Shown here piece by piece: positions 1 through 64,000 of a DNA stretch of 64,000 nucleotides. Position 1 is the first letter of the stretch. Each line of letters begins with the position of its first letter. The translations under genes and the position numbers were made by a program. The stretch is from Myxococcota bacterium. GTDB lineage: Bacteria > Myxococcota_A > UBA796 > UBA9615 > JAKLKC01. The notes below the pieces were generated by a model, which saw only the letters and a program-made list of their open reading frames with translations, made no database searches and was not told the DNA's origin. The stretch covers positions 1 to 64,000 of the forward strand of contig JAKLKC010000021.1 in assembly GCA_023150875.1 (NCBI GenBank), given 5' to 3'.

Positions 1-954
1 GTGGCGGCCGTCGTGGAGGCACTGGAGGGTGCCGCGCCATCGGGCCCCGCCTGGCGGGCCGCGGCGGACCCCGTCGCCCGGGCGCGGTGGGACCGGGCGG
101 TGGCCGCGGCGCTGTCGGCCATCGCCTGCGGGAGCGCGGAGAAGGTCGTCCTGGCCCGCGCCGTGGAGCTGACGAGCGCGCCCGGATCGGACGTCGACGG
201 GGCGGCGGCGGCGGTGTGGGCGTCCCTCGCCCGGGACTACCCCTCCTGCTTCTCGTTCGCCCTGCGGGGCTGGGCGCCGCGTTCGGTCTTCCTGGGTGCC
301 TCCCCCGAGCGCCTGGTGCGTTCGCGGGGGGGGGAGATCGAGGTCGCGGCGCTGGCGGGCTCCGCCCCACGGGGTTCCGACGAGGGCCGGGACCTCCTCA
401 GCGCAGAGCTCCTCATGGGGAGCGTGAAGGCGCGACGCGAGCACATCCTTGTGGTGAGGGACATCTACTCGGCGCTCCAGCCCTTGTGCGCGCGCATGGA
501 GGGAGCGCCGACCCGCGTCACGCCGCTCCCAAACATCCTGCACCTCTCCACCCCCATCCGCGGCCACTTGCGGCCGGGCCTGGGTGCCCTGGACGCCGCC
601 GCGGCCCTGCACCCCACCCCGGCGGTGGGGGGGACGCCCCGCGCCGCCGCCCTGCGTCTCATCGCCGAAGAGGAGACGGCCGCCCGGGGCTGGTACGCCG
701 GGGCGGTGGGTGTGCTGGACCTCGCCGGGGACGGAGAGCTGGCGGTGGCGCTGCGTTCGGTCCTGCTGAGGCCGGGGCGGGCCTGGGCCTACGCCGGTGC
801 GGGGATCGTGGCGGGGAGCGAGGCTTCGGTCGAGTGGGAGGAGATCGAGCTCAAGCTCCGGCCCGTCCTGGGGGCCATGGGGGTCGGCGTTCCCGGGATC
901 GAGGGGGACGGGTCCCCGGACGGATCGCCCGACGCGGGGGAGGGTGCCCAGTGA
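1..954 (+). CDS. menF: Isochorismate synthase, 5' truncated by window edge
   Basis: Converts chorismate to isochorismate, the entry step of menaquinone synthesis. Chorismate-binding-fold motifs are present: EKVVLAR (holding the general-base Lys of the family), the segment ALAGSAPRG, the PTPAVGGTP loop, and the C-terminal GAGIVAGS followed by an EWEE metal-binding stretch. About 317 residues are visible against roughly 430-450 for full MenF, so the N-terminal part lies upstream of the window. The Ala in ALAGS (instead of the Lys of PabB-type PxKGT) favours isochorismate or anthranilate type. The men neighbours settle it as MenF. Its TGA overlaps the next ATG (ATGA), so the two genes are translationally coupled. 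Confidence 0.93.
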   Translation: MAAVVEALEGAAPSGPAWRAAADPVARARWDRAVAAALSAIACGSAEKVVLARAVELTSAPGSDVDGAAAAVWASLARDYPSCFSFALRGWAPRSVFLGASPERLVRSRGGEIEVAALAGSAPRGSDEGRDLLSAELLMGSVKARREHILVVRDIYSALQPLCARMEGAPTRVTPLPNILHLSTPIRGHLRPGLGALDAAAALHPTPAVGGTPRAAALRLIAEEETAARGWYAGAVGVLDLAGDGELAVALRSVLLRPGRAWAYAGAGIVAGSEASVEWEEIELKLRPVLGAMGVGVPGIEGDGSPDGSPDAGEGAQ

Positions 955-3731
955 TGCCTCCGGAGCAGGGCGGCGGGGACGTGGGGGGCGACCTCTCGGC
1001 GGGCCGATCTCCGGTCTCCCCACCGGGGGAGGATCCCTCCGGGATCCTCGCGGACCTGAACTTCGGGTGGGCCGCGGCGGTGGTGGATGCCCTGTTGGGG
1101 GGCGGTGTGACGGACGTCGTCCTCTCCCCGGGCTCGCGCTCCGCGCCCCTCGCCGTGGCCTTGGCTGCCGACACCCGGATCCGGGTGATCGTGGAGATCG
1201 ACGAGAGGAGCGGTGGGTACCGGGCGCTGGGCCTGGCCCTGGCGACCGGACGGCCGGTAGCCCTGGCCTGCACCTCGGGGACGGCCGCGGCGAACTACCT
1301 GCCCGCGGTGGTGGAGGCCTCCCTGGCCCGGGTGCCCCTCGTGGTGATGACGGCGGATCGGCCCCCAGAGCTCCAGGACTGCGGGGCCCCCCAGACCGTC
1401 GACCAGGTCGGCCTCTTCGGGGGCTTCGTACGGGGCTTCCGCCACCTTCCTCTCCCCAGCGGATCCGGTGCAGTCCTGGCGTCGGTGCGGGGGGCGGTGG
1501 CGCGATCCGTCTCGTTGGCCACCGCCGAGCCGGCCGGCCCGGTCCACCTGGACGTGCCCTTCCGGGAACCCCTTTCGCCCCGCGGAGATCCCGCCTCGGC
1601 GCTGGGTGCCCTCCTCGGCGAGACGGGCCGGATGGAACCCCCCGTCGTGGTGCGCGCAGCCGAGGAAGGGCCGGCCCCGGGGTCGATGGTGGCGTGGCTG
1701 GCGGAACGGATCCGAGGGGCGGAGCGGCCCTTGCTCGTCGCGGGTCCCCAGCCCCCCGACGAGGGGCTGGGCCGGGCGCTGACGGCCCTGGCCGACCGTG
1801 TCGGGATCCCCCTCGTCGCCGACGCCGGCTCGCCGGCCCGGTTCCTCGGAGGCGCCCTCGCCGCCCACGACGCCCTCGCCCGGTGCCTGGGGGCCGAGTC
1901 CGGTCCGAGCCCCGACCTCGTGATCCGGGTCGGGGGCTTCCCCACGTCGAAGGCGCTCCGGTCCTGGCTGGAGGCGGGCCGGGGCCACGCCCACGTGGTC
2001 GTCGACGCTGCGGCGGGTTGGCGCGATCCGTCGTTCCTCGCGACGACCGTGCTGCGTACCGCCCCCGCCCCCCTCGTGGAGGAGGTCGCCGCGCGCCTGG
2101 ATCCCGCGCCTCCCTCCGCTTGGGCACGGGGGATCCGGGAGGCGGATCGGCGGGCGTCGGAGGCCCTGGGGCGGGCGCTGGACGCGGATCCGGCGTCGGG
2201 GGCCGCGGTGGCCCGGGCGGTGGTCCGGGCCCTGGGTGCCCGGGGGGGCAGGCAGGTGCTCTTCGCTGCAAGCTCGATGGCGATCCGGGACCTCGACGGC
2301 TTCGGAGGCTCCGCGGCGAGCGGTGTCCGTGTCCTCTCGAACCGGGGCGCCAATGGGATCGACGGGACCCTCGCCAGCGCCGTGGGGGCGGCAGCGGCGG
2401 GCTCGCCGGTGACCGCGTACCTGGGGGACCTGGCGTTCGTCCACGACATCGGGGCGATGCGCGCCGCCACCGAGCCGGGGGTGCGGCTCGACGTGGTCGT
2501 GGTCGACGACGGCGGCGGGTCGATCTTCCGTTACCTCCCCATCGCGTCGGCCCCTGGCGTGGACTTCGAGCGGCTGTTCGTCACCCCCCACCGCCTCGAT
2601 CTGGCCCGGATCGCGGAGGCGTTTGGAGCCGAGGTCCACCGGGTGGGGGACGCGGAACGGGTGGAGGAACTGCTCCGGGTCCCATGCCATCGGACCCGGG
2701 TGGTCCACGTCGCCGCGGATGCCGCGGCGAACGTCGGAGCCCATCGGCGTGCGTGGGCGGAGGTTCGGGGGGAACTCGGCACGGGCGATGGGGCCGCCGC
2801 CCCGCCCTCCCGCCCACGGCGGTCGGGATCGGTGGTGGAGCGGCGGGTCATCGCCGCCGGAGCCCACCGGTTCACGGGCTGGCGAGCGGGCCGGGGGCCG
2901 GCCCGCCTGGTGATGCTCCACGGGTTCGCCGGGGGCGCCGACCACTTCCTGGACCTGGCGGAAGCCCTCGGGGATCGCGTGACTTCGCTGGCCCTGGACC
3001 TCCCGGGGCACGGCGGCTCCCCGCCGCCCGACAGCGTCGGGGAGCCCGACGTGGCGGGGCTGATCGCCGACCTCGCAGAAGCGGCCCGGGTCGAGGGTTT
3101 CGGGGGAGCGGCCTGGCTCGGCTACTCCATGGGGGGAAGGATCGCGCTGCACCTCGCCGCGGGATCCCCCGATGACGTCGCCGCCCTGGTCCTGGTAGGG
3201 TGCTCCCCCGGGATCGCCGATCCCGCGGAGCGGGAGGCGAGACGGCGGACCGACGAGGCCTGGGCCCGGCTCGCGGAGACCCTGCCGGTGGGGGAGTTCC
3301 TCGATCGCTGGGGAGGGCAACCGCTGCTGGAGGAGCCGCCAGGGATCCCGCCCGAGGCCCGCCGGCGGGCCCGGGAGGTCAGGCTCGCGGCCCGTCCGGG
3401 GGGGCTCGCCTCGGCGCTGCGGGACCTCGGACCGGGGGCGCTGCCCTCCCTCTGGGGCGCCCTGCCGGACGTGGCGGTCCCGGCGCTCCTGGTGTCGGGG
3501 GCCCGGGACGCCCGCTACACCGAGATCACCGCCCGGATGGCGGCGCTCATGCCCCGGGCGCGGCGCGCGATCATGGAGGGGGCGGGTCACGCCGTGCACC
3601 TGCACCGGCCGGGGGAGCTGGCCGCCGAGGTGGCCGACTTCCTGGACGGCGCGGGCCCCCTCCCGACCGCAGGAGGGGGAGGGGAACGGCCGCCGGTGGG
3701 GCGGTCCCGCCGGGAGGAGCGCAGGCCGTGA
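954..3731 (+). CDS. menD: MenD-MenH fusion: SEPHCHC synthase + SHCHC synthase
   Basis: One 925-residue frame holds two men enzymes. Residues about 30-600 are MenD, a thiamine-diphosphate enzyme that joins 2-oxoglutarate to isochorismate. They show [10 protein letters not shown], the Glu of [31 protein letters not shown] and the [11 protein letters not shown] segment. Residues about 630-900 are an alpha/beta hydrolase matching MenH, which removes pyruvate from the MenD product: HGFAGG oxyanion strand, nucleophile elbow GYSMGG near residue 724, Asp in SGARDARY, and His in GAGHAVHLH. The joining linker is Pro/Arg-rich. I chose the ATG overlapping the menF stop. The last bases overlap the menA GTG. 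MenD and MenH act on consecutive intermediates, so the fusion could channel the unstable MenD product. No stop or frameshift separates the halves. Confidence 0.93.
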
Positions 3732-4609
3732 ACGTCTCCACCGCTCGCGCCTGGTGGATGGCGGCCCGCCCCCGGACCCTCACCGCGGGGATCGCGCCCG
3801 TCGCCGTGGGCAGCGCCGTGGCGGCCTCCGCCGGGCGGTTCGCCCTCGGGCCCGCCGTGGCGGCGCTGGTGGGTGCCCTGCTGATCCAGGTCGCCACCAA
3901 CCTCGCCAACGACCTCTTCGATGCCGAGAAGGGAGCGGACACGCCGGACCGCCTCGGGCCGACCCGGGTGGTCCAGGCCGGCCTCCTCCCGCCCGCGGCG
4001 GTGCGTGCCGCGATGATCGGCACCTTCGGGTTCGCCGCCCTGGTGGGGTGCTACCTCGTCGGCGTCGGCGGATGGCCCGTGGTCGCCATCGGCGTCGCCT
4101 CCATCGTGTCCGGGATCGCCTACACCGGGGGGCCCTGGCCCTTGGGTTACCACGGCTTGGGAGATCTGTTCGTCTTCGTGTTCTTCGGGCTGGTGGCGGT
4201 GGCGGGGACGGTGTGGGTGCAGGCCCTGGCGATCCCCGACGGGACGTGGCCCGCCGCCGTCGCCGTCGGGGCGATCTCCACGGCGGTGCTGGTGGTGAAC
4301 AACGTCCGCGACCTCGAGACGGACCGCCGCGCCGGCAAGCGGACCCTGGCGGTGCGCCTGGGACGACGGGCCTCGGTGGCGGAGTACGGGATCCTGCTGA
4401 GCGTCGCCTACGCGGTGCCCGCGGGGGTGTTCCTGGCAGGGGGCTCCTGGGGCTGGTTGCTGCCCTGCCTGACCCTGCCCGAGGCCGCCAGCCTCGCGCG
4501 GCGGATCTCCCGTGCCGAGGGGCGCCTGCTCAACCCCCTGCTGGGGCGGACGGCCCGCCTGCTGGGGCTCCATGGCATGCTCCTCGCCTCCGGGATCGCG
4601 TGGGGATGA
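3728..4609 (+). CDS. menA: 1,4-dihydroxy-2-naphthoate polyprenyltransferase
   Basis: Integral membrane UbiA-family enzyme that attaches the polyprenyl tail to DHNA to make demethylmenaquinone. Both Asp-rich motifs are visible: [14 protein letters not shown] early in the protein and [16 protein letters not shown] about two-thirds along. The rest is a series of about eight hydrophobic segments. The 293-residue length is normal for MenA. The start is GTG, overlapping the menDH stop by four bases (GTGA). An internal in-frame ATG lies 12 codons on, but the GTG keeps the usual N-terminal [11 protein letters not shown] motif complete. The end overlaps menC (ATGA). Confidence 0.93.
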
Positions 4610-5667
4610 GGCTCGCCGGAGCCGAGGTGGCGAGGGCGATCCTGCCCCTCCGGGAGCCCCACACCGCGGCGAACGCGACGTACGCATCCCGGACCGCCGT
4701 CCTGGTCCGCCTCGTGGACCGGGACGGCTCCTGGGGGATCGGGGAGGCGAGCCCGCTCCCGGGTGCCCCGGCCGACGATCCGGAGCGAGCGGAGGCGGCG
4801 TTGCGGGAGGGGGCCGGAAAGATGGTGGAGGCGGGTGTCGGCGATGGACTCCAGGATCTGGCGACCCTCCCCTCGCCGTCGGCCCGCTTCGCGCTGGAGC
4901 TCGCGGCGATGGACCTGGACTCCCGGCGGCGCCGGGCGCCCATCGCGTGGGCGGGCGCGTCCCCGCGGGCGGCCAGGGTCCCCGTCCAGGCCCTGATCGG
5001 CGCTCTGGACCCGGAGGGGGCGGCGCGCCGGGCCCGGGGAGCGGTCGAGGCGGGATACGGGACGGTCAAGATCAAGGTCGGCGGTGCGCCGAGGGATGAT
5101 CTCCGCCGCCTGGAGGCCGTCCGCGCGGCCGTCGGTCCTGGGATCGCGCTGCGGGCCGACGCCAACGGAGGCTGGTCCGTCGCCGAGGCCCTGGCCCTCA
5201 TGCCCGCCCTCGCGGACCTGGGCCTGGACCTCCTGGAGCAGCCCACCCGGGGGCTGCCGGCCCTCGCGGCGCTCCGGGGGCGGGGCGTGCCCATCGGCGC
5301 CGACGAAGACCTGGCGGCCGCCCAGGACCCGGCGGCGGCGTTCGCCCGGGATCCCGTGGACGTGCTGGTGCTGAAGCCGACCTCTCTCGGGGGCATCCTT
5401 TCCTGCTGGGAGCTGTCCCGCCTGGCCGCGTCCCTCGGGGCGGAGGTGGTGGTGACCACGGCCCTCGATGGCGCCGTAGCCCGGGCGGGGGCGTTGGTCC
5501 TGGCGGCTTCGGTCCCGAACCACAGGGGGGCGGCGGGGCTCGGCACCGGAGCCCTCCTCGCCCGGGACCTCGGCCGGGGCCCCGGCGCGGTGGAAGGCTG
5601 GATGACCCCGCCCGCCATCGGCCTCGGGGTGGAGCCGGACCCCCACCTGGAATGGTGTCCGGCGTGA
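4606..5667 (+). CDS. menC: o-Succinylbenzoate synthase
   Basis: Enolase-superfamily dehydratase of the mandelate-racemase/muconate-cycloisomerase type that forms o-succinylbenzoate from SHCHC. The catalytic lysine pair and metal ligands are recognisable: [15 protein letters not shown] (Asp ligand), LEQP (Glu ligand), GADED (Asp ligand) and LKPTSLGG (second Lys). The 353 residues match the family. The ATG overlaps the menA stop by four bases, and the 3' end overlaps menE by 16 bases, so the gene sits in one coupled operon. Some family members also racemise N-acylamino acids, but the operon context makes MenC clear. Confidence 0.94.
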
Positions 5668-7202
5668 CCTCTCCGGCGCACGGACGTCCCCCCCGGGGGG
5701 GGGCGGAGGCCGGGCTTCGGCGGGTCCACTCCGATCCCCTCGGCACCGCCGATCCCGCGAATGCCGATCGCACCGCCCTGATCGGCGACGGTGAGACGAT
5801 CTCCTACGGCTCGTTGCGGAAGCGCGCGACCGATGTCGCGGGCCACCTGGCGGCCCTGGGGGTCCGGGGCGGGGATCGGGTCGCCCTCGTCGCCCCGCCC
5901 ACCGTGGCGACGGCGGTGGCCCTGCACGGTATCGCCGCCGCGGGCGCGGTGGCCGTCCTCCTGGATCCCCGGCTTCCGCCCCCTCTCCTGGAGGCGCGCG
6001 TGGAGCGGACCAGGTCCCGCGTCGTCCTCTCGCCGCCGGAGGGACCCCTCGGGGCGCGGGGGCCCGGAGTCGTATGGGAGCTGGCGCCGGGCCTCCTCGC
6101 CACTCCCCGATCCCGCGAGGGGGCGCGGCGGGACGCTCCCTGCCCCCCGGAAACGGCGGCCGTCGCCACCGTCGTCTTCACCTCGGGCACCAGCGGGGCG
6201 GCGAAGGCGGCGCTCCACACCTGGGCCCAGCACCTCGCCAGCGCTCGGGCATCCCAGGCGCGGCTGGGCACCGGGCCCGGCGACCGGTGGCTGCTCTGCC
6301 TTCCCCCCTCCCACGTCGGCGGGCTCGCGGTCCTCCTCCGCGCCGCCCTGGCCGGTTCCGCGGTGGTCTTGCTGCCCCGCTTCGACCCCGCCGCCGTGGT
6401 CGCCGCCATCCGCCTCCACCGGGTCACGGGGGTCAGCGTGGTGCCGACCCAGCTCTCGCGCCTTCTGGACGCGGAGCGGGGCGCCTGGCCGGAACACCTG
6501 AGGACCGTGCTCGTGGGGGGGGCGCCCCTTCCGGCCCCCCTGTCGGACCGGGCCCGCTCCGCGGGCCTGCCGCTGGCGCCGACCTACGGGCTGACCGAGG
6601 CCTCCAGCCAGGTGGCGACCCTGGAGCCCGCCGCGTGGGGCGCCGACCCGCGGGCGGGCACCGTCGGGACGCCGGTCCCGGGGACCCGGGTGCGGATCGT
6701 CGACCCCGAGGGGCATCCCCTCCCGGACGGAGCGGAGGGGGAGATCGAGGTCCTCGGACCGACGGTCTTCGCGGGCTACCTCGACGATCCGACGGCGACC
6801 GCCAGGGCATTCCGCGGCGGATGGCTCCGCACCGGGGACGTGGGACGCATGTCGGGGGGCCTCCTCGCGGTCCTCGCGCGCCGGGAAGACCTCATCGTCA
6901 GCGGGGGTGACAACGTGTATCCCCCGGAGGTGGAGTCTGTGCTGCTGTCTCACCCCGCGGTCGCCGACGCCGTCGTGATCGGGCGCCCCGACGCCGAGTG
7001 GGGCCAGCGGGTGGAGGCGATCGTCGTCCCCCGGGCCCCCTGCACCGAGGACGAGCTCCGGGCCTTCTGTCGTGAGCGTCTCGGACCCTACTCGACGCCC
7101 CGCCGCGTCTCGTTCGCCGACCGGCTGCCCCGCACCGGCTCGGGCAAGCTGGACAGGGCCGCGGCGCGTTCCGGTTGGCCCGAGGCTCCCGGCTCCGGGT
7201 GA
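5652..7202 (+). CDS. menE: o-Succinylbenzoate--CoA ligase
   Basis: Adenylate-forming ligase (ANL superfamily) that activates o-succinylbenzoate with CoA and ATP. Motifs in order are FTSGTSGAAKAALHT (P-loop), YGLTEASS, the hinge region RTGDVG...GGDNVYPPEVE, and the C-terminal lysine loop RTGSGKLDR. The 516 residues are slightly long because of an N-terminal extension of about 30 residues. A later in-frame start cannot be excluded. It is the last plus-strand gene of the men operon. The next enzyme, MenB (DHNA-CoA synthase), is not found in the window. Confidence 0.93.
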   Translation: MVSGVTSPAHGRPPRGGAEAGLRRVHSDPLGTADPANADRTALIGDGETISYGSLRKRATDVAGHLAALGVRGGDRVALVAPPTVATAVALHGIAAAGAVAVLLDPRLPPPLLEARVERTRSRVVLSPPEGPLGARGPGVVWELAPGLLATPRSREGARRDAPCPPETAAVATVVFTSGTSGAAKAALHTWAQHLASARASQARLGTGPGDRWLLCLPPSHVGGLAVLLRAALAGSAVVLLPRFDPAAVVAAIRLHRVTGVSVVPTQLSRLLDAERGAWPEHLRTVLVGGAPLPAPLSDRARSAGLPLAPTYGLTEASSQVATLEPAAWGADPRAGTVGTPVPGTRVRIVDPEGHPLPDGAEGEIEVLGPTVFAGYLDDPTATARAFRGGWLRTGDVGRMSGGLLAVLARREDLIVSGGDNVYPPEVESVLLSHPAVADAVVIGRPDAEWGQRVEAIVVPRAPCTEDELRAFCRERLGPYSTPRRVSFADRLPRTGSGKLDRAAARSGWPEAPGSG

Positions 7203-7210
7203 CCCGAGTC

Positions 7211-7236
7211 CCGCCGTGTTCCGCAGTCCGCGGCGG
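7211..7236. terminator. Hairpin between convergent menE and menG
   Basis: CCGCCG at 7211-7216 pairs with CGGCGG at 7231-7236 in the 35-base gap between the convergent menE and menG genes. There is no clear U-tract on either strand, so a terminator role is only suggested by position. Confidence 0.3.
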
Positions 7237-7237
7237 A

Positions 7238-7936
7238 TCAGGCCCGGGGGCCGACCACTCCCTTGTAGAGCCAGGCCACTCCGAACAACAGGGGCCGCCC
7301 CTCCACGGCGCGGAACCTGCCGGTCTCCTCCATGAGGGACAGGAACCGCGGTCCCGCGGGGAAGGCCGCCGCGGTGCGGGGCAGGTACTCGTAGGCGGCC
7401 CGGTTCCCGGTGAGCCAGCCGCCGATCCGGGGCATCAGCCGCCGTGCGTACCACCCGTAGAGCCTGCCGAAGAGTCCCGCGGGCTGGCCGAACTCCAGGA
7501 CCACCACCGCGCCTCCGGGTCGGACGACCCGGGACATCTCTCCCAGGCACCTCCTTGGGTCGTCCACGTTGCGGATCCCGAAGGAGATCGACGCCGCATC
7601 GAAGCGCCCGCCGGGGAAGGGCAGGTCCATGGCATCGGCCACCCGGAAGTCCAGGTCGGCTCCCGCCCCCTGGGCCTTCTCCCGGGCGAGGTCGAGCATC
7701 TCGGCGCAGAAGTCCGTGCCCACCACGACCCCACCGGGGCTCACCGCCCGGTGGAACGCCAGGGCAAGGTCGCCGGTGCCGGTGGCGCAGTCCAGCACGG
7801 CGCTCCCCGGCCCGATCCCCGCGGCCCTCACGGCGTGGCGACGCCAGAGCCGGTGGACCCCGAAGGAGAGCACGTCGTTGGCCCGGTCGTAGCGCCGGGC
7901 GATGGCCGCGAACATCGAACGGACCTCGGCGCTCAC
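7238..7936 (-). CDS. menG: Demethylmenaquinone methyltransferase
   Basis: SAM-dependent class I methyltransferase of the UbiE/MenG family, catalysing the last step to menaquinone. Motif I is VLDCATGTGDLALA, followed by GTDFCAEML and ADAMDLPFPGGRFDA. The N-terminal region reads MFAAIARRYDRANDVLSFG, typical of the family. The 232 residues are normal. The start is GTG behind a strong GGAGGAGG site. It converges on menE instead of lying in the operon. Because no ubiquinone genes are near and the men operon is adjacent, demethylmenaquinone is the expected substrate. UbiE enzymes can be dual-function. Confidence 0.93.
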   Translation of the reverse strand: MSAEVRSMFAAIARRYDRANDVLSFGVHRLWRRHAVRAAGIGPGSAVLDCATGTGDLALAFHRAVSPGGVVVGTDFCAEMLDLAREKAQGAGADLDFRVADAMDLPFPGGRFDAASISFGIRNVDDPRRCLGEMSRVVRPGGAVVVLEFGQPAGLFGRLYGWYARRLMPRIGGWLTGNRAAYEYLPRTAAAFPAGPRFLSLMEETGRFRAVEGRPLLFGVAWLYKGVVGPRA

Positions 7937-8271
7937 GGGCCCTCCTCCCCGCGTCGGGGCGCGAGGCGGTTCACACTAGCATGAACGGCGCTCCGCGGCG
8001 CCGCCGGCGACACCGCCCCACCGCCACCCACCCAGTCCGACGCTGCTCCCCCGGGCAACGTGGAGGATCGGGCGCTGAGTTCACGCGGCCACGAACTCGC
8101 CCGAGGACCCGATCGACCGGACGAGCCCCGTCGCGCCTCGACACCCCCGGTCCACCCCGCCGGCGAGGACCACCTCGTCCCCCCTCCGCCGCCAGGGCCC
8201 CGATGATCCCGGATTGACAGGCGCCGCCCCAGTGGGCACCGTCTGCGCCCCGCACCCCTCCCGGAGGAACG
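7937..8271. other. Intergenic region between menG and moaB
   Basis: This 335-base divergent spacer has no convincing gene. A TTGACA box at 8214-8219 could be the -35 of a moaB promoter, but no good -10 follows at 16-18 bases. The moaB ribosome site (GGAGGA) ends the spacer. Confidence 0.5.
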
Positions 8272-8820
8272 ATGTCCCGCATCGACGAGAGCCGCCCCTT
8301 CATCCCCGTGAACATCGCGGTCATGACGATCTCGGACACCCGCACCGAGGACACCGACACCTCCGGCAGGACCCTCGCCGACCGCGTCACCTCGGCTGGG
8401 CACCACCTCGCCGGGAGGCTCATCGTCCCCGACGAGAAGGTCGCCATCGTCGCCCGGCTCCGCCGCTGGATCGCCGACCCGTCCATCGACGTGATCATCA
8501 CCACCGGGGGCACCGGCGTCACCGGGCGCGACGTCACGCCCGAGGCATTCGCCGAGGTCGTCGAGAAGGAGATCCCCGGGTTCGGCGAGCTCTTCCGCTA
8601 CGTCAGCCTCGCCAAGATCGGGACCTCGACGCTCCAGTCCCGCGCCACGGCGGGGGTCGCGGCGGGCACCTACCTGTTCGCGCTGCCCGGCTCGCCGGGG
8701 GCGTGCAAGGACGGCTGGGACGAGATCCTCAGGTGGCAGCTCGACAGCCGCCACCGGCCCTGCAACCTCGTGGAGATCATGCCCCGCCTGAAGGAACACC
8801 TGGCCCGGGACGACGGATGA
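8272..8820 (+). CDS. moaB: Molybdenum cofactor biosynthesis protein B
   Basis: MogA/MoaB-fold protein of molybdopterin synthesis, acting at adenylation of molybdopterin before Mo insertion. Features seen are VAVMTISDTR-like text near the start (NIAVMTISDTRTEDTD), the GGTGVTGRDVTPEA loop typical of the family, and LPGSPGACKDGWDEIL near the end. The 182 residues match MoaB. The start is ATG with GGAGGA eight bases upstream. The gene stands alone between unrelated genes. It is relevant to the window because the Mo hydroxylase at 54967-58587 needs this cofactor. MogA is the main alternative name; the short length and the LPGSPGACKDGW segment favour MoaB. Confidence 0.92.
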   Translation: MSRIDESRPFIPVNIAVMTISDTRTEDTDTSGRTLADRVTSAGHHLAGRLIVPDEKVAIVARLRRWIADPSIDVIITTGGTGVTGRDVTPEAFAEVVEKEIPGFGELFRYVSLAKIGTSTLQSRATAGVAAGTYLFALPGSPGACKDGWDEILRWQLDSRHRPCNLVEIMPRLKEHLARDDG

Positions 8821-8836
8821 CCCGGGACGCAAGAAG

Positions 8837-10120
8837 TCAGAACTTCGCGTACTCGATGTTCCAGGTGATGGTGTCGTCGGCGAGCTTACCCAGCACCGTC
8901 TTGTCGAAGGTGCCGGACTCCTTGTTCCACACGTAGCGCTTGAGCTCCCGCTGGTCGTCGGCCGCCACGTACACCTCGGGGACGCCATTGCCGTCGAGGT
9001 CCGCCGCGTAGGTGGTGTGCTCGAAGCCCGAGGACTCCCGGTCGAAGCAGGTCGCCTTCCACGGCCCCGCCTTGTCCGCGGGGTCCTTCTTCAGCAGCCA
9101 GAGGCCGGTGGTCATGGCGGCGGCGATCAGCTCCTGCTCCCCGTCCCCGTCGAAGTCGCCGGGCACCAGGAAGCGGGTCTGTCGGTCGGGGATCGCCGCC
9201 AGCACCTTCGAGGTGAACGTGCCCTTCGCCTTGTCGTAGTCGTAGGCGCGGACCTCCACCGGCTTGACGATCTTCTTGCTCCCGTCGGTGGTCGCCTCCA
9301 TGACCGCCAGCACCTCCGCGCCCTTGTCGCCGTCGAGTTCCAGGATCAGGATCTCCTTGGCGTGGGTCTCGCCCCAGGGCTCGATATCGGTCTTCTGGTA
9401 GGCCTTCCCGTCCCAGCGGTAGAGAACCACGCCGCCGGACTGGGACCGGTTCATCTCGTTGCGCCCGCTCGGGGTCGCCGCGAACTCCAGCTTCCCGTCG
9501 CCGTCGATGTCCCCGATCTCGATCTCGTGGACGAAGGTGTCCTTCTTCTGGTCCATCTCGATCACGCCGGAGGGGCCCTCGTCGGGGCTGATCACGGCGA
9601 CGACCCCCGCGTCGTGGGTGGCGATGACGAACTCGTCCTTGCCGTCGCGGTCGACGTCGCCGATCTCGAGGTCCCGGATCCGGTTGAACTGCCCGCCCCA
9701 CGCGCCCTGGTACAGCAGCTCCTGCTTCCACTGGCCGTCGGCGAAGGTCCACTTCTTCACCATCGCCTTCTCGCCGGCGATGGTGACGATCCCCCCGCCG
9801 TAAGGGATCGCCTTGTGGAACACGTTCGAGTCGGGGTCCTCCAGGCGGGTGGTCTTCCAGCCCTCCCCGGTCTCACGCCAGATCTCCAGGCGCGCCGGGC
9901 CCGGCTTCGACTTGCCCTGCCCGTCCTTCCAGAACCACGCCTGGCCCACCAGGAGCGAGGGGTAGGGGCCCCCCTCCAGGGGCTGCTGCTGCGGCTCCGG
10001 CGGCTTGACCTCGGCGGCGGCGGGCGGGGCGACCTCGGCGGGCGGCTCGGTGCCGGACCCGCCGCAAGCGGCGAGGGCGAGCAGGGTGGCGGGGATCGCG
10101 AACCGGGCGGTCTTCGTCAT
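8837..10120 (-). CDS. FG-GAP/VCBS-repeat lipoprotein
   Basis: Predicted exported lipoprotein. A short signal peptide ends at a lipobox (LLALAAC), followed by a Pro/Glu/Ala-rich tether to about residue 45. The body carries at least five Asp-rich calcium-loop motifs of the FG-GAP type: DVDRDGKDEF, DIDGDGKLEF, LDGDKGAEV, DFDGDGEQEL and DLDGNGVPEV. This implies a beta-propeller on the cell surface or facing the periplasm. It has 427 residues. The function is unknown, and such propellers usually serve in binding or adhesion. It converges with moaB with only 16 bases between, and no operon partner is evident. Confidence 0.85.
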   Translation of the reverse strand: MTKTARFAIPATLLALAACGGSGTEPPAEVAPPAAAEVKPPEPQQQPLEGGPYPSLLVGQAWFWKDGQGKSKPGPARLEIWRETGEGWKTTRLEDPDSNVFHKAIPYGGGIVTIAGEKAMVKKWTFADGQWKQELLYQGAWGGQFNRIRDLEIGDVDRDGKDEFVIATHDAGVVAVISPDEGPSGVIEMDQKKDTFVHEIEIGDIDGDGKLEFAATPSGRNEMNRSQSGGVVLYRWDGKAYQKTDIEPWGETHAKEILILELDGDKGAEVLAVMEATTDGSKKIVKPVEVRAYDYDKAKGTFTSKVLAAIPDRQTRFLVPGDFDGDGEQELIAAAMTTGLWLLKKDPADKAGPWKATCFDRESSGFEHTTYAADLDGNGVPEVYVAADDQRELKRYVWNKESGTFDKTVLGKLADDTITWNIEYAKF

Positions 10121-10281
10121 CGAGCCTCTGGCTCCCTCGGGGAAAGGAGCGGGGAGGATACCAGACGCACCCGGGCGCGGCGACCCCGCCCACGCCCCGG
10201 CCGCGTCCTGGCCGCGGATCGGACGGTCATGGTCTATACTCGCCGGACCCGCTCCACTCCGTTCCCCGGGGAAGGTCCTCG

Positions 10282-10968
10282 ATGCGATACGCCGCGTTCG
10301 CCGCAGTCCTCGCGCTCACCGCGGCCACCGCGTCCTCCTGCGCCACAGGTCTCAAGCACACGGTGGCCCTCGCCGACGTCCACCGCGCCGGCGAGGAGGC
10401 CCTCGCCTCCCTCGCGCCGATCCACCACGCCGCCTACCTGGCGCGGGTCCGGGCCCAGGGGACCCTCGCCGCCGTCGCCGAGGTCGCCGCGGAGATCCCG
10501 GTCGCGGGCAAGGCCATCGAGCTCGCCCGGGCGGATCTCCGGGCGGCGGAGGCGGAGGTCGCCGCCGCGAAGCTGGACTCGGACACGAACCGCCTCCGGG
10601 CAGCCGAGGACCGCCTCGCCCGGGACCGCACCGCGGTCCAGGCGGCCGAGGCCCGTCTCGCCTGGTCGAAGCTCCAGAAGGCCGCCCACGAGAAGGCCTC
10701 CGCCCAGGCCGAGGCCGAGGTGGTCCTGCGGGACGCCGAACTCGAGGAGGCCCGGGCCCGCCTGGTCGCTGGCCAGGACGCCTCCAAGGCGTCCCGGATC
10801 TACCTGTTGAGCGACTTCGCCCGCCAGGCCGAGGGCGCCCGGGCCACTTACCGGAAGGCCGCCCAGGTGGCGGAGGGGGCCCAGCGCGATGCCGACATCG
10901 CCCGCCGGAGCTGGGAGGCCCTCGCCCCCGGGATCGCCCCCGCCGGCGCTGCCCCCACCACCCCCTGA
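10282..10968 (+). CDS. Coiled-coil putative lipoprotein, unknown function
   Basis: A 228-residue protein with an N-terminal signal peptide ending at a Cys (TASSCATG) that could be lipidated. The rest is almost wholly Ala/Glu/Arg/Leu-rich heptad-like sequence, so a long periplasmic coiled coil is expected from about residue 50 to 210, with a short Pro/Ala tail. A TATACT box at 10235-10240 sits at -10 distance for a start site about 35 bases before the ATG, without a good -35. I recognise no catalytic motif. It resembles DUF4398-type helical envelope proteins only in a general way. Confidence 0.7.
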   Translation: MRYAAFAAVLALTAATASSCATGLKHTVALADVHRAGEEALASLAPIHHAAYLARVRAQGTLAAVAEVAAEIPVAGKAIELARADLRAAEAEVAAAKLDSDTNRLRAAEDRLARDRTAVQAAEARLAWSKLQKAAHEKASAQAEAEVVLRDAELEEARARLVAGQDASKASRIYLLSDFARQAEGARATYRKAAQVAEGAQRDADIARRSWEALAPGIAPAGAAPTTP

Positions 10969-10974
10969 TCCGCC

Positions 10975-11775
10975 TCAGGGGCCCGCGTCGTCCGGCTCCG
11001 GAGGGGCCTCCCCGAAGGCGCCGAGGGCGGAGATCCCCTCGTCGGAGCAGCGCAGCACCTCCGTGGTCACCGGGTGACCCGAGCCGGCGTGCTCGTGCAT
11101 GACCACGTCGGCGAGGCCCGGGAGCCAGGCGGGATCGCCGTCCTCGAAGGCCATCAGGAAGTCCCTGCACGGGGCGATGGCCACGACGGGCCATCCCAGC
11201 AGCGGAGCCACCCGCTCCCGCAGGTTGGGGGCGAGGAGCAGCGAGGCCTTGAACACCGAGTCGATCTGGAAGACCGCGCAGCGTCGACCTCGCATCCGGT
11301 GGACCTCGACGTGGGTGCCGTCCAGCAGCGAAGCCATGTTGCTCCGGGCCGCCCAGTGGACGTCCTCCGGCTCCAGGCCCCACCCCTCCAGGGTGCGCCC
11401 GGAGATCCAGGTGACGAAGCGCTCCTCCGGATCGGCGTAGACCAGGACCCGCGTCGTCCCCCGGGTGAGGGGCGCGTGGAGGGTGTCGCGGAACTCGTGG
11501 TGCAGGGACTCCAGGCTGAGGCGCACCCCCGAGCGGGCCACCAGCCAACCCGGGAGCCCCGCCGGGCCTTCCAGGACGGCGCGGACCACGCCCGGGACGG
11601 CCCCCAGGCCCCCGCGATCCCGGGCGGCGCGCACCATGGCGTCCAGGTCCACGAGGACCTGGTCCGCCCCCCGGTGGAGGGTGGCGCGGGCCGTCCCCGG
11701 GGCGTAGACGAGGTCCACCCCGCGGCGGCGCAGCTCTTCGGCGATCTCCTGGCGGAGCGGGGCGTCTTCGGACAT
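10975..11775 (-). CDS. DUF1444 (YtpQ-like) family protein
   Basis: A 266-residue protein of unknown function. It shows the DUF1444-like order: a segment describing a strand-helix pair (QVLVDLDAMVRAAR), a middle stretch RVLVYADPEERFVTWISGRTLEGWGL, and the C-terminal block SVFKASLLLAPNLRERVAPLLG...AIAPCRDFLMAFEDGD. I chose the ATG at 11775, 14 bases after the pabB stop. A longer frame starting at 11814 would overlap pabB by 26 bases and has no better ribosome site. It probably forms an operon with pabB. The family assignment is from pattern memory and could be wrong. Confidence 0.72.
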   Translation of the reverse strand: MSEDAPLRQEIAEELRRRGVDLVYAPGTARATLHRGADQVLVDLDAMVRAARDRGGLGAVPGVVRAVLEGPAGLPGWLVARSGVRLSLESLHHEFRDTLHAPLTRGTTRVLVYADPEERFVTWISGRTLEGWGLEPEDVHWAARSNMASLLDGTHVEVHRMRGRRCAVFQIDSVFKASLLLAPNLRERVAPLLGWPVVAIAPCRDFLMAFEDGDPAWLPGLADVVMHEHAGSGHPVTTEVLRCSDEGISALGAFGEAPPEPDDAGP

Positions 11776-11788
11776 GGGACCCCGAACG

Positions 11789-13273
11789 CTAGGCTTCCAG
11801 GGCCCCGGGGTCAACGCCCCCGGCGCCCCCCAGGACCTCCATCCAGGCTGCGGCCTTCACCAGGGACTCCCGGTACTCCTCGTCGGGGCGGCTGTCCCAG
11901 ACCACTCCCCCGCCCACCCCGAGGGTCACCCGGCCCCCTTGGAACGTCGCGGTGCGGATGGCGACGTTCAGGTCCGCGTGGCCGGTGAACGACAGGTAGC
12001 CGATGGCGCCGCAGTAGATCCCGCGCCGGTGGGGCTCCAGGGCGTCGATGAGGGCGAGGGCCCTGACCTTGGGGCAGCCGGTGACGGAGCCCGGCGGGAA
12101 GGTCGCGCGCAGCCAGTCCAGGGGCGACGTGCCCGGGCGCAGGCGGGCCCGCACGTCACCCACGCCGTGGTGGACCGTGGCGTAGCTCTCGATGGCCCGG
12201 GAGCAGGGGACGTGGACACCCCCCGGCACGGCCACGCGGCCGAGGTCGTTCCGGACCAGGTCGACGATCATCGCCAGTTCCGCCCGGTCCTTTTCCGACG
12301 CCACGAGGTCCCCCCGGGAGGCGGCGTCCCCCGCGGGCGCGGCGAGCCGGGGGCGGGTGCCCTTCACGGGGCGGCTGTCGGCGGCACCCCCGTCGACCTT
12401 CAGGAAACGCTCGGGGGAGTTGCTGGCGACGGTGAGGCCGGCGACGCGGAGGAAGGCGCCGTAGGGGGCCGGGCTGAGGACCCTCAGCCGCCGGTACGCC
12501 GTCAGGGGATCCCCCTCGCAGGCGGCCTCCAGCCTCTGGGCGAGGTTCACCTGATACACGTCGCCGGCCCCGATCCGCTCCCGGATCCGCCGAACCCGGT
12601 CGTGGTAGTCCCGGGGAGACAGGTCGGAGCGGGGAGGGCCAAGGAGGCGGAAGGGAGGGCGGGGCGCCGCGGGCCCCGCGCACGCGCGCCGGACCTCCCC
12701 GGCACTGCGGGACAGGGCTTCTCTCTCGGCGGGGTCGTCGGGATCGGCGCCGGGGAAGCACCGGCACAGCCAGGCGCGGTCCCGGTCGTGGTCGATGGCG
12801 ACGACGGTGTCGGCGACGGCGAGGCCGACGTGGGGCACGTGGGCGTCGTCCTCGGCGGAGTCCGGGACCCGCTCGAAGCTCCGGCCCAGGTCGTAGGACA
12901 GGAAGCCCGCCAGCCCGCCCGGGAACGGCGGGACCCCGTCATCCTCTTCCACTCCCTCGGGCCATGGGGCGAGGCCCAGCCTCGAGAACGCCTCCTCCAG
13001 CCCCGCGATCAGCGGCGCCCCGTCGAGGGAGGCCAGGAGGCGCGCGGCGCCGGACCCGCCCCCGGCGCCCGCGAGGCGGACCCGCAGCCTCTCGCCCTCG
13101 GCGACCAGCACGGCTGGGGGCGGCAGCGTCAGGAACGACCACCTCCCCGTCGTCGCCGTCCGCATGCCCGAGTCGAGCCACCCGCAGTCGTCCCCCCCGG
13201 CGAGCCCCTCCACGAGGCGATGGGCGGGCAGGTCCAGGGGGAGGAGCGAGGGGCGGGGCAGCAAGGCGGTCAA
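11789..13273 (-). CDS. pabB: Aminodeoxychorismate synthase component I
   Basis: Chorismate-utilising enzyme that makes 4-amino-4-deoxychorismate for folate. The C-terminal catalytic half has GDVYQVNLAQRL, SNSPERFL, the diagnostic PVKGTRPR (PabB proteins have the nucleophilic Lys where TrpE has Ala), EKDRAELAMIVDLVRNDLGR, FPPGSVTGCPKV and the GVGGGVVWDS end motif. The 494 residues are normal. The start codon appears to be TTG, and no better ATG lies close. No glutaminase partner (pabA) or lyase (pabC) is in the window. It is followed closely by the DUF1444-like gene. Isochorismate synthase at the start of the window uses the same precursor. Confidence 0.9.
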   Translation of the reverse strand: MTALLPRPSLLPLDLPAHRLVEGLAGGDDCGWLDSGMRTATTGRWSFLTLPPPAVLVAEGERLRVRLAGAGGGSGAARLLASLDGAPLIAGLEEAFSRLGLAPWPEGVEEDDGVPPFPGGLAGFLSYDLGRSFERVPDSAEDDAHVPHVGLAVADTVVAIDHDRDRAWLCRCFPGADPDDPAEREALSRSAGEVRRACAGPAAPRPPFRLLGPPRSDLSPRDYHDRVRRIRERIGAGDVYQVNLAQRLEAACEGDPLTAYRRLRVLSPAPYGAFLRVAGLTVASNSPERFLKVDGGAADSRPVKGTRPRLAAPAGDAASRGDLVASEKDRAELAMIVDLVRNDLGRVAVPGGVHVPCSRAIESYATVHHGVGDVRARLRPGTSPLDWLRATFPPGSVTGCPKVRALALIDALEPHRRGIYCGAIGYLSFTGHADLNVAIRTATFQGGRVTLGVGGGVVWDSRPDEEYRESLVKAAAWMEVLGGAGGVDPGALEA

Positions 13274-13366
13274 GGGGCCGGTTTCCGCCCCCCACTGTGC
13301 ACCGGGATGCGTCCCCCGCGGAAGCCCTTCCCCGTGATCCGGGCGCCGGGGCCCCCGCGGCCCGCC

Positions 13367-14755
13367 TCAGCCATCCCGCGGCGACCTGCGCGCCGCCAGC
13401 CAGCGGTAGAGGGTGGCGCGCCCGATCCCCAGGCGCTCCGCCGCCCTCCCGACGTGACCCGAGGTCGCCTCCAGCGCGTCCCTCACCGCCTCGTCCTGGA
13501 GCCGATGGAGGGTGGCGTCGGTCCCCGCGCCCCTCTCCATCCCCCGTCCCGCCACCGCGGGGCGAGGGGGAGGGGAGAGGCCTTCCCGCACCTCCTCGGG
13601 GAGGTCGTCGGGGCGGATCCATCCGTCTTCCGAGGAGATCAGCGCCCGGCGCACCGCGTTCTCGAGCTCCCGGACGTTGCCGGGCCAGCTCCACCCCATG
13701 AGGTCTCGCATCGCCTCGGGCGCGATCCCCCGGTGCGGTCGGATCGCCTCCCCGGTGTAGCGCCGCACCAGCGCCTCCACCAGGTCGGGCAGGTCCTCCA
13801 GCCGCTCCCGGAGGGGGGGTACCCGCAACGGGTATCCCGCCAGCCGGTAGTAGAGATCGGTCCGGAACCGCCCCTCGGCGATCCGGGCCCGGAGGTCGAC
13901 GTGGGTCGCCGACACCACCCGCACGTCCACCGCGACCGGGCGGTCGGATCCCACCGGATCCACCGTCCCCTCCTGGAGCGCCCTCAGCATCCGCGCCTGG
14001 GTCTGGGGCGCCATCTCGGCCACCTCGTCCAGGAAGAGGGTCCCCCCCTCGGCCTGCTGGAAGCGCCCGCGCCGACGCTCCGCCGCCCCGGTGAAGGCCC
14101 CCTTCTCGTGGCCGAACAGCTCGCTCTCCTGGAGCCCCTCGGGGATCGCCGCGCAGTTCACGGCGACGAACGGCGCCCGGGCGCGGCGCCCGAGGGCATG
14201 GATCCGCCGGGCGAAGAGCTCCTTCCCGGTCCCGGTCTCCCCTTGGACGAGCACGGGGATGTCGCTGCGGGCCACCCGGTCCACGTGCCGGAGGGCCTCG
14301 ACGATGGCGGCGCTGGTCCCCACCACGTCGCCGTCGTGCGCCGCCCCCGGGGTCGCGGGATCGCCGGCCTCGCCGGAGCCAGCCAGGGCCCGCTCCACGC
14401 TGGCCACCAGGTGCCCCCGCTCCGCCGGCTTGACCAGGTAGTCGCTGGCCCCAGCGCGCATGCACCTCACGGCGGCCCCCACCTCGTCCGCCGCCGTCAG
14501 CACCACCGCCGGGAGCGCGTGGCCTCCCCGGCGGAGCCGCTGCAGCACCTCCGCGCCGTCCATCCCCGGCATCCGCATGTCCAGGACGACGCAGTCCGGC
14601 CGCACGCCCCCGGCGGCGAGGTCCCGGAGGAAGGCGGCACCCCCCGGGTACTCCGAGACGGCGTGGCCGGCCAGCAGCAGCCACCTCGCCACGAGCTGGC
14701 GCTGCGCCGACTCGTCGTCGACCACGCAGATCCGCGCAGGCGCTGCTCCGACCAT
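13367..14755 (-). CDS. NtrC-type sigma-54 response regulator
   Basis: A 462-residue three-domain regulator. Residues 8-120 are a receiver (DDE acid pair, phospho-acceptor Asp in VVLDMRMPGMDG, conserved Lys in LVKP). Residues about 140-370 are a sigma-54 AAA+ domain with Walker A GETGTGKE, the sigma-54 contact loop GAFTGA, FLDEVAEM and the WPGNVRELEN motif. The C-terminus is a Fis-type helix-turn-helix. It should activate sigma-54 promoters after phosphorylation. A divergently transcribed histidine kinase starts 180 bases away and is the likely partner, although that kinase gene is frameshifted. The target genes are unknown. Confidence 0.92.
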   Translation of the reverse strand: MVGAAPARICVVDDESAQRQLVARWLLLAGHAVSEYPGGAAFLRDLAAGGVRPDCVVLDMRMPGMDGAEVLQRLRRGGHALPAVVLTAADEVGAAVRCMRAGASDYLVKPAERGHLVASVERALAGSGEAGDPATPGAAHDGDVVGTSAAIVEALRHVDRVARSDIPVLVQGETGTGKELFARRIHALGRRARAPFVAVNCAAIPEGLQESELFGHEKGAFTGAAERRRGRFQQAEGGTLFLDEVAEMAPQTQARMLRALQEGTVDPVGSDRPVAVDVRVVSATHVDLRARIAEGRFRTDLYYRLAGYPLRVPPLRERLEDLPDLVEALVRRYTGEAIRPHRGIAPEAMRDLMGWSWPGNVRELENAVRRALISSEDGWIRPDDLPEEVREGLSPPPRPAVAGRGMERGAGTDATLHRLQDEAVRDALEATSGHVGRAAERLGIGRATLYRWLAARRSPRDG

Positions 14756-14934
14756 CTTGGACCGCCACTCCGCTCCCCTCCTATCGGTCCCCAGCCCCCC
14801 GCAATCGAGCCCCCGCGCTCAAGGCGCGTTCCGGGGCGCCGAAGGGGCTGGGGCCACGAAACGGATGCAGGACGGCGCGACCCTGTCCCGCGGAGCGACG
14901 CGCTCCGGGCGGCGGAACCGCCGAGGAGGGCGCC

Positions 14935-16102
14935 GTGGGCCGAGCCGCCCGGGCCCGAAGGCCGCCGGAGATCCACGCCGCCGACGCCCCCTGCGCCCCC
15001 GCGCCCCGGGACGCGCCCCCGGCCCGCTCGCCGGGTGCGGGGGAAGCGCGCCTGGCCTTGCTCTCGGCGGCGGTACGGTCCTCCCCAGGACCCGTGGTGG
15101 TCACCGACGCCCTGGACCGGGTGGTCGCGGCGAGCGAGGGACTGCTCCGGGCCATCGGCCGCGAGGAGTCCGACGTCCGGGGCGAGCCCTTCGCCTCGCT
15201 GATCGCGCGGGAGGAGGGCGCCCCCCGGGCCGGTACCCGGCTGCGGGAGGCGGAGCGGGGGGGCTGGCAGGGGGACCTCCTCTTCCGGGGGGGGGGGAGC
15301 GGCGCGGGCGCCCGTGCGCGCGGCGGCACGGGCGGTGCGGAGCCCGGAGGGGGCCGTCCTGGGGTACGTCACCCTGGGCCAGGAGTCCGACGCCCATAGG
15401 GACGCCGAGCGCCGCAAGGACCGCTTCCTCGCCCTGATCGGTCACGAACTCCGGACCCCCCTGGCCTCGGTGCAGGGCTTCGCCCGGCTCCTGGTGGAGG
15501 AGCCCGACATGGCCCCCGACCTGCGGGCGGGCTACCTCGCCGTCCTGGACGCGGAGGCGAGCCGCCTGCGGGAGCTCCTGGAGGACCTGCTGCGGGCCGC
15601 GCGCCTCCAGTCGGGGGAGTGGCGCCTGGCCCCACGCCCGCTGGACCCCTTCTCCGCGGTCCGGGACATCGTCGACCGGGCCGTGCCCCTGGCCCGGGCC
15701 CAGGGACGGACCCTGCTGCTGGGACCCCTCCCTCCGGGCGCCCGGGTGCTCGCCGATCCGGACCTCTGGCCCCTCACCCTCAGGAACGTCCTGCAGAACG
15801 CCATCCGCTACGGCGCCGAGGGGGGGACCGTCACGGTCGGGGGCGCGGTCCAGGACGGCGAGGCCGTGGTGACGGTCACCGACGACGGGCCGGGCATCGA
15901 CGAGGACGAGCTGCCCCGCGTGTTCGACCGCTTCTTCCGGGGCCGGGCGAGCGCGGGGGTCCCCGGGACCGGCCTCGGGCTGTCCATCGCCCGGGACGTC
16001 GCCTGGCGGCACCGGGGCGACCTGGTCCTCCGGCGCGGCACCGGCGGCGGGACCGTCGCCGAGGCCCGCTGGCCCCTGGTCCTCTCGGGCCCGCGCCGCT
16101 GA
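14935..16102 (+). CDS. PAS-domain sensor histidine kinase, frameshifted at a G11 run
   Basis: Two overlapping frames together make one kinase. The first (14935-15399, GTG start) encodes a PAS-like sensor (PVVVTDALDRVVAASEGLLRAIGR) up to GWQGDLLF. The second (frame of 15314-16102) continues the end of the PAS fold (EGAVLGYVTLG). It then gives the H box ALIGHELRTPLAS, N box RNVLQNAIRYG, DDGPGI and GTGLGLSIA. The switch lies at eleven consecutive G at 15287-15297, and ten G would give one open frame. This could be a sequencing error, a recent mutation or a phase-variable tract. No membrane segments are seen, so a soluble kinase is expected. It is divergent from the NtrC-type regulator. Confidence 0.8.
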
Positions 16103-16181
16103 AGTCTGCCGGCCGGGATGACCCTTCCGCCGCCGCACGGGGCGCGTTATCCTCCCGTTCCACTCCCGAGGGAACATCCGC

Positions 16182-16697
16182 ATGGAGCGCGTCAAGAGCC
16201 TGATCCGGGACGTCCCCGACTTCCCCAAGCCCGGGATCCTGTTCAAGGACATCACGCCGATCTTCCAGGACCCGAAAGTGTTCGGCGTCGTGCAGGACGC
16301 GCTCTACGAGCGCCTCTCCTCCACGCCGGCCGACGTGATCGCCGGCATCGAGTCCCGGGGGTTCCTGTTCGGGGCCCCCCTGGCGCTGCGGATGGGCCTG
16401 CCCTTCGTCCCGGTCCGCAAGGCGGGCAAGCTCCCGTGGCGGACCGTCTCCCAGAGCTACGACCTGGAGTACGGCTCCGCGACCATCGAGATGCACGAGG
16501 ACGCGGTCAAGCCCGGCCAGAGGGTCCTGATGATCGACGACCTCCTCGCCACCGGAGGCACCGCCGCGGCGGCGGTCTCCCTCGTCCGCAAGATGGACGC
16601 CCAGGTCGTGGAGTGCGTCTTCGTGATCGAGCTGGACTTCCTGGGCGGCCGCAAGGTGTTGGCGCCGACCACCGTCACCAGCCTCATCCGCTATTAG
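16182..16697 (+). CDS. apt: Adenine phosphoribosyltransferase
   Basis: Purine salvage enzyme that makes AMP from adenine and PRPP. It has 171 residues, normal for the family. Motifs are PDFPKPGILFKDITPIF at the N-terminus, GIESRGFLFGAPLA, and the PRPP-binding loop VLMIDDLLATGGTAAA. The start is ATG preceded by a GAGGGAA site. A TATCCT box at 16148-16153 may be its -10. The final four bases overlap the end of the convergent trpS gene. Confidence 0.96.
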   Translation: MERVKSLIRDVPDFPKPGILFKDITPIFQDPKVFGVVQDALYERLSSTPADVIAGIESRGFLFGAPLALRMGLPFVPVRKAGKLPWRTVSQSYDLEYGSATIEMHEDAVKPGQRVLMIDDLLATGGTAAAAVSLVRKMDAQVVECVFVIELDFLGGRKVLAPTTVTSLIRY

Positions 16698-17728
16698 GTC
16701 CCGACCCCGGCGGCCCTCTGGGCGCGGCGCAGCACCGGCGCCGCCAGGTCCCGGGCGCGCTCGGCGCCCCGGGCGAGGATCCCGTCCAGGTAGGCGGGAT
16801 CGGCGACGATGCGGGCGTAGGCTTCCCGGATGGGGGCCAGCGTGGCCTCGACCCGCTCCGCCACCTCGGCCTTGAGGTGCCCGTAGCCCTTCCCCTCCCG
16901 ATCGAGGCGCTCGGCCAGGGCGTCCCGGGACTCCGCGCCCCCCAGAGCCTCGTACAGCTCGATGAGGTTCCGCACGCCGGGGGTCGCCTCGTCGTAGCGG
17001 AACTCCCGCCCCGAGTCGGTCCTGGCGCCCATGATGGCCTTCCGCGCCACCGCGGGAGGGTCGAGGAGCCCCACCGAGTGCCCCGGCGCCCGCTCCCCCG
17101 TGCTCTTGCTCATCTTCGCGGTGGGGTCGTCCAGGCCCATGACCCGGGCGCCTCCCGAGCGGATCATCGCCTCGGGGGGCACGAAGACCTCGCCGAACAG
17201 CGAGTTGAACCGCAGGGCCACGTCCCGGGCCAGCTCCACGTGCTGTCGCTGGTCCTCTCCCACCGGCACCAGGTCCGTCTCGTAGAGCAGGATGTCGGCC
17301 GCCTGGAGCACCGGGTAGCACAGCAGGCCCGTGCCCACGCTCCCGAGGCGACCCGACTTCGCCTTGAATTGGGTCATCCGCTGGAGCCACCCCAGCGGCG
17401 TGGTGCAGGTCAGCAGCCAGGCCAGCTCGGAGTGGGCGGGGACCTCCGACTGGACGAAGATCGTCGAGCGGTCGGGGTCGACCCCCGCCGCGACGTACAG
17501 GGCCGCCACCTCCCTGACCTTGGCTCGCAGCCCTCCCGGGTCCACCGCCTCGGGGACCGTCAGCGCGTGCAGGTCGACCACGCAGAACAGGCTGTCGAAC
17601 CGGTGCTGCTCCCGGGCCCACACGGCGAGGGCGCCCACGTAGTTCCCGATGTGGAGCTTGCCCGTGGGCTGCACCCCCGAGAAGACCCGCCTCTTCGGCG
17701 CTCCGTCGGGCCCCGTCGTCGCCGTCAC
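16694..17728 (-). CDS. trpS: Tryptophanyl-tRNA synthetase
   Basis: Class I aminoacyl-tRNA synthetase charging tRNA-Trp. It has 344 residues. The HIGH-type signature is PTGKLHIGNYVGAL. The KMSKS signature is intact (AKMSKSTGE). FSGVQPTG at the N-terminus and GEDQRQHVELARD in the middle are typical of bacterial TrpS. It lies downstream of coaE and the FHA-type regulator on the same strand, 60 bases after coaE, and converges with apt. Confidence 0.96.
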   Translation of the reverse strand: MTATTGPDGAPKRRVFSGVQPTGKLHIGNYVGALAVWAREQHRFDSLFCVVDLHALTVPEAVDPGGLRAKVREVAALYVAAGVDPDRSTIFVQSEVPAHSELAWLLTCTTPLGWLQRMTQFKAKSGRLGSVGTGLLCYPVLQAADILLYETDLVPVGEDQRQHVELARDVALRFNSLFGEVFVPPEAMIRSGGARVMGLDDPTAKMSKSTGERAPGHSVGLLDPPAVARKAIMGARTDSGREFRYDEATPGVRNLIELYEALGGAESRDALAERLDREGKGYGHLKAEVAERVEATLAPIREAYARIVADPAYLDGILARGAERARDLAAPVLRRAQRAAGVGT

Positions 17729-17788
17729 GTTCCCTCACCTGTTCTGATCCGAGGAAGGAGAGGAGCATGGGGTCCGCGCCCCCGGACT

Positions 17789-18400
17789 TCAACGGGTCTG
17801 CCCCGATCTCGCCTCCATCCACCCCACCAGCGCATCCACCCGGGCCTCCAGGTCGCCCCGGGACCCTCGGTTGTCCACCAGGAAGTCCGCCAGCCTCTCC
17901 TTCTCGGCCAGGGGGAGCTGGGCGCCGATCCGCGCCCGGGCCTCGTCTTCGCCGAGACCCTCCCGGGCCATCAGCCGGGCGATCTGCTGCTCGGGGCGGC
18001 AGGTCACCACGATCAGCCCGGCGTAGTCCCGGTACGTCCCGGTCTCCACCATCAGGGCCGCCGACACGACCGCGTAGGGCCGGCCCTCCAGGGCCAGTTC
18101 GATGATCCGCCGCCCCATCGCCTCGCGGATCCGGGGGTGGGTGATGGCCTCCAGCCAGCGCCGCGCCTCGGCGTCGGCGAACACCTTCGCCCCCAGTGCC
18201 TTGCGATCCAGGGTCCCATCCGGTGCCAGCACCTCTTCCCCGAAGGCCGCCACGACCTCGGCGAAGGCGGGGGAGCCCGGCTCGACCACCGCCCGGGCGA
18301 AGGCGTCGGCGTCCAGCACCGGCACGCCGCGGCGGCGGAGCAGCGCCTCCACGGCGCTCTTGCCCGCGGCGATCCCGCCGGTCAGGCCGAAGACGAGCAT
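17789..18400 (-). CDS. coaE: Dephospho-CoA kinase
   Basis: Catalyses the last step of coenzyme A synthesis, phosphorylating the ribose 3'-OH. It has 203 residues. The Walker A region is GLTGGIAAGKSAVE, followed by DADAFARAVVEPG and THPRIREAM. The lid-region arginines lie in CRPEQQIARLMAREGL. It starts with ATG 10 bases after the stop of the FHA-GAF-sigma54 regulator, so it is probably co-transcribed with it and followed by trpS. Confidence 0.95.
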   Translation of the reverse strand: MLVFGLTGGIAAGKSAVEALLRRRGVPVLDADAFARAVVEPGSPAFAEVVAAFGEEVLAPDGTLDRKALGAKVFADAEARRWLEAITHPRIREAMGRRIIELALEGRPYAVVSAALMVETGTYRDYAGLIVVTCRPEQQIARLMAREGLGEDEARARIGAQLPLAEKERLADFLVDNRGSRGDLEARVDALVGWMEARSGQTR

Positions 18401-18410
18401 CCCGCTGGCC

Positions 18411-20228
<1,818 letters not shown>

Positions 20229-20232
20229 GGGC

Positions 20233-21123
20233 TCACGGTGGCGTCGGGGACGCGGGGTTCCACGCCTGGGGCGGGGACGGGGTCGCGGCGTCGGGGGCCG
20301 GATCGCGGGCAGGGGGAGGCGGGTCCATCCCCGCCTGGGCCGACACGCGGGGGCGCCTCCTGCCAGGACGGTCGCGGAATACTAGCGCATCGACGGCGCC
20401 CACGACCAACGTGCCCATGAGTGCGCCGAAGAGGACATGGTTGGCGGTGCGGATGCGGGTGAGGCGTTCCACGTTCTCGGTGGTGACGTCGGGGTTCTCC
20501 TCCTTCAGGACCTGGTAGGTGATGGCGGTGGAGGCGAAGAGCCCGACTTCGAGACCGGCGAGGATCGCCCCCTTCGCCGGCTGTCGGTTCAGGAACTGGC
20601 CGACCCCCGGCGGCAGGATCCACAGGGGGACCCCCCTCGGATCGTAGATCGTGCCCACGGGGTAGGCGCGGCCGGGCAGGGTAGACTCGACGGCGGCGGG
20701 GAAGCGCTCCAGGGTCCACCCCTTCTCCTTCCGCACCTGCTCGAACGCGGCGAGGAACTTCGGGAGGGTGAACACCGGGTCGAGCTGGACGTCGGGGTCG
20801 AGCTTCAGCGTCTCCAGGCAGTGGGCGCGGGACGCCTCGAAGTCGTAGGTTACGAAGTAGGCCTTCGCCAGGAGCAGGTGGGCCTCGACCCGGTCCTCCC
20901 TCGTCCCCGTCGGGGCGCGCCGGCCGTCGGCGGACTTGACCGCGGGCTCCAGCAGGGCGATGACCTGCTCGTAGTCCCCCACCTCGTAGGCGCCTCGCGC
21001 CCTCTCCAGGGGCGTCGCGCCGGCCGCGCGGACCTCCCCGACGCCGGAGAGGGCCAGCGCGGCGCAGAGCACGATACCGACAGGAGTCCTCCAAGAGGAA
21101 CGGCGCGATGTCCTTGCTGCCAT
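20233..21123 (-). CDS. Exported TPR-like protein with two C-terminal membrane segments
   Basis: A 296-residue protein of unknown function. It has a signal peptide (GIVLCAALALSGVGEVRAAGA), then a TPR-like helical domain (ARGAYEVGDYEQVIALLEPAV... LLLAKAYFVTYDFEASRAHC) to about residue 130. A PEGA-like or strand-rich stretch around VGTIYDPRGVPLWILPPG comes next, followed by two hydrophobic segments (AILAGLEVGLFASTAITYQV and HVLFGALMGTLVVGAVDALV) and a Pro-rich tail. I chose the ATG at 21123 because it gives a proper signal peptide. The frame is open further upstream. It is probably the first gene of an operon with the FHA activator. The 45233-46069 protein has the same general plan. Confidence 0.75.
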   Translation of the reverse strand: MAARTSRRSSWRTPVGIVLCAALALSGVGEVRAAGATPLERARGAYEVGDYEQVIALLEPAVKSADGRRAPTGTREDRVEAHLLLAKAYFVTYDFEASRAHCLETLKLDPDVQLDPVFTLPKFLAAFEQVRKEKGWTLERFPAAVESTLPGRAYPVGTIYDPRGVPLWILPPGVGQFLNRQPAKGAILAGLEVGLFASTAITYQVLKEENPDVTTENVERLTRIRTANHVLFGALMGTLVVGAVDALVFRDRPGRRRPRVSAQAGMDPPPPARDPAPDAATPSPPQAWNPASPTPP

Positions 21124-21281
21124 CCCACAAAGGCCTGCGGCCCCGCGACCGTCGCCCCGCCTCGCCTCCCCCTCCGGCGACGCGCGGGACGAGCGCCGTC
21201 TACTTTGCACCGCCCCCCGCTCCCGGTCAAAGGCCGCCCGGCTGGGTTTCGCGCGCGGGTCCCGGCGTCCGCGCCCTGGCG

Positions 21282-22244
21282 ATGCTGGCCCTCGGGGCCT
21301 GCCCGACCGCCTGCGCGGCGTCGCCGGCGGGGGAGTCCGGAGCGCCTCCGCCGGACGACCCACCCCCCTTGATCTCCGCCGAGGAGGCGGGTCGCCACCT
21401 CGGCGGCGGGCGGGTGGTCTTCGTGGATGCCCGGGAGGGTCTCCTGCCCCTGGCGGCTCGGGTCCCGGGGGCGCGACACGGTCGCTGGAAGGACTTCGTG
21501 GACCCCGACGCCCCGTCCCCCTCGGGCCTCCTGGACCGGGACCCCACGCGCCTCGGCGCGCGGATCTCATCCCTGGGGATCGGCGAGGACACATGGGTCA
21601 TCGCCTACGGCGACCCGGGCCGGGGGTGGGGCGAGGAGGGGCGATTCTTCTGGATGATGGACGCCGTCGGCCATCGCCGGACGTCGGTGATCGACGGCGG
21701 CTTCCCGGCCTGGAGGGCCGCCGGCCTCCCCGTCGCCCGCTCCTGGGTGTCCGCGGTGGCGGACCTGCCCCCCTATCCGGTGCGGCCCAGGCCTGAGGTC
21801 GTCGAGACCTCCGCCCGCATCGCCGCCGCCCTGAAGCCGGGGGGGGCTTCCGCCGCCGGGCCGGTGATCGTCGACACCCGCGCTCCCGACGAGTACGCCG
21901 GCGCGACCCCCCACGGCGAGCGCAGGGGAGGGCGGATCCCCGGGTCCCGCTCGTTCTGGTACCGGCGGTTCCTGGGGGACGACGGGAAGCTCCGGCCCCG
22001 CGGGGCTCTCCTCGCCGAGCTGGCCGAGTCCGGGATCGTCCCGGAGCGCCGGGTGGTCGCCTACTGCACGGGCGGGGTCCGATCGGGCTTCGCGTTCCTC
22101 GCCCTGCGAGCCCTCGGCTTCCCGGACGTCGCCAACTACGACGGGTCGTTCTGGGAGTGGTCGGCGGACCCCTCCCTGCCGGTGGAGGGTGGGGGCAGGC
22201 CAGAGGACCCCCGGTCCCCGCCGGGGCCGAGCACCCCGCGGTAG
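21282..22244 (+). CDS. Two-domain rhodanese-like sulfurtransferase, probably exported
   Basis: Two tandem rhodanese domains. The first (GRVVFVDAREGLLPLAARVPGARH, then TWVIAYGD) lacks the active Cys, as is usual. The second ends with the active-site loop YCTGGVRSGF holding the catalytic Cys. The family moves sulfur from thiosulfate or mercaptopyruvate to an acceptor. The N-terminus is uncertain. The ATG at 21282 gives MLALGACPTAC, which looks like the end of a lipoprotein signal, so translation may begin upstream. In-frame ATG 21108 or TTG 21114 would overlap the divergent neighbour by about 15 bases. The last 109 bases overlap the 3' end of the convergent glycosyltransferase. Confidence 0.82.
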   Translation: MLALGACPTACAASPAGESGAPPPDDPPPLISAEEAGRHLGGGRVVFVDAREGLLPLAARVPGARHGRWKDFVDPDAPSPSGLLDRDPTRLGARISSLGIGEDTWVIAYGDPGRGWGEEGRFFWMMDAVGHRRTSVIDGGFPAWRAAGLPVARSWVSAVADLPPYPVRPRPEVVETSARIAAALKPGGASAAGPVIVDTRAPDEYAGATPHGERRGGRIPGSRSFWYRRFLGDDGKLRPRGALLAELAESGIVPERRVVAYCTGGVRSGFAFLALRALGFPDVANYDGSFWEWSADPSLPVEGGGRPEDPRSPPGPSTPR

Positions 22245-23329
22245 ACGGAGAGCGTCTCGTCGGCGACGCGCTCCCAGGCGAATTCCCGGAGCACCCGCGC
22301 CCTCGCCCTCTCGCCCATCCGGCGCGCTTCTTCGGGATCGGCCTCCAGCGAGGCCATCGCCCGCGCGAGGTCCTCCGGCGAGCCCACCGGCACCACCAGG
22401 CCCGACGGGAGGACGCCGTCCCCGGCCATCTCCCGCAGGACCGGGATGTCCGAGACGACGGAGGGGCGCGCCTCGGCCATCGCCTCCAGGAGCGAGAGGG
22501 GGTGGCCCTCGACGGCGGAGGGGAGCAGGAAGGCGAACGCGTTGCGGAGCAACCATCGCTTCTGCGGGCCCAGCACCGCGCCGGTGACCACCACCCTGGG
22601 GTCCTGGGCGGCGGCGGCCTCGATGGCGCGGTCGAGCCGCGGCATCCCCCCGCTCGGGCCCGCGAGGACGAGGCGGCGGTGGGTCGCCAGCCGCCGGAAG
22701 GCCTCGATCAGCGTGAGCAGGCCCTTCTCCGGGACCCGGCGGCCCAGGGCCAGGAAGTACCCTCCCGGCTGGACGGGGAGGGGAGGGGGCACCGCGGCCC
22801 CGCCGTCCGCGTCGACACCGTTGGGGATGTGGAGGGCCTGGCCGGGCCGGAGGGTCTCGCAGCGGGCCCACAGCTCCCGCGAGACCACGATGGTCCGGCT
22901 CGGGAAGGTCAGGGCCGCCTTCTCTCCGGCCCGAAGCGCGGCCCGCGCCACCGGCCCCCACTTTTCCCTGGCCCAGTCCAGGCCGTGCAGCGTCGCCACC
23001 GCCGGGACTCCGGCGAGCCACGGGAGCGCCGAGAAGGCCGCGGGCCCCATGGCGTGGAAGTGGATGATGTCGAACCGCCCCAGCATGGCCAATGGCGTGG
23101 CGGCCGCGGTGTAGGCGAAGGTCTCCAGCCCCCGGAACGGGGGCGAGGGGAGCCGCACCTGCTGGACCCCCGGGCCGAGGGCGTGGGACTCCCCCGCGTA
23201 GCGGCGGCGGCAGAACAGCGTGACCCGCACGCCGCGTCCCGCGAGGCGTGGAGCCAGGGCGCGCACGGCGGACTCGATCCCCCCGAGCCCCTCCTCCGCC
23301 GCGCGGAGGCCGATCATCGCGACGCGCAC
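22136..23329 (-). CDS. GT4-family glycosyltransferase
   Basis: A 397-residue retaining glycosyltransferase with a GT-B fold. The N-terminal domain has GLGGIESAVRALAPRLAGRG (substrate loop) and HFHAMGPAAFSALPW. The C-terminal nucleotide-sugar half has YFLALGRRVPEKGL and the E-x7-E-type motif SAVEGHPLSLLEAMAEARP. It probably builds a surface or capsular glycan, but the sugar and acceptor cannot be told. It stands alone. The C-terminal 35 or so residues (Pro/Ser-rich) run into the coding region of the convergent rhodanese gene, so the true end may be functionally dispensable. Confidence 0.88.
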   Translation of the reverse strand: MRVAMIGLRAAEEGLGGIESAVRALAPRLAGRGVRVTLFCRRRYAGESHALGPGVQQVRLPSPPFRGLETFAYTAAATPLAMLGRFDIIHFHAMGPAAFSALPWLAGVPAVATLHGLDWAREKWGPVARAALRAGEKAALTFPSRTIVVSRELWARCETLRPGQALHIPNGVDADGGAAVPPPLPVQPGGYFLALGRRVPEKGLLTLIEAFRRLATHRRLVLAGPSGGMPRLDRAIEAAAAQDPRVVVTGAVLGPQKRWLLRNAFAFLLPSAVEGHPLSLLEAMAEARPSVVSDIPVLREMAGDGVLPSGLVVPVGSPEDLARAMASLEADPEEARRMGERARARVLREFAWERVADETLSVYRGVLGPGGDRGSSGLPPPSTGREGSADHSQNDPS

Positions 23330-23445
23330 CGCACTCCACCGGGCCGGTCGAACCCCTCCGGCCGGCGCGGTATTATAGTGGCTGCACTCGCAGCGGGACC
23401 GGGACGCGAAGGGAACCCCCGGGGCGCGAGCAGGAGGTGTCCGGC

Positions 23446-24414
23446 GTGGGTCGGCTCGCGGGTCGCGATGGCAGCCGGGGCGGGGCTGGCCGTCGCCTGG
23501 TGCCCCGGCAGCGCCTGATGCTGCTGCTCTTCCTCGCCTTCCTGGTCTTCGTCGCCGATCGCTGGTGGCGGGATAGGGTCGATTTCTCGGGCGGGGAGCC
23601 CATCCGAGTGCTGGTCCTGGAGCTGGTCCCGCCCGGGGTGGGCGCCAGCGCAGAGCTCCTGGCCTTCAACGGCCATCCCGTGCTCCCGGAGAGCCCCGCC
23701 GTCACCGTGGATGCCATCGGGGAGTTCTACGAACGGGAGTACCGGCGCTACCAACCGAAGGGGCAGCCGGTGGTGGAGGTCACGGTGTCGGGGCCCCACG
23801 AGGTCAGGGTCGATCCCCCCGACGTGGACGATCCTTCGATCTCCTCCGCCGTGCGCCTCTGGCGGAGCCTGACCTATTACTGGTACTTCCGGTCCCTCGG
23901 GCGGACCCTGGGCGTCGACTTCGACCGCTTCGACATCCGCCTCGTGGCCCTGTTCGCCCCCGCCGGGGACTCGGGCCAGCGGGAGGCGGAGTCCATGGCG
24001 TCGCGCAAGCAGCGGTTCGGCGTGGTGCACCTGGACCTGGCGGGGGACTGGTTCTACGCGCTGCTCACCCTGATCCACGAGATGGGCCACACCCTCGGCG
24101 CCAGCGACAAGTACGACGAGCAGTACCTGGGGGCCTGGCCCTACGGGTTCGCCGAGCCCGACCGGCGGCCGCCCTTCCCCCAGGTCCACGCCGAGGTCAT
24201 GGCGGTGGACGTCCCCATCTCCGCGACCGCGGAGAGGGAGCCGGCCTCCCTCGACGAAGTCCAGATCGGCATGAAGTCCGCGTGGGAGTTCGGCTGGGTC
24301 GACCAGGCCCGGTTCGATGCCTTCTACGCGCCCCTGCCGGCATCCCCGCCCGAGGACGCGGGGGCTCCCCCCGCAGGCGCGCGGTCGGCGGGAGGTCCGG
24401 CGGCCACGGATTGA
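23446..24414 (+). CDS. Membrane-anchored HExxH zinc metalloprotease-like protein
   Basis: A 322-residue protein with one N-terminal transmembrane anchor (LMLLLFLAFLVFVADRWW), then an extracytoplasmic domain. The zinc signature LIHEMGHTLGASDKYDEQY (HExxH with a downstream acidic DKYDE cluster) lies near residue 210. The GTG at 23446 is set by AGGAGG at 23432-23437, eight bases upstream. A TATTATAGT box at 23371-23379 is a good -10. An open frame extends further upstream but lacks a ribosome site. The substrate is unknown. The family could be an archaemetzincin or an M6-like orphan. The stop codon overlaps the -35 box of the pal promoter. Confidence 0.78.
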   Translation: MGRLAGRDGSRGGAGRRLVPRQRLMLLLFLAFLVFVADRWWRDRVDFSGGEPIRVLVLELVPPGVGASAELLAFNGHPVLPESPAVTVDAIGEFYEREYRRYQPKGQPVVEVTVSGPHEVRVDPPDVDDPSISSAVRLWRSLTYYWYFRSLGRTLGVDFDRFDIRLVALFAPAGDSGQREAESMASRKQRFGVVHLDLAGDWFYALLTLIHEMGHTLGASDKYDEQYLGAWPYGFAEPDRRPPFPQVHAEVMAVDVPISATAEREPASLDEVQIGMKSAWEFGWVDQARFDAFYAPLPASPPEDAGAPPAGARSAGGPAATD

Positions 24415-24440
24415 CACGCTCGGACCACCCACTGTAGCCT
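24411..24440 (+). promoter_or_regulatory. Sigma-70-like promoter for pal
   Basis: TTGACA at 24411-24416 is followed after 16 bases by TGTAGC (24433-24438), or after 18 bases by TAGCCT. The -35 overlaps the stop codon of the metalloprotease-like gene. It leaves a leader of about 100 bases before the pal ATG. Confidence 0.6.
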
Positions 24441-24536
24441 TCCGGGCCCGTCCGACGCTGGAGCGCCTCCCCAGGGCCCTTCCCGATCGGGGAAGGGGTG
24501 GCAGGCCGTCGGTGTCGTCGGTGGGGAAGGCCGACC

Positions 24537-25271
24537 ATGAAGACGCCCACATCTCGTCGATTGATCCTGATCGCCCAAGTCCTTCTGCTGCTCCTCGTGG
24601 CGAGCTGCGAGGCGTGCAAGAAGAAGCCGCCGGCACCGGACCCGGAGCCGGAGCCGGTGCGCGCCCGCCTCTCCGTCGCGTCGGTCACCCCTTCCTCCAT
24701 GGAGGAGGCGGCCGCGACCGACGTCACCATCGAGGGCGAGGAGTTCCACCACGGCGCCTCCGTCGACTTCGGCGGCTATCGGGCCGGTGACGTGGTCGTC
24801 GTGGACGGGGGTACCATCCGCGCCACCGTCCCCGGCTCCCTTCCGGCGGGCAGCCACGACGTCCGGGTCACCAACTCGGACGGGAGCTCCGCCTTGCTCC
24901 GGGGCGGATTCACGGTCCGGCCCCGGCAGCAGGCGGAGTGCACCCTGGATCGGATCTACTTCGGCTACGACAAGTCCGACCTCGACGACGCCAGCCGGAG
25001 CGCCATCTCGGCGGCGGCTCGCTGCATCCAGCAGAGGGGTTACAGCAGGGTGGTGATCGAGGGCCACGCCGACGAGCGTGGCGAGACGGACTACAACCTG
25101 GCGCTGGGCCAGCGCCGCGCCGACAGCGTCAAGAGGTACCTCATCGACCTGGGGGTCAGCGCCTCCGTCCTCACCACCCTCTCCTACGGCGAGGAGAAGC
25201 CCATCGACACCCGGTCCGGCGAGGACGCCTGGTCCAGGAACCGCAGGGCCGAGCTGGTCCCGGGCCGTTGA
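24537..25271 (+). CDS. pal: Pal-like OmpA-domain lipoprotein with IPT/TIG domain
   Basis: Peptidoglycan-associated outer-membrane lipoprotein. The signal peptide ends in the lipobox LVASC. Residues about 45-135 form an Ig-like IPT/TIG domain (VTPSSMEEAAATDVTIEGEEF... GSHDVRVTNSDGSS). Residues about 145-244 are the OmpA peptidoglycan-binding domain: IYFGYDKSDLDDASR, VIEGHADERGETDYNLALGQRRADSV, then NRRAEL. The ATG at 24537 follows GGGAAGG. Classical Pal lacks the TIG domain, so this is an extended form. It precedes a CpoB-like gene, as in tol-pal clusters. tolB and tolQRA are not in the window. Confidence 0.87.
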   Translation: MKTPTSRRLILIAQVLLLLLVASCEACKKKPPAPDPEPEPVRARLSVASVTPSSMEEAAATDVTIEGEEFHHGASVDFGGYRAGDVVVVDGGTIRATVPGSLPAGSHDVRVTNSDGSSALLRGGFTVRPRQQAECTLDRIYFGYDKSDLDDASRSAISAAARCIQQRGYSRVVIEGHADERGETDYNLALGQRRADSVKRYLIDLGVSASVLTTLSYGEEKPIDTRSGEDAWSRNRRAELVPGR

Positions 25272-25450
25272 GCGGGCGCCGCGGGCGGGCGTCACGGCGG
25301 GGTGGTGTCACCTCCCCAGGACCGCGCCGCCGGAGGAGTCGCCGCGACGGGGACGGGCTCGCCCGGCGCCGGTCGGGTGCGGAGGAGAGAGACGCGAGCG
25401 CCCGGCCGCACGACCACCGGATCCACCCGGTCCTCGGAGCCTGCAGGAGC

Positions 25451-26425
25451 ATGCGATACCCCGTCATCCTCGTCGTCCTGTCCACCCTTCTCGCGGCCTC
25501 CGCCGGTGGGTGCGTCTATGACCGCACCGGACGCAGCGCTTCGGGGCGCATGCTGGCGGACGTGCAGGACGCACGGACCCGCCTGGTCACGGCCGAGGAG
25601 CGCCTCGCCCGGGAGGGGGCGCGCGTCGACGAGCTGGATCAGCGCACCCAGAACGTGGGCCGCCTGATCGCCAACTCCGGCGCCGACCTGCAGGCGTACT
25701 TCCAGTCCGTCCAAGGGATCCAGGGAGAGCTGAGCTCGCTGCGCCAGGACCTGGGCAAGCAGGGCCAGAGCGTCGCGGACCTCGACGCCCGCATCGTCGA
25801 GATCGACGAGCGGCTGGCCGCCATCGAGGACCGCGCCGCGCCGCCGGCCGACAAGGACGGCGGCCGGCAGCGCATCAAGGACAAGGCTCCGGCTCCCTCC
25901 GGGCCGGCGGAGGGCAAGCCCGCCTCCGGCGGAGCCACGGGAGGCGGGGGCAAGGCCGCGGAACCCCAGCCCGCTCCCGCCTCCGGTGTCTCCGTTTCCC
26001 CCCCCGCCACGCCCGCGGGGGAGGAGCCCACGTCTCTCCAGATCGGTGCCGATGACCTCTTCGTGCGGGCGCTCGCCCAGGTCCGGGACCAGAAATGGGG
26101 GGCCGCGAGCGCCTCCCTCCAGTCCTTCCTGGAACGTTTCCCGGCCCACGCGCAGGTCGGGCAGGCGCGCTTCCTCCTGGCCGAGTGCCTGTTCAACCTG
26201 GGGGAGTACCGCCTGGCGGTCCAGCGCTACCAGGAGTACATCGACGCCCAGCCGGGCGCCCCGGACAAGCCCAAGGCGATGCTCCGGCAGGGACAGGCGT
26301 TCATCCAGATGGGTGGGCGCGACAACCTTGACGCCGCCCGCCTCTTCCTCTCCGACCTGGTGGAGGGCTTCCCGGGGAGCCCCGAGGCCGCGCGGGCCCG
26401 CGAGGAGCTGGCGCGCCTGAAGTGA
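25451..26425 (+). CDS. cpoB: CpoB/YbgF-like Tol-Pal periplasmic protein
   Basis: A 324-residue exported protein. The signal peptide ends with a Cys (ASAGGCVYD), so it may be a lipoprotein. Residues about 35-130 are a coiled coil (TAEERLAREGARVDELDQRTQ... DARIVEIDERLAAIED). A Pro/Gly/Ala linker follows to about residue 195. The C-terminal TPR domain has LFVRALAQVRDQKWGAASASLQSFLERFPAHAQVGQARFLLAECLFNLGEYRLAVQRYQEYI. This order is that of CpoB, which couples peptidoglycan synthesis with outer-membrane constriction through Tol-Pal. The ATG is placed after CAGGAG. It lies 180 bases after pal. Confidence 0.87.
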   Translation: MRYPVILVVLSTLLAASAGGCVYDRTGRSASGRMLADVQDARTRLVTAEERLAREGARVDELDQRTQNVGRLIANSGADLQAYFQSVQGIQGELSSLRQDLGKQGQSVADLDARIVEIDERLAAIEDRAAPPADKDGGRQRIKDKAPAPSGPAEGKPASGGATGGGGKAAEPQPAPASGVSVSPPATPAGEEPTSLQIGADDLFVRALAQVRDQKWGAASASLQSFLERFPAHAQVGQARFLLAECLFNLGEYRLAVQRYQEYIDAQPGAPDKPKAMLRQGQAFIQMGGRDNLDAARLFLSDLVEGFPGSPEAARAREELARLK

Positions 26426-26528
26426 GCCTCCGAGGCCCCGGCGGGGTCTCGTCGCACCCCTCCCCCCGCTCCGCCCTCCATCCAGATCCGGAGCGCCTCC
26501 CATCCCCCTCCGGGCCCCCTCGCCGTCC

Positions 26529-26556
26529 TTGACATCCTCCAGACCGCCGTTATCAT
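26529..26556 (+). promoter_or_regulatory. Sigma-70 promoter for metK
   Basis: TTGACA at 26529-26534, a 16-base spacer, then TATCAT at 26551-26556. It leaves an untranslated leader of about 100 bases before metK. I could not recognise a SAM-riboswitch consensus in that leader. Confidence 0.65.
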
Positions 26557-26661
26557 CGGCGCCTTCCCAGATCCCCGCCCCATCCCGGGGGGGACGCGGC
26601 GCCGGGACGCCGATCACTGCGTACCGCCCGCGCCGGACCTAACGGAACTGCTGGAGACCGA

Positions 26662-27828
<1,167 letters not shown>

Positions 27829-27972
27829 GCCCTCCGCAGGTCCGAGGTCGTCCTCCCCCCGTCCGCTCGCCTTATCGGCGACAGGCCCGCCCCGCCACCG
27901 CCCCCTCCCATAAGGGGCGCTTATCGACGGATTCGCCAACATTCCTGCGGGCTTCCGTGATTCGGCGCAGCC

Positions 27973-28001
27973 TTGACACGGCGGTCCGCAAGTCGTAGAC
28001 C
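27973..28001 (+). promoter_or_regulatory. Sigma-70-like promoter for sdhCDAB
   Basis: TTGACA at 27973-27978, a 17-base spacer, then TAGACC at 27996-28001, about 48 bases before the sdhC ATG. Upstream, ATAAG-GGGCG-CTTAT (27911-27925) is a small perfect inverted repeat that could bind a regulator, but I do not recognise it. Confidence 0.6.
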
Positions 28002-28048
28002 GGTCCGGTCCCCGCCTGCACCCACAGACCCCGTCCGGGAGGCCGCGG

Positions 28049-28405
28049 ATGTTCCTCCGCTACAAGTGGGAGACCGGCATGCTCGCCTGGGCGATGCACC
28101 GGCTCACCGGCGTCGCCGTCACCTTCTACCTGTTCCTGCACGTCTACACGATGACCAAGCTGCATGACGGCGAGGCGGCCTACAACACGGCCGTCAGCGC
28201 CTTCAGCCAGCCGATGTGGAAGGCCGCGGAGGCCCTCCTCTTCGGCGCCGTGCTGTACCACGCCGTCAACGGGGTCCGCATCGTGCTGGTGGACTTCTTC
28301 GGCGCCGCCCGCCAGCAGCGGCGCCTCTTCTGGGGGATGATGGGCGCCTCGGCGGCGGCCTTCGTCCTCGGCTCCTGGCTCATCATCTCCCACGCGGTCC
28401 ACTGA
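28049..28405 (+). CDS. sdhC: Succinate dehydrogenase cytochrome b subunit
   Basis: A 118-residue membrane anchor with three hydrophobic helices. The first carries the family signature WAMHRLTGVAVTFYLFLHV (Ser/Arg region near the quinone site and a His that may ligate heme b). AVLYHAVNGVRIVLVDF follows in the second helix. The ATG is preceded by GGGAGG. It is the first gene of sdhCDAB. The short N-terminus suggests a SdhC/SdhD two-subunit anchor, not the single five-helix subunit. Confidence 0.9.
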   Translation: MFLRYKWETGMLAWAMHRLTGVAVTFYLFLHVYTMTKLHDGEAAYNTAVSAFSQPMWKAAEALLFGAVLYHAVNGVRIVLVDFFGAARQQRRLFWGMMGASAAAFVLGSWLIISHAVH

Positions 28406-28418
28406 CCGGGGAGGCATC

Positions 28419-28829
28419 ATGGCCGTTCGCGCCACCGGCAACGCGGGTCACTGGTCCTGGTACTTCCAGCGGGTCACGGGCATCGCCCTGGTCCTGACCC
28501 TGGCCGCCCACTTCGCGGTCAACCACTTCATGAGGCCGCCGGAGGCCGGCGGGGCGGACTGGGCCGGCTCGCTGTACCACGCGGCCGTGCTTCGCCTCTC
28601 GAACCCGCTTTACAAGGGCTTCGAGCTCACCTTCCTCATGCTGGCGACGTACCACGCCTGCAACGGGCTGTGGGCCATCGGCCGGGACGTCGTCACGCGG
28701 CCCCTCGCCCGCACCGCCCTCTTCATGCTCATCGTGCTGGCCGGCTTCGCGCTCGCCGTGGTCGGGTGGACGGCGATCCTGCCGATCGACCAGGACTGGC
28801 TCGCCCGGGGCGCGGCGGCGACCCAGTGA
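28419..28829 (+). CDS. sdhD: Succinate dehydrogenase membrane anchor subunit
   Basis: A 136-residue, three-helix membrane subunit. The first helix has WYFQRVTGIALVLTLAAHFAVNHF, the second FELTFLMLATYHACNGLWAIGRDV, and the third FMLIVLAGFALAVVGWTAILPI. With SdhC it anchors the SdhAB catalytic dimer and forms the quinone site, expected here to reduce menaquinone. It starts 13 bases after sdhC and ends 43 bases before sdhA. Confidence 0.88.
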   Translation: MAVRATGNAGHWSWYFQRVTGIALVLTLAAHFAVNHFMRPPEAGGADWAGSLYHAAVLRLSNPLYKGFELTFLMLATYHACNGLWAIGRDVVTRPLARTALFMLIVLAGFALAVVGWTAILPIDQDWLARGAAATQ

Positions 28830-28872
28830 CCGCCCCATCGCGGCGCTCCCCGAGACCGCCTGCGGAGCCGAG

Positions 28873-30597
28873 ATGATCTTCAAGCACGACGTCCTCATCA
28901 TCGGCGGCGGCCTCGCGGGCTCCCGCGCCGCCATCGAGATGGCGGGCAGCGGCGCAGACGTCGCCGTCCTGACCAAGGTGTACGCCACCCGCTCCCACTC
29001 CTGCGCGGCCCAGGGGGGGATCTCCGCTGCCCTGGGCAACCGCGAGGAGGACAACTGGCTCTGGCACGCCTTCGACACGGTGAAGGGCAGTGACTACCTC
29101 GGCGATCAGGACGCGATCGAGGTCATGTGCCACGACGCCATCCGCACGATCTACGAGCTGGAGCACATGGGCGTGCCCTTCAGCCGCACCGAGGAAGGGC
29201 GCATCGACCAGCGCCCCTTCGGAGGCCACACGCGGAACTTCGGCGAGAGGGCGGTGCGCCGCGCCTGCTACGCCGCCGACCGCACCGGCCACGTCATGCT
29301 CCACACCCTCGTCGAGGGGTGCATCGGTCGGGGCGTGCGCTTCTACCACGAGTTCCAGGTGCTGGACCTCGTCTTCAACGACGGCGTCTGCTGCGGCGTC
29401 GTGGCGTACGAGATCAAGACCGGCCGCCTCCACACCTTCCACGCCCGCGCCGTCCTGCTGGCCACCGGCGGCTACGGCAAGGCCTTCCGGGTGACCAGCA
29501 ACGGCATGGCGAACACCGGCGACGGCTTCGCCTGGCCCTACCGCCACGGGATCCCGCTGGAGGACATGGAGTTCGTCCAGTTCCACCCCACGGGGATCCA
29601 CGGCTTCGGAATCCTCCTGTCCGAGGCGGCCCGCGGGGAGGGCGGGATCCTCCGGAACAAGGACGGCGAGCGCTTCATGGAGCGATACGCCCCGACCGTG
29701 AAGGACCTCGCCCCCCGCGACATGGTGAGCCGGGCGATCCGTACCGAGATCAAGGAGGGGCGCGGGTTCCCCGGCGAGTACGTCGTGCTGGACCTCACCC
29801 ACCTGGGCAAGGACCACATCGAGTCGAAGCTCCCGGACATCACCAGCTTCTGCCGGATCTACATGGGGATCGATCCCGTGGAGAAGCCCGTGCCCATTCA
29901 CCCCACCGCCCACTACGCCATGGGTGGGGTGCCCACGGACATCGACGGGCGCGTCGTGAAGGACGCCGCGAACACGCCGGTGCCGGGCCTGTGGGCGGCG
30001 GGGGAGGTCGCCTGCGTCTCCGTGCACGGCGCCAACCGCCTGGGCACCAACAGCCTGCTCGACACCGTGGTGTTCGGCCGTCGGGGCGGGAAGTCCATCA
30101 AGCAGACCCTCCCGGGGCTCGAGTGGACCCCCCTCCCCGAGGATCCCGAGGCCACCGTCCGCGACCACATCGCCCGCGTCAAGGCCGGCACCGGAGAGCT
30201 CGCGGCCCCGATCCGCAAGGAGTTGGGCGAGACGATGATGAACGACTGCTCGGTGTACCGCGACGAGGCGGGCCTCACGGCGTGCGTGGCGAAGGTGCGG
30301 GAACTCCGGGAGCGGTACCGGAGCGTGCGGGTCAGCGACAAGGGCGACGTGTTCAACACCGATCTGCTGGAGGCCATCGAGCTCGGGAGCCTCATCGACG
30401 TCGCCGAGGGCATCGCCACCGCGGCCCTGCACCGGACCGAGAGCCGGGGGGCCCACTCCCGCATGGACCACCCCGACCGGGACGACACGAACTGGCTGAA
30501 GCACAGCCTGGTGTGGCGGGACGAGGACAGGGGATGCCGCGTCGGCGACAAGCCCGTGACCATCACCCGGTTCCAGCCCAAGCCGCGGAGCTACTGA
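28873..30597 (+). CDS. sdhA: Succinate dehydrogenase flavoprotein subunit
   Basis: Catalytic subunit oxidising succinate to fumarate, 574 residues. FAD-binding GGGLAGSRAAIEMA is at the N-terminus. The covalent-flavin His lies in RSHSCAAQGGISAAL. Active-site segments are FGGHTRNFGERAVRR, FHPTGIHG, SEAARGEGGILRN, THLGKDHIESKLP, HPTAHYAMGGVPTD and HGANRLGTNSLLDTVVFGR. It lies between sdhD and sdhB, and its TGA is two bases before the sdhB ATG. Fumarate reductase is a possible reverse role, but the TCA gene context favours succinate oxidation. Confidence 0.96.
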   Translation: MIFKHDVLIIGGGLAGSRAAIEMAGSGADVAVLTKVYATRSHSCAAQGGISAALGNREEDNWLWHAFDTVKGSDYLGDQDAIEVMCHDAIRTIYELEHMGVPFSRTEEGRIDQRPFGGHTRNFGERAVRRACYAADRTGHVMLHTLVEGCIGRGVRFYHEFQVLDLVFNDGVCCGVVAYEIKTGRLHTFHARAVLLATGGYGKAFRVTSNGMANTGDGFAWPYRHGIPLEDMEFVQFHPTGIHGFGILLSEAARGEGGILRNKDGERFMERYAPTVKDLAPRDMVSRAIRTEIKEGRGFPGEYVVLDLTHLGKDHIESKLPDITSFCRIYMGIDPVEKPVPIHPTAHYAMGGVPTDIDGRVVKDAANTPVPGLWAAGEVACVSVHGANRLGTNSLLDTVVFGRRGGKSIKQTLPGLEWTPLPEDPEATVRDHIARVKAGTGELAAPIRKELGETMMNDCSVYRDEAGLTACVAKVRELRERYRSVRVSDKGDVFNTDLLEAIELGSLIDVAEGIATAALHRTESRGAHSRMDHPDRDDTNWLKHSLVWRDEDRGCRVGDKPVTITRFQPKPRSY

Positions 30598-30599
30598 CG

Positions 30600-31304
30600 A
30601 TGGAAGTCTCCTTCGAGATCCTCCGCTTCGATCCGTCCCGGGACTCGTCCCCGCGCTACCAGACCTATCGCGTCGAGGCGGAGCCCAACTCCCGGATCCT
30701 CGACGTCCTGAACACCATCAAGTGGGAGCAGGACGGCACCCTCACCTATCGCCGCTCCTGCGCCCACGGCGTCTGCGGGTCCGACGCCGTGGTGATCAAC
30801 GGCAAGAACGGGCTCGCCTGCCAGCAGCTCCTGAAGAACTACGGGGGCCGCACCCGCTTCCGGATCGAGCCCCTGCCCGCTTTCCGGGTGATCAAGGACC
30901 TGGTGGTGGACATGGAGCCCTTCTTCCGCCACTACGAGCGGATCAAGCCGTACTTCGTCAACGAGAAGCCGCCCCCGGAGACGGAGCGCCTGCAGGACCC
31001 GGTCGACCGCGAGGCGATCGACGACGCCACCAAGTGCATCCTGTGTGGCGCCTGCACCGGATCGTGCCCTTCCTTCTGGAGCAATCAGCAGTACCTCGGT
31101 CCCGCGGCGTTGCTCAAGGCGTTCCGCTTCGTGTTCGACACCCGGGACACCGCGACCGACGAGCGGCTGAAGGTCGTCAACGACCAGGACGGCCTGTGGC
31201 GCTGCCACACCATCTTCAACTGCAACGCCTGCTGTCCGAAGGAGATCGACATCACGGACGCGATCTCCCGGCTGAAGGTGCTCGCGGTGCAGACCCGCCT
31301 CTGA
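30600..31304 (+). CDS. sdhB: Succinate dehydrogenase iron-sulfur subunit
   Basis: A 234-residue electron-transfer subunit. The [2Fe-2S] ligands lie in SCAHGVCGSD with the further Cys of NGLACQQL. The [4Fe-4S] and [3Fe-4S] ligands lie in CILCGACTGSCP and in CHTIFNCNACCPKEID. It passes electrons from SdhA to the quinone site. The ATG follows the sdhA stop by two bases, so the genes are translationally linked. It is the last gene of the sdh operon. Confidence 0.96.
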   Translation: MEVSFEILRFDPSRDSSPRYQTYRVEAEPNSRILDVLNTIKWEQDGTLTYRRSCAHGVCGSDAVVINGKNGLACQQLLKNYGGRTRFRIEPLPAFRVIKDLVVDMEPFFRHYERIKPYFVNEKPPPETERLQDPVDREAIDDATKCILCGACTGSCPSFWSNQQYLGPAALLKAFRFVFDTRDTATDERLKVVNDQDGLWRCHTIFNCNACCPKEIDITDAISRLKVLAVQTRL

Positions 31305-31364
31305 TCTCCTCCCGACCCTCGGATCTCTCCCCACCCGTTCATGTCGCCGTGCCGTCTCGCCAGG

Positions 31365-31467
31365 TCCCGTACCCGTGCCCGAGCCCGAGCCCGTGCCCGA
31401 GCCCGTGCCCGAGCCCGTGCGCGAGCCCGTGCCCGATCTGCTTCGAGCGCGCACGGGCACGGGCTCG
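31365..31467 (+). repeat. Hexanucleotide tandem array ending in a long hairpin
   Basis: Imperfect head-to-tail copies of CCCGTG/CCCGAG run from about 31365 to 31435. The final unit, 31422-31435, pairs perfectly over 14 bases with 31454-31467 across an 18-base loop. The earlier copies could pair with the same arm instead. It lies between the sdhB stop and the gltA promoter, so it may end the sdh transcript, although no U-tract follows. Confidence 0.7.
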
Positions 31468-31505
31468 AAGGGCGTCGACCATGACGGAGCCCCGCTCCGC
31501 CACCG

Positions 31506-31535
31506 TTGACACCGGATCCCCCTCCTCCCTATAGT
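31506..31535 (+). promoter_or_regulatory. Sigma-70 promoter for gltA
   Basis: TTGACA at 31506-31511, an 18-base spacer, and TATAGT at 31530-31535. The leader before the gltA ATG is about 110 bases. Confidence 0.7.
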
Positions 31536-31649
31536 TTGGCGCCCGATCCGGACCCCCTTCCGGATTCCCCTCACGGTCCTCAGCGAGGGGGCACAAAGGG
31601 CGGGCGGCCGACTGCGCCGCCTCGAACCCGTTCCGAGGAGCCTCCCGTC

Positions 31650-32780
31650 ATGACCGAGTCCCAGGCGATCAATCAAGGTCTCGATGGCGTCGTCATCGCG
31701 AACTCGGAGTTGAGCTTCATCGATGGCCAGATCGGCAAGCTCGTGTACTCCGGGTACAACATCTTCGATCTCGCGGAGCACTCCACTTTCGAGGAGGTCG
31801 TCTTCCTCCTCTTCAACAAGAGGCTCCCCAGGCAGGCCGAGCTGGACACCCTGAAGGCTCAGCTCGTCGGCAACCGTGCGGTGCCCGCCCCCATCGTCGA
31901 CATGCTCCGGAGCCTGCCGAGCACGACGCACCCCATGGCGGCGCTCCGCACCGGCGCCTCGATGCTCGCGGGGTGGGATCCCGACGTCGAGGCCATGACC
32001 CCGGAGGCGAACCTCCGCATCGCCTACCGCCTGGTGGCCCAGTTCGCCACGGTGGTGGCCGCCTACCACCGAGTCCGCCAGGGCCTCCCTGTGCTTCCGC
32101 CCCGGGACGACCTGAGTCACGCGGCGAACTTCCTGTACATGATCAACGGGGTGGAGCCGGACGAGGCGACGGCGCGCACCTTCGACGTGTGCCTCGTGCT
32201 CCACGCCGACCACGGCTTCAACGCGTCGACGTTCAGCGCCCGGGTCACCGCCGCCACCCTCTCGGACTTCTACAGCGCGGCGACCTCCGCCATCGGCACC
32301 CTCAAGGGCCCCCTCCACGGCGGCGCCAACGAGGGGGTGATGGAGGCCCTGGAGGAGATCGGCTCCCTGGAGAACGTCGAGCCCTGGCTCGACCAGGCCC
32401 TCGCCGACAAGAGGCGGATCATGGGCTTCGGGCACCGCGTCTACAAGGCCCTGGACCCCCGCGCGGTGGTGCTCAAGAAGTTCTCGCAGCGGATGGGGGA
32501 GATCACGGGCAAGCGCAAGTGGTTCGACATGTCGCTGAAGCTCCAGGACCTGATGTTCCAGAAGAAGGGGCTGTACGCGAACGTGGACTTCTACTCGGCG
32601 TCCACCTACTACACCATGGGGATCCCCATGGACCTCTTCACGCCGATCTTCGCGGTCAGTCGCATCGCCGGCTGGTCGGCCCACATCCTGGAGCAGTACG
32701 CCAGCAACCGGCTGATCCGTCCCCGGGAGCAGTACGTCGGGCCGATGGACCTGCCCTGGGTGGACATCGGGGCCCGCTGA
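31650..32780 (+). CDS. gltA: Citrate synthase
   Basis: Condenses acetyl-CoA and oxaloacetate to citrate. The 376 residues are typical of the shorter (Gram-positive/archaeal-like, dimeric) type. The catalytic residues are in PLHGGANEGVMEAL (His), GFGHRVYKALDPRA (His) and NVDFYSASTYYTMGIP (Asp). The ATG at 31650 is set by GAGGAG at 31635-31640. A methylcitrate synthase role cannot be excluded from sequence alone, but the neighbours sdh, icd, mdh and suc make the TCA role likely. Confidence 0.95.
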   Translation: MTESQAINQGLDGVVIANSELSFIDGQIGKLVYSGYNIFDLAEHSTFEEVVFLLFNKRLPRQAELDTLKAQLVGNRAVPAPIVDMLRSLPSTTHPMAALRTGASMLAGWDPDVEAMTPEANLRIAYRLVAQFATVVAAYHRVRQGLPVLPPRDDLSHAANFLYMINGVEPDEATARTFDVCLVLHADHGFNASTFSARVTAATLSDFYSAATSAIGTLKGPLHGGANEGVMEALEEIGSLENVEPWLDQALADKRRIMGFGHRVYKALDPRAVVLKKFSQRMGEITGKRKWFDMSLKLQDLMFQKKGLYANVDFYSASTYYTMGIPMDLFTPIFAVSRIAGWSAHILEQYASNRLIRPREQYVGPMDLPWVDIGAR

Positions 32781-32797
32781 GACCCCTCGCCGGGGTC
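32781..32797 (+). terminator. Hairpin directly after gltA
   Basis: GACCCC (32781-32786) pairs perfectly with GGGGTC (32792-32797) across a five-base loop, starting at the base after the gltA stop. No U-run follows, so it may be a weak terminator or an RNA 3'-end protector. Confidence 0.45.
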
Positions 32798-32887
32798 CGC
32801 CTCCGTCCCTCCCGCCTCCGCTCCGGTCGGGGAGCGCCGCACCCTCCCCGACGCCCTCCCTTCGCCGTTCCGCGTCGCTCCCTCCGC

Positions 32888-32915
32888 TTGTAATCCCTCC
32901 GCTTTCGAGTATCCT
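32888..32915 (+). promoter_or_regulatory. Candidate promoter for icd
   Basis: TTGTAA at 32888-32893, a 16-base spacer, and TATCCT at 32910-32915, giving a leader of about 125 bases before icd. Confidence 0.5.
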
Positions 32916-33045
32916 TGCGCCGGCGCTCGGGCCGGTCACGGGTCCGCGCCACCATCCAGGTCGCCGCCGCCCTCGGGGATCCCCATCCCGCGGGGCAAGC
33001 GCCTCCTCCCCCGCGTGAGCCCGCTTCATCGGAGAGGTTCTCGAG

Positions 33046-35293
<2,248 letters not shown>

Positions 35294-35296
35294 GCC

Positions 35297-36472
<1,176 letters not shown>

Positions 36473-36474
36473 CC

Positions 36475-37347
36475 ATGGCCATCCTCGTCAACCGTGACAC
36501 CCGGGTGGTCGTCCAGGGGATCACCGGTGCCGCCGGTGCGTTCCACACCCGGCTCATGCTGGAGTACGGCACCCGCATCGTGGCGGGTGTCACCCCCGGG
36601 AAGGGGGGGGAGCAGGTGCACGGGGTGCCGGTCTTCGACACCCTGTCCCAGGCGGTGGAGGCGACGGGCGCCAGCGCGTCCGTGGTCTACGTGCCCCCCG
36701 CGTTCGCCGCCGACGCCATCCTCGAGGCGGTCTCCTGCGAGCTGGGCCTCTGCGTGGCCATCACCGAGGGGATCCCGGTCCTGGACATGGTCCGGGCGAA
36801 GCGGGCCATGGAAGGTCGGCGTACTCGGCTGGTGGGCCCCAACTGCCCCGGCGTGATCACCCCCGGGGAGTGCAAGATCGGCATCATGCCGGGGCACATC
36901 CACAAGCCAGGGCGGGTCGGCGTACTGTCCCGATCGGGGACCCTGACCTACGAGGCGGTGGGCCAGCTCACCGAGCTGGGCATCGGCCAGTCCTCCTGCG
37001 TGGGGATCGGGGGCGATCCCGTCAACGGGACGAACTTCATCGACGTGCTGTCCCTCTTCAAGGACGACCCCGACACCGACGGCGTGGTGATGATCGGCGA
37101 GATCGGGGGCGGCGCCGAGGAGGATGCCTGCGCCTGGATGCGGGAGTCGGGTTTCACCAAGCCCGTGGTCGGCTTCATCGCCGGCATCACCGCTCCCCCG
37201 GGAAAGCGCATGGGTCACGCCGGCGCCATCGTACAGGGTGGCAAGGGCACCGCTTCCGACAAGATCGCCGCGATGGAGGCCGCCGGAGTGCACGTGGTCC
37301 GGTCCCCCGCCGACATCGGTCGCCGCATGAAGGAGGCCCTGGGCTGA
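36475..37347 (+). CDS. sucD: Succinyl-CoA ligase alpha subunit
   Basis: CoA-binding subunit, 290 residues. Motifs are [13 protein letters not shown] at the N-terminus (CoA site), [29 protein letters not shown] and [17 protein letters not shown] with the phosphorylated His. It pairs with SucC directly upstream. No 2-oxoglutarate dehydrogenase genes are in the window. Confidence 0.96.
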
Positions 37348-37405
37348 TCCGCCCCGGGCCCTCTGTCTCCTCTCCCTCCCTCCATTCGACTCCAGGAGCC
37401 CGTCC

Positions 37406-37828
37406 ATGATCCTCCCCGAGCTGACCCTCTCCCTCATCAAGCCCGACGCGGTCCAGAAGGGCGTCGCCGGCCAGATCATCGGCCGTTTCGAGTCCGAGGG
37501 CCTGCGGGTGGTCGCCTGCAAGAAGCTGTGGCTGACGACGGCCCAGGCCCGGGCGTTCTACGCGGTGCACGCCCAGCGCCCCTTCTACGAGGGCCTGGTG
37601 GCGTTCATGACCGAGGGGCCGATCTACGCGCTGATCCTGGAGGGCGAGGGCGCGGTCCTGCGGAACCGCGAGATCATGGGAGCCACCGATCCGGCCAAGG
37701 CAGCCCCGGGCACGCTGCGCGCCCTCTTCGGCGACGGCATCGAGCGGAACGCGGTGCACGGGTCCGACTCCCCGGAGAACGCGCGGATCGAGACCGATTT
37801 CTTCTTCAGCCAGCTCGAGCGCTTCTGA
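37406..37828 (+). CDS. ndk: Nucleoside diphosphate kinase
   Basis: Balances nucleoside triphosphates, 140 residues. It begins [19 protein letters not shown], includes [26 protein letters not shown], and has the phospho-His in [12 protein letters not shown]. It follows sucD by 58 bases. Ndk is known to work with succinyl-CoA ligase in nucleotide exchange, so linkage makes sense. It is the last plus-strand gene of the TCA block. Confidence 0.96.
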
Positions 37829-37933
37829 GGCCCGCCGTCCCCGCCGCTCTGACCCCCGGTCCCAGGTCCGGCCGCGGACCTCAGCGGACGACCGGCGGCG
37901 GATGACTGGCCACCCCCTGAGCCATCCAGCACC

Positions 37934-37988
37934 CGACCCGAAACGACGACGGGCCCTCCTCCGCGTGGAGAAGGGCCCGTCCGGGTCG
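37934..37988. terminator. Double-stem hairpin between convergent ndk and HU gene
   Basis: Inner stem ACGGGCCCT (37949-37957) with AGGGCCCGT (37972-37980). Outer stem CGACCCG (37934-37940) with CGGGTCG (37982-37988). It lies in the only spacer between the convergent genes, so it may end transcripts from both sides. No strong U-run is present. Confidence 0.6.
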
Positions 37989-38037
37989 AGCGCATCGTCC
38001 CCGGCGCCCGCTGGGGGGCGCTCGGGTCCGTCACGGT

Positions 38038-38319
38038 TCAGCTCGCGGAACCCACGGCCTCGTCGAGGCTCTTGCTGGCCTTGAACCGGGGCGTGGCCTT
38101 GGCGGGGATGGTGATCTGCTGGCCGGTGCGGGGATTGCGACCCACCCGGCTCTCACGCCGGGAGACGGAGAACGTCCCGAACCCGACGATGGTCACCTTG
38201 TCGCCGCCCTTGAGGGCGGAGGTCACCACCTCGGTGAACGCTCCCAGCGCGCGATCGACCTCCGCGCGGGTGAGGGAGGTGCTCTCGGCGATGGCGGCGA
38301 TCAGCTCGGCTTTGGTCAT
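38038..38319 (-). CDS. hup: HU-family DNA-binding protein
   Basis: Small nucleoid protein of 93 residues. It starts MTKAELIAAIAESTSLTRAEVDRAL, has TIVGFGTFSVSRRESRVGRNPRTGQ and ITIPAKATPRFKASKSL. The RNPxTG tip of the DNA-bending arm is intact. HU rather than IHF is likely from the arm and C-terminal sequence. It stands alone. Confidence 0.94.
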   Translation of the reverse strand: MTKAELIAAIAESTSLTRAEVDRALGAFTEVVTSALKGGDKVTIVGFGTFSVSRRESRVGRNPRTGQQITIPAKATPRFKASKSLDEAVGSAS

Positions 38320-38571
38320 CTGTGGATTTCCCTTCAGAGAGAGGAGGAGAAGGTCGGCCCGCCGCGGCCGCGAGAGGAATCGCAGGCAGCACCCGTTGAC
38401 GGATTCGCTGGCCGGGGTTCACCCCGCCAGGACCGACGATCACCAGATCCCCGAGCCCAGGCGACGAGAAGCATGTGGTACAGCCTCCCCGGAGGCATGT
38501 CAAGGCCCGCCGCCGCTCCACGCCGCCGCCCCCCCCGACCGGCCCACTCAAAAAAAGCCCCATCCCCCCTC

Positions 38572-38600
38572 TTGCACCCCGCCCTCTCCGTCGCTATAAC
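38572..38600 (+). promoter_or_regulatory. Promoter for tRNA-Val
   Basis: TTGCAC at 38572-38577, a 17-base spacer and TATAAC at 38595-38600, placing the start site a few bases to about ten bases before the mature tRNA 5' end at 38619. Confidence 0.65.
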
Positions 38601-38618
38601 TCCGCCGCGCTTGCGCAC

Positions 38619-38693
38619 GGGCGATTAACTCAGCGGGAGAGTGCCACCTTCACACGGTGGAAGTCGCAGGTTCGAATCCTGCATCGCCCACCA
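38619..38693 (+). tRNA. tRNA-Val(CAC)
   Basis: A full cloverleaf can be drawn. The acceptor is GGGCGAT/ATCGCCC, the D stem ACTC/GAGT, and the anticodon stem CCACC/GGTGG with loop TTCACAC (anticodon CAC, reads GTG). The T stem is GCAGG/CCTGC with loop TTCGAAT. It is followed by A and an encoded CCA. An accessory, gene-decay region starts directly downstream, so its 3' end may have served as an integration site. Confidence 0.95.
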
Positions 38694-38704
38694 CCCGTTC
38701 CCTC

Positions 38705-38730
38705 GAAGGCCCGCCGACCGGCGGGCTTTC
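38705..38730 (+). terminator. Rho-independent terminator after tRNA-Val
   Basis: GCCCGCC (38709-38715) pairs with GGCGGGC (38720-38726) over a GACC loop, followed by TTTCTGCGTTCT. The arms extend as GAAGG/CTTTC with one mismatch. Confidence 0.7.
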
Positions 38731-38810
38731 TGCGTTCTGGGACTCAGCGGCCACCCGGAGCGTACGGGCACCCATCCTGGGGGGGCGCCGGGTGCTGCCC
38801 GGAGTGCAGA

Positions 38811-39104
38811 TCAGAAGAGGGCGTCGACGTCGCGGTACCCGCTCAAGACCCGCAATACCTACACGGCATCCGACTCGACCCGATAGAAGATCACATGGCG
38901 CCCCACAGGGAAGGAGCGGACCCCGACGGCCAGTTCGTCCCGGCCGCGGCCCATCCCGGGTGTGCGGCCGAGCGCAAGGGCGGCATCTCGCAACTTGCCC
39001 ACGAACCGATCCGCCGCCTCGGCGTCGTCGTCTGCGATCCAGGTCCAGATGTCCACGAGATCGGACCGAGCCGCCCGGGTGAAGACGACGAGCAACGGCG
39101 TCAT
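38811..39104 (-). pseudogene. parE: ParE-family toxin with in-frame amber codon
   Basis: RelE/ParE-type gyrase-poison toxin. The first 81 residues read as a normal ParE (FTRAARSDLVDIWTWIADDD... GRDELAVGVRSFPVGRHVIFYRVE). A TAG at 38859-38861 then stops translation. Reading through gives VLRVLSGYRDVDALF and a TGA at 38811-38813, which is the usual ParE C-terminus. A one-base change of a sense codon such as GAG or CAG thus explains the loss of about 15 residues. The truncated toxin would lack its last strand. It overlaps parD by four bases in the normal antitoxin-then-toxin order. Confidence 0.82.
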
Positions 39105-39376
39105 CGCCCCGAGCGGCGGGCGAGTCCCTCGCGACCTTCCTTCAACACGCCGTCGAAGAAGGCATCCGTTCCCGCTTCGACGCGCCCCGTGTCGGCGTCC
39201 GCGATGCCTTCGTGGACGAGTCGCTTCAGCTCGTCGCGCCGAGCCTGCCGCAGTTCCTCGTGCTCGCGAAGCAGGCGGAGCGCCTCGCGGACGACCTCGC
39301 TGGCAGAAGTGTAGAGGCCCGACCGGACCCGCTCCTGGACCCAGCGGCCGAGTTCGGGCGTAAGGGACACGTTCAT
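39101..39376 (-). CDS. parD: ParD-family antitoxin
   Basis: A 91-residue ribbon-helix-helix antitoxin: MNVSLTPELGRWVQERVRSGLYTSASEVVREALRLL is the classic ParD N-terminus, followed by a charged toxin-binding tail ending near FFDGVLKEGREGL. I chose the ATG at 39376; nine more codons are open upstream. Its end overlaps the parE start by four bases (ATGA). It should neutralise ParE and repress its own operon. It lies just after the tRNA-Val gene. Confidence 0.87.
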   Translation of the reverse strand: MNVSLTPELGRWVQERVRSGLYTSASEVVREALRLLREHEELRQARRDELKRLVHEGIADADTGRVEAGTDAFFDGVLKEGREGLARRSGR

Positions 39377-39564
39377 GAGCACCCCGATGTCAAACCAAGT
39401 CAAAGTTTGGCACTCGGGCCACTGGGCGGCAAGAGCAAGTCGACGATGCCTGCTTCACTCTCTGCGCAGATTCGATCGGGGACCGGACGGCGCCCGAGGC
39501 GGCGGTCGAGGTCATCGAGGCCCTTGACGACACGCCCGCCGACCTGGACGACGACCTCCCGGGC

Positions 39565-40047
39565 GTGGAGCCCGACGAGCGCGCCGGTGACCTGACCCCC
39601 GAAGCGTGTCCCTCGGCCGCGTGCCGGTGGGTCCGGGAGACCGCGGCGAACAGCACCGTTGGCGAGCGGTCCCGCCTCTTCCGAGCGCGGGTGTTCGCCC
39701 CCTTGCTCCTGGGGCCGGTGGGCCGCCGGGCCTCTTCCTCCGGCCTCGCCGTCGACGTCCACCCCCTCGCCCCGCCCGACGGCGAGGGAATGTCCCTCCC
39801 CCTGGGCCACCTCGGTGAGCTGGGGTACCGGAACTTCCGGGACACCCTAGTCATCTCGGTCCCCCTCCCCATGGCGGGCTGGGCGGCGCGGCAGTTCGGG
39901 GACGCCGTCGTGGGCGGCCCGGCGCGCCGGAAGGCCGCCTCGGGAGGCGCCGCGGAGGCCGACCTCTGGCTCCGGCTGCGGCCGGGGGCGCGGAAGTCCC
40001 TCCCCCTCGGCACCCTCGGCGAGTTGGGCGTCGAGGCGGCAGAGTAG
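39565..40047 (+). CDS. Unknown protein, possible remnant beside decayed amidase
   Basis: A frame of 160 residues from a GTG. The same frame is open back to 39379 without an ATG, so the 5' part may be lost. It contains a phrase repeated with variation: SLPLGHLGELG near the middle and SLPLGTLGELG at the very end. I do not recognise the family. It ends four bases before the amidase pseudogene on the same strand, so both were probably one phage-like or lysis-type module. The upstream part reads like real coding sequence (VEVIEALDDTPADLDDDLPGVEP). Confidence 0.4.
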   Translation: MEPDERAGDLTPEACPSAACRWVRETAANSTVGERSRLFRARVFAPLLLGPVGRRASSSGLAVDVHPLAPPDGEGMSLPLGHLGELGYRNFRDTLVISVPLPMAGWAARQFGDAVVGGPARRKAASGGAAEADLWLRLRPGARKSLPLGTLGELGVEAAE

Positions 40048-40050
40048 CCG

Positions 40051-40636
40051 ATGCCCCTCGCCGTCCTCGACATCCAGCAGCGGGGCAAGCCCGGGCCGTG
40101 GGCAGACCGGGGCGCCGTCGCCTTCGGGGTGGAGTAGGTCGACCTCACCCATCGGCCCGTCCTCGCCGCCGATCGCGAGATGCGGAAGCTCGGTTGGGAG
40201 GCGGGCGTGGTCTCCGACGGCCACTACGCCGACCGCAGGGCCCGCGCCGTCGCCCAAGGGTCCTCGTCTACGTCGCCTGCCACGTCGACGGGGGCGGCGG
40301 GAACGGGGCACCGTCTTCTTCGACGCCCGGAGCGCCCGGGGCCCGAGGCTGGCCTAGGCCGTCGCCGACGCGCTGCGGAACGTCGTCCCCTGGCCGGTGC
40401 TCCCCCGCCCCACGGTCGCTGGAGACTGCGCCTTCAACACCATCTCGGGTGTCCGCGCCGTCGCCCTCTGATACGAGCCGGGCTTCGTCGACTGCCCGAA
40501 CGAGCACCACCGCCGGCTCCTGGTGAACCAGGCCGAGGCCCTCGGCGTCGCCCTCGTCCGGGGCATCGCGTCCTGGGGGAAGGCGCCCGGCCCCTCGCCC
40601 CGGCCCGCCACCCAACACGACTCCGTCACCCGATGA
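40051..40636 (+). pseudogene. N-acetylmuramoyl-L-alanine amidase remnant
   Basis: Reading across three frames restores an Amidase_3-like enzyme. Frame 1 gives MPLAVLDIQQRGKPG... then VDLTHRPVLAADREMRKLGWEAGVVSDGHYADRRARA. Frame 3 gives LVYVACHVDGGGGNG. Frame 2 gives GTVFFDARSARGPRLA, AVADALRNVVPWPVL and YEPGFVDCPNEHHRRLLVNQAEALGVALVRGIASW. It is interrupted by TAG at 40135, TAG at 40355 and TGA at 40469, plus at least two frame changes near 40250 and 40305. It would have cut peptidoglycan between muramic acid and alanine, as endolysins do. It is clearly inactive. Confidence 0.75.
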
Positions 40637-40650
40637 GGAGGACCGTCCCC

Positions 40651-41071
40651 ATGATCCGCTCCCTGATCCCGCGCGCCCTCACCCTCGCCGCGCTCGTCCT
40701 CTCCGGCTGTGCCACCCTCGGCAAGTCGACGACCGCCCAGGCGGTGGTCGCCGCCGCGGGCTCGCCCGCCGAGGACCTCACCGCCGCCGCCCTGGATGCG
40801 GGCACTCCCCGCCGACCCCGTCGGCCTCCACGCCTGGTGCCTGTCCGCCGGCATGGCGGAGGACGAGGCCGACCGGGTCGTCGTCGAGGCGGGCGGGGAA
40901 CTCGCCGCCGCGCTCGGCTCCCTCTCGCGAAACATCGACGGCGGGACACTCGGCCGTCTCGCCCCGTCGGCGCTCGCCGGAGAGCGTCCTGATGTGGTCG
41001 GCCCGCGCGAGGCGGCGCGGTTCCTGCCGGCCTGGGCCGAGCAGCAGGCCGCTGTCGCGGGGGGCGAGTAG
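40651..41071 (+). pseudogene. Frameshifted lipoprotein after the amidase
   Basis: It starts MIRSLIPRALTLAALVLSGCATLGKS, a clear signal peptide with lipobox LSGC, and runs to EDLTAAALDAG in frame 1. After a frame change at about 40797-40803 it continues in frame 2 as RALPADPVGLHAWCLSAGMAEDEADRVVVEAGGEL and ends with AWAEQQAAVAGGE at 41071. It lies 14 bases after the amidase remnant on the same strand, an arrangement like a phage endolysin followed by a spanin-type lipoprotein. The function is a guess. The gene is broken. Confidence 0.6.
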
Positions 41072-41571
41072 GGGAGGACTTCGCGTCCAGTCACACGCAG
41101 AGCCCCTGCAACGCCTCCGCCCGTCACTCCGGGTATCCCTCCTGCCGCCATCTCCCGGTCTTGTCGGCGAGGTCCCGTGCGATGTTGGGCGCACGGGCGA
41201 CGTCGCCGAGCACTACCCGGTCGGTCTCACCTGCTGCTCGGACACTACCTACTGCTGCGACGCCGCCATCGACAGGATCGCCGAACGGTCCTCCTGGGAC
41301 AGCTTGTTCCAGGTGCCGATAACGTCACCGGCGACCTTGAGAGCATGAGCGAGGGGGTTCTGAACTTCACTCGTCACGAATCCGGGTATGATCTCACGTC
41401 AGGGATCTCCTTCCTTCGGCGGGGCACTCCAGATCATCTGTCGTGACGGACCCTAGTACGGACAGGATCTACCACCGGGGCGCATCGTCCACAAGACGGG
41501 CGATCCACGCCTGTGAGCTATGGCGAAGGGGCCACGTCAAGGCAGGCCCTCCCGAGATCGAGTGACCCGGG
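41072..41571. other. Non-coding stretch after the decayed lysis-like module
   Basis: About 500 bases with somewhat lower GC. A short Cys-containing frame (about 41170-41348) has no start or family I recognise. I see no RNA gene. It is probably decayed DNA. Confidence 0.4.
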
Positions 41572-43107
41572 TCAGAACCGCGAGACGAAGATTGCGAGGA
41601 CGTCCGCCGCCTCCCTCAGGTCCCGGTCCAGGGGGAGGACCAGGAGCGCCTCCTCGACCTCGGCGAGCACTCCCTCGAGGTACGCAACCCGCTCGGACGC
41701 GTCGACGTCCCACACGCTGGTGAGGGACTGGGCGTAGGCGACGATGGCGTCCGCCTTCACGAGCTGCTCGGTGGCGGCGGCGGTCAGCTCGTCCAGGGAG
41801 GTCTCCAGGGTCTCGGTGTGGGCCTCGCGGGTCACGGGATCCTCCCACTCCACGACGAACGAGAAGGCGTCCCCGCCGTCCCGCGCCCCGGCCGCACAGT
41901 CGCGCACCACCTGGTGGTAGAGCATGGCGTCGTTGGGAGCGAGGTGCTGGGGCCTGACCTCGGCGGGGTCCTTGCTCAGCTCCTCGCCGTGGAACTCCTC
42001 GATGAGGAAGCCCGCGGGCAGGGTCATGGACAGCCGGACGTCGCGGGCCGCGACCTCCACGTTGGCCACAAAGCGCTCCCCCGACAGGACCCGCTCCGCC
42101 TCGGCGGCGGAGTCGACGTAGAGGTAGGCGCCCTTGCCCAGGTCCGTCACCGTGTCCATCAGGCCTTCCTGGTACGAGCTGGGGCTCGACGCCGCGCCGA
42201 TCCCCATCAGGTAGATCCCGTCCTGCTCCACGTCCTCGGCGGCCTTGCCGATGAGGTCGGCGTCGGTGATCCCGACGTTGGCCCCTCCGTCGCTCACAAG
42301 GACGACCCGGTTGATCCGACCCGGCGAGTCGTTGCCCATGGCGATCTCGTAGGCTCGGACGAGGCCGCCGTGCAGGTCGGTCGAGCCTCCGGAAGACAGG
42401 GAGTCGACGGCGTCCAGGAGGACGGGATCGTTGGGACCGCCGACGGAGTGCGAGTCCAGCAGCACCGTCGAGGTGGTGGCCCAGGTCAGCAGCGAGACGA
42501 CGTCTCCTTCGAGCAGGCTGCCCGCCATCGCCCGGATCGCCTCCTGGCTCCGCTGGATGCCCTGGCCGCTCATGGAGCCCGAGCTGTCCACGGAGAAGGT
42601 GAGGCTGATGGGACGGCGCGCCTCGGGGTCGACGTGGGGCCCGACGACGGCGATCAGCATCGAGTACGCGCCGGGGTCGTCGGGGACGGCGCGGAGCTGG
42701 GGGACGATCGCCACGCGGCCGTTCCCGGCGGGCTCGAAGTCGAACTCCGCGTAGTTCAGGAACTCGTAGGGGCGCGTCGTGCTGGAGACGGTCAGACCGG
42801 AGAAAATCGCCTCCCGGAACACCACCGGCTGTCCCTGGGAGTTCGAGTCGTCCGCGGACATGAACCAGGTCTCCGCCTCCGGGGGGGCGTCCTCGCAGGT
42901 CGGCTCGTCGGGGTCCTCGTCGAGGGGCGGCTCCCCTTCGTCCCAGTCGCCGATGGAGTCGTCCGCGGCATCGTCGTCCCCGAGCGCGGCGTCATCGTCC
43001 CCACCTTGCACTCCCGGCGCATCGTCGTCTCCGGCGGACTGACCGCATCCCTGCAGCGTCCACCCCAACGCGGGCACCAGGGCGAGTACCGTGATCGTCT
43101 CCCTCAT
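41572..43107 (-). CDS. Asp-rich von Willebrand factor A lipoprotein
   Basis: A 511-residue surface lipoprotein. The signal peptide ends at the lipobox LQGC. A very acidic tether with repeated DDD blocks (GDDDAPG, GGDDDAALGDDDAADD) runs to about residue 60. A VWA domain at about residues 150-330 has the MIDAS motif DSSGSMSG, LTWATTST and LVSDGGANVG. The C-terminal part is beta-rich then helical. The ATG at 43107 follows GGGAGGTG. Such VWA lipoproteins resemble the YfbK/CglB-like type found in many delta-proteobacteria. The ligand is unknown. Confidence 0.85.
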   Translation of the reverse strand: MRETITVLALVPALGWTLQGCGQSAGDDDAPGVQGGDDDAALGDDDAADDSIGDWDEGEPPLDEDPDEPTCEDAPPEAETWFMSADDSNSQGQPVVFREAIFSGLTVSSTTRPYEFLNYAEFDFEPAGNGRVAIVPQLRAVPDDPGAYSMLIAVVGPHVDPEARRPISLTFSVDSSGSMSGQGIQRSQEAIRAMAGSLLEGDVVSLLTWATTSTVLLDSHSVGGPNDPVLLDAVDSLSSGGSTDLHGGLVRAYEIAMGNDSPGRINRVVLVSDGGANVGITDADLIGKAAEDVEQDGIYLMGIGAASSPSSYQEGLMDTVTDLGKGAYLYVDSAAEAERVLSGERFVANVEVAARDVRLSMTLPAGFLIEEFHGEELSKDPAEVRPQHLAPNDAMLYHQVVRDCAAGARDGGDAFSFVVEWEDPVTREAHTETLETSLDELTAAATEQLVKADAIVAYAQSLTSVWDVDASERVAYLEGVLAEVEEALLVLPLDRDLREAADVLAIFVSRF

Positions 43108-43739
43108 CTGCACCTCCCACGCCCGTCGGAACGCGGGTGCTCCCCCGCCCGACGTTGCTGCCTCCAAGAACTACTCCAACGGTCCGCACCGTGCCCGGGC
43201 AAAGGGCGGCCCCTTGCGGGCAGGCCGGGGCCCGGGTACGGACTCGCCCGGGAGCGAGGGCACTTGGAGGGAGGTGCAGCAGAGGGGTTCCACACCGTCC
43301 CCCACGCCTCCACGGTCCCGCTCCCCCGGCGCCCGGTCGGTGGGTGCTCCCCCCGGGGGGGCCCCTCACGCCTCCGCGGCGCCGTCGCGCCGCTCGGCTC
43401 ATCCCCCGGGGCGCGCACCGGGAGCCAGGTCCCTCCACGGGTGGGCGCCCGCCCTCATGCGGCTGGGGCCGGGCGCCCGGAGACCGTCCGTAGGTGTCAC
43501 ATTCGGGAGCCCATCCGCTCGAAAGTGCACGGAGAGGTGCTGCGGGGGGCAGGGGTCGCGACCGGCAGGTCGGCCGCCGTCGAGGCGCCGGCCAGCGCGG
43601 CGAGGTCGGTCGTGCGCTGCACGCCGCGACGACGGACGGTGGACGTAGACTGTCTCACCACCCGTGGTTCCCGCCGCTTTCCAGGCGAACACGTTGTGGG
43701 CAAGCTCGATGGTGGGCTCCCCGGTGGACGGGAAGATCC
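43108..43739. other. Spacer between BamE-like and VWA lipoprotein genes
   Basis: About 630 bases in which no frame has a recognisable domain or a good start site. Long open frames here follow from the high GC content. It should contain the promoter of the VWA gene, but no clear -35/-10 pair was found. Confidence 0.4.
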
Positions 43740-44291
43740 TCACCCCCTCCACTTCTCCACCACCACCCCGTCCTTCAGGCGCACGTATGCGATGATCGGC
43801 TTCGGGGTCGGCTCCTCGCCTCCTCCACCGAAGACCTGCACGAGGTCACCGGTGGATCGCAGCGGCTCGTAGGCCCACTTCCAGATCTCCGTGCCATCGT
43901 CCAGGGTGGCGCGCGCGGTGGGCTCGCCGATCACGGCACGCAGCCAGTCGGCGCGGGTCTTGCCTTCCTCGATGTGGCCCAGCAGGTCCTCGGAGACGTA
44001 GACGCCGCGCCAGGCGACGCTGGGGCCCTCCACCCTCAGGGTGGCCTCCACCCGCACCGGGATCTGGCCCGAGAATTCGACGGGTAGCTCCCCCGACAGG
44101 CGGACCGGGACCTCGGCGGAGACCTGCACCGGGATCCTGCCCTCCACCTGGAGGGGGCCCTCGGTCCTCAGCGCCACCGTGGGGTCGGGGCAGCCCGAGA
44201 CCGCCGCCGCCAGGGCGGCGAGGGCAAGCGGCGTGGGGCGCGGGGTCCATGCGCGGGGACGCGGGGTATCGGCAGGCATGGGACCTGTCAC
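43740..44291 (-). CDS. BamE/SmpA-like lipoprotein with strand repeats
   Basis: A 183-residue predicted lipoprotein (lipobox AVSGC). After the Cys comes a run of short repeated strands of the type IPVQVSAEVPVRLSGELPVEFSGQIPV, each about 9-10 residues. The C-terminal half (EEGKTRADWLRAVIGEPTARATLDDGTEIWKWAYEP... IIAYVRLKDGVVVEKWRG) resembles the BamE/SmpA-OmlA fold. BamE is part of the outer-membrane beta-barrel assembly machine, but this could be any periplasmic BLIP-like protein. A second ATG four codons in is also possible. Confidence 0.72.
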   Translation of the reverse strand: MTGPMPADTPRPRAWTPRPTPLALAALAAAVSGCPDPTVALRTEGPLQVEGRIPVQVSAEVPVRLSGELPVEFSGQIPVRVEATLRVEGPSVAWRGVYVSEDLLGHIEEGKTRADWLRAVIGEPTARATLDDGTEIWKWAYEPLRSTGDLVQVFGGGGEEPTPKPIIAYVRLKDGVVVEKWRG

Positions 44292-44376
44292 AGTGCACGG
44301 CGCGCCCGGGCCCGTCGATCCCTACCATGTGCCGGGACCCGCGGTGGGGCGAGGGCGGCCGTCCTGGTGCACCGGC

Positions 44377-45057
44377 TCACACCCCTACCGTCGGGATGCC
44401 GATCCGCACCCGATCCCCCTTCATCTCGAGCGCCCCGCGGACCTCGAAGCGCTCCACGCTCGCCCTCGCGTCGTGCAGCAGCTTCCGGAAGCGGTCCGGA
44501 CTCCAGTCCCGCGCTCCGTACAGCCGCCGCATCAGTCCTTCCCGCGTCATCCATCCGCGCGCGGCCTCCGGCAGGCCCACGCCCTGCTCGCGCGCCTGGG
44601 CGAGCACGTAGAAGACCGAGGCCCTGAGGCCCCGGACCTCACCCAGCACGTTATCGCCGACCCGGACCTCCGCCCGGACATCGCCTCCGGGCAGCACCTC
44701 GGACGCGATGGTCGTGGGACCGGATGGGCGGGTCGTGGCACCGCCGGTTTCCAGGTCGAGGGTAAAGGCACCGGCGGTACCGAGGTCCACCGTCTGGCCG
44801 ATCTGGACCGGGGTCCATGCCCCGCCGATGCGCCGCCCCTCGACGAAGGTTCCGTTGGCGGTCCCGAGGTCCCGCACCTCGATGCGATCCGGCCCCGCGC
44901 GCCGCCACTCCGCGTGGGTCCGGCTGACGAGCGGCGAGCGGACGACGACGTCGACGCACGCGGGGTCCCGCCCCAGCACGCCGCCGTCGCCCTCCAGGGG
45001 GAGGGCCACCACGTCGCGGTGCAGGACCAGTGCGCGCCAGGCTCTGGGCCCGCTCAT
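44377..45057 (-). CDS. FHA-domain protein
   Basis: A 226-residue cytoplasmic protein. Residues about 10-100 form a forkhead-associated domain: GVLGRDPACVDVVVRSPLVSRTHAEWRR, then DLGTANGTFVEGRRI, with the conserved Gly-Arg, Ser-x-x-His and Asn. The C-terminal part (LRASVFYVLAQAREQGVGLPEAARGWMTREGLMRRLYG... FRKLLHDARA) is helical and may bind DNA or a partner. The ATG at 45057 is set by AAGGAG. FHA domains read phosphothreonine, so a Ser/Thr kinase elsewhere is expected. It is probably a separate unit from the downstream BamE-like gene. Confidence 0.82.
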   Translation of the reverse strand: MSGPRAWRALVLHRDVVALPLEGDGGVLGRDPACVDVVVRSPLVSRTHAEWRRAGPDRIEVRDLGTANGTFVEGRRIGGAWTPVQIGQTVDLGTAGAFTLDLETGGATTRPSGPTTIASEVLPGGDVRAEVRVGDNVLGEVRGLRASVFYVLAQAREQGVGLPEAARGWMTREGLMRRLYGARDWSPDRFRKLLHDARASVERFEVRGALEMKGDRVRIGIPTVGV

Positions 45058-45232
45058 CGTGGCGTCTCCTTCCCCGCCATCCGATCCCCCCGCCGCAGCC
45101 CCGGCGGAGCGCCCGGGAGCAACATTCTCGGCGCGGCTCTCGCCCCGCCGATGCCAGGATATCAGCCGCACCTCGCCTTCGCTCGCCCCAGTCGCCCGCA
45201 TTCCCACGGCCTCGTACGTGGGGCGCCTCCCG

Positions 45233-46069
45233 TCAGAACGTCCCGACAGCCCCGAGGACCAAGCCCCGCCCCGTGGAGCCGGGCCCGACGACGATCGCCG
45301 GGGTCGTCCCCCCACCGGGCCGCCGTCCCGGAGACCCCCGGGGGTCGGGGGCCAGGCCGGTGACGAGGCCGGCGATCTCGAGCGCCGCGCCCGCGGCGAC
45401 GAGGGCGATGCCGAGGGGGAGGTACTCGCCCCAGCGGTCCCGGTAGACCTCCGCGTGCACGAGGTCCGGCGAGCCCGGGAACGCGGCGTCGTCGATCGCC
45501 CCCATGGCGCCCCCGTAGACGCCCAGGAAGGCGATCCCGGCGCCGAGGGAGACGCTGCCGCCGACGGCCAGCGCCAGTCCGGCGCGGCGCCGGGGCGACG
45601 GGGGCCCGGCCGCAGGTGGCGCCTCGCCGACGGTGGGCTCCCCGGACGCGGTCGGCGGCGTCCCCTCGGGCAGGGACGGCGCCACACGCGCCAGCAGGCG
45701 GGAGCGGATCTCGTTCCCCAGGAGCTGCTCGGCTTCGTAGAGATCGCGGTAGCTGAGGTAGCGGTCCACCTCCTCCAGGGCCTCGGCCAGCCGGTGCTGC
45801 GCCTCCAAGGCCAGCACCAGCACCTTGCGCGCGCGAAGCGTGTGCTTGGTCTGGTCGAGGGCCAGGGCCGCGCGGGCGCGTTCCTCGGCGAGTACCCCAT
45901 CGCCGGTCGCGAGGGCGGCCTCGGCCTCGTCCTGGATCACGGTCAGCTCCTTCAGGACGACGGGTGCCATGCCGGGCGGGGCGGCCCGCGCGACGGGCAC
46001 GGCGACGAGGAAGGGTGCGGCCCCGGCGAGCAACGCGCAGAGGGGCAGGGGCGGTCGGGGCGTTCTCAC
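45233..46069 (-). CDS. Exported TPR-like protein with C-terminal membrane segments
   Basis: A 278-residue protein with a signal peptide (PFLVAVPVARAAP), a helical TPR-like region (AEAALATGDGVLAEERARAALALDQTKHTLRARKVLVLALEAQHRLAEALEEVDRYL), a Pro/Gly linker, and two hydrophobic segments (GLALAVGGSVSLGAGIAFLGVYGG and LPLGIALVAAGAALEIAGLVTGLA). The end is a short glycine-rich beta tail. The overall plan matches the 20233-21123 protein, so both may be members of one lineage-specific family. The function is unknown. Confidence 0.7.
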   Translation of the reverse strand: MRTPRPPLPLCALLAGAAPFLVAVPVARAAPPGMAPVVLKELTVIQDEAEAALATGDGVLAEERARAALALDQTKHTLRARKVLVLALEAQHRLAEALEEVDRYLSYRDLYEAEQLLGNEIRSRLLARVAPSLPEGTPPTASGEPTVGEAPPAAGPPSPRRRAGLALAVGGSVSLGAGIAFLGVYGGAMGAIDDAAFPGSPDLVHAEVYRDRWGEYLPLGIALVAAGAALEIAGLVTGLAPDPRGSPGRRPGGGTTPAIVVGPGSTGRGLVLGAVGTF

Positions 46070-46084
46070 AGGACCTCCGGGGTG

Positions 46085-46327
46085 TCAGCGGATGGGTACG
46101 CGGTGGGGCTCCCCGCTCTCCGGCCAGGTCCCGCAGGCACCGCCCTCGACGCAGCACAGCAGGACGTAGGCGATGCCCTCGCCGTAGGCGGCGGCGCGTG
46201 GGACGTACAGGTCGAAGGTGAACTGACCGTCGGCCCGCGGGAGCCGGTCGGTGACGGGCAGCCCCTCTCCGGGCGCTCCGTGGGGACCCGAGCGGACCTC
46301 CGGGACGCAGCCCTGAGGGGCGTCCAT
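46085..46327 (-). pseudogene. C-terminal fragment of an unknown protein
   Basis: About 80 codons ending in GQFTFDLYVPRAAAYGEGIAYVLLCCVEGGACGTWPESGEPHRVPIR. The composition looks like real coding sequence, but no start with signal or ribosome site is present. The homologous part seems cut off near 46327, where the plus-strand FG-GAP fragment begins. It ends 15 bases before the start of the TPR-like gene on the same strand. A small intact gene starting at the ATG 46327 is the alternative. Confidence 0.4.
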
Positions 46328-46351
46328 CACCCGGACGGCGTGGGTCTTGAG

Positions 46352-47089
46352 ATGCTCGGCTGGGATGTGGCCATCGACGGCGACTTCGACGGCGATGGGG
46401 CCGACGACGTGCTGATCGGCAACCGCGGCCATGTCTCCGGGGGGCCGGGCTCGGGGGGCGCCCTGGTCTTCTTGGGGCCGCGAACCGGCACCTCGTACTC
46501 CGCCGACGCCGACGCCCGCCTCCGGGGAGAGTCCTCGGGGAACGACGGGGATGACAACGCCGGCATGTCGGTCGCCTTCGCCGGGGATGTCGGCTCCGAC
46601 GGCTGGGACGACCTGGTGATCGGGGCATGGCGGAACGACGCGGGCTGCGACGACCTCGCCGATGGGGGCTGCGAAGACACGGGCGCCGCCTACGTGGTCT
46701 TCGGCCCGACCTACGGCGAGCAGGACCTCGCCGACGAGGTCCGGCTGACCGGCGGGGCGGAGTTCGATTACGCCGGATTCACCGTCGCGGGGGCGGGCGA
46801 CGTCGACGGGGACGGCTTCGGGGACCTCCTGGTCGGCGCGTTCCAGGAGAGCGGCTCCCCCGGCCTGGTGCACCTGCTCCTCGGCCCCATCGAGGAGGGC
46901 GGCCCCCTCTCCGGAGCCGACGCCACCTTCGAGGGCGAGGACGAGTGGGACTCCGCCGGCCACGCGGTGGCGGGCGGGGGCGACGTGAACGGCGACGGCT
47001 TCGCCGACATCCTCGTCGGGGCTCCGGAGAACGACGAGGCGGCTCGGGACGCGGGGATCGCCTACCTGCTCCTCGGCGCGCCCCGCTGA
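46352..47089 (+). pseudogene. 5'-truncated FG-GAP repeat protein
   Basis: Four FG-GAP/integrin-type repeats are clear: GDFDGDGADDVLIG, AFAGDVGSDGWDDLVIGA, GAGDVDGDGFGDLLVGAF and GGGDVNGDGFADILVGAP. Each is followed by strands of a beta-propeller. Such proteins normally have a signal peptide and seven repeats, but here the frame begins abruptly at LGWDVAIDGDFDGDG with no signal, ribosome site or N-terminal repeats. It is probably the 3' half of a larger gene. The broken 5' end abuts the broken end of the opposite-strand fragment at 46085-46327. Confidence 0.6.
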
Positions 47090-47265
47090 TCGCGGTCACC
47101 CACGGCGAGCCCGCCACCATCGCCCCGGGGGATTGCACGCTTCCTCCGGCGACCATCCGGAATTCGCCCGGATCGCCGGGGAGGAGGCACGGCGGACCGC
47201 GGCGTTCCCCGGCGATCGCCGCTCACGGGAGTGGGCCGTTCGCTCTCGCCACCGCTCGGATCCCG

Positions 47266-47715
47266 GAGGCGTCTTCGCTCTCCTCGTGGTGCGAGTCGGT
47301 GGACTTCTGCAACCGGCTGCCCGCAGTGGTGGGGAAGATGCCGGCCTGCGCAACCGCCGTGGGCCACAACCAGGACGGCGTGTGCAGGGTCCCGCCGTCG
47401 GAAGGCTGCGGGGATGCCTTCAAGCTCGTTCCCGACGCCAACGGGGTCAGACTCCCCACGGAGGCCGAGTGGGAGTACGCCGCCCGGACGGGCACCACCA
47501 CGCCGTGGTGGACAGGAGCGGACGAGGCGCGGGTGTTGTAGGCGGCGTGGTACTCGTCCAACTCCGGAGGCCGCCCGAACCCGGTCGCCTGGAAGGCGCC
47601 CAACCCCTGGGGCCTGTTCGACACCGCCGGCATCGTCTGGGAGTGGGTCGGGGACTGGAACGGCCCTTACGGAGCGCCCGAGCCCGATGGGCCCGTCCGC
47701 GCGGTCCCCGATGGA
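47266..47715 (+). pseudogene. Formylglycine-generating-enzyme-like (SUMF) domain remnant
   Basis: Recognisable FGE-sulfatase (SUMF1) motifs in one frame: SWCESVDFCNRL, VRLPTEAEWEYAARTGTTTPWW, then NPWGLFDTAGIVWEWVGDWNGPY. A TAG at 47539-47541 interrupts the frame between these blocks. The N-terminal third and the final RGGSW-type segment are missing. In bacteria this domain often occurs in lipoproteins of unknown role. It is a decayed fragment here. Confidence 0.7.
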
Positions 47716-47764
47716 AAGAGGACGGCGCTTCCGACGCGCTGTGCGGCGCCTGCGAGGAGCGGAT

Positions 47765-48089
47765 GCCGCCTCGAACGTCCTCGCACCGGCGACGAGGAGG
47801 TCGATGTCGTCCGAGACCGCCAGGTCCACCAGCACGCCGATCAAGTGCGCCGGGAACGGGCGCGCCGCACAGGTCGGCGCGGCCCCCGCCGCCGCGTGCC
47901 AGCGTTCGAGCGCCTCGGACTCGCGTGTGTCGCGATCTCCCGTCGACTGACCCCACCACCCGCGAGCGTATGGACCGTCCCGACGACGACGACGCGCTCG
48001 AGGTCTGGTGCGGTGCGCCGGAGCGCGGAGACCGGAGGCGCGGCATCGGCGCCCCGGTCGGCGAAGAGGAGCGCGCGCCGGTACTTCAC
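47765..48089 (-). pseudogene. Universal-stress-protein-like remnant, frameshifted
   Basis: Reading from a GTG at 48089 gives KYRRALLFADRGADAAPPVSALRRTAPDLERVVVVGTVH. After a frame change near 47935 it reads ESEALERWHAAAGAAPTCAARPFPAHLIGVLVDLAVSDDIDLLVAGARTF. The order (strand, helix, strand VVVVG, helix, then DIDLLVAGAR) resembles a UspA domain, but the nucleotide-binding GxxG-x9-G(S/T) end is missing. The family assignment is tentative. Confidence 0.35.
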
Positions 48090-48106
48090 TCCGCCGCTTC
48101 TCCTCG

Positions 48107-48460
48107 CTACCCGAGTCGGCCCGCCGCGATCAACAGGCAGAGAGCCCCGACCACGACGGCCGGGGCGACGCCCTCGCGAAGCTGCCGGTGCGTCTGGACG
48201 GCGCCACCCATGAGCGCCGCGAGGCACAGGGCGGCGGCAGGCACGAGCACCGGCGCGATGCCGGTGACGGTCGGCACCACGAGCCCCGCCGCGCCCGCAA
48301 GCTCCGCGAGGCCGAGCAGCTTGACGCGCCAGCGCGGCCACGCCGCGGCCCAGTGCATCCTCGTGGCGAGCCGCTCACGGGGGAGGAGCAGCTTCGCCGC
48401 ACCGGTCACGGTGAAGACGAGGGCTGCGAAGACCTGTGCCATCCAGAGAGCGGTGTTCAT
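48107..48460 (-). CDS. DoxX-like small membrane protein
   Basis: A 117-residue protein with four hydrophobic helices. It starts MAQVFAALVFTVTGAAKLLLPRERL and continues VKLLGLAELAGAAGLVVPTVTGIAPVLVPAAALCLAALMGGAVQTHRQLREG, the usual DoxX-like pattern. The role is uncertain; relatives occur with redox or stress genes. Its ATG overlaps the end of the TetR-type gene (ATGA), so it is the likely target operon of that repressor. Confidence 0.82.
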   Translation of the reverse strand: MNTALWMAQVFAALVFTVTGAAKLLLPRERLATRMHWAAAWPRWRVKLLGLAELAGAAGLVVPTVTGIAPVLVPAAALCLAALMGGAVQTHRQLREGVAPAVVVGALCLLIAAGRLG

Positions 48461-49080
48461 GGTGACTCGTCCTCCTCGAGCCCCTCGGGGAGCTCGTGCT
48501 CCATCACGGCCGCGATGAGCCGTGGGTCGGTGCCGAGCGCCTGCAGGCAGAGCTCGGTCAGGTGATCGCCGTATTCGGGCGCCGTCCGCTCGGTGCCGAT
48601 CCGGAGGAGCGCCTCGCGCACGCCCCCGCGCACGAGGTCGCGCATGGCCGTGGGACTCGCCGCGCGGAAGACACCGCGATCCAAGCCTTCATCGAGGTCG
48701 CGGTCCGGCAGTTCGAGGCCATCCACCCTCCACACGCGCCCGACGAACCGCGACCAGGTCGGGTCGGACCGGGCCCGGGCGAAGAAGAGACGAAGGCCCA
48801 GCCCGTACCGCAGCGCCGGTCCCTCGACACCCGCGAGCGCTTCCTCGATCGACTCGATCGACTCCCGCGTCGTCCACGCGCAGGTCGCGGCGAGCAGCGC
48901 GTCCACGCTGTCGAAGTAGTTGTAGAACGTCCCGCGCGAGATCCCCGCGGCGGCGACGACGTCGTCGATCTTCGGCGCGTCCGGGCCCTGGTCCGCGAAG
49001 ACCTGGAGCGCCGCACGGAGGATCCGCGCCTGGGTCCGTTCGCTTCGCTCTCGTCCCACGCGCATGCGGTGGTCGGACAT
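48457..49080 (-). CDS. TetR-family transcriptional regulator
   Basis: A 207-residue repressor. The N-terminal HTH is typical: RILRAALQVFADQGPDAPKIDDVVAAAGISRGTFYNYFDSVDALLAA. The C-terminal ligand domain is less conserved. It lies upstream of and overlaps the DoxX-like gene. A perfect palindrome overlapping its -35 box (49125-49141) points to autoregulation. The inducer is unknown. Confidence 0.9.
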   Translation of the reverse strand: MSDHRMRVGRERSERTQARILRAALQVFADQGPDAPKIDDVVAAAGISRGTFYNYFDSVDALLAATCAWTTRESIESIEEALAGVEGPALRYGLGLRLFFARARSDPTWSRFVGRVWRVDGLELPDRDLDEGLDRGVFRAASPTAMRDLVRGGVREALLRIGTERTAPEYGDHLTELCLQALGTDPRLIAAVMEHELPEGLEEDESP

Positions 49081-49103
49081 CTCGGCTCCGATCGTCAGGT
49101 CGC

Positions 49104-49141
49104 AATCTAGCGATCATGGACAAGAATGTCAACATGACATT
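49104..49141 (-). promoter_or_regulatory. TetR-gene promoter with overlapping palindromic operator
   Basis: On the minus strand TTGACA (plus 49127-49132), a 17-base spacer and TAGATT (plus 49104-49109) form a good sigma-70 promoter. The -35 lies inside the perfect palindrome AATGTCA-ACA-TGACATT at 49125-49141 (7-base arms, 3-base centre). A TetR-type dimer bound there would block RNA polymerase. Confidence 0.75.
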
Positions 49142-49152
49142 GTAGTTTACTA

Positions 49153-49305
49153 CTCGGCCACCAGGTCCCGGATCGGGGCGAGGCGGGTGAGGGCGGCGAT
49201 GTCACGGTGAGGGCGGTCCCAATCGGACCGGCGACCCTCGTGGGTCTCGCGGAGCGGCTCGGCCAGGGGGGCGAAGCGGGGGAGGGTGAGAAGGTGGCGC
49301 CACTG
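49153..49305 (-). repeat. Decayed 153-bp fragment of the CaiB gene
   Basis: This stretch aligns without gaps to 49675-49827 (inside the CaiB-type gene), with about 16 mismatches in 153 bases by hand count. It is a third, older partial copy lying 229 bases beyond the first full copy. It is non-functional. Confidence 0.85.
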
Positions 49306-49386
49306 TCCCGAAGGAGGGGCCGAACTGGGGCTCGAGCGCGTGCTATCCGAGCGAGAGTCCTGAGCCCGGACGACCCACCACCCGCC

Positions 49387-50640
49387 CTACCGCGCCCGCT
49401 CTCCCGCCGCCACCCCCGCCTGCCACAGGGCGTCGCGCTCGGTGGGGGTGAGGCCGGCCTCGGTGAGGAGGGCGTCGGTGTGCTCGCCGTGGCGGGGAGG
49501 GAAGGGGAGGGTGCGGTCCGGGGGGAGGCCGGGGATCTCGACGGCGGGCGGGGGGAGGCGGACGGGCAGGCCGTCCGGGCGGTGGGTGCGGAGCAGGGCC
49601 CGGGACACCTCGGGGAGATCGGCGACGGCGTCGGCGGGGGTGATGGGGCTGGCGGGCACCTGGGCCGCTTCCAGCTCGGCCACCAGGACCCGGATCGGGG
49701 CGAGGCGGGTGATTGCGGCGATGTCGCGGTGCAGGCGGTCCCGGTCGGACTTGCGGCCCTCGTTGGTCTCGCGGACCGGCTCGGCCAGGGGGGCGAAGCG
49801 GGGGAGGGCGAGGAGGCGGCGCCACTGGGTGTCGTTGCCCACCGCCAGGTAGACGAAGCCGTCCGCCGCCGGGTAGACGTTCACCGGGACGAACTGGCGG
49901 TGGTCGGCGCCGTGGCGGGAGAGGGTGGCCGGGTCCTCGCCGAGGTCGGGCAAGGGCAGGGAGGTCTGGAGCCAGCTCGCCGCCGCCTGGGCCATGGACA
50001 CCTCCACCACCCGGCCCCGGGAGCCCGGGGACTCCGCCTGGGCCAGCAGGGAGAGGCAGGTCTGGGCGAACACCTCGTCCCCCGCCTTGAGGTCGATGGT
50101 GGGGACGCCGGTGGGCAGGGGCGGGCCCCCCCGCTCCCCCGTCAGGTCCATGTAGCCCAGGCGGGCCTGGAGGACCGGGTCGTAGCCCGGGCGGTCCGGG
50201 GCGGCGGAGCCGTAGGCGGAGATCCCCACCCACGTCAGCTCGGGGCGGACGGCCTGGAGCTGCTCGGGGTGGATCCCCAGGCGGCGGTAGCGGGAGGGCA
50301 GGGTGTTGCAGCAGAAGACGTCGACGGGGAGCGCCCGCACCAGCCGGTGCAGGGCGTCCTGGCCCCGGGGATCCTGGAGGTCCAGGGCGATGGCCTCCTT
50401 GCCGACGTTGGGGGCGACGAAGTAGGCGCTCCGGTCCGGCCCGCCGACGGGGCCGCCGACGTAGCGGTTCGGATCCCCCGGCGTCCGCTCGCCGGGCCTC
50501 GGGACCCCCTCCACCCGGATCACCCGCCAGCCCAGGTGGACGAAGCGCAGGGTGGCATAGGTCAGGGAGAGGGCCTGCTCCAGGGAGAGGACCGTCCGGG
50601 GTCTAAGAGGGTGTTCCACTAAAGAAGGCTCCGAGGGCAT
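49387..50640 (-). CDS. CaiB/BaiF-type CoA-transferase, duplicate copy
   Basis: Class III CoA-transferase of 417 residues if started at the ATG 50640. A GTG at 50619 is another option, because the ATG lies in a hairpin loop of the structured element. It shows TVLSLEQALSLTYATLRFVHLGWRVIRVEG (family N-terminus), the YDPVLQARLGYMDLTGERGGPP segment, and AADGFVYLAVGNDTQWRRL. The nucleophilic Asp of the family is expected in the ALDLQDPRG region. It differs from copy 2 by only two residues that I can see (Ile for Val in PAVEIPG and Ala for Thr at the end). It is separated from its operon, so expression is uncertain. Confidence 0.85.
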   Translation of the reverse strand: MPSEPSLVEHPLRPRTVLSLEQALSLTYATLRFVHLGWRVIRVEGVPRPGERTPGDPNRYVGGPVGGPDRSAYFVAPNVGKEAIALDLQDPRGQDALHRLVRALPVDVFCCNTLPSRYRRLGIHPEQLQAVRPELTWVGISAYGSAAPDRPGYDPVLQARLGYMDLTGERGGPPLPTGVPTIDLKAGDEVFAQTCLSLLAQAESPGSRGRVVEVSMAQAAASWLQTSLPLPDLGEDPATLSRHGADHRQFVPVNVYPAADGFVYLAVGNDTQWRRLLALPRFAPLAEPVRETNEGRKSDRDRLHRDIAAITRLAPIRVLVAELEAAQVPASPITPADAVADLPEVSRALLRTHRPDGLPVRLPPPAVEIPGLPPDRTLPFPPRHGEHTDALLTEAGLTPTERDALWQAGVAAGERAR

Positions 50641-50823
50641 CCCCGGAGCCTTCGGTGGACGCCGTCGCGAGCGGGCCGAGGGCCGTCGCGAGCCGGTTCC
50701 GCCGACCGAGGCCGGGGGGAAGGCGTACCGAGCGTACGACGACCCCCGGCCGACAGAGGCGGGAGCGGCGCAGCAGGCCACTCGGCACGCGCAGTAGGCG
50801 GACATTGGTGGGACACCCTCTCA
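50604..50823. mobile_element. Structured MITE-like element, copy 1
   Basis: Imperfect 19-base terminal inverted repeats lie at 50604-50622 and 50805-50823 (16 of 19 match; core GAGGGTGTtCCAC). Inside are a 9-bp hairpin AAGGCTCCG/CGGAGCCTT (50625-50633 with 50644-50652) and nested arms CCGCC/GGCGG, GGCCGGGGG (50710-50718)/CCCCCGGCC (50743-50751) and CGTAC/GTACG. There is no gene inside. CTAA at the left and TCA at the right edge recall IS5-group targets, but no exact target duplication is seen. The right end supplies the stop codon of the Mo-subunit gene. Confidence 0.6.
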
Positions 50824-51050
50824 CTCCTCCCCCTCGCCCCGGGCCAGTTCCAGCGCCACCCGCTCCGGGCGCAGGGGCAGGGAGCGGAAGCGGCGGCCGG
50901 TCGCCTGGTACACCGCGTTCACCACCGCCGGGGCGATGCAGATCGCCGGGGCCTCGCCGATCCCCTTGGCCCCGAACGGGCCCTCGGGGTCCGCGGTCTC
51001 CACCCAGCGGACGTCGACCTCGGGCATCTCGGGGGCGGTGAACAGCTTGT
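50821..51050 (-). pseudogene. 3' fragment of the Mo-hydroxylase large subunit
   Basis: The last 76 or so codons of the gene at 54967-57267, duplicated: KLFTAPEMPEVDVRWVETADP, GAKGIGEAPAICIAPAVVNAV with the catalytic Glu, ending ARGEGEE. Upstream of 51050 the sequence is unrelated. It cannot make a working enzyme. One residue differs from copy 2 (Glu for Asp in ADPEGPFG). Confidence 0.9.
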
Positions 51051-51120
51051 TGACTCCCCGAGCGGTGCTTTCTGTCTCCACCCGGCTGAACGCTTACGAG
51101 CGGTTCAAGCTTCCTGCCGC

Positions 51121-51150
51121 AGAGACCCCTCCCCATGGCGTCTCTTTTTT
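51121..51150 (+). terminator. Rho-independent terminator before the cargo genes
   Basis: AGAGAC (51121-51126) pairs with GTCTCT (51140-51145), followed directly by a run of T to 51150. No gene reading into it is recognised, so it may belong to DNA that came in with the cargo. Confidence 0.55.
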
Positions 51151-51160
51151 AAATACCTAG

Positions 51161-51189
51161 TTGCGGATCTAGCGGTTGTTGGGTATGAA
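51161..51189 (+). promoter_or_regulatory. Candidate promoter of the nuclease-like gene
   Basis: TTGCGG at 51161-51166, a 17-base spacer and TATGAA at 51184-51189, followed by GGAGGA at 51231-51236 before the ATG at 51244. The local sequence is AT-richer than its surroundings. Confidence 0.45.
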
Positions 51190-51243
51190 TCGTTCGTCCC
51201 TCGCAACGAGGGGCGGCGACAGCGCCGCACGGAGGACCGACCG

Positions 51244-52290
51244 ATGAACGAGAGCATGGCGATCGAGCAACTCCTGGCTGCCTGGCTGGGGGCGCACCTG
51301 AGGACGGCGTTCTGCGGTGCGCGGCTTCAGATGTACGCGGGCGGCAGTCGTGCTGACGGGTCGGACATCGACTCGTGGGCGTGCCGCCCGGCTCGTGGCG
51401 TCCTCGCCATCGGCGAGTGCAAGGTCCAGGGCCCCGCTCGTGCCGTCTACGCGCGCGAGCGCGGAGCCCGTCTGCTCGACCACGAGACCTACGAAGGTGC
51501 GATCGTGGATCGCGCGCAAAGCCTGTTCGCCGAAGGAAATCGGTGGCTGTCTGACTACCTGAGCCTCGGTGAGGAGGGGTCAGCGTGGGCGTCGCTGCGT
51601 CGGCTGGAACTCTGGTTCGTCGCCAACGTCCACTACGAGGATTCCGACGAACAGGTGAACCTACGCCTCACGCATGAGGTGCGCGAAGCCCTGATGGGCC
51701 ACGTCCCTGAAGGCGTGGAGATCCTTGCGTTCGCGGTGACTACTGCCGGACTCATGCACGGCGTCCTCGAGGTAGTCAGGCGCGACATCGTCGATGAGGG
51801 CTACGGTCGCCGGTACTCCCACCACCAGCTGGACCTCTTCCGCGAGGTGGTCCGGTACCTGCACCCTGTGGTCAACGGAATGGGTCGCGGACGTGCTGAT
51901 GAAGTTCGCCTGCGTGCCGCTCGCCCCCTGGGAGACAGGAGGACGCCTAACAGCACCGGCACGATATCGACGCCGGATGTGACTACGCTCGGAGCGACCA
52001 CGGCGCTCCCATCTCGTGAGCGCGTGCTCGGCGTTATGGCCGCAATCTCCCGGGAACTTGAGGCGGTTCCCGATCCCGCGGCGAAGCTCGCCCGGGAATG
52101 GGGAAGCCGCATTCGCACCTGGTGGGTCGTGGACGCCTCGGGTGTCCGATGGCCGCTGAAGCCGATGTACGCCGAGGTGACCCACCGCCTTGGCCGCCCC
52201 GCCTGCAGGGCGTCGGCCAGCGAGGTCAACACGCTGGAGGCCCGCGACTGGTTCGGTCAACTAGGAGTTGAGGTGATCGGGCCCGCCTAG
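51244..52290 (+). CDS. Unknown protein with PD-(D/E)XK nuclease-like core
   Basis: A 348-residue protein I cannot assign to a named family. Near residues 35-62 it has GSRADGSDIDSWACRPARGVLAIGECKVQG. An Asp, a spacer, then Glu-x-Lys on a hydrophobic strand (GECKV) is the layout of PD-(D/E)XK nucleases such as restriction enzymes. The middle is helical (ELWFVANVHYEDSDEQVNLRLTHEVREAL). The last 85 residues (AISRELEAVPDPAAKLAREWGSRIRTWWVVDASG) look like a separate domain. Codon choice is less GC-biased than in neighbours. It lies with a PIN toxin pair between two copies of a repeat, so it is probably acquired. A role in defence or mobility is a guess. Confidence 0.6.
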   Translation: MNESMAIEQLLAAWLGAHLRTAFCGARLQMYAGGSRADGSDIDSWACRPARGVLAIGECKVQGPARAVYARERGARLLDHETYEGAIVDRAQSLFAEGNRWLSDYLSLGEEGSAWASLRRLELWFVANVHYEDSDEQVNLRLTHEVREALMGHVPEGVEILAFAVTTAGLMHGVLEVVRRDIVDEGYGRRYSHHQLDLFREVVRYLHPVVNGMGRGRADEVRLRAARPLGDRRTPNSTGTISTPDVTTLGATTALPSRERVLGVMAAISRELEAVPDPAAKLAREWGSRIRTWWVVDASGVRWPLKPMYAEVTHRLGRPACRASASEVNTLEARDWFGQLGVEVIGPA

Positions 52291-52486
52291 GCGGGCAACG
52301 ACGGCGCCCAGTTGGGGTCCGCACTCAGGCCCTTCGGGCCCCGATGGCGTGGCGATCCTGAGCCGCAGGGCCGACCACCGGCATGGCGAGGGTGCGGTCG
52401 CCGCGGGGTTGGATGCGTGGTCAGCCACGGTCAGCGCCGACCACCGGGGAGGGCAGGACGAGCTGGCTTACACCCAGGCACGTGGC

Positions 52487-52492
52487 TAGAAT
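52487..52492 (+). promoter_or_regulatory. -10 box upstream of the PIN toxin gene
   Basis: TAGAAT at 52487-52492, 69 bases before the ATG. No good -35 at 16-18 bases. The 52291-52560 spacer otherwise holds only a short GGCCC-TTC-GGGCC hairpin at 52328-52340. Confidence 0.4.
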
Positions 52493-52560
52493 GTACGCCC
52501 CCCACGAGTGGCGGTGCAGCGATTGAGCCGCAGGCCCATCAGGCCGCCCGACAGGGACGA

Positions 52561-53049
52561 ATGACGAAGCCGGCCGTGTACCTGGAGACGAGCGTGATCA
52601 GCTATGCGACCTCGCGGCCCACTCGCGACCTCGTGGTCGCGGGGCATCAGCAGCTCACCCGCGAGTGGTTCGCCTTCCGCGCAGGGAGCTACGAACTGTT
52701 CATCTCGCAGGTCGTCGCCAGTGAGGCCACGGGTGGGGACGAGGCTGCGGCGCGGGAGAGAGAGGTCTTCTTGAAGGGCTTCGCGAGACTGGCCGTGACC
52801 GACGCCGCGGGTGAGCTCGCTGGGCTGCTCGTCGACCGCGGCGCGGTTCCTCGCAAGGCCGCGGTCGACGCTCTTCATATCGCCGTCGCGGCGGTCCACG
52901 CCGTGGACTTCCTCCTCACATGGAACTGCAAGCACATCGCGAACGCAGCGATGCGGCAATGGATCGAGACCGTATGCAGGGAGGCGGGCTATGTCCCTCC
53001 GGTCATCTGCACTCCCGAGGAACTGATGGATGAAGATCAGGACGAATGA
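52561..53049 (+). CDS. PIN-domain toxin (VapC-like)
   Basis: A 162-residue PIN-fold ribonuclease candidate. The N-terminal acidic strand reads AVYLETSVISYATSRPTRD. The middle acidic residue lies in SQVVASEATGGDE. The late acidic cluster is VDALHIAVAAVHAVDFLLTWNCKHIAN, which is characteristic of one PIN subfamily. It would cleave RNA when free of antitoxin. The ATG at 52561 fits; a longer open frame upstream is spurious. The stop lies inside the next small gene, overlapping it by 20 bases. Confidence 0.82.
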   Translation: MTKPAVYLETSVISYATSRPTRDLVVAGHQQLTREWFAFRAGSYELFISQVVASEATGGDEAAAREREVFLKGFARLAVTDAAGELAGLLVDRGAVPRKAAVDALHIAVAAVHAVDFLLTWNCKHIANAAMRQWIETVCREAGYVPPVICTPEELMDEDQDE

Positions 53050-53245
53050 CGAGATCGTGGACGAGATCCGGCGGCGTCGTCATGAATATGCCGAGTCGCT
53101 GGGCTACGATCTGAAGCGCATCACGAGGGATCTGCAGCGGCAGGAGAGAGAGTCCGGCCTTCCAGCCGTGCGTCGCCCTGCCAAGCGCCAGGGAAGGGGG
53201 CTCGGCGGTCGGAAGCCCGACCACGAGAGCACGGGAAGGAGGTGA
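53030..53245 (+). CDS. Small putative antitoxin partner of the PIN toxin
   Basis: A 71-residue, highly charged protein: DEIVDEIRRRRHEYAESLGYDLKRITRDLQRQERESG. Short proteins of the pattern EIVxEIRxxRxxxAxxxxYDLxxIxxDLxxxQxxSG are common beside PIN toxins and probably neutralise them. The start overlaps the toxin end by 20 bases, so it is translationally coupled, in the less common toxin-first order. Confidence 0.7.
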   Translation: MKIRTNDEIVDEIRRRRHEYAESLGYDLKRITRDLQRQERESGLPAVRRPAKRQGRGLGGRKPDHESTGRR

Positions 53246-53532
53246 TACGTCGGCGACCCGCGTGGGTGAGGAGACGTCGAGGGACTTCGAGCGGGGCAGG
53301 TCGGAGTGACGTGGCGGGAACAGTACAGTCGGGCGTCGACACCGCCCCGTCGTGCATCCCGGGCTCGATCCGTGGGGCGATGATCAGGGCGAGACCGATC
53401 CGCGGACGGGGATCCCGAGACCGGCGGTCGTGCGCCGGCTCGGGAAGGCGACATGCGCCAGGGGGGCCCAGGGCGGGGGGCGAGGAGAACGCCTGGGCAC
53501 CGCGGAGATCGGTGCCCGCGATCTGGCCGGCC

Positions 53533-54786
53533 CTACCGCGTCCGCTCGCCCGCCGCGACCCCCGCCTGCCACAGGGCGTCGCGCTCGGTGGGGGTGAGGC
53601 CGGCCTCGGTGAGGAGGGCGTCGGTGTGCTCGCCGTGGCGGGGAGGGAAGGGGAGGGTGCGGTCCGGGGGGAGGCCGGGGACCTCGACGGCGGGCGGGGG
53701 GAGGCGGACGGGCAGGCCGTCCGGGCGGTGGGTGCGGAGCAGGGCCCGGGACACCTCGGGGAGATCGGCGACGGCGTCGGCGGGGGTGATGGGGCTGGCG
53801 GGCACCTGGGCCGCTTCCAGCTCGGCCACCAGGACCCGGATCGGGGCGAGGCGGGTGATTGCGGCGATGTCGCGGTGCAGGCGGTCCCGGTCGGACTTGC
53901 GGCCCTCGTTGGTCTCGCGGACCGGCTCGGCCAGGGGGGCGAAGCGGGGGAGGGCGAGGAGGCGGCGCCACTGGGTGTCGTTGCCCACCGCCAGGTAGAC
54001 GAAGCCGTCCGCCGCCGGGTAGACGTTCACCGGGACGAACTGGCGGTGGTCGGCGCCGTGGCGGGAGAGGGTGGCCGGGTCCTCGCCGAGGTCGGGCAAG
54101 GGCAGGGAGGTCTGGAGCCAGCTCGCCGCCGCCTGGGCCATGGACACCTCCACCACCCGGCCCCGGGAGCCCGGGGACTCCGCCTGGGCCAGCAGGGAGA
54201 GGCAGGTCTGGGCGAACACCTCGTCCCCCGCCTTGAGGTCGATGGTGGGGACGCCGGTGGGCAGGGGCGGGCCCCCCCGCTCCCCCGTCAGGTCCATGTA
54301 GCCCAGGCGGGCCTGGAGGACCGGGTCGTAGCCCGGGCGGTCCGGGGCGGCGGAGCCGTAGGCGGAGATCCCCACCCACGTCAGCTCGGGGCGGACGGCC
54401 TGGAGCTGCTCGGGGTGGATCCCCAGGCGGCGGTAGCGGGAGGGCAGGGTGTTGCAGCAGAAGACGTCGACGGGGAGCGCCCGCACCAGCCGGTGCAGGG
54501 CGTCCTGGCCCCGGGGATCCTGGAGGTCCAGGGCGATGGCCTCCTTGCCGACGTTGGGGGCGACGAAGTAGGCGCTCCGGTCCGGCCCGCCGACGGGGCC
54601 GCCGACGTAGCGGTTCGGATCCCCCGGCGTCCGCTCGCCGGGCCTCGGGACCCCCTCCACCCGGATCACCCGCCAGCCCAGGTGGACGAAGCGCAGGGTG
54701 GCATAGGTCAGGGAGAGGGCCTGCTCCAGGGAGAGGACCGTCCGGGGTCTAAGAGGGTGTTCCACTAAAGAAGGCTCCGAGGGCAT
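53533..54786 (-). CDS. CaiB/BaiF-type CoA-transferase, operon copy
   Basis: Class III CoA-transferase, 417 residues from the ATG at 54786, moving CoA between acyl groups without ATP. The N-terminal TVLSLEQALSLTYATL...LGWRVIRVEG, the middle YDPVLQARLGYMDLTGERGG, and FVYLAVGNDTQWRRLLALPRF are typical. It is the last gene of the acyl-CoA operon, separated from the Mo subunit by the 220-base structured element. Its start codon lies within the hairpin 54771-54798, so initiation could be structure-controlled. It may activate the substrate of the pathway by transfer from succinyl-CoA or a product. Confidence 0.9.
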   Translation of the reverse strand: MPSEPSLVEHPLRPRTVLSLEQALSLTYATLRFVHLGWRVIRVEGVPRPGERTPGDPNRYVGGPVGGPDRSAYFVAPNVGKEAIALDLQDPRGQDALHRLVRALPVDVFCCNTLPSRYRRLGIHPEQLQAVRPELTWVGISAYGSAAPDRPGYDPVLQARLGYMDLTGERGGPPLPTGVPTIDLKAGDEVFAQTCLSLLAQAESPGSRGRVVEVSMAQAAASWLQTSLPLPDLGEDPATLSRHGADHRQFVPVNVYPAADGFVYLAVGNDTQWRRLLALPRFAPLAEPVRETNEGRKSDRDRLHRDIAAITRLAPIRVLVAELEAAQVPASPITPADAVADLPEVSRALLRTHRPDGLPVRLPPPAVEVPGLPPDRTLPFPPRHGEHTDALLTEAGLTPTERDALWQAGVAAGERTR

Positions 54787-54969
54787 CCCCGGAGCCTTCG
54801 GTGGACGCCGTCGCGAGCGGGCCGAGGGCCGTCGCGAGCCGGTTCCGCCGACCGAGGCCGGGGGGAAGGCGTACCGAGCGTACGACGACCCCCGGCCGAC
54901 AGAGGCGGGAGCGGCGCAGCAGGCCACTCGGCACGCGCAGTAGGCGGACATTGGTGGGACACCCTCTCA
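54750..54969. mobile_element. Structured MITE-like element, copy 2
   Basis: Same element as at 50604-50823: 19-base imperfect inverted ends, the AAGGCTCCG/CGGAGCCTT hairpin and nested GC stems. It sits exactly between the stop codon of the Mo large subunit (54967-54969) and the CaiB gene. Its sequence seems identical in both copies, as expected if it was duplicated with them. Confidence 0.6.
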
Positions 54970-57267
54970 CTCCTCCCCCTCGCCCCGGGCCAGCTCCAGC
55001 GCCACCCGCTCCGGGCGCAGGGGCAGGGAGCGGAAGCGGCGGCCGGTCGCCTGGTACACCGCGTTCACCACCGCCGGGGCGATGCAGATCGCCGGGGCCT
55101 CGCCGATCCCCTTGGCCCCGAACGGGCCGTCCGGGTCCGCGGTCTCCACCCAGCGGACGTCGACCTCGGGCATCTCGGGGGCGGTGAACAGCTTGTAGTC
55201 CCGGAAGGAGCCGTTCAGGACGCGCCCCTCCCGGATCACCAGGTCCTCGGTCATGGCGTAGCCCAGGCCCATGGCCACCCCGCCCTCCACCTGCCCCAGC
55301 GCCCCCAGCGGGTTGATCACCCTCCCGGCGTCGTGCACCGCGGTCACCCGGAGGGGGCGGATCACCCCGGTCTCGACGTCCACCTCCACCTCGACGACGT
55401 GGGTGGCGAAGGAGTACGTCGGGGACACGTTCCCCTTGAAGCCCGGGTCCTGCATCGCCGAGGGGGGCTCGTAGTAGGCGGTGGTGGTCACCACGTCGTA
55501 GCGGGTGGCGAAGTGGAGCTTGCGGACCACCCGACCCACGTCGGTGAGCACCTTTCCGTCCGAGGCGCGCACTACGTCCCCGTCGCGGATCTCCAGGTCG
55601 CCGGCCGGCACCCCGAGCTGCTCCGCCGCCGCGTCCAGCAGCTTGCGCCTCGCCTTGTTGGCCGCCATCCGCGCCGCGTTGCCGGCGATGAACGTCGTGC
55701 GGGAGGCGTGGACCCCGACGTCCCAGGGCTTCACCTGGGTGTCGCTGTTGACCACCGTGAACCGGTCCACCGGGATCCCAAGCTCCTCGGCGGCGATCTG
55801 GGCGAGCACCGTCTCCGAGCCCTGGCCGATCTCCGTGGCGCCGGTCACCAGGGTGACCGAGCCGAAGTCGTCCACCGTCAGCACCGTGCCGCAGCCGTCG
55901 GAGTGGTAGATCTTCGCTCCGCCCCCGGTGTGGACCATGGACGCCATGCCGATCCCCCGGCGCAGCGGCCCCTCGCCGGCCTGGGCGTAGGCCCGGCGCT
56001 TCTCCTCCCAACCCGAGGCGGCGGCGGCGGTGCGGAGGCACTCCGCCAGGCCGCAGCTCTGGAAGACCAGCCCCTGCCCGGTCACCTCCCCCGGGACCTG
56101 GGCGTTGCGCAGGCGCAGCTCCAGCGGGTCGATGCCGAGGGACTCGGCCAGCTCGTCGAGCTGCACCTCGATGGGGAAGGTCGCCTGGAGGTTCCCGTAC
56201 CCCCGGAAGCTGCCGGCGTAGGGGTTGTGGGTGTAGACGACCTCGGCGTCGAAGGCGGCGTGGGGGACGCGATACAGCGACGAGAACGTCTGCATCATCA
56301 CGAACGGGGTGGTCGCCCCCCACGAGGTGTGGGCGCCGTTGTCCAGCAGCAGCCGGGCCGTCCGGAAGGTCAGGGTCCCGTCCCGCCGCGCCCCGCTGCG
56401 GAGGTGGACGATCGCCGGCTGGCGGGTCGGCGAGTCCCGGAACTCCTCGCCGCGGTCGAAGAGGATCCGCACCGGCCGGCCCGTCGCCCGGGCGAGGAAG
56501 ATCGCGATGGGCTCGTAGGGGTAGATGTCCAACTTGGAACCGAACCCGCCGCCGATGGCCGCCTGGATCACCCGGATGTGCTCGGGCGGCACCCCCACGA
56601 TGCGAGACATGTCCCGGCGATACAGGAAGGGCACCTGGGTGACCGAGTGGAGCGTCAGCCGGCCGTCGGAGTCGAAGGCGGCGACGATCCCCGAGGTGCC
56701 CAGGCAGGCGTGGGTGACGTAGTGGAGGCGGTAGGTCCCCTCCACGACGGCGTCGCTCTCCGCCTCCCCCGCGGCGACGTCCCCATGGTCGTAGTGGTAG
56801 TTGAACGCGAGGTTGTCCTCCCGCTCGGGCCACACCCGGAGGGCCCCGGGCCGGGCGGCCTCCTCGGGGTCGAAGATCGCCGGCAGGGGCTCGTACTCCA
56901 CCCGGATCCGGCGACACGCCTCCCGGGCGATCTCCTCGGTGTCCGCCGCCACCGCCGCCACCTCGTCCCGGATGCAGCGCACGAAGTCCGCCTTGAGGGC
57001 GGTGTTGTCCCGGCCGTGGCCGAAGGGCACCAGGGGGACGTCCGCGCCGGTGAGAACCGCCCGCACCCCGGGCAGGGACAGGGCCCGGGAGGTGTCCACG
57101 CGGACGATGCGGGCGTGGGGGACCTCGGCCCGCAGGACCGCTCCGTGGAGCATGCGGGGCAGGCCGATCTCGTGGATGTAGCGGATCCGGCCGGTGACCC
57201 GCTCCGGGGCGTCCAGCTTGGGGATGGGGGCGCCGACCGCCCCGCGGGGACGGGTGGACTCGCTCAC
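54967..57267 (-). CDS. Molybdenum hydroxylase large (Mo-cofactor) subunit
   Basis: A 766-residue xanthine-oxidase-family subunit. It begins GAPIPKLDAPERVTGRIRYIHEI, has AIGGGFGSKLDIYPYE and SFRGYGNLQATFPIE (cofactor-binding loops), GATEIGQGSETVLAQIAAEELG, and GPFGAKGIGEAPAICIAP with the catalytic Glu of the GxxGxGE motif. The AYRCSFR active loop of form I CO dehydrogenase is absent, so it is not that enzyme. Candidates include xanthine-dehydrogenase-like hydroxylases or a 4-hydroxybenzoyl-CoA-reductase-like enzyme. The acyl-CoA context suggests hydroxylation or reduction of a CoA thioester. The GTG start overlaps the small-subunit stop (GTGA). Confidence 0.92.
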   Translation of the reverse strand: MSESTRPRGAVGAPIPKLDAPERVTGRIRYIHEIGLPRMLHGAVLRAEVPHARIVRVDTSRALSLPGVRAVLTGADVPLVPFGHGRDNTALKADFVRCIRDEVAAVAADTEEIAREACRRIRVEYEPLPAIFDPEEAARPGALRVWPEREDNLAFNYHYDHGDVAAGEAESDAVVEGTYRLHYVTHACLGTSGIVAAFDSDGRLTLHSVTQVPFLYRRDMSRIVGVPPEHIRVIQAAIGGGFGSKLDIYPYEPIAIFLARATGRPVRILFDRGEEFRDSPTRQPAIVHLRSGARRDGTLTFRTARLLLDNGAHTSWGATTPFVMMQTFSSLYRVPHAAFDAEVVYTHNPYAGSFRGYGNLQATFPIEVQLDELAESLGIDPLELRLRNAQVPGEVTGQGLVFQSCGLAECLRTAAAASGWEEKRRAYAQAGEGPLRRGIGMASMVHTGGGAKIYHSDGCGTVLTVDDFGSVTLVTGATEIGQGSETVLAQIAAEELGIPVDRFTVVNSDTQVKPWDVGVHASRTTFIAGNAARMAANKARRKLLDAAAEQLGVPAGDLEIRDGDVVRASDGKVLTDVGRVVRKLHFATRYDVVTTTAYYEPPSAMQDPGFKGNVSPTYSFATHVVEVEVDVETGVIRPLRVTAVHDAGRVINPLGALGQVEGGVAMGLGYAMTEDLVIREGRVLNGSFRDYKLFTAPEMPEVDVRWVETADPDGPFGAKGIGEAPAICIAPAVVNAVYQATGRRFRSLPLRPERVALELARGEGEE

Positions 57268-57746
57268 GGGTTGGCCCTCCCGGCGGCGGCCGCGGCGCGG
57301 ATGGCCTCGACGATCCGGCCGTATCCGGTGCAGCGGCACAGGTTCCCCTCGATCCCCCGGCGGGCCTCCTCCGGGGTGGGGTCCGGGTTGCGGGCGAGGA
57401 GCGCCGTCGCCTGGAGCACCATCCCCGGGGTGCAGAAGCCGCACTGCACCGCCCAGGCGTCGACGAAGGCCCGCTGCACCGGGGACAGCACTCCGTCCCG
57501 GGAGAGGCCCTCCACCGTCACCACCTCTCGCCCCGCGCAGGTCCACGCCAGGGTGAGACAGGCGTTGACGGCGAGGCCGTCCAGCAGCACCGTGCAGGCG
57601 CCGCACTCCCCCTCACGGCAGCCGGCCTTGGCCCCGGTGAGCCCGAGGGGGCCCCGAAGCACGTCCAGGAGGGTGTCGCCGGGGCGGGCGGGCGCGGTCA
57701 CCCGCTCGCCGTTCACGACGAGGTCCAGGTCAGCGGTCGATGACAT
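57264..57746 (-). CDS. Molybdenum hydroxylase small [2Fe-2S] subunit
   Basis: A 160-residue electron-transfer subunit. The plant-type ferredoxin cluster ligands are in CREGECGACTVLLDG with the following Cys of NACLTLA. The second cluster ligands are in QCGFCTPGM and NLCRCTGYGRIV. It carries electrons from the Mo site to the FAD subunit. It overlaps the FAD-subunit end by 17 bases and the large-subunit start by four, giving the order FAD, FeS, Mo. Confidence 0.95.
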   Translation of the reverse strand: MSSTADLDLVVNGERVTAPARPGDTLLDVLRGPLGLTGAKAGCREGECGACTVLLDGLAVNACLTLAWTCAGREVVTVEGLSRDGVLSPVQRAFVDAWAVQCGFCTPGMVLQATALLARNPDPTPEEARRGIEGNLCRCTGYGRIVEAIRAAAAAGRANP

Positions 57747-58587
57747 CGCGGATCACCCGTTGGGCGAGCACCCCGAGCAGGTGCAGGCGGTAGGCGGCGC
57801 TGGCGCGCACGTCGTCGATGGGGCGGGCGTCCCGGAGGACCGCCCGGGCGGCGGCGGCGACGGTGGCGGCGGTGGCCGGAGCCCCCTCCAGCACCGCCTC
57901 GGCGGCGGGGGAGCGCAGGGGCGTCGGGCCGACGGCGCCCAGGGCGATCCGGGCGTGCCGCAGGACGCCGTCCCTCAGCTCGGCCGAGGCGGCGACGGAC
58001 ACCACCGAGATGTCCATCGACGGCCGGGTCCCCCCCTTCTGGAACGAGGCCCGCCGCCCGCCCCGGAGGGGGACGCGCACCGCCGTCAGCAACTCCCCGG
58101 GCAGGCGCGCCGTCCGCCGCGGGCCGACGAAGAAGGCGTCCACCGGCACCCGCCGCTCGGCCTCGCCCCCCTCTCCGCCCGCCAGCACCACGACGGCGTC
58201 CAGGACCAGCAGGGGAGGGGCGAGGTCCGCGGCGGGGGAGGCGTGGCAGAGGTTCCCCCCCAGGGTGGCGGCGTTGCGGACCTGGGGTCCGGCGAAGCGG
58301 TCGGCGGCTTGGGCGAGCACGGGGGCGTGCTCCCGCACCAGCGGGTGCTCCCGCAGCGTGGCCACGGTGACCCCCGCCCCCATCACCAGGTCCCCGTCCT
58401 CCACCGCCACCGAGCGCAGCTCCGCCAGCCGGTGCAGCGACACCAGCGCCCCGGGCGGGCCGCCGTCCGGGGCGGCGGCGAGCTCCACCACGAGGTCGGT
58501 CCCCCCGGCGACGGGCCGGCCCCCGGCCGCCAGCAGGGCCAGGGCGTCGGCGAGGGAGGAGGGGGCGTGGAAGGCGGTCACGGGCAT
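57730..58587 (-). CDS. Molybdenum hydroxylase medium (FAD) subunit
   Basis: A 285-residue FAD-binding subunit of the xanthine-dehydrogenase family. FAD loops are VAGGTDLVVELA and QVRNAATLGGNLCHASPAADLAPPLL, followed by the substrate-side segment PGELLTAVRVPL and SFQKGGTRPSMDISVVSVA. It lacks the extra iron-sulfur loop that the FAD subunit of 4-hydroxybenzoyl-CoA reductase has, as far as can be seen. The ATG at 58587 follows GAGGAG. It lies 38 bases after the mutase gene, the largest gap in the upstream part of the operon. Confidence 0.92.
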   Translation of the reverse strand: MPVTAFHAPSSLADALALLAAGGRPVAGGTDLVVELAAAPDGGPPGALVSLHRLAELRSVAVEDGDLVMGAGVTVATLREHPLVREHAPVLAQAADRFAGPQVRNAATLGGNLCHASPAADLAPPLLVLDAVVVLAGGEGGEAERRVPVDAFFVGPRRTARLPGELLTAVRVPLRGGRRASFQKGGTRPSMDISVVSVAASAELRDGVLRHARIALGAVGPTPLRSPAAEAVLEGAPATAATVAAAARAVLRDARPIDDVRASAAYRLHLLGVLAQRVIRDVIDR

Positions 58588-58625
58588 CGGCACTCCTCGG
58601 GCGGGGCGGCGGGGCCCCCGGCGGA

Positions 58626-60674
58626 TCAGAAGCGGATCGGTTCCTTCCAGGTCCCGAGCACGTCCGCCAGCGCCCGGGTCACCTCTCCTACCGTCGCCAA
58701 GGCGCGCACCGCCTCGACGATGGCCGGCATCGCGTTGCGGCCCTCGCCGGCGTCCCGGCGCACCCGGGCGAGGGCGGCCTCGACGGCGACCCCGTCCCGG
58801 CGGCGGCGCACCTCCTCCAGGCGGGCGATCTGCCTTCCCACCGCCCCGGGGTCGTATCCGTGGACTTCCACCTCGGGCTCCTCCTCCTCCACCCGGTGGC
58901 AGTTCACCCCGACCTTCCGCACCGCGCCGGACTCGAGGTCCTGCTGCCGCCGCCACGCCTGGCGGGAGAGCTGGGACTGGACCTCGCCCTCGGCGATCAG
59001 GCGCTCGATCCCGCCCCGGGCGTCCACATCGTCCATGCAGGCGACGATGAGGCGCTCCATCTCGTGGGTCAGGGTCTCGACGTACCAGGAGCCCCCCAGG
59101 GGATCGACGGTGTCCGCGACCCCCATCTCCTCCAGGAGGACCTGCATCGTCCGCAGCGACAGGCGGGCGGCGCGCTCCGAGGGGATGGTGTAGGCCTCGT
59201 CGAAGGAGCACAGGGCCATCGTCTGGGTGCCGGAGAGGGCGCTGATCAGGGCGTAGTAGGCGCCCCGGACGATGTTGTTCTCGGGCTGCTCCACCGTCAG
59301 GCCGCCGCCTCCCCCCCCGGCGATCATCCGCAGCCAGCCCGACGCCGGATCCTTCGCCCCGTAGCGCTCCCGGACGATGCGGGCCCACAGGCGCCGCCCC
59401 GCCCGGAACTTGGCCACCTGTTCGAACAGGGAGCCGAACACGTTGAAGTTGAACGAGAGGCGGGAGGCGAACTCGTCGATGGGGACGCCCCGCTCCAGCA
59501 CCCGGTCGATGTAGGCCCGGGCGATGCAGAAGGCGTAGGCGATCTCCTGCACCGGCGTCGCGCCCGTCTCTCGGATGTGGTAGCCGCACACGCTGACCGG
59601 GGAGTACCGGGGCAGGTGGCGGGCGCAGTACTCGACGACGTCGCAGACCAGCCGCACCGAGGGCTCCACCGGGAAGATCCAGGTGCCGCGGCCGATGAAC
59701 TCCTTGAGGATGTCGTTCTGGAGGGTGCCCCGCAGCCGCGACAGGTCCCGCCCCTGGCGCTCCGCCACCACCTGGAACATCGCCAGGAGCACCGGCGCCG
59801 AGCCGTTCACCGTCAGCGACACCGAGACCTCGTCGAGGTCGATGCCGTCGAAGGCGATGGCCAGGTCATCCACCGTGTCCACCGCCATGCCCACCCGGCC
59901 GACCTCGGCGGCGGCCCGGGGGTCGTCGGAGTCGAGGCCGCACTGGGTGGGCAGGTCCAGGGCGACGTTCAGGGCGGTGTTCCCGTGCTGGAGCAGGTAG
60001 CGGAAGCGCTCCCGGGTCTCCTCGGCGGTGCCGAAGCCCGAGTACTGCCGGATGGTGAACGGCCGGCGCCGGTACATCTCCCGGTGGATCCCCCGGGTGA
60101 AGGGGTGCTCGCCGGGCTTGCCGATCCCGGTGCCGGTGTCGGCGGCCCGGACGTGCTCCTCGGTGTAGAAGGGCAGGACCTCGATCCCCGACTCCAGGAC
60201 GAAGCGGCGGGGACGTTCCCGGGCCTCGCCGCCCGAGGCCGGGGTGGGTCCGGGCGCCGGGGCGGGGTCCTCGCCGGAGGGGGCCCTCTTGCGGGCGGCG
60301 GCCTCCACCCGCGGGGCCACCTGGGACAGCGGCGTGCCGGTGGGGAAGACGTCCGCCGCCCCCAGCTCCCGCAGCCGGGCGCGGTCCGCCTTGGGGAGAA
60401 CGCCGCCCACCACCCAGGGCACGTCGTCGAGCCCCTCGTCCCGGAGCGCCGCCGCCAGGGCCTCCGCCAGGGGCAGGTGGGCCCCCGAGAGCACCGACAG
60501 GGCGATGCAGTCCACGTCCTCGTCCCGGGCCGTCGCCACGATCTCCGCCACCGACCGCCGCAGCCCGGTATAGATCACCTCGTGTCCGGCCTGCATCAGC
60601 GCCCGGCACACCACCCGGGCGCCGACGTCGTGGCCGTCCATCCCGGCCTTGGCCACCAGCACCCTGAGCCTCAT
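58626..60674 (-). CDS. B12-dependent acyl-CoA mutase, cobalamin domain N-terminal
   Basis: A 682-residue fusion. Residues 1-130 bind cobalamin: VLVAKAGMDGHDVGARVVCRAL holds the DxHxxG base-off His. After a Pro/Ala linker, residues about 150-680 form the TIM-barrel mutase. By comparison with methylmalonyl-CoA mutase as I remember it, the Tyr of RQYSGF, Gln of TLQNDILKEF, the Arg ten residues later (FIGR) and His of GYHIRETGAT are kept. This favours a methylmalonyl-like dicarboxylic CoA ester over isobutyryl-CoA. A Gly-rich AGGGGGGLTVEQPENN replaces the usual QTSGWSLTAQDPYNN. Domain order differs from normal MCM, and no G-protein domain is present. Its ATG overlaps the thiolase stop. Confidence 0.9.
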   Translation of the reverse strand: MRLRVLVAKAGMDGHDVGARVVCRALMQAGHEVIYTGLRRSVAEIVATARDEDVDCIALSVLSGAHLPLAEALAAALRDEGLDDVPWVVGGVLPKADRARLRELGAADVFPTGTPLSQVAPRVEAAARKRAPSGEDPAPAPGPTPASGGEARERPRRFVLESGIEVLPFYTEEHVRAADTGTGIGKPGEHPFTRGIHREMYRRRPFTIRQYSGFGTAEETRERFRYLLQHGNTALNVALDLPTQCGLDSDDPRAAAEVGRVGMAVDTVDDLAIAFDGIDLDEVSVSLTVNGSAPVLLAMFQVVAERQGRDLSRLRGTLQNDILKEFIGRGTWIFPVEPSVRLVCDVVEYCARHLPRYSPVSVCGYHIRETGATPVQEIAYAFCIARAYIDRVLERGVPIDEFASRLSFNFNVFGSLFEQVAKFRAGRRLWARIVRERYGAKDPASGWLRMIAGGGGGGLTVEQPENNIVRGAYYALISALSGTQTMALCSFDEAYTIPSERAARLSLRTMQVLLEEMGVADTVDPLGGSWYVETLTHEMERLIVACMDDVDARGGIERLIAEGEVQSQLSRQAWRRQQDLESGAVRKVGVNCHRVEEEEPEVEVHGYDPGAVGRQIARLEEVRRRRDGVAVEAALARVRRDAGEGRNAMPAIVEAVRALATVGEVTRALADVLGTWKEPIRF

Positions 60675-61852
60675 CCCCGGGCCTCCAGGACCAGGACCGA
60701 GGCGATGGCCCCCGGTCCCCCGATGTTGTGGGCCAGCCCCCGCCTCGCCCCCTCGACCTGGCGGCGACCCGCCCGGCCCCGGAGCTGGGTGGTGACCTCG
60801 TGGACCATCCGCACCGCCGTCGCCCCGACGGGATGGCCGCAGGAGAGCAGCCCACCCGAGCCGTTGACGACCACGTCCCCGCCCCGATCGGTCGCGCCGC
60901 TCCACAGCAGCGAGGCCGCCTCCCCCTCGGCGCACAGGCCCAGGTCCTCGTAGGTGATCAGCTCGACGATGCTGAAGCAGTCGTGGACCTCGGCGAGGTC
61001 CAGGTCCTGCCGCGGATCGACGATCCCCGCCTGGGAGTAGGCCCGGGCGGCGGCGTCCCGCGTCGCCTGGAAGCCCAGGAAGGCGTGGCCCGGGTCGAAG
61101 AAGGGAAGGTCCCATCCGCTGGAGACCGACAGCCCGATCCCCGCCACGTCCACGGGGGCGGAGTACCGGCCGGCGTCCTCGGCCCGCACCAGCACCACCG
61201 CCGCCGCCCCGTCGGTGGTGGGGCAGGCGTCCAGCAGCCCGATGGGATCGGCGACCAGGGGGGCAGCCATCACCTCCTCCAGCGAAAGGGGCTTGCGGAA
61301 GTGGGCCAGGGGGTTGTCCACCGCCAGCCGGTGGTTCTTGACCGACACCTGGGCCAGGTCCCGGCGGGTCATCCCCCGCTCGTGGAAGTGGCGGCGGGCG
61401 TAGACCGCGAAGGTGCCCGCGGCGGTGAAGCCCTTCTGGCGGACGGGGTGGCCGTCGTGGAGCATCATCCCGACGATGGACTCCTGGGGCGGGCGGTCCC
61501 GGAGCTTCTCCACCCCCACCGCCAGGGCGACGTCGCAGGCCCCGGCGAGCAGGGCGTGGGCCGCCCCCCGGACCGCCTCGGCCCCGGTGGCGCAGTAGTT
61601 CGACACCCGGGTGATGGGGATCCCGAAGATCCCCGTCGCCTCGGCGAGGTCCATGCCGCTCCGGCCCTTCCAGACCCCGGCGTCGGGGAAGGCGGTGCCC
61701 AGCCAGGCGGCGTCCACCCGGCGGCGGTCCAGCCCGGCGTCGGCCAGCGCCTCCCCCACCGCCTCGGCCACGAGGTCCGAGTACCCGGCATCGAACCGCT
61801 CCCCGAAGCGGGTGCAGCCGACGCCGACGACGCTCACCCGGTCAGCGGGCAT
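60671..61852 (-). CDS. SCP2-type thiolase (acetyl-CoA acyltransferase-like)
   Basis: A 393-residue thiolase-superfamily protein. The nucleophile Cys lies in RVSNYCATGAEAVRGAAHALLAG. HDCFSIVELITYEDLG carries the His-Asp-Cys-Phe motif, and SGGLLSCGHPVGATAVRMV the second Cys-Gly-His. This is the SCP2/sterol-carrier thiolase or aldolase-like group, which often works with a DUF35 partner on branched or steroid acyl-CoA. Here the neighbour encodes a DUF35 domain. It overlaps that gene by 11 bases and the mutase by four. Confidence 0.92.
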   Translation of the reverse strand: MPADRVSVVGVGCTRFGERFDAGYSDLVAEAVGEALADAGLDRRRVDAAWLGTAFPDAGVWKGRSGMDLAEATGIFGIPITRVSNYCATGAEAVRGAAHALLAGACDVALAVGVEKLRDRPPQESIVGMMLHDGHPVRQKGFTAAGTFAVYARRHFHERGMTRRDLAQVSVKNHRLAVDNPLAHFRKPLSLEEVMAAPLVADPIGLLDACPTTDGAAAVVLVRAEDAGRYSAPVDVAGIGLSVSSGWDLPFFDPGHAFLGFQATRDAAARAYSQAGIVDPRQDLDLAEVHDCFSIVELITYEDLGLCAEGEAASLLWSGATDRGGDVVVNGSGGLLSCGHPVGATAVRMVHEVTTQLRGRAGRRQVEGARRGLAHNIGGPGAIASVLVLEARG

Positions 61853-63290
61853 CGGCGCTCCCTCCCTCGCCGCCGGCCGAGGCCGGGCGGGCCTTCCAGG
61901 CGTATCCGGGCCGTCCGGCGATCTCGTGCAGCCGGCGAAGCACCAGCTCCACCCGGTCGCCGACCTCCGGCTCCCCCTCGGGATCGGCCAGCGGCACCGT
62001 CAGGCGGCCGCCGCCGTCCAGGTCCACCACCACCATGCCCCCCGGAGGCTCGGGGGTGGGGACGTAGTGCTCCCGGGTCCACGAGAAGACCGTCCCCGCC
62101 CGGGCGAGGGGCCTGTCGTCGGTGGCGCCGCCGCAGCGCTGGCACGCCCTCGGGGCGAGGGCGAAGGTCGCGTCGCAGGCGGCGCAGCGGGTCCCCACGA
62201 GGCGCCAGGTCGGGCCCCTCTCCCGCCAGTCGAGGACCTCGGAGCGGAACCCCAGCGGGTCCGCCGGCCGCCCGGCGACCTCCCCGGCGAGGTCCAGGGC
62301 CCGCACCACCGACTCCAGGGGCAGGGACCGGGCCAGGGCCCGGGCGGCGCCCGCGGGGGTCGGCCGGCGGCACTCCAGCAGGACCGCCTCCACCCCGTCC
62401 GCCGCCGCCAGCACCGCCAGCAGCGCCCCCGTTTCCAGGCGCTCGGCCGCCGCCGCCGCCATCAGCAGCGGGTGGGCGCAGCCGGTGTCCCCGGTCTTGG
62501 GGCTGACGTGGTCCCGGTAGTGGCGCCGGGGATCCAGGCCCGCCCTCGCCAGGGCCCGCACCCCGCTCCCCGGATCGGGAGCTTGAAGGGCGATCCCGGC
62601 CAGGCGCTCCCCATCGACGCCTTCCAGGAGGACGCCGAGCACCGCGTCCACCGCCTCGCCGTACAGGACGGTCCGCCCGAAGCGCAGATCGGCCCACTGC
62701 GCGTGCTTCTCCCCGGCGAGCCGCCAGGATGGGGCGAGGGGGGAGGCCCGCCCCGCCCGGCGCACCAGGGCCCAGCCGACCCCGTCCCCGGACTCGACGA
62801 CGCAGGCCGCCGCCCCGGCCCCCACCAGGGGCTCCAGGTCCGATCCCGGCGCCGCCCGGCGGGTGTCGGCGGCGACCACCAGCACCGGCCCCACCGAGGG
62901 GGCGAGGTCGGCGGCGAGGGCGAGGGCGGTCAGCCCCCCGCGGCCCGAGTGGCCGAGGTCGACGGTGCGGACGGTCTCGGGGAGCCGGCACACCTCGGCC
63001 AGGAGCCCGGCCAGGGAGCCCTCCGCCAGGGAAGGGGTGGTGGTGGCCAGCAGCACAGCTCCCACCGCTGCCCTCCCGGAGGACGCCGTACCCGAGGCCG
63101 CTTCCCACCGGTCCAGGGCCCCCAGCGCCGCCTCCACCCCCAGGGTGAGGGAGTCCTCGTCGGGGCCGGGAACCGCCCGGACCCCGGGGGAAGGGGGGCG
63201 CCCCCAGGCCCGGGCGAGGACGCCGTTGTCCAGGCGTCGCCGGGGCACGGCGACTCCCCAGGCGGAGATCCCCACCGGCGCCGTGCTCAC
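61842..63290 (-). CDS. HMG-CoA-synthase-like / DUF35 OB-fold fusion protein
   Basis: A 482-residue fusion. The N-terminal 330 or so residues have a thiolase-fold, HMG-CoA-synthase-like pattern: GISAWGVAVPRRRLDN, the dyad LATTTPSLAEGSLAGLLAE, VDLGHSGRGGLTALALA, and HVSPKTGDTGCAHPLL. Where the catalytic Cys is expected (NACxGGT in true synthases) the sequence reads GHSGRGG, so the Cys seems lost. The C-terminus is DUF35: a zinc ribbon CAACDATF...CQRCG then an OB fold (AGTVFSWTREHYVPTP... VVVDLDGGGRLTVPLAD). DUF35 proteins bind acyl-CoA and pair with SCP2 thiolases or aldolases. The GTG start overlaps the dehydrogenase stop (GTGA). Confidence 0.85.
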   Translation of the reverse strand: MSTAPVGISAWGVAVPRRRLDNGVLARAWGRPPSPGVRAVPGPDEDSLTLGVEAALGALDRWEAASGTASSGRAAVGAVLLATTTPSLAEGSLAGLLAEVCRLPETVRTVDLGHSGRGGLTALALAADLAPSVGPVLVVAADTRRAAPGSDLEPLVGAGAAACVVESGDGVGWALVRRAGRASPLAPSWRLAGEKHAQWADLRFGRTVLYGEAVDAVLGVLLEGVDGERLAGIALQAPDPGSGVRALARAGLDPRRHYRDHVSPKTGDTGCAHPLLMAAAAAERLETGALLAVLAAADGVEAVLLECRRPTPAGAARALARSLPLESVVRALDLAGEVAGRPADPLGFRSEVLDWRERGPTWRLVGTRCAACDATFALAPRACQRCGGATDDRPLARAGTVFSWTREHYVPTPEPPGGMVVVDLDGGGRLTVPLADPEGEPEVGDRVELVLRRLHEIAGRPGYAWKARPASAGGEGGSADAR

Positions 63291-64000
63291 TGGCACACCT
63301 CCCGGGCGATGACCGAGCGCAGGACCTCGGAGGTGCCCCCGCCCACCAGGGTGAACCGCACGTCCCGGAGGTAACGCTGCACCGGGTACTCCATCGCGTA
63401 GCCGTAGGAGGCCAGCACCCGGAAGGCGCGGTCGGCGGCCCGGGTCGCGGCCTCGGTGGCGAAGAGCTTGGCCATCGCCGCCAGCCCCGGCGTGCCCCGC
63501 CCGGCGTCGGCGGTCCGGGCGGCGTGCCAGGTGAGCTGCCGGGCGGCCTCGATCTCCGTCGCCGCCTCCGCCAGGTGCTCCTGGACCGCCTGGTGCTGGG
63601 CGATGGGGCGGCCGAAGGCGATCCGCTGGCGGGCGTAGGCCACGGCGTCCTCCACCGCCGCCCGCCCCACCCCGAGGGAGAGGGCGGCGGTCATCAGGCG
63701 GATCTCGGTCAGCGTCCCCATCAGCTCCTTGCGCCCCCGGTCCCCGGGCACCAGGACCGCCCGGGCCCGGGCGCCTTCCAGGTGGACCTCGCTCGCGGGC
63801 GATCCCCGCACCCCGAGCTTCGGGATCGGCCTCCCGATCTCCAGGCCCGGCGCGTCCCGGTCCAGCAGGAAGCAGCCGAGGCCGTCCTCCCCCACCCGGG
63901 CGAAAACACTGAAGAAGTCGGCGACCTCGGCCGAGGTCACCCAGGTCTTCTCGCCGGTCAGCCGCCATTCCTCCCCGTCCCGCTCCGCCCGCGTCGTCAT
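63287..64000 (-). CDS. Acyl-CoA dehydrogenase, N-terminus beyond window edge
   Basis: A flavoprotein of beta-oxidation type; 237 residues are visible. GEEWRLTGEKTWVTSAEVADFFSVFARV is the middle beta domain. The C-terminal helical domain has YARQRIAFGRPIAQHQAVQEHLAEAATEIEAARQL (FAD-binding Arg and Phe-Gly) and YGYAMEYPVQRYLRDVRFTLVGGGTSEVLRSVIARE. The catalytic Glu position cannot be fixed by eye; Glu in GYAMEYPVQRY is the likely one if it is of the isovaleryl or glutaryl type. About 140 N-terminal residues are outside the window. It is the first visible gene of the operon; the promoter is not in view. Confidence 0.92.
   Translation of the reverse strand: MTTRAERDGEEWRLTGEKTWVTSAEVADFFSVFARVGEDGLGCFLLDRDAPGLEIGRPIPKLGVRGSPASEVHLEGARARAVLVPGDRGRKELMGTLTEIRLMTAALSLGVGRAAVEDAVAYARQRIAFGRPIAQHQAVQEHLAEAATEIEAARQLTWHAARTADAGRGTPGLAAMAKLFATEAATRAADRAFRVLASYGYAMEYPVQRYLRDVRFTLVGGGTSEVLRSVIAREVCQ

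Follow-up and report, generated by a model that had tools for sequence, protein, structure and literature searches.

A G-run divides a histidine kinase gene between two frames

A run of 11 G residues lies on the forward strand at positions 15287-15297 of the window (the whole 64,000-nucleotide stretch of DNA analyzed here), inside the PAS domain of a histidine kinase gene as read from the sequence, and divides that gene between two reading frames. The PAS half and the kinase half probably once formed a single gene, to judge from their sequences, and the extra base at the junction is, on balance, probably an incidental replication-slippage indel, reversible in principle. The junction is occupied by a long simple repeat in coding sequence whose length sets the frame. 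An earlier sequence-based description (the initial annotation) had reported an 11-G run splitting a histidine kinase gene at this position, and both the run and the split were found as it stated; its claim that the PAS and kinase parts would join on removal of one G agrees with the two frames, which differ by one base. The gene and its divergent neighbor comprise the following features:

13367-14755, reverse strand: NtrC-type response regulator (REC, sigma-54 AAA+, Fis HTH; assigned by Pfam), the intact divergent neighbor
14923-14929, forward strand: GAGGAGG, resembling a Shine-Dalgarno sequence, 5 nt upstream of the start GTG (read from the sequence)
14935-16102, forward strand: kinase gene (PAS-HisKA-HATPase) in two frames, start GTG at 14935
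14935-15286, forward strand: N-terminal region plus the portion of the PAS domain that precedes the run; open frame, PAS_4 18.6 bits including the first codons of the run, codon score 0.203
15287-15297, forward strand: G11 run at the frame junction, near residue 120 of the joined reading, where the PAS domain encodes glycines
15298-15399, forward strand: out-of-frame tail of the assembled first ORF (154-aa product), TAG at 15397-15399; PAS_4 18.0 bits for the product
15296-16102, forward strand: remainder of the PAS domain followed by HisKA and HATPase_c, all read in the second frame, whose first GTG downstream of the run is at 15314
15416-15616, forward strand: HisKA, containing HELRTPL (residues 41-107 of the second-frame translation)
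15773-16078, forward strand: HATPase_c (residues 160-261 of the second-frame translation)

The PAS frame is in register with the GTG at 14935 and remains open until the TAG at 15397-15399, and the kinase frame is already open upstream of the run and continues, over a stretch of 299 amino acids, to the stop at 16102. A scan for promoters and terminators near the start of the kinase gene found none. Over the 150 nt on each side of the run, the best-frame codon scores are 0.43 and 0.26, in frames that differ. Taken whole, both parts are free of stops, with a codon score of 0.203 and a GC3 of 0.92 for the PAS part and a codon score of 0.367 and a GC3 of 0.97 for the kinase part. Relative to 80 reference stretches, which have a mean score of 0.353 and were selected above 0.25, the kinase part is similar, and the PAS part falls below them and below the selection level itself. 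This lower score may indicate some decay or weak expression of the PAS part.

The second-frame translation matches the Pfam families HisKA (56.5 bits, cut-off 26.9) and HATPase_c (84.4 bits, cut-off 26.4), the former including the HELRTPL motif, which we take to be the H-box. PAS_4 scores 18.0 bits on the assembled ORF, 18.6 bits on its first part, and 23.7 bits on the joined reading, where it covers residues 48-150. The allele as assembled has a cut PAS domain that scores below the PAS_4 cut-off of 23.1 bits and is not in one frame with the kinase core.

When the kinase was compared with 146 loci by tblastn, 92 matches were obtained, 12 of them crossing the junction. These 12 distant homologues cross it in one frame, 10 without any stop and 2 with one stop each. 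Their G-runs at the position aligned with the tract are at most 6 long, in a set where some homologues are gapped at this place and none is an established orthologue. Because joining the two frames lifts PAS_4 just over its cut-off and the 12 homologues read across in one frame, the two halves probably represent one gene. If the case is an ordinary one, it bears on annotation: an automatic pipeline would probably call two short ORFs at this locus, where we read one kinase gene whose G-run differs in length by one base.

A stable gene fission, or an older pseudogene, would instead leave a PAS fragment next to a separately translated kinase core. Such an arrangement would suit the 262-aa ORF from GTG 15314, which retains complete HisKA and HATPase_c, and the weaker codon bias of the PAS part compared with the kinase part. 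We nevertheless consider it very improbable: the GGAG upstream of this GTG is poorly placed, at a distance of 14 nt, the break falls inside a domain and not in a linker, and stops are absent on both sides.

Recoding, by RNA polymerase slippage on the G-run or by ribosomal frameshifting, would yield some full-length kinase from the divided gene. Although a long homopolymer sits directly at the junction, this appears extremely improbable. RNA of the 100 nt downstream of the run folds no better than shuffled sequences (z 0.27), and no run over 6 occurs in the 12 distant homologues; among features of programmed frameshifting or slippage, neither a conserved slip site in these homologues nor a structure in the 100 nt was found. 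Transcriptional slippage, moreover, usually takes place at A or T runs, according to the excerpted text of the GeneTack survey (PMC3711429). The same excerpt judges single unclustered frame transitions to be likely indel mutations or sequencing errors, a class to which the kinase G11 may belong (PMC3711429).

A probable slippage indel in an ordinary kinase gene

In the account that we favor, an ordinary PAS histidine kinase gene would have gained a long G tract because consecutive glycines follow an arginine in its PAS domain and the genome writes many of these residues as GGG and CGG (39% of glycine and 45% of arginine codons, respectively, in the sampled coding stretches). One base would then have been added to the tract, a change to which long homopolymers are prone. 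Translation of the G11 allele from GTG 14935 would give a 154-residue fragment with a partial PAS domain, and production of the kinase core, probably at a low level, would depend on an internal start (GTG 15314, for example) and would leave out the sensor. The intact regulator would be left without its normal input if the kinase is its partner, and a further slip could reverse the change. Since both halves are stop-free and coding-like, the change is probably recent or polymorphic. The run, the two frames, the domains, the intact regulator, the mismatch repair genes, and the genome-wide pattern are observed; we infer that the extra base is truly in the DNA, that the event was recent, that signaling was lost, and that the change is reversible.

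Long G-runs in the source genome

As a run, the G11 is unsurprising for the composition, with ~0.3 G/C runs of exactly 11 expected per 64 kb under order-2 or order-3 Markov chains; it is unusual in its place. Apart from the kinase tract, none of the 61 glycine triplets sampled from coding stretches has a G-run exceeding 7; the tract is therefore unusual for its kind, which counts against an incidental origin. Across 6.92 Mb of the genome, we counted 29 runs of 10 or more (from 25 and 24 overlapping matches, collapsed by hand), compared with 72 (order 5) to 235 (order 3) expected from Markov chains; for runs of 11 or more, the genome-wide count was 14, compared with 19 (order 5) to 81 (order 3). 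The 29 runs comprise fifteen G10, ten G11, three G12, and one G14. By analogy, this deficit would fit repeat avoidance of the kind described for Mycobacterium tuberculosis, in which, in the absence of mismatch repair, codon choice prevents nucleotide repeats, as summarized in the excerpted report (PMC2430213).

An automatic codon-bias test placed 4 of the 29 runs in frame within genes (all of them G10) and found 24 to be without coding signal on one or both sides, which left the run at 15287-15297 as the sole one with a clear two-sided coding signal in different frames. Two calls were subsequently made by hand. The G14 was moved to the shifted class, with a downstream score of 0.146 against the threshold of 0.15 and Pfam matches on both halves, and a G12 on contig C158, in an ORF with no family match, was read by eye as in frame. 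With these two calls, 22 of the 29 runs are without coding signal on both sides. Loci L182 and L185, where the best frames differ, were taken to be gene boundaries.

The four in-frame G10 runs lie in ileS, nuoN, and genes for an FG-GAP repeat protein and a TPR protein (L009, L019, L020, and L030; contigs C11, C55, C77, and C97). Their presence in ileS, nuoN, and the others indicates that base composition can give rise to long G-runs, which by their presence alone do not identify a contingency gene. Above a length of 10, the in-gene runs comprise one in frame (the G12, in a short lipoprotein-like ORF, by eye) and two shifted (the G11 at 15287-15297 and the G14). This distribution supports a one-base indel in the kinase gene, fitting free drift of run length beyond ten. 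Against a slippage indel stand the mismatch repair genes of this genome, mutS1 (988 bits) and mutL (478 bits, found with its neighbor), which should lower slippage.

The G14, at C28:3994-4007 on the reverse strand, splits a sigma-54 activator (L011, G000:C28:2494-5402) on a contig of only 5.4 kb. The AAA+ part of this activator matches Sigma54_activat with 179 bits, and its Fis-type HTH_8 matches with 34.6 bits in another frame.

Consensus error as the main rival

The main rival to a slippage indel is a consensus error, in which the run has its in-frame length in the cells, the extra base having been introduced by library amplification, sequencing, or assembly of a long G-run. We regard this as possible but rather unlikely, and from the assembled sequence alone an error and a real mutation at the G11 cannot be separated. 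Both halves of the gene are stop-free, as an error would leave them, and a G10 in frame here would match the four other in-gene G10 runs. A general homopolymer fault of the assembly was, however, rejected for runs of up to 10, since almost all of the sampled G5 to G10 runs are in frame. For runs flanked on both sides by coding sequence of one strand, the ratios of in-frame to shifted runs in 224 kb are 703:9 for G5, 185:1 for G6, 45:1 for G7, 15:0 for G8, and 2:0 for G9, with a codon model trained on the same 224 kb that supplied these counts and with the shifted calls at G5 to G7 (9, 1, and 1) being automatic. Rows left out of these ratios are, for G5, 477 at edges, 4 noncoding, and 7 with differing strands; for G6, 150 at edges and 1 with differing strands; for G7, G8, and G9, 40, 10, and 2 at edges, respectively; and for runs of 10 or more, 24 of 29. 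Thirty of the 144 exact G9 runs in the genome were examined in addition and gave a ratio of 11:0, the other 19 being without coding signal on both sides, and the ratio for G10 is 4:0.

Beyond a length of 10, the counts are very small: two of the three in-gene runs are out of frame, which would also fit an error, and the G12 in the short lipoprotein-like ORF reads in frame by eye. Of the 14 runs of at least 11, two are no more than 35 bases from the end of a contig. Both are G11 runs, one at C103:25-35 and the other at C123:53041-53051, 13 bases from the end of C123 (53064). In relatives, 30 runs of at least 11 were sampled in the 29 first-listed loci, using a looser threshold of 0.10 (instead of 0.15) and the codon model of the source genome; 9 of them are at contig ends, 20 are without two-sided coding signal, and 1 is in frame. 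Long G-runs seem to break assemblies, although the contig ends in the relatives represent breakage and not a wrong run length. Given that two of the three in-gene runs above 10 are shifted and that such runs occur at contig ends, errors confined to the longest runs are possible.

Evidence bearing on a phase-variation switch

The initial annotation had offered error, mutation, or phase switch as readings of the divided kinase; the split itself is borne out, and the switch is left without positive support by the presence of mutS1 and mutL, the smaller than expected number of long runs, the in-frame G10 runs, and the homologue G-runs of at most 6. In an evolved switch, the G tract would be kept so that slipped-strand mispairing turns the kinase on and off, which we consider improbable here. 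The tract is placed where a shift removes sensing, no glycine-coding run in the sampled coding stretches is longer, a G14 breaks a second sigma-54 regulator of the genome, and a precedent class exists in BvgS (PMC1891110) and FlgR (PMC3930126), as far as the excerpts of these reports describe them. Set against these points, runs of 10 or more are fewer than expected (29 compared with 72-235) and 22 of the 29 are without two-sided coding signal, G10 runs stand in frame in ileS and nuoN, mismatch repair is encoded by mutS1 and mutL, and the longest aligned G-run in the 12 homologues is 6 (in distant sequences, some of them gapped, none an established orthologue). A genome-wide excess of long tracts in genes was not found, at 29 runs of at least 10 for 72-235 expected. 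Such an excess of long in-gene tracts is a supporting trait of contingency genomes and not a strict requirement.

Homopolymer frameshifts in two-component genes are already known from BvgS and from FlgR, the regulator whose kinase is FlgS. The Bordetella pertussis case is similar to the present one in that a single additional base in a G/C homopolymer disrupts a sensor kinase gene; in the excerpted report, phase variation is attributed to a change from C6 to C7 in the bvgS coding sequence (PMC1891110). It differs in that both bvgS alleles were observed and linked to phenotype, and in its much shorter tract, whereas here a single assembly supplies the sequence (PMC1891110). Campylobacter jejuni FlgR shares the frame changes at homopolymers and a connection to sigma-54, as the regulator of the RpoN regulon, and flgS is phase-variable too, according to the excerpt of that study (PMC3930126). 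There, by contrast, the tracts are of A/T and revertants were observed, whereas here a G tract lies in the kinase gene, next to an intact regulator and in a genome with mutS1 and mutL (PMC3930126).

A broader form of the same proposal is that a small set of sigma-54 regulators in a GC-rich bacterium with mutS and mutL is switched by G tracts, with the kinase G11 and the C28 activator G14 as its members. We consider this decidedly improbable. The kinase G11 and the C28 G14, which separates the AAA+ region from the Fis-type HTH, are the only two in-gene frame shifts found at runs of 10 or more, and both concern sigma-54 regulation; the breakage of a second sigma-54 regulator at a G14 is a coincidence that a switch would explain. 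If the tract varies and is kept, homopolymer phase variation of two-component systems would extend to a little-known GC-rich lineage with mismatch repair genes.

The divergently encoded regulator

The initial annotation had described the partner regulator as intact, and the gene at 13367-14755 does encode four Pfam domains above cut-off: Response_reg (88 bits), Sigma54_activat (229 bits), AAA_lid_14 (77 bits), and HTH_8 (33 bits). That it is the partner of the kinase is presumed from adjacency alone. Searches with the kinase and with the regulator covered 93 genomes, the source genome included, and the regulator matches listed are at most 50% identical. The regulator was also searched across contigs, where the best 80 of 588 matches were considered. 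Kinases divergent from regulator matches at L071 and L077 were assessed as possible orthologues and were not convincing.

Sigma-54 regulators seem to be common in the source genome, with at least 129 first-look candidates and at least 17 scored matches to the regulator query. Elsewhere in the window, a 279-aa ORF on the reverse strand (10975-11814) adjoins a chorismate-binding enzyme and matches no Pfam family at 1e-4. Another sigma-54 activator, this one carrying FHA and GAF domains, is encoded on the reverse strand at 18411-20228, ~3.7 kb from the first and beside coaE.
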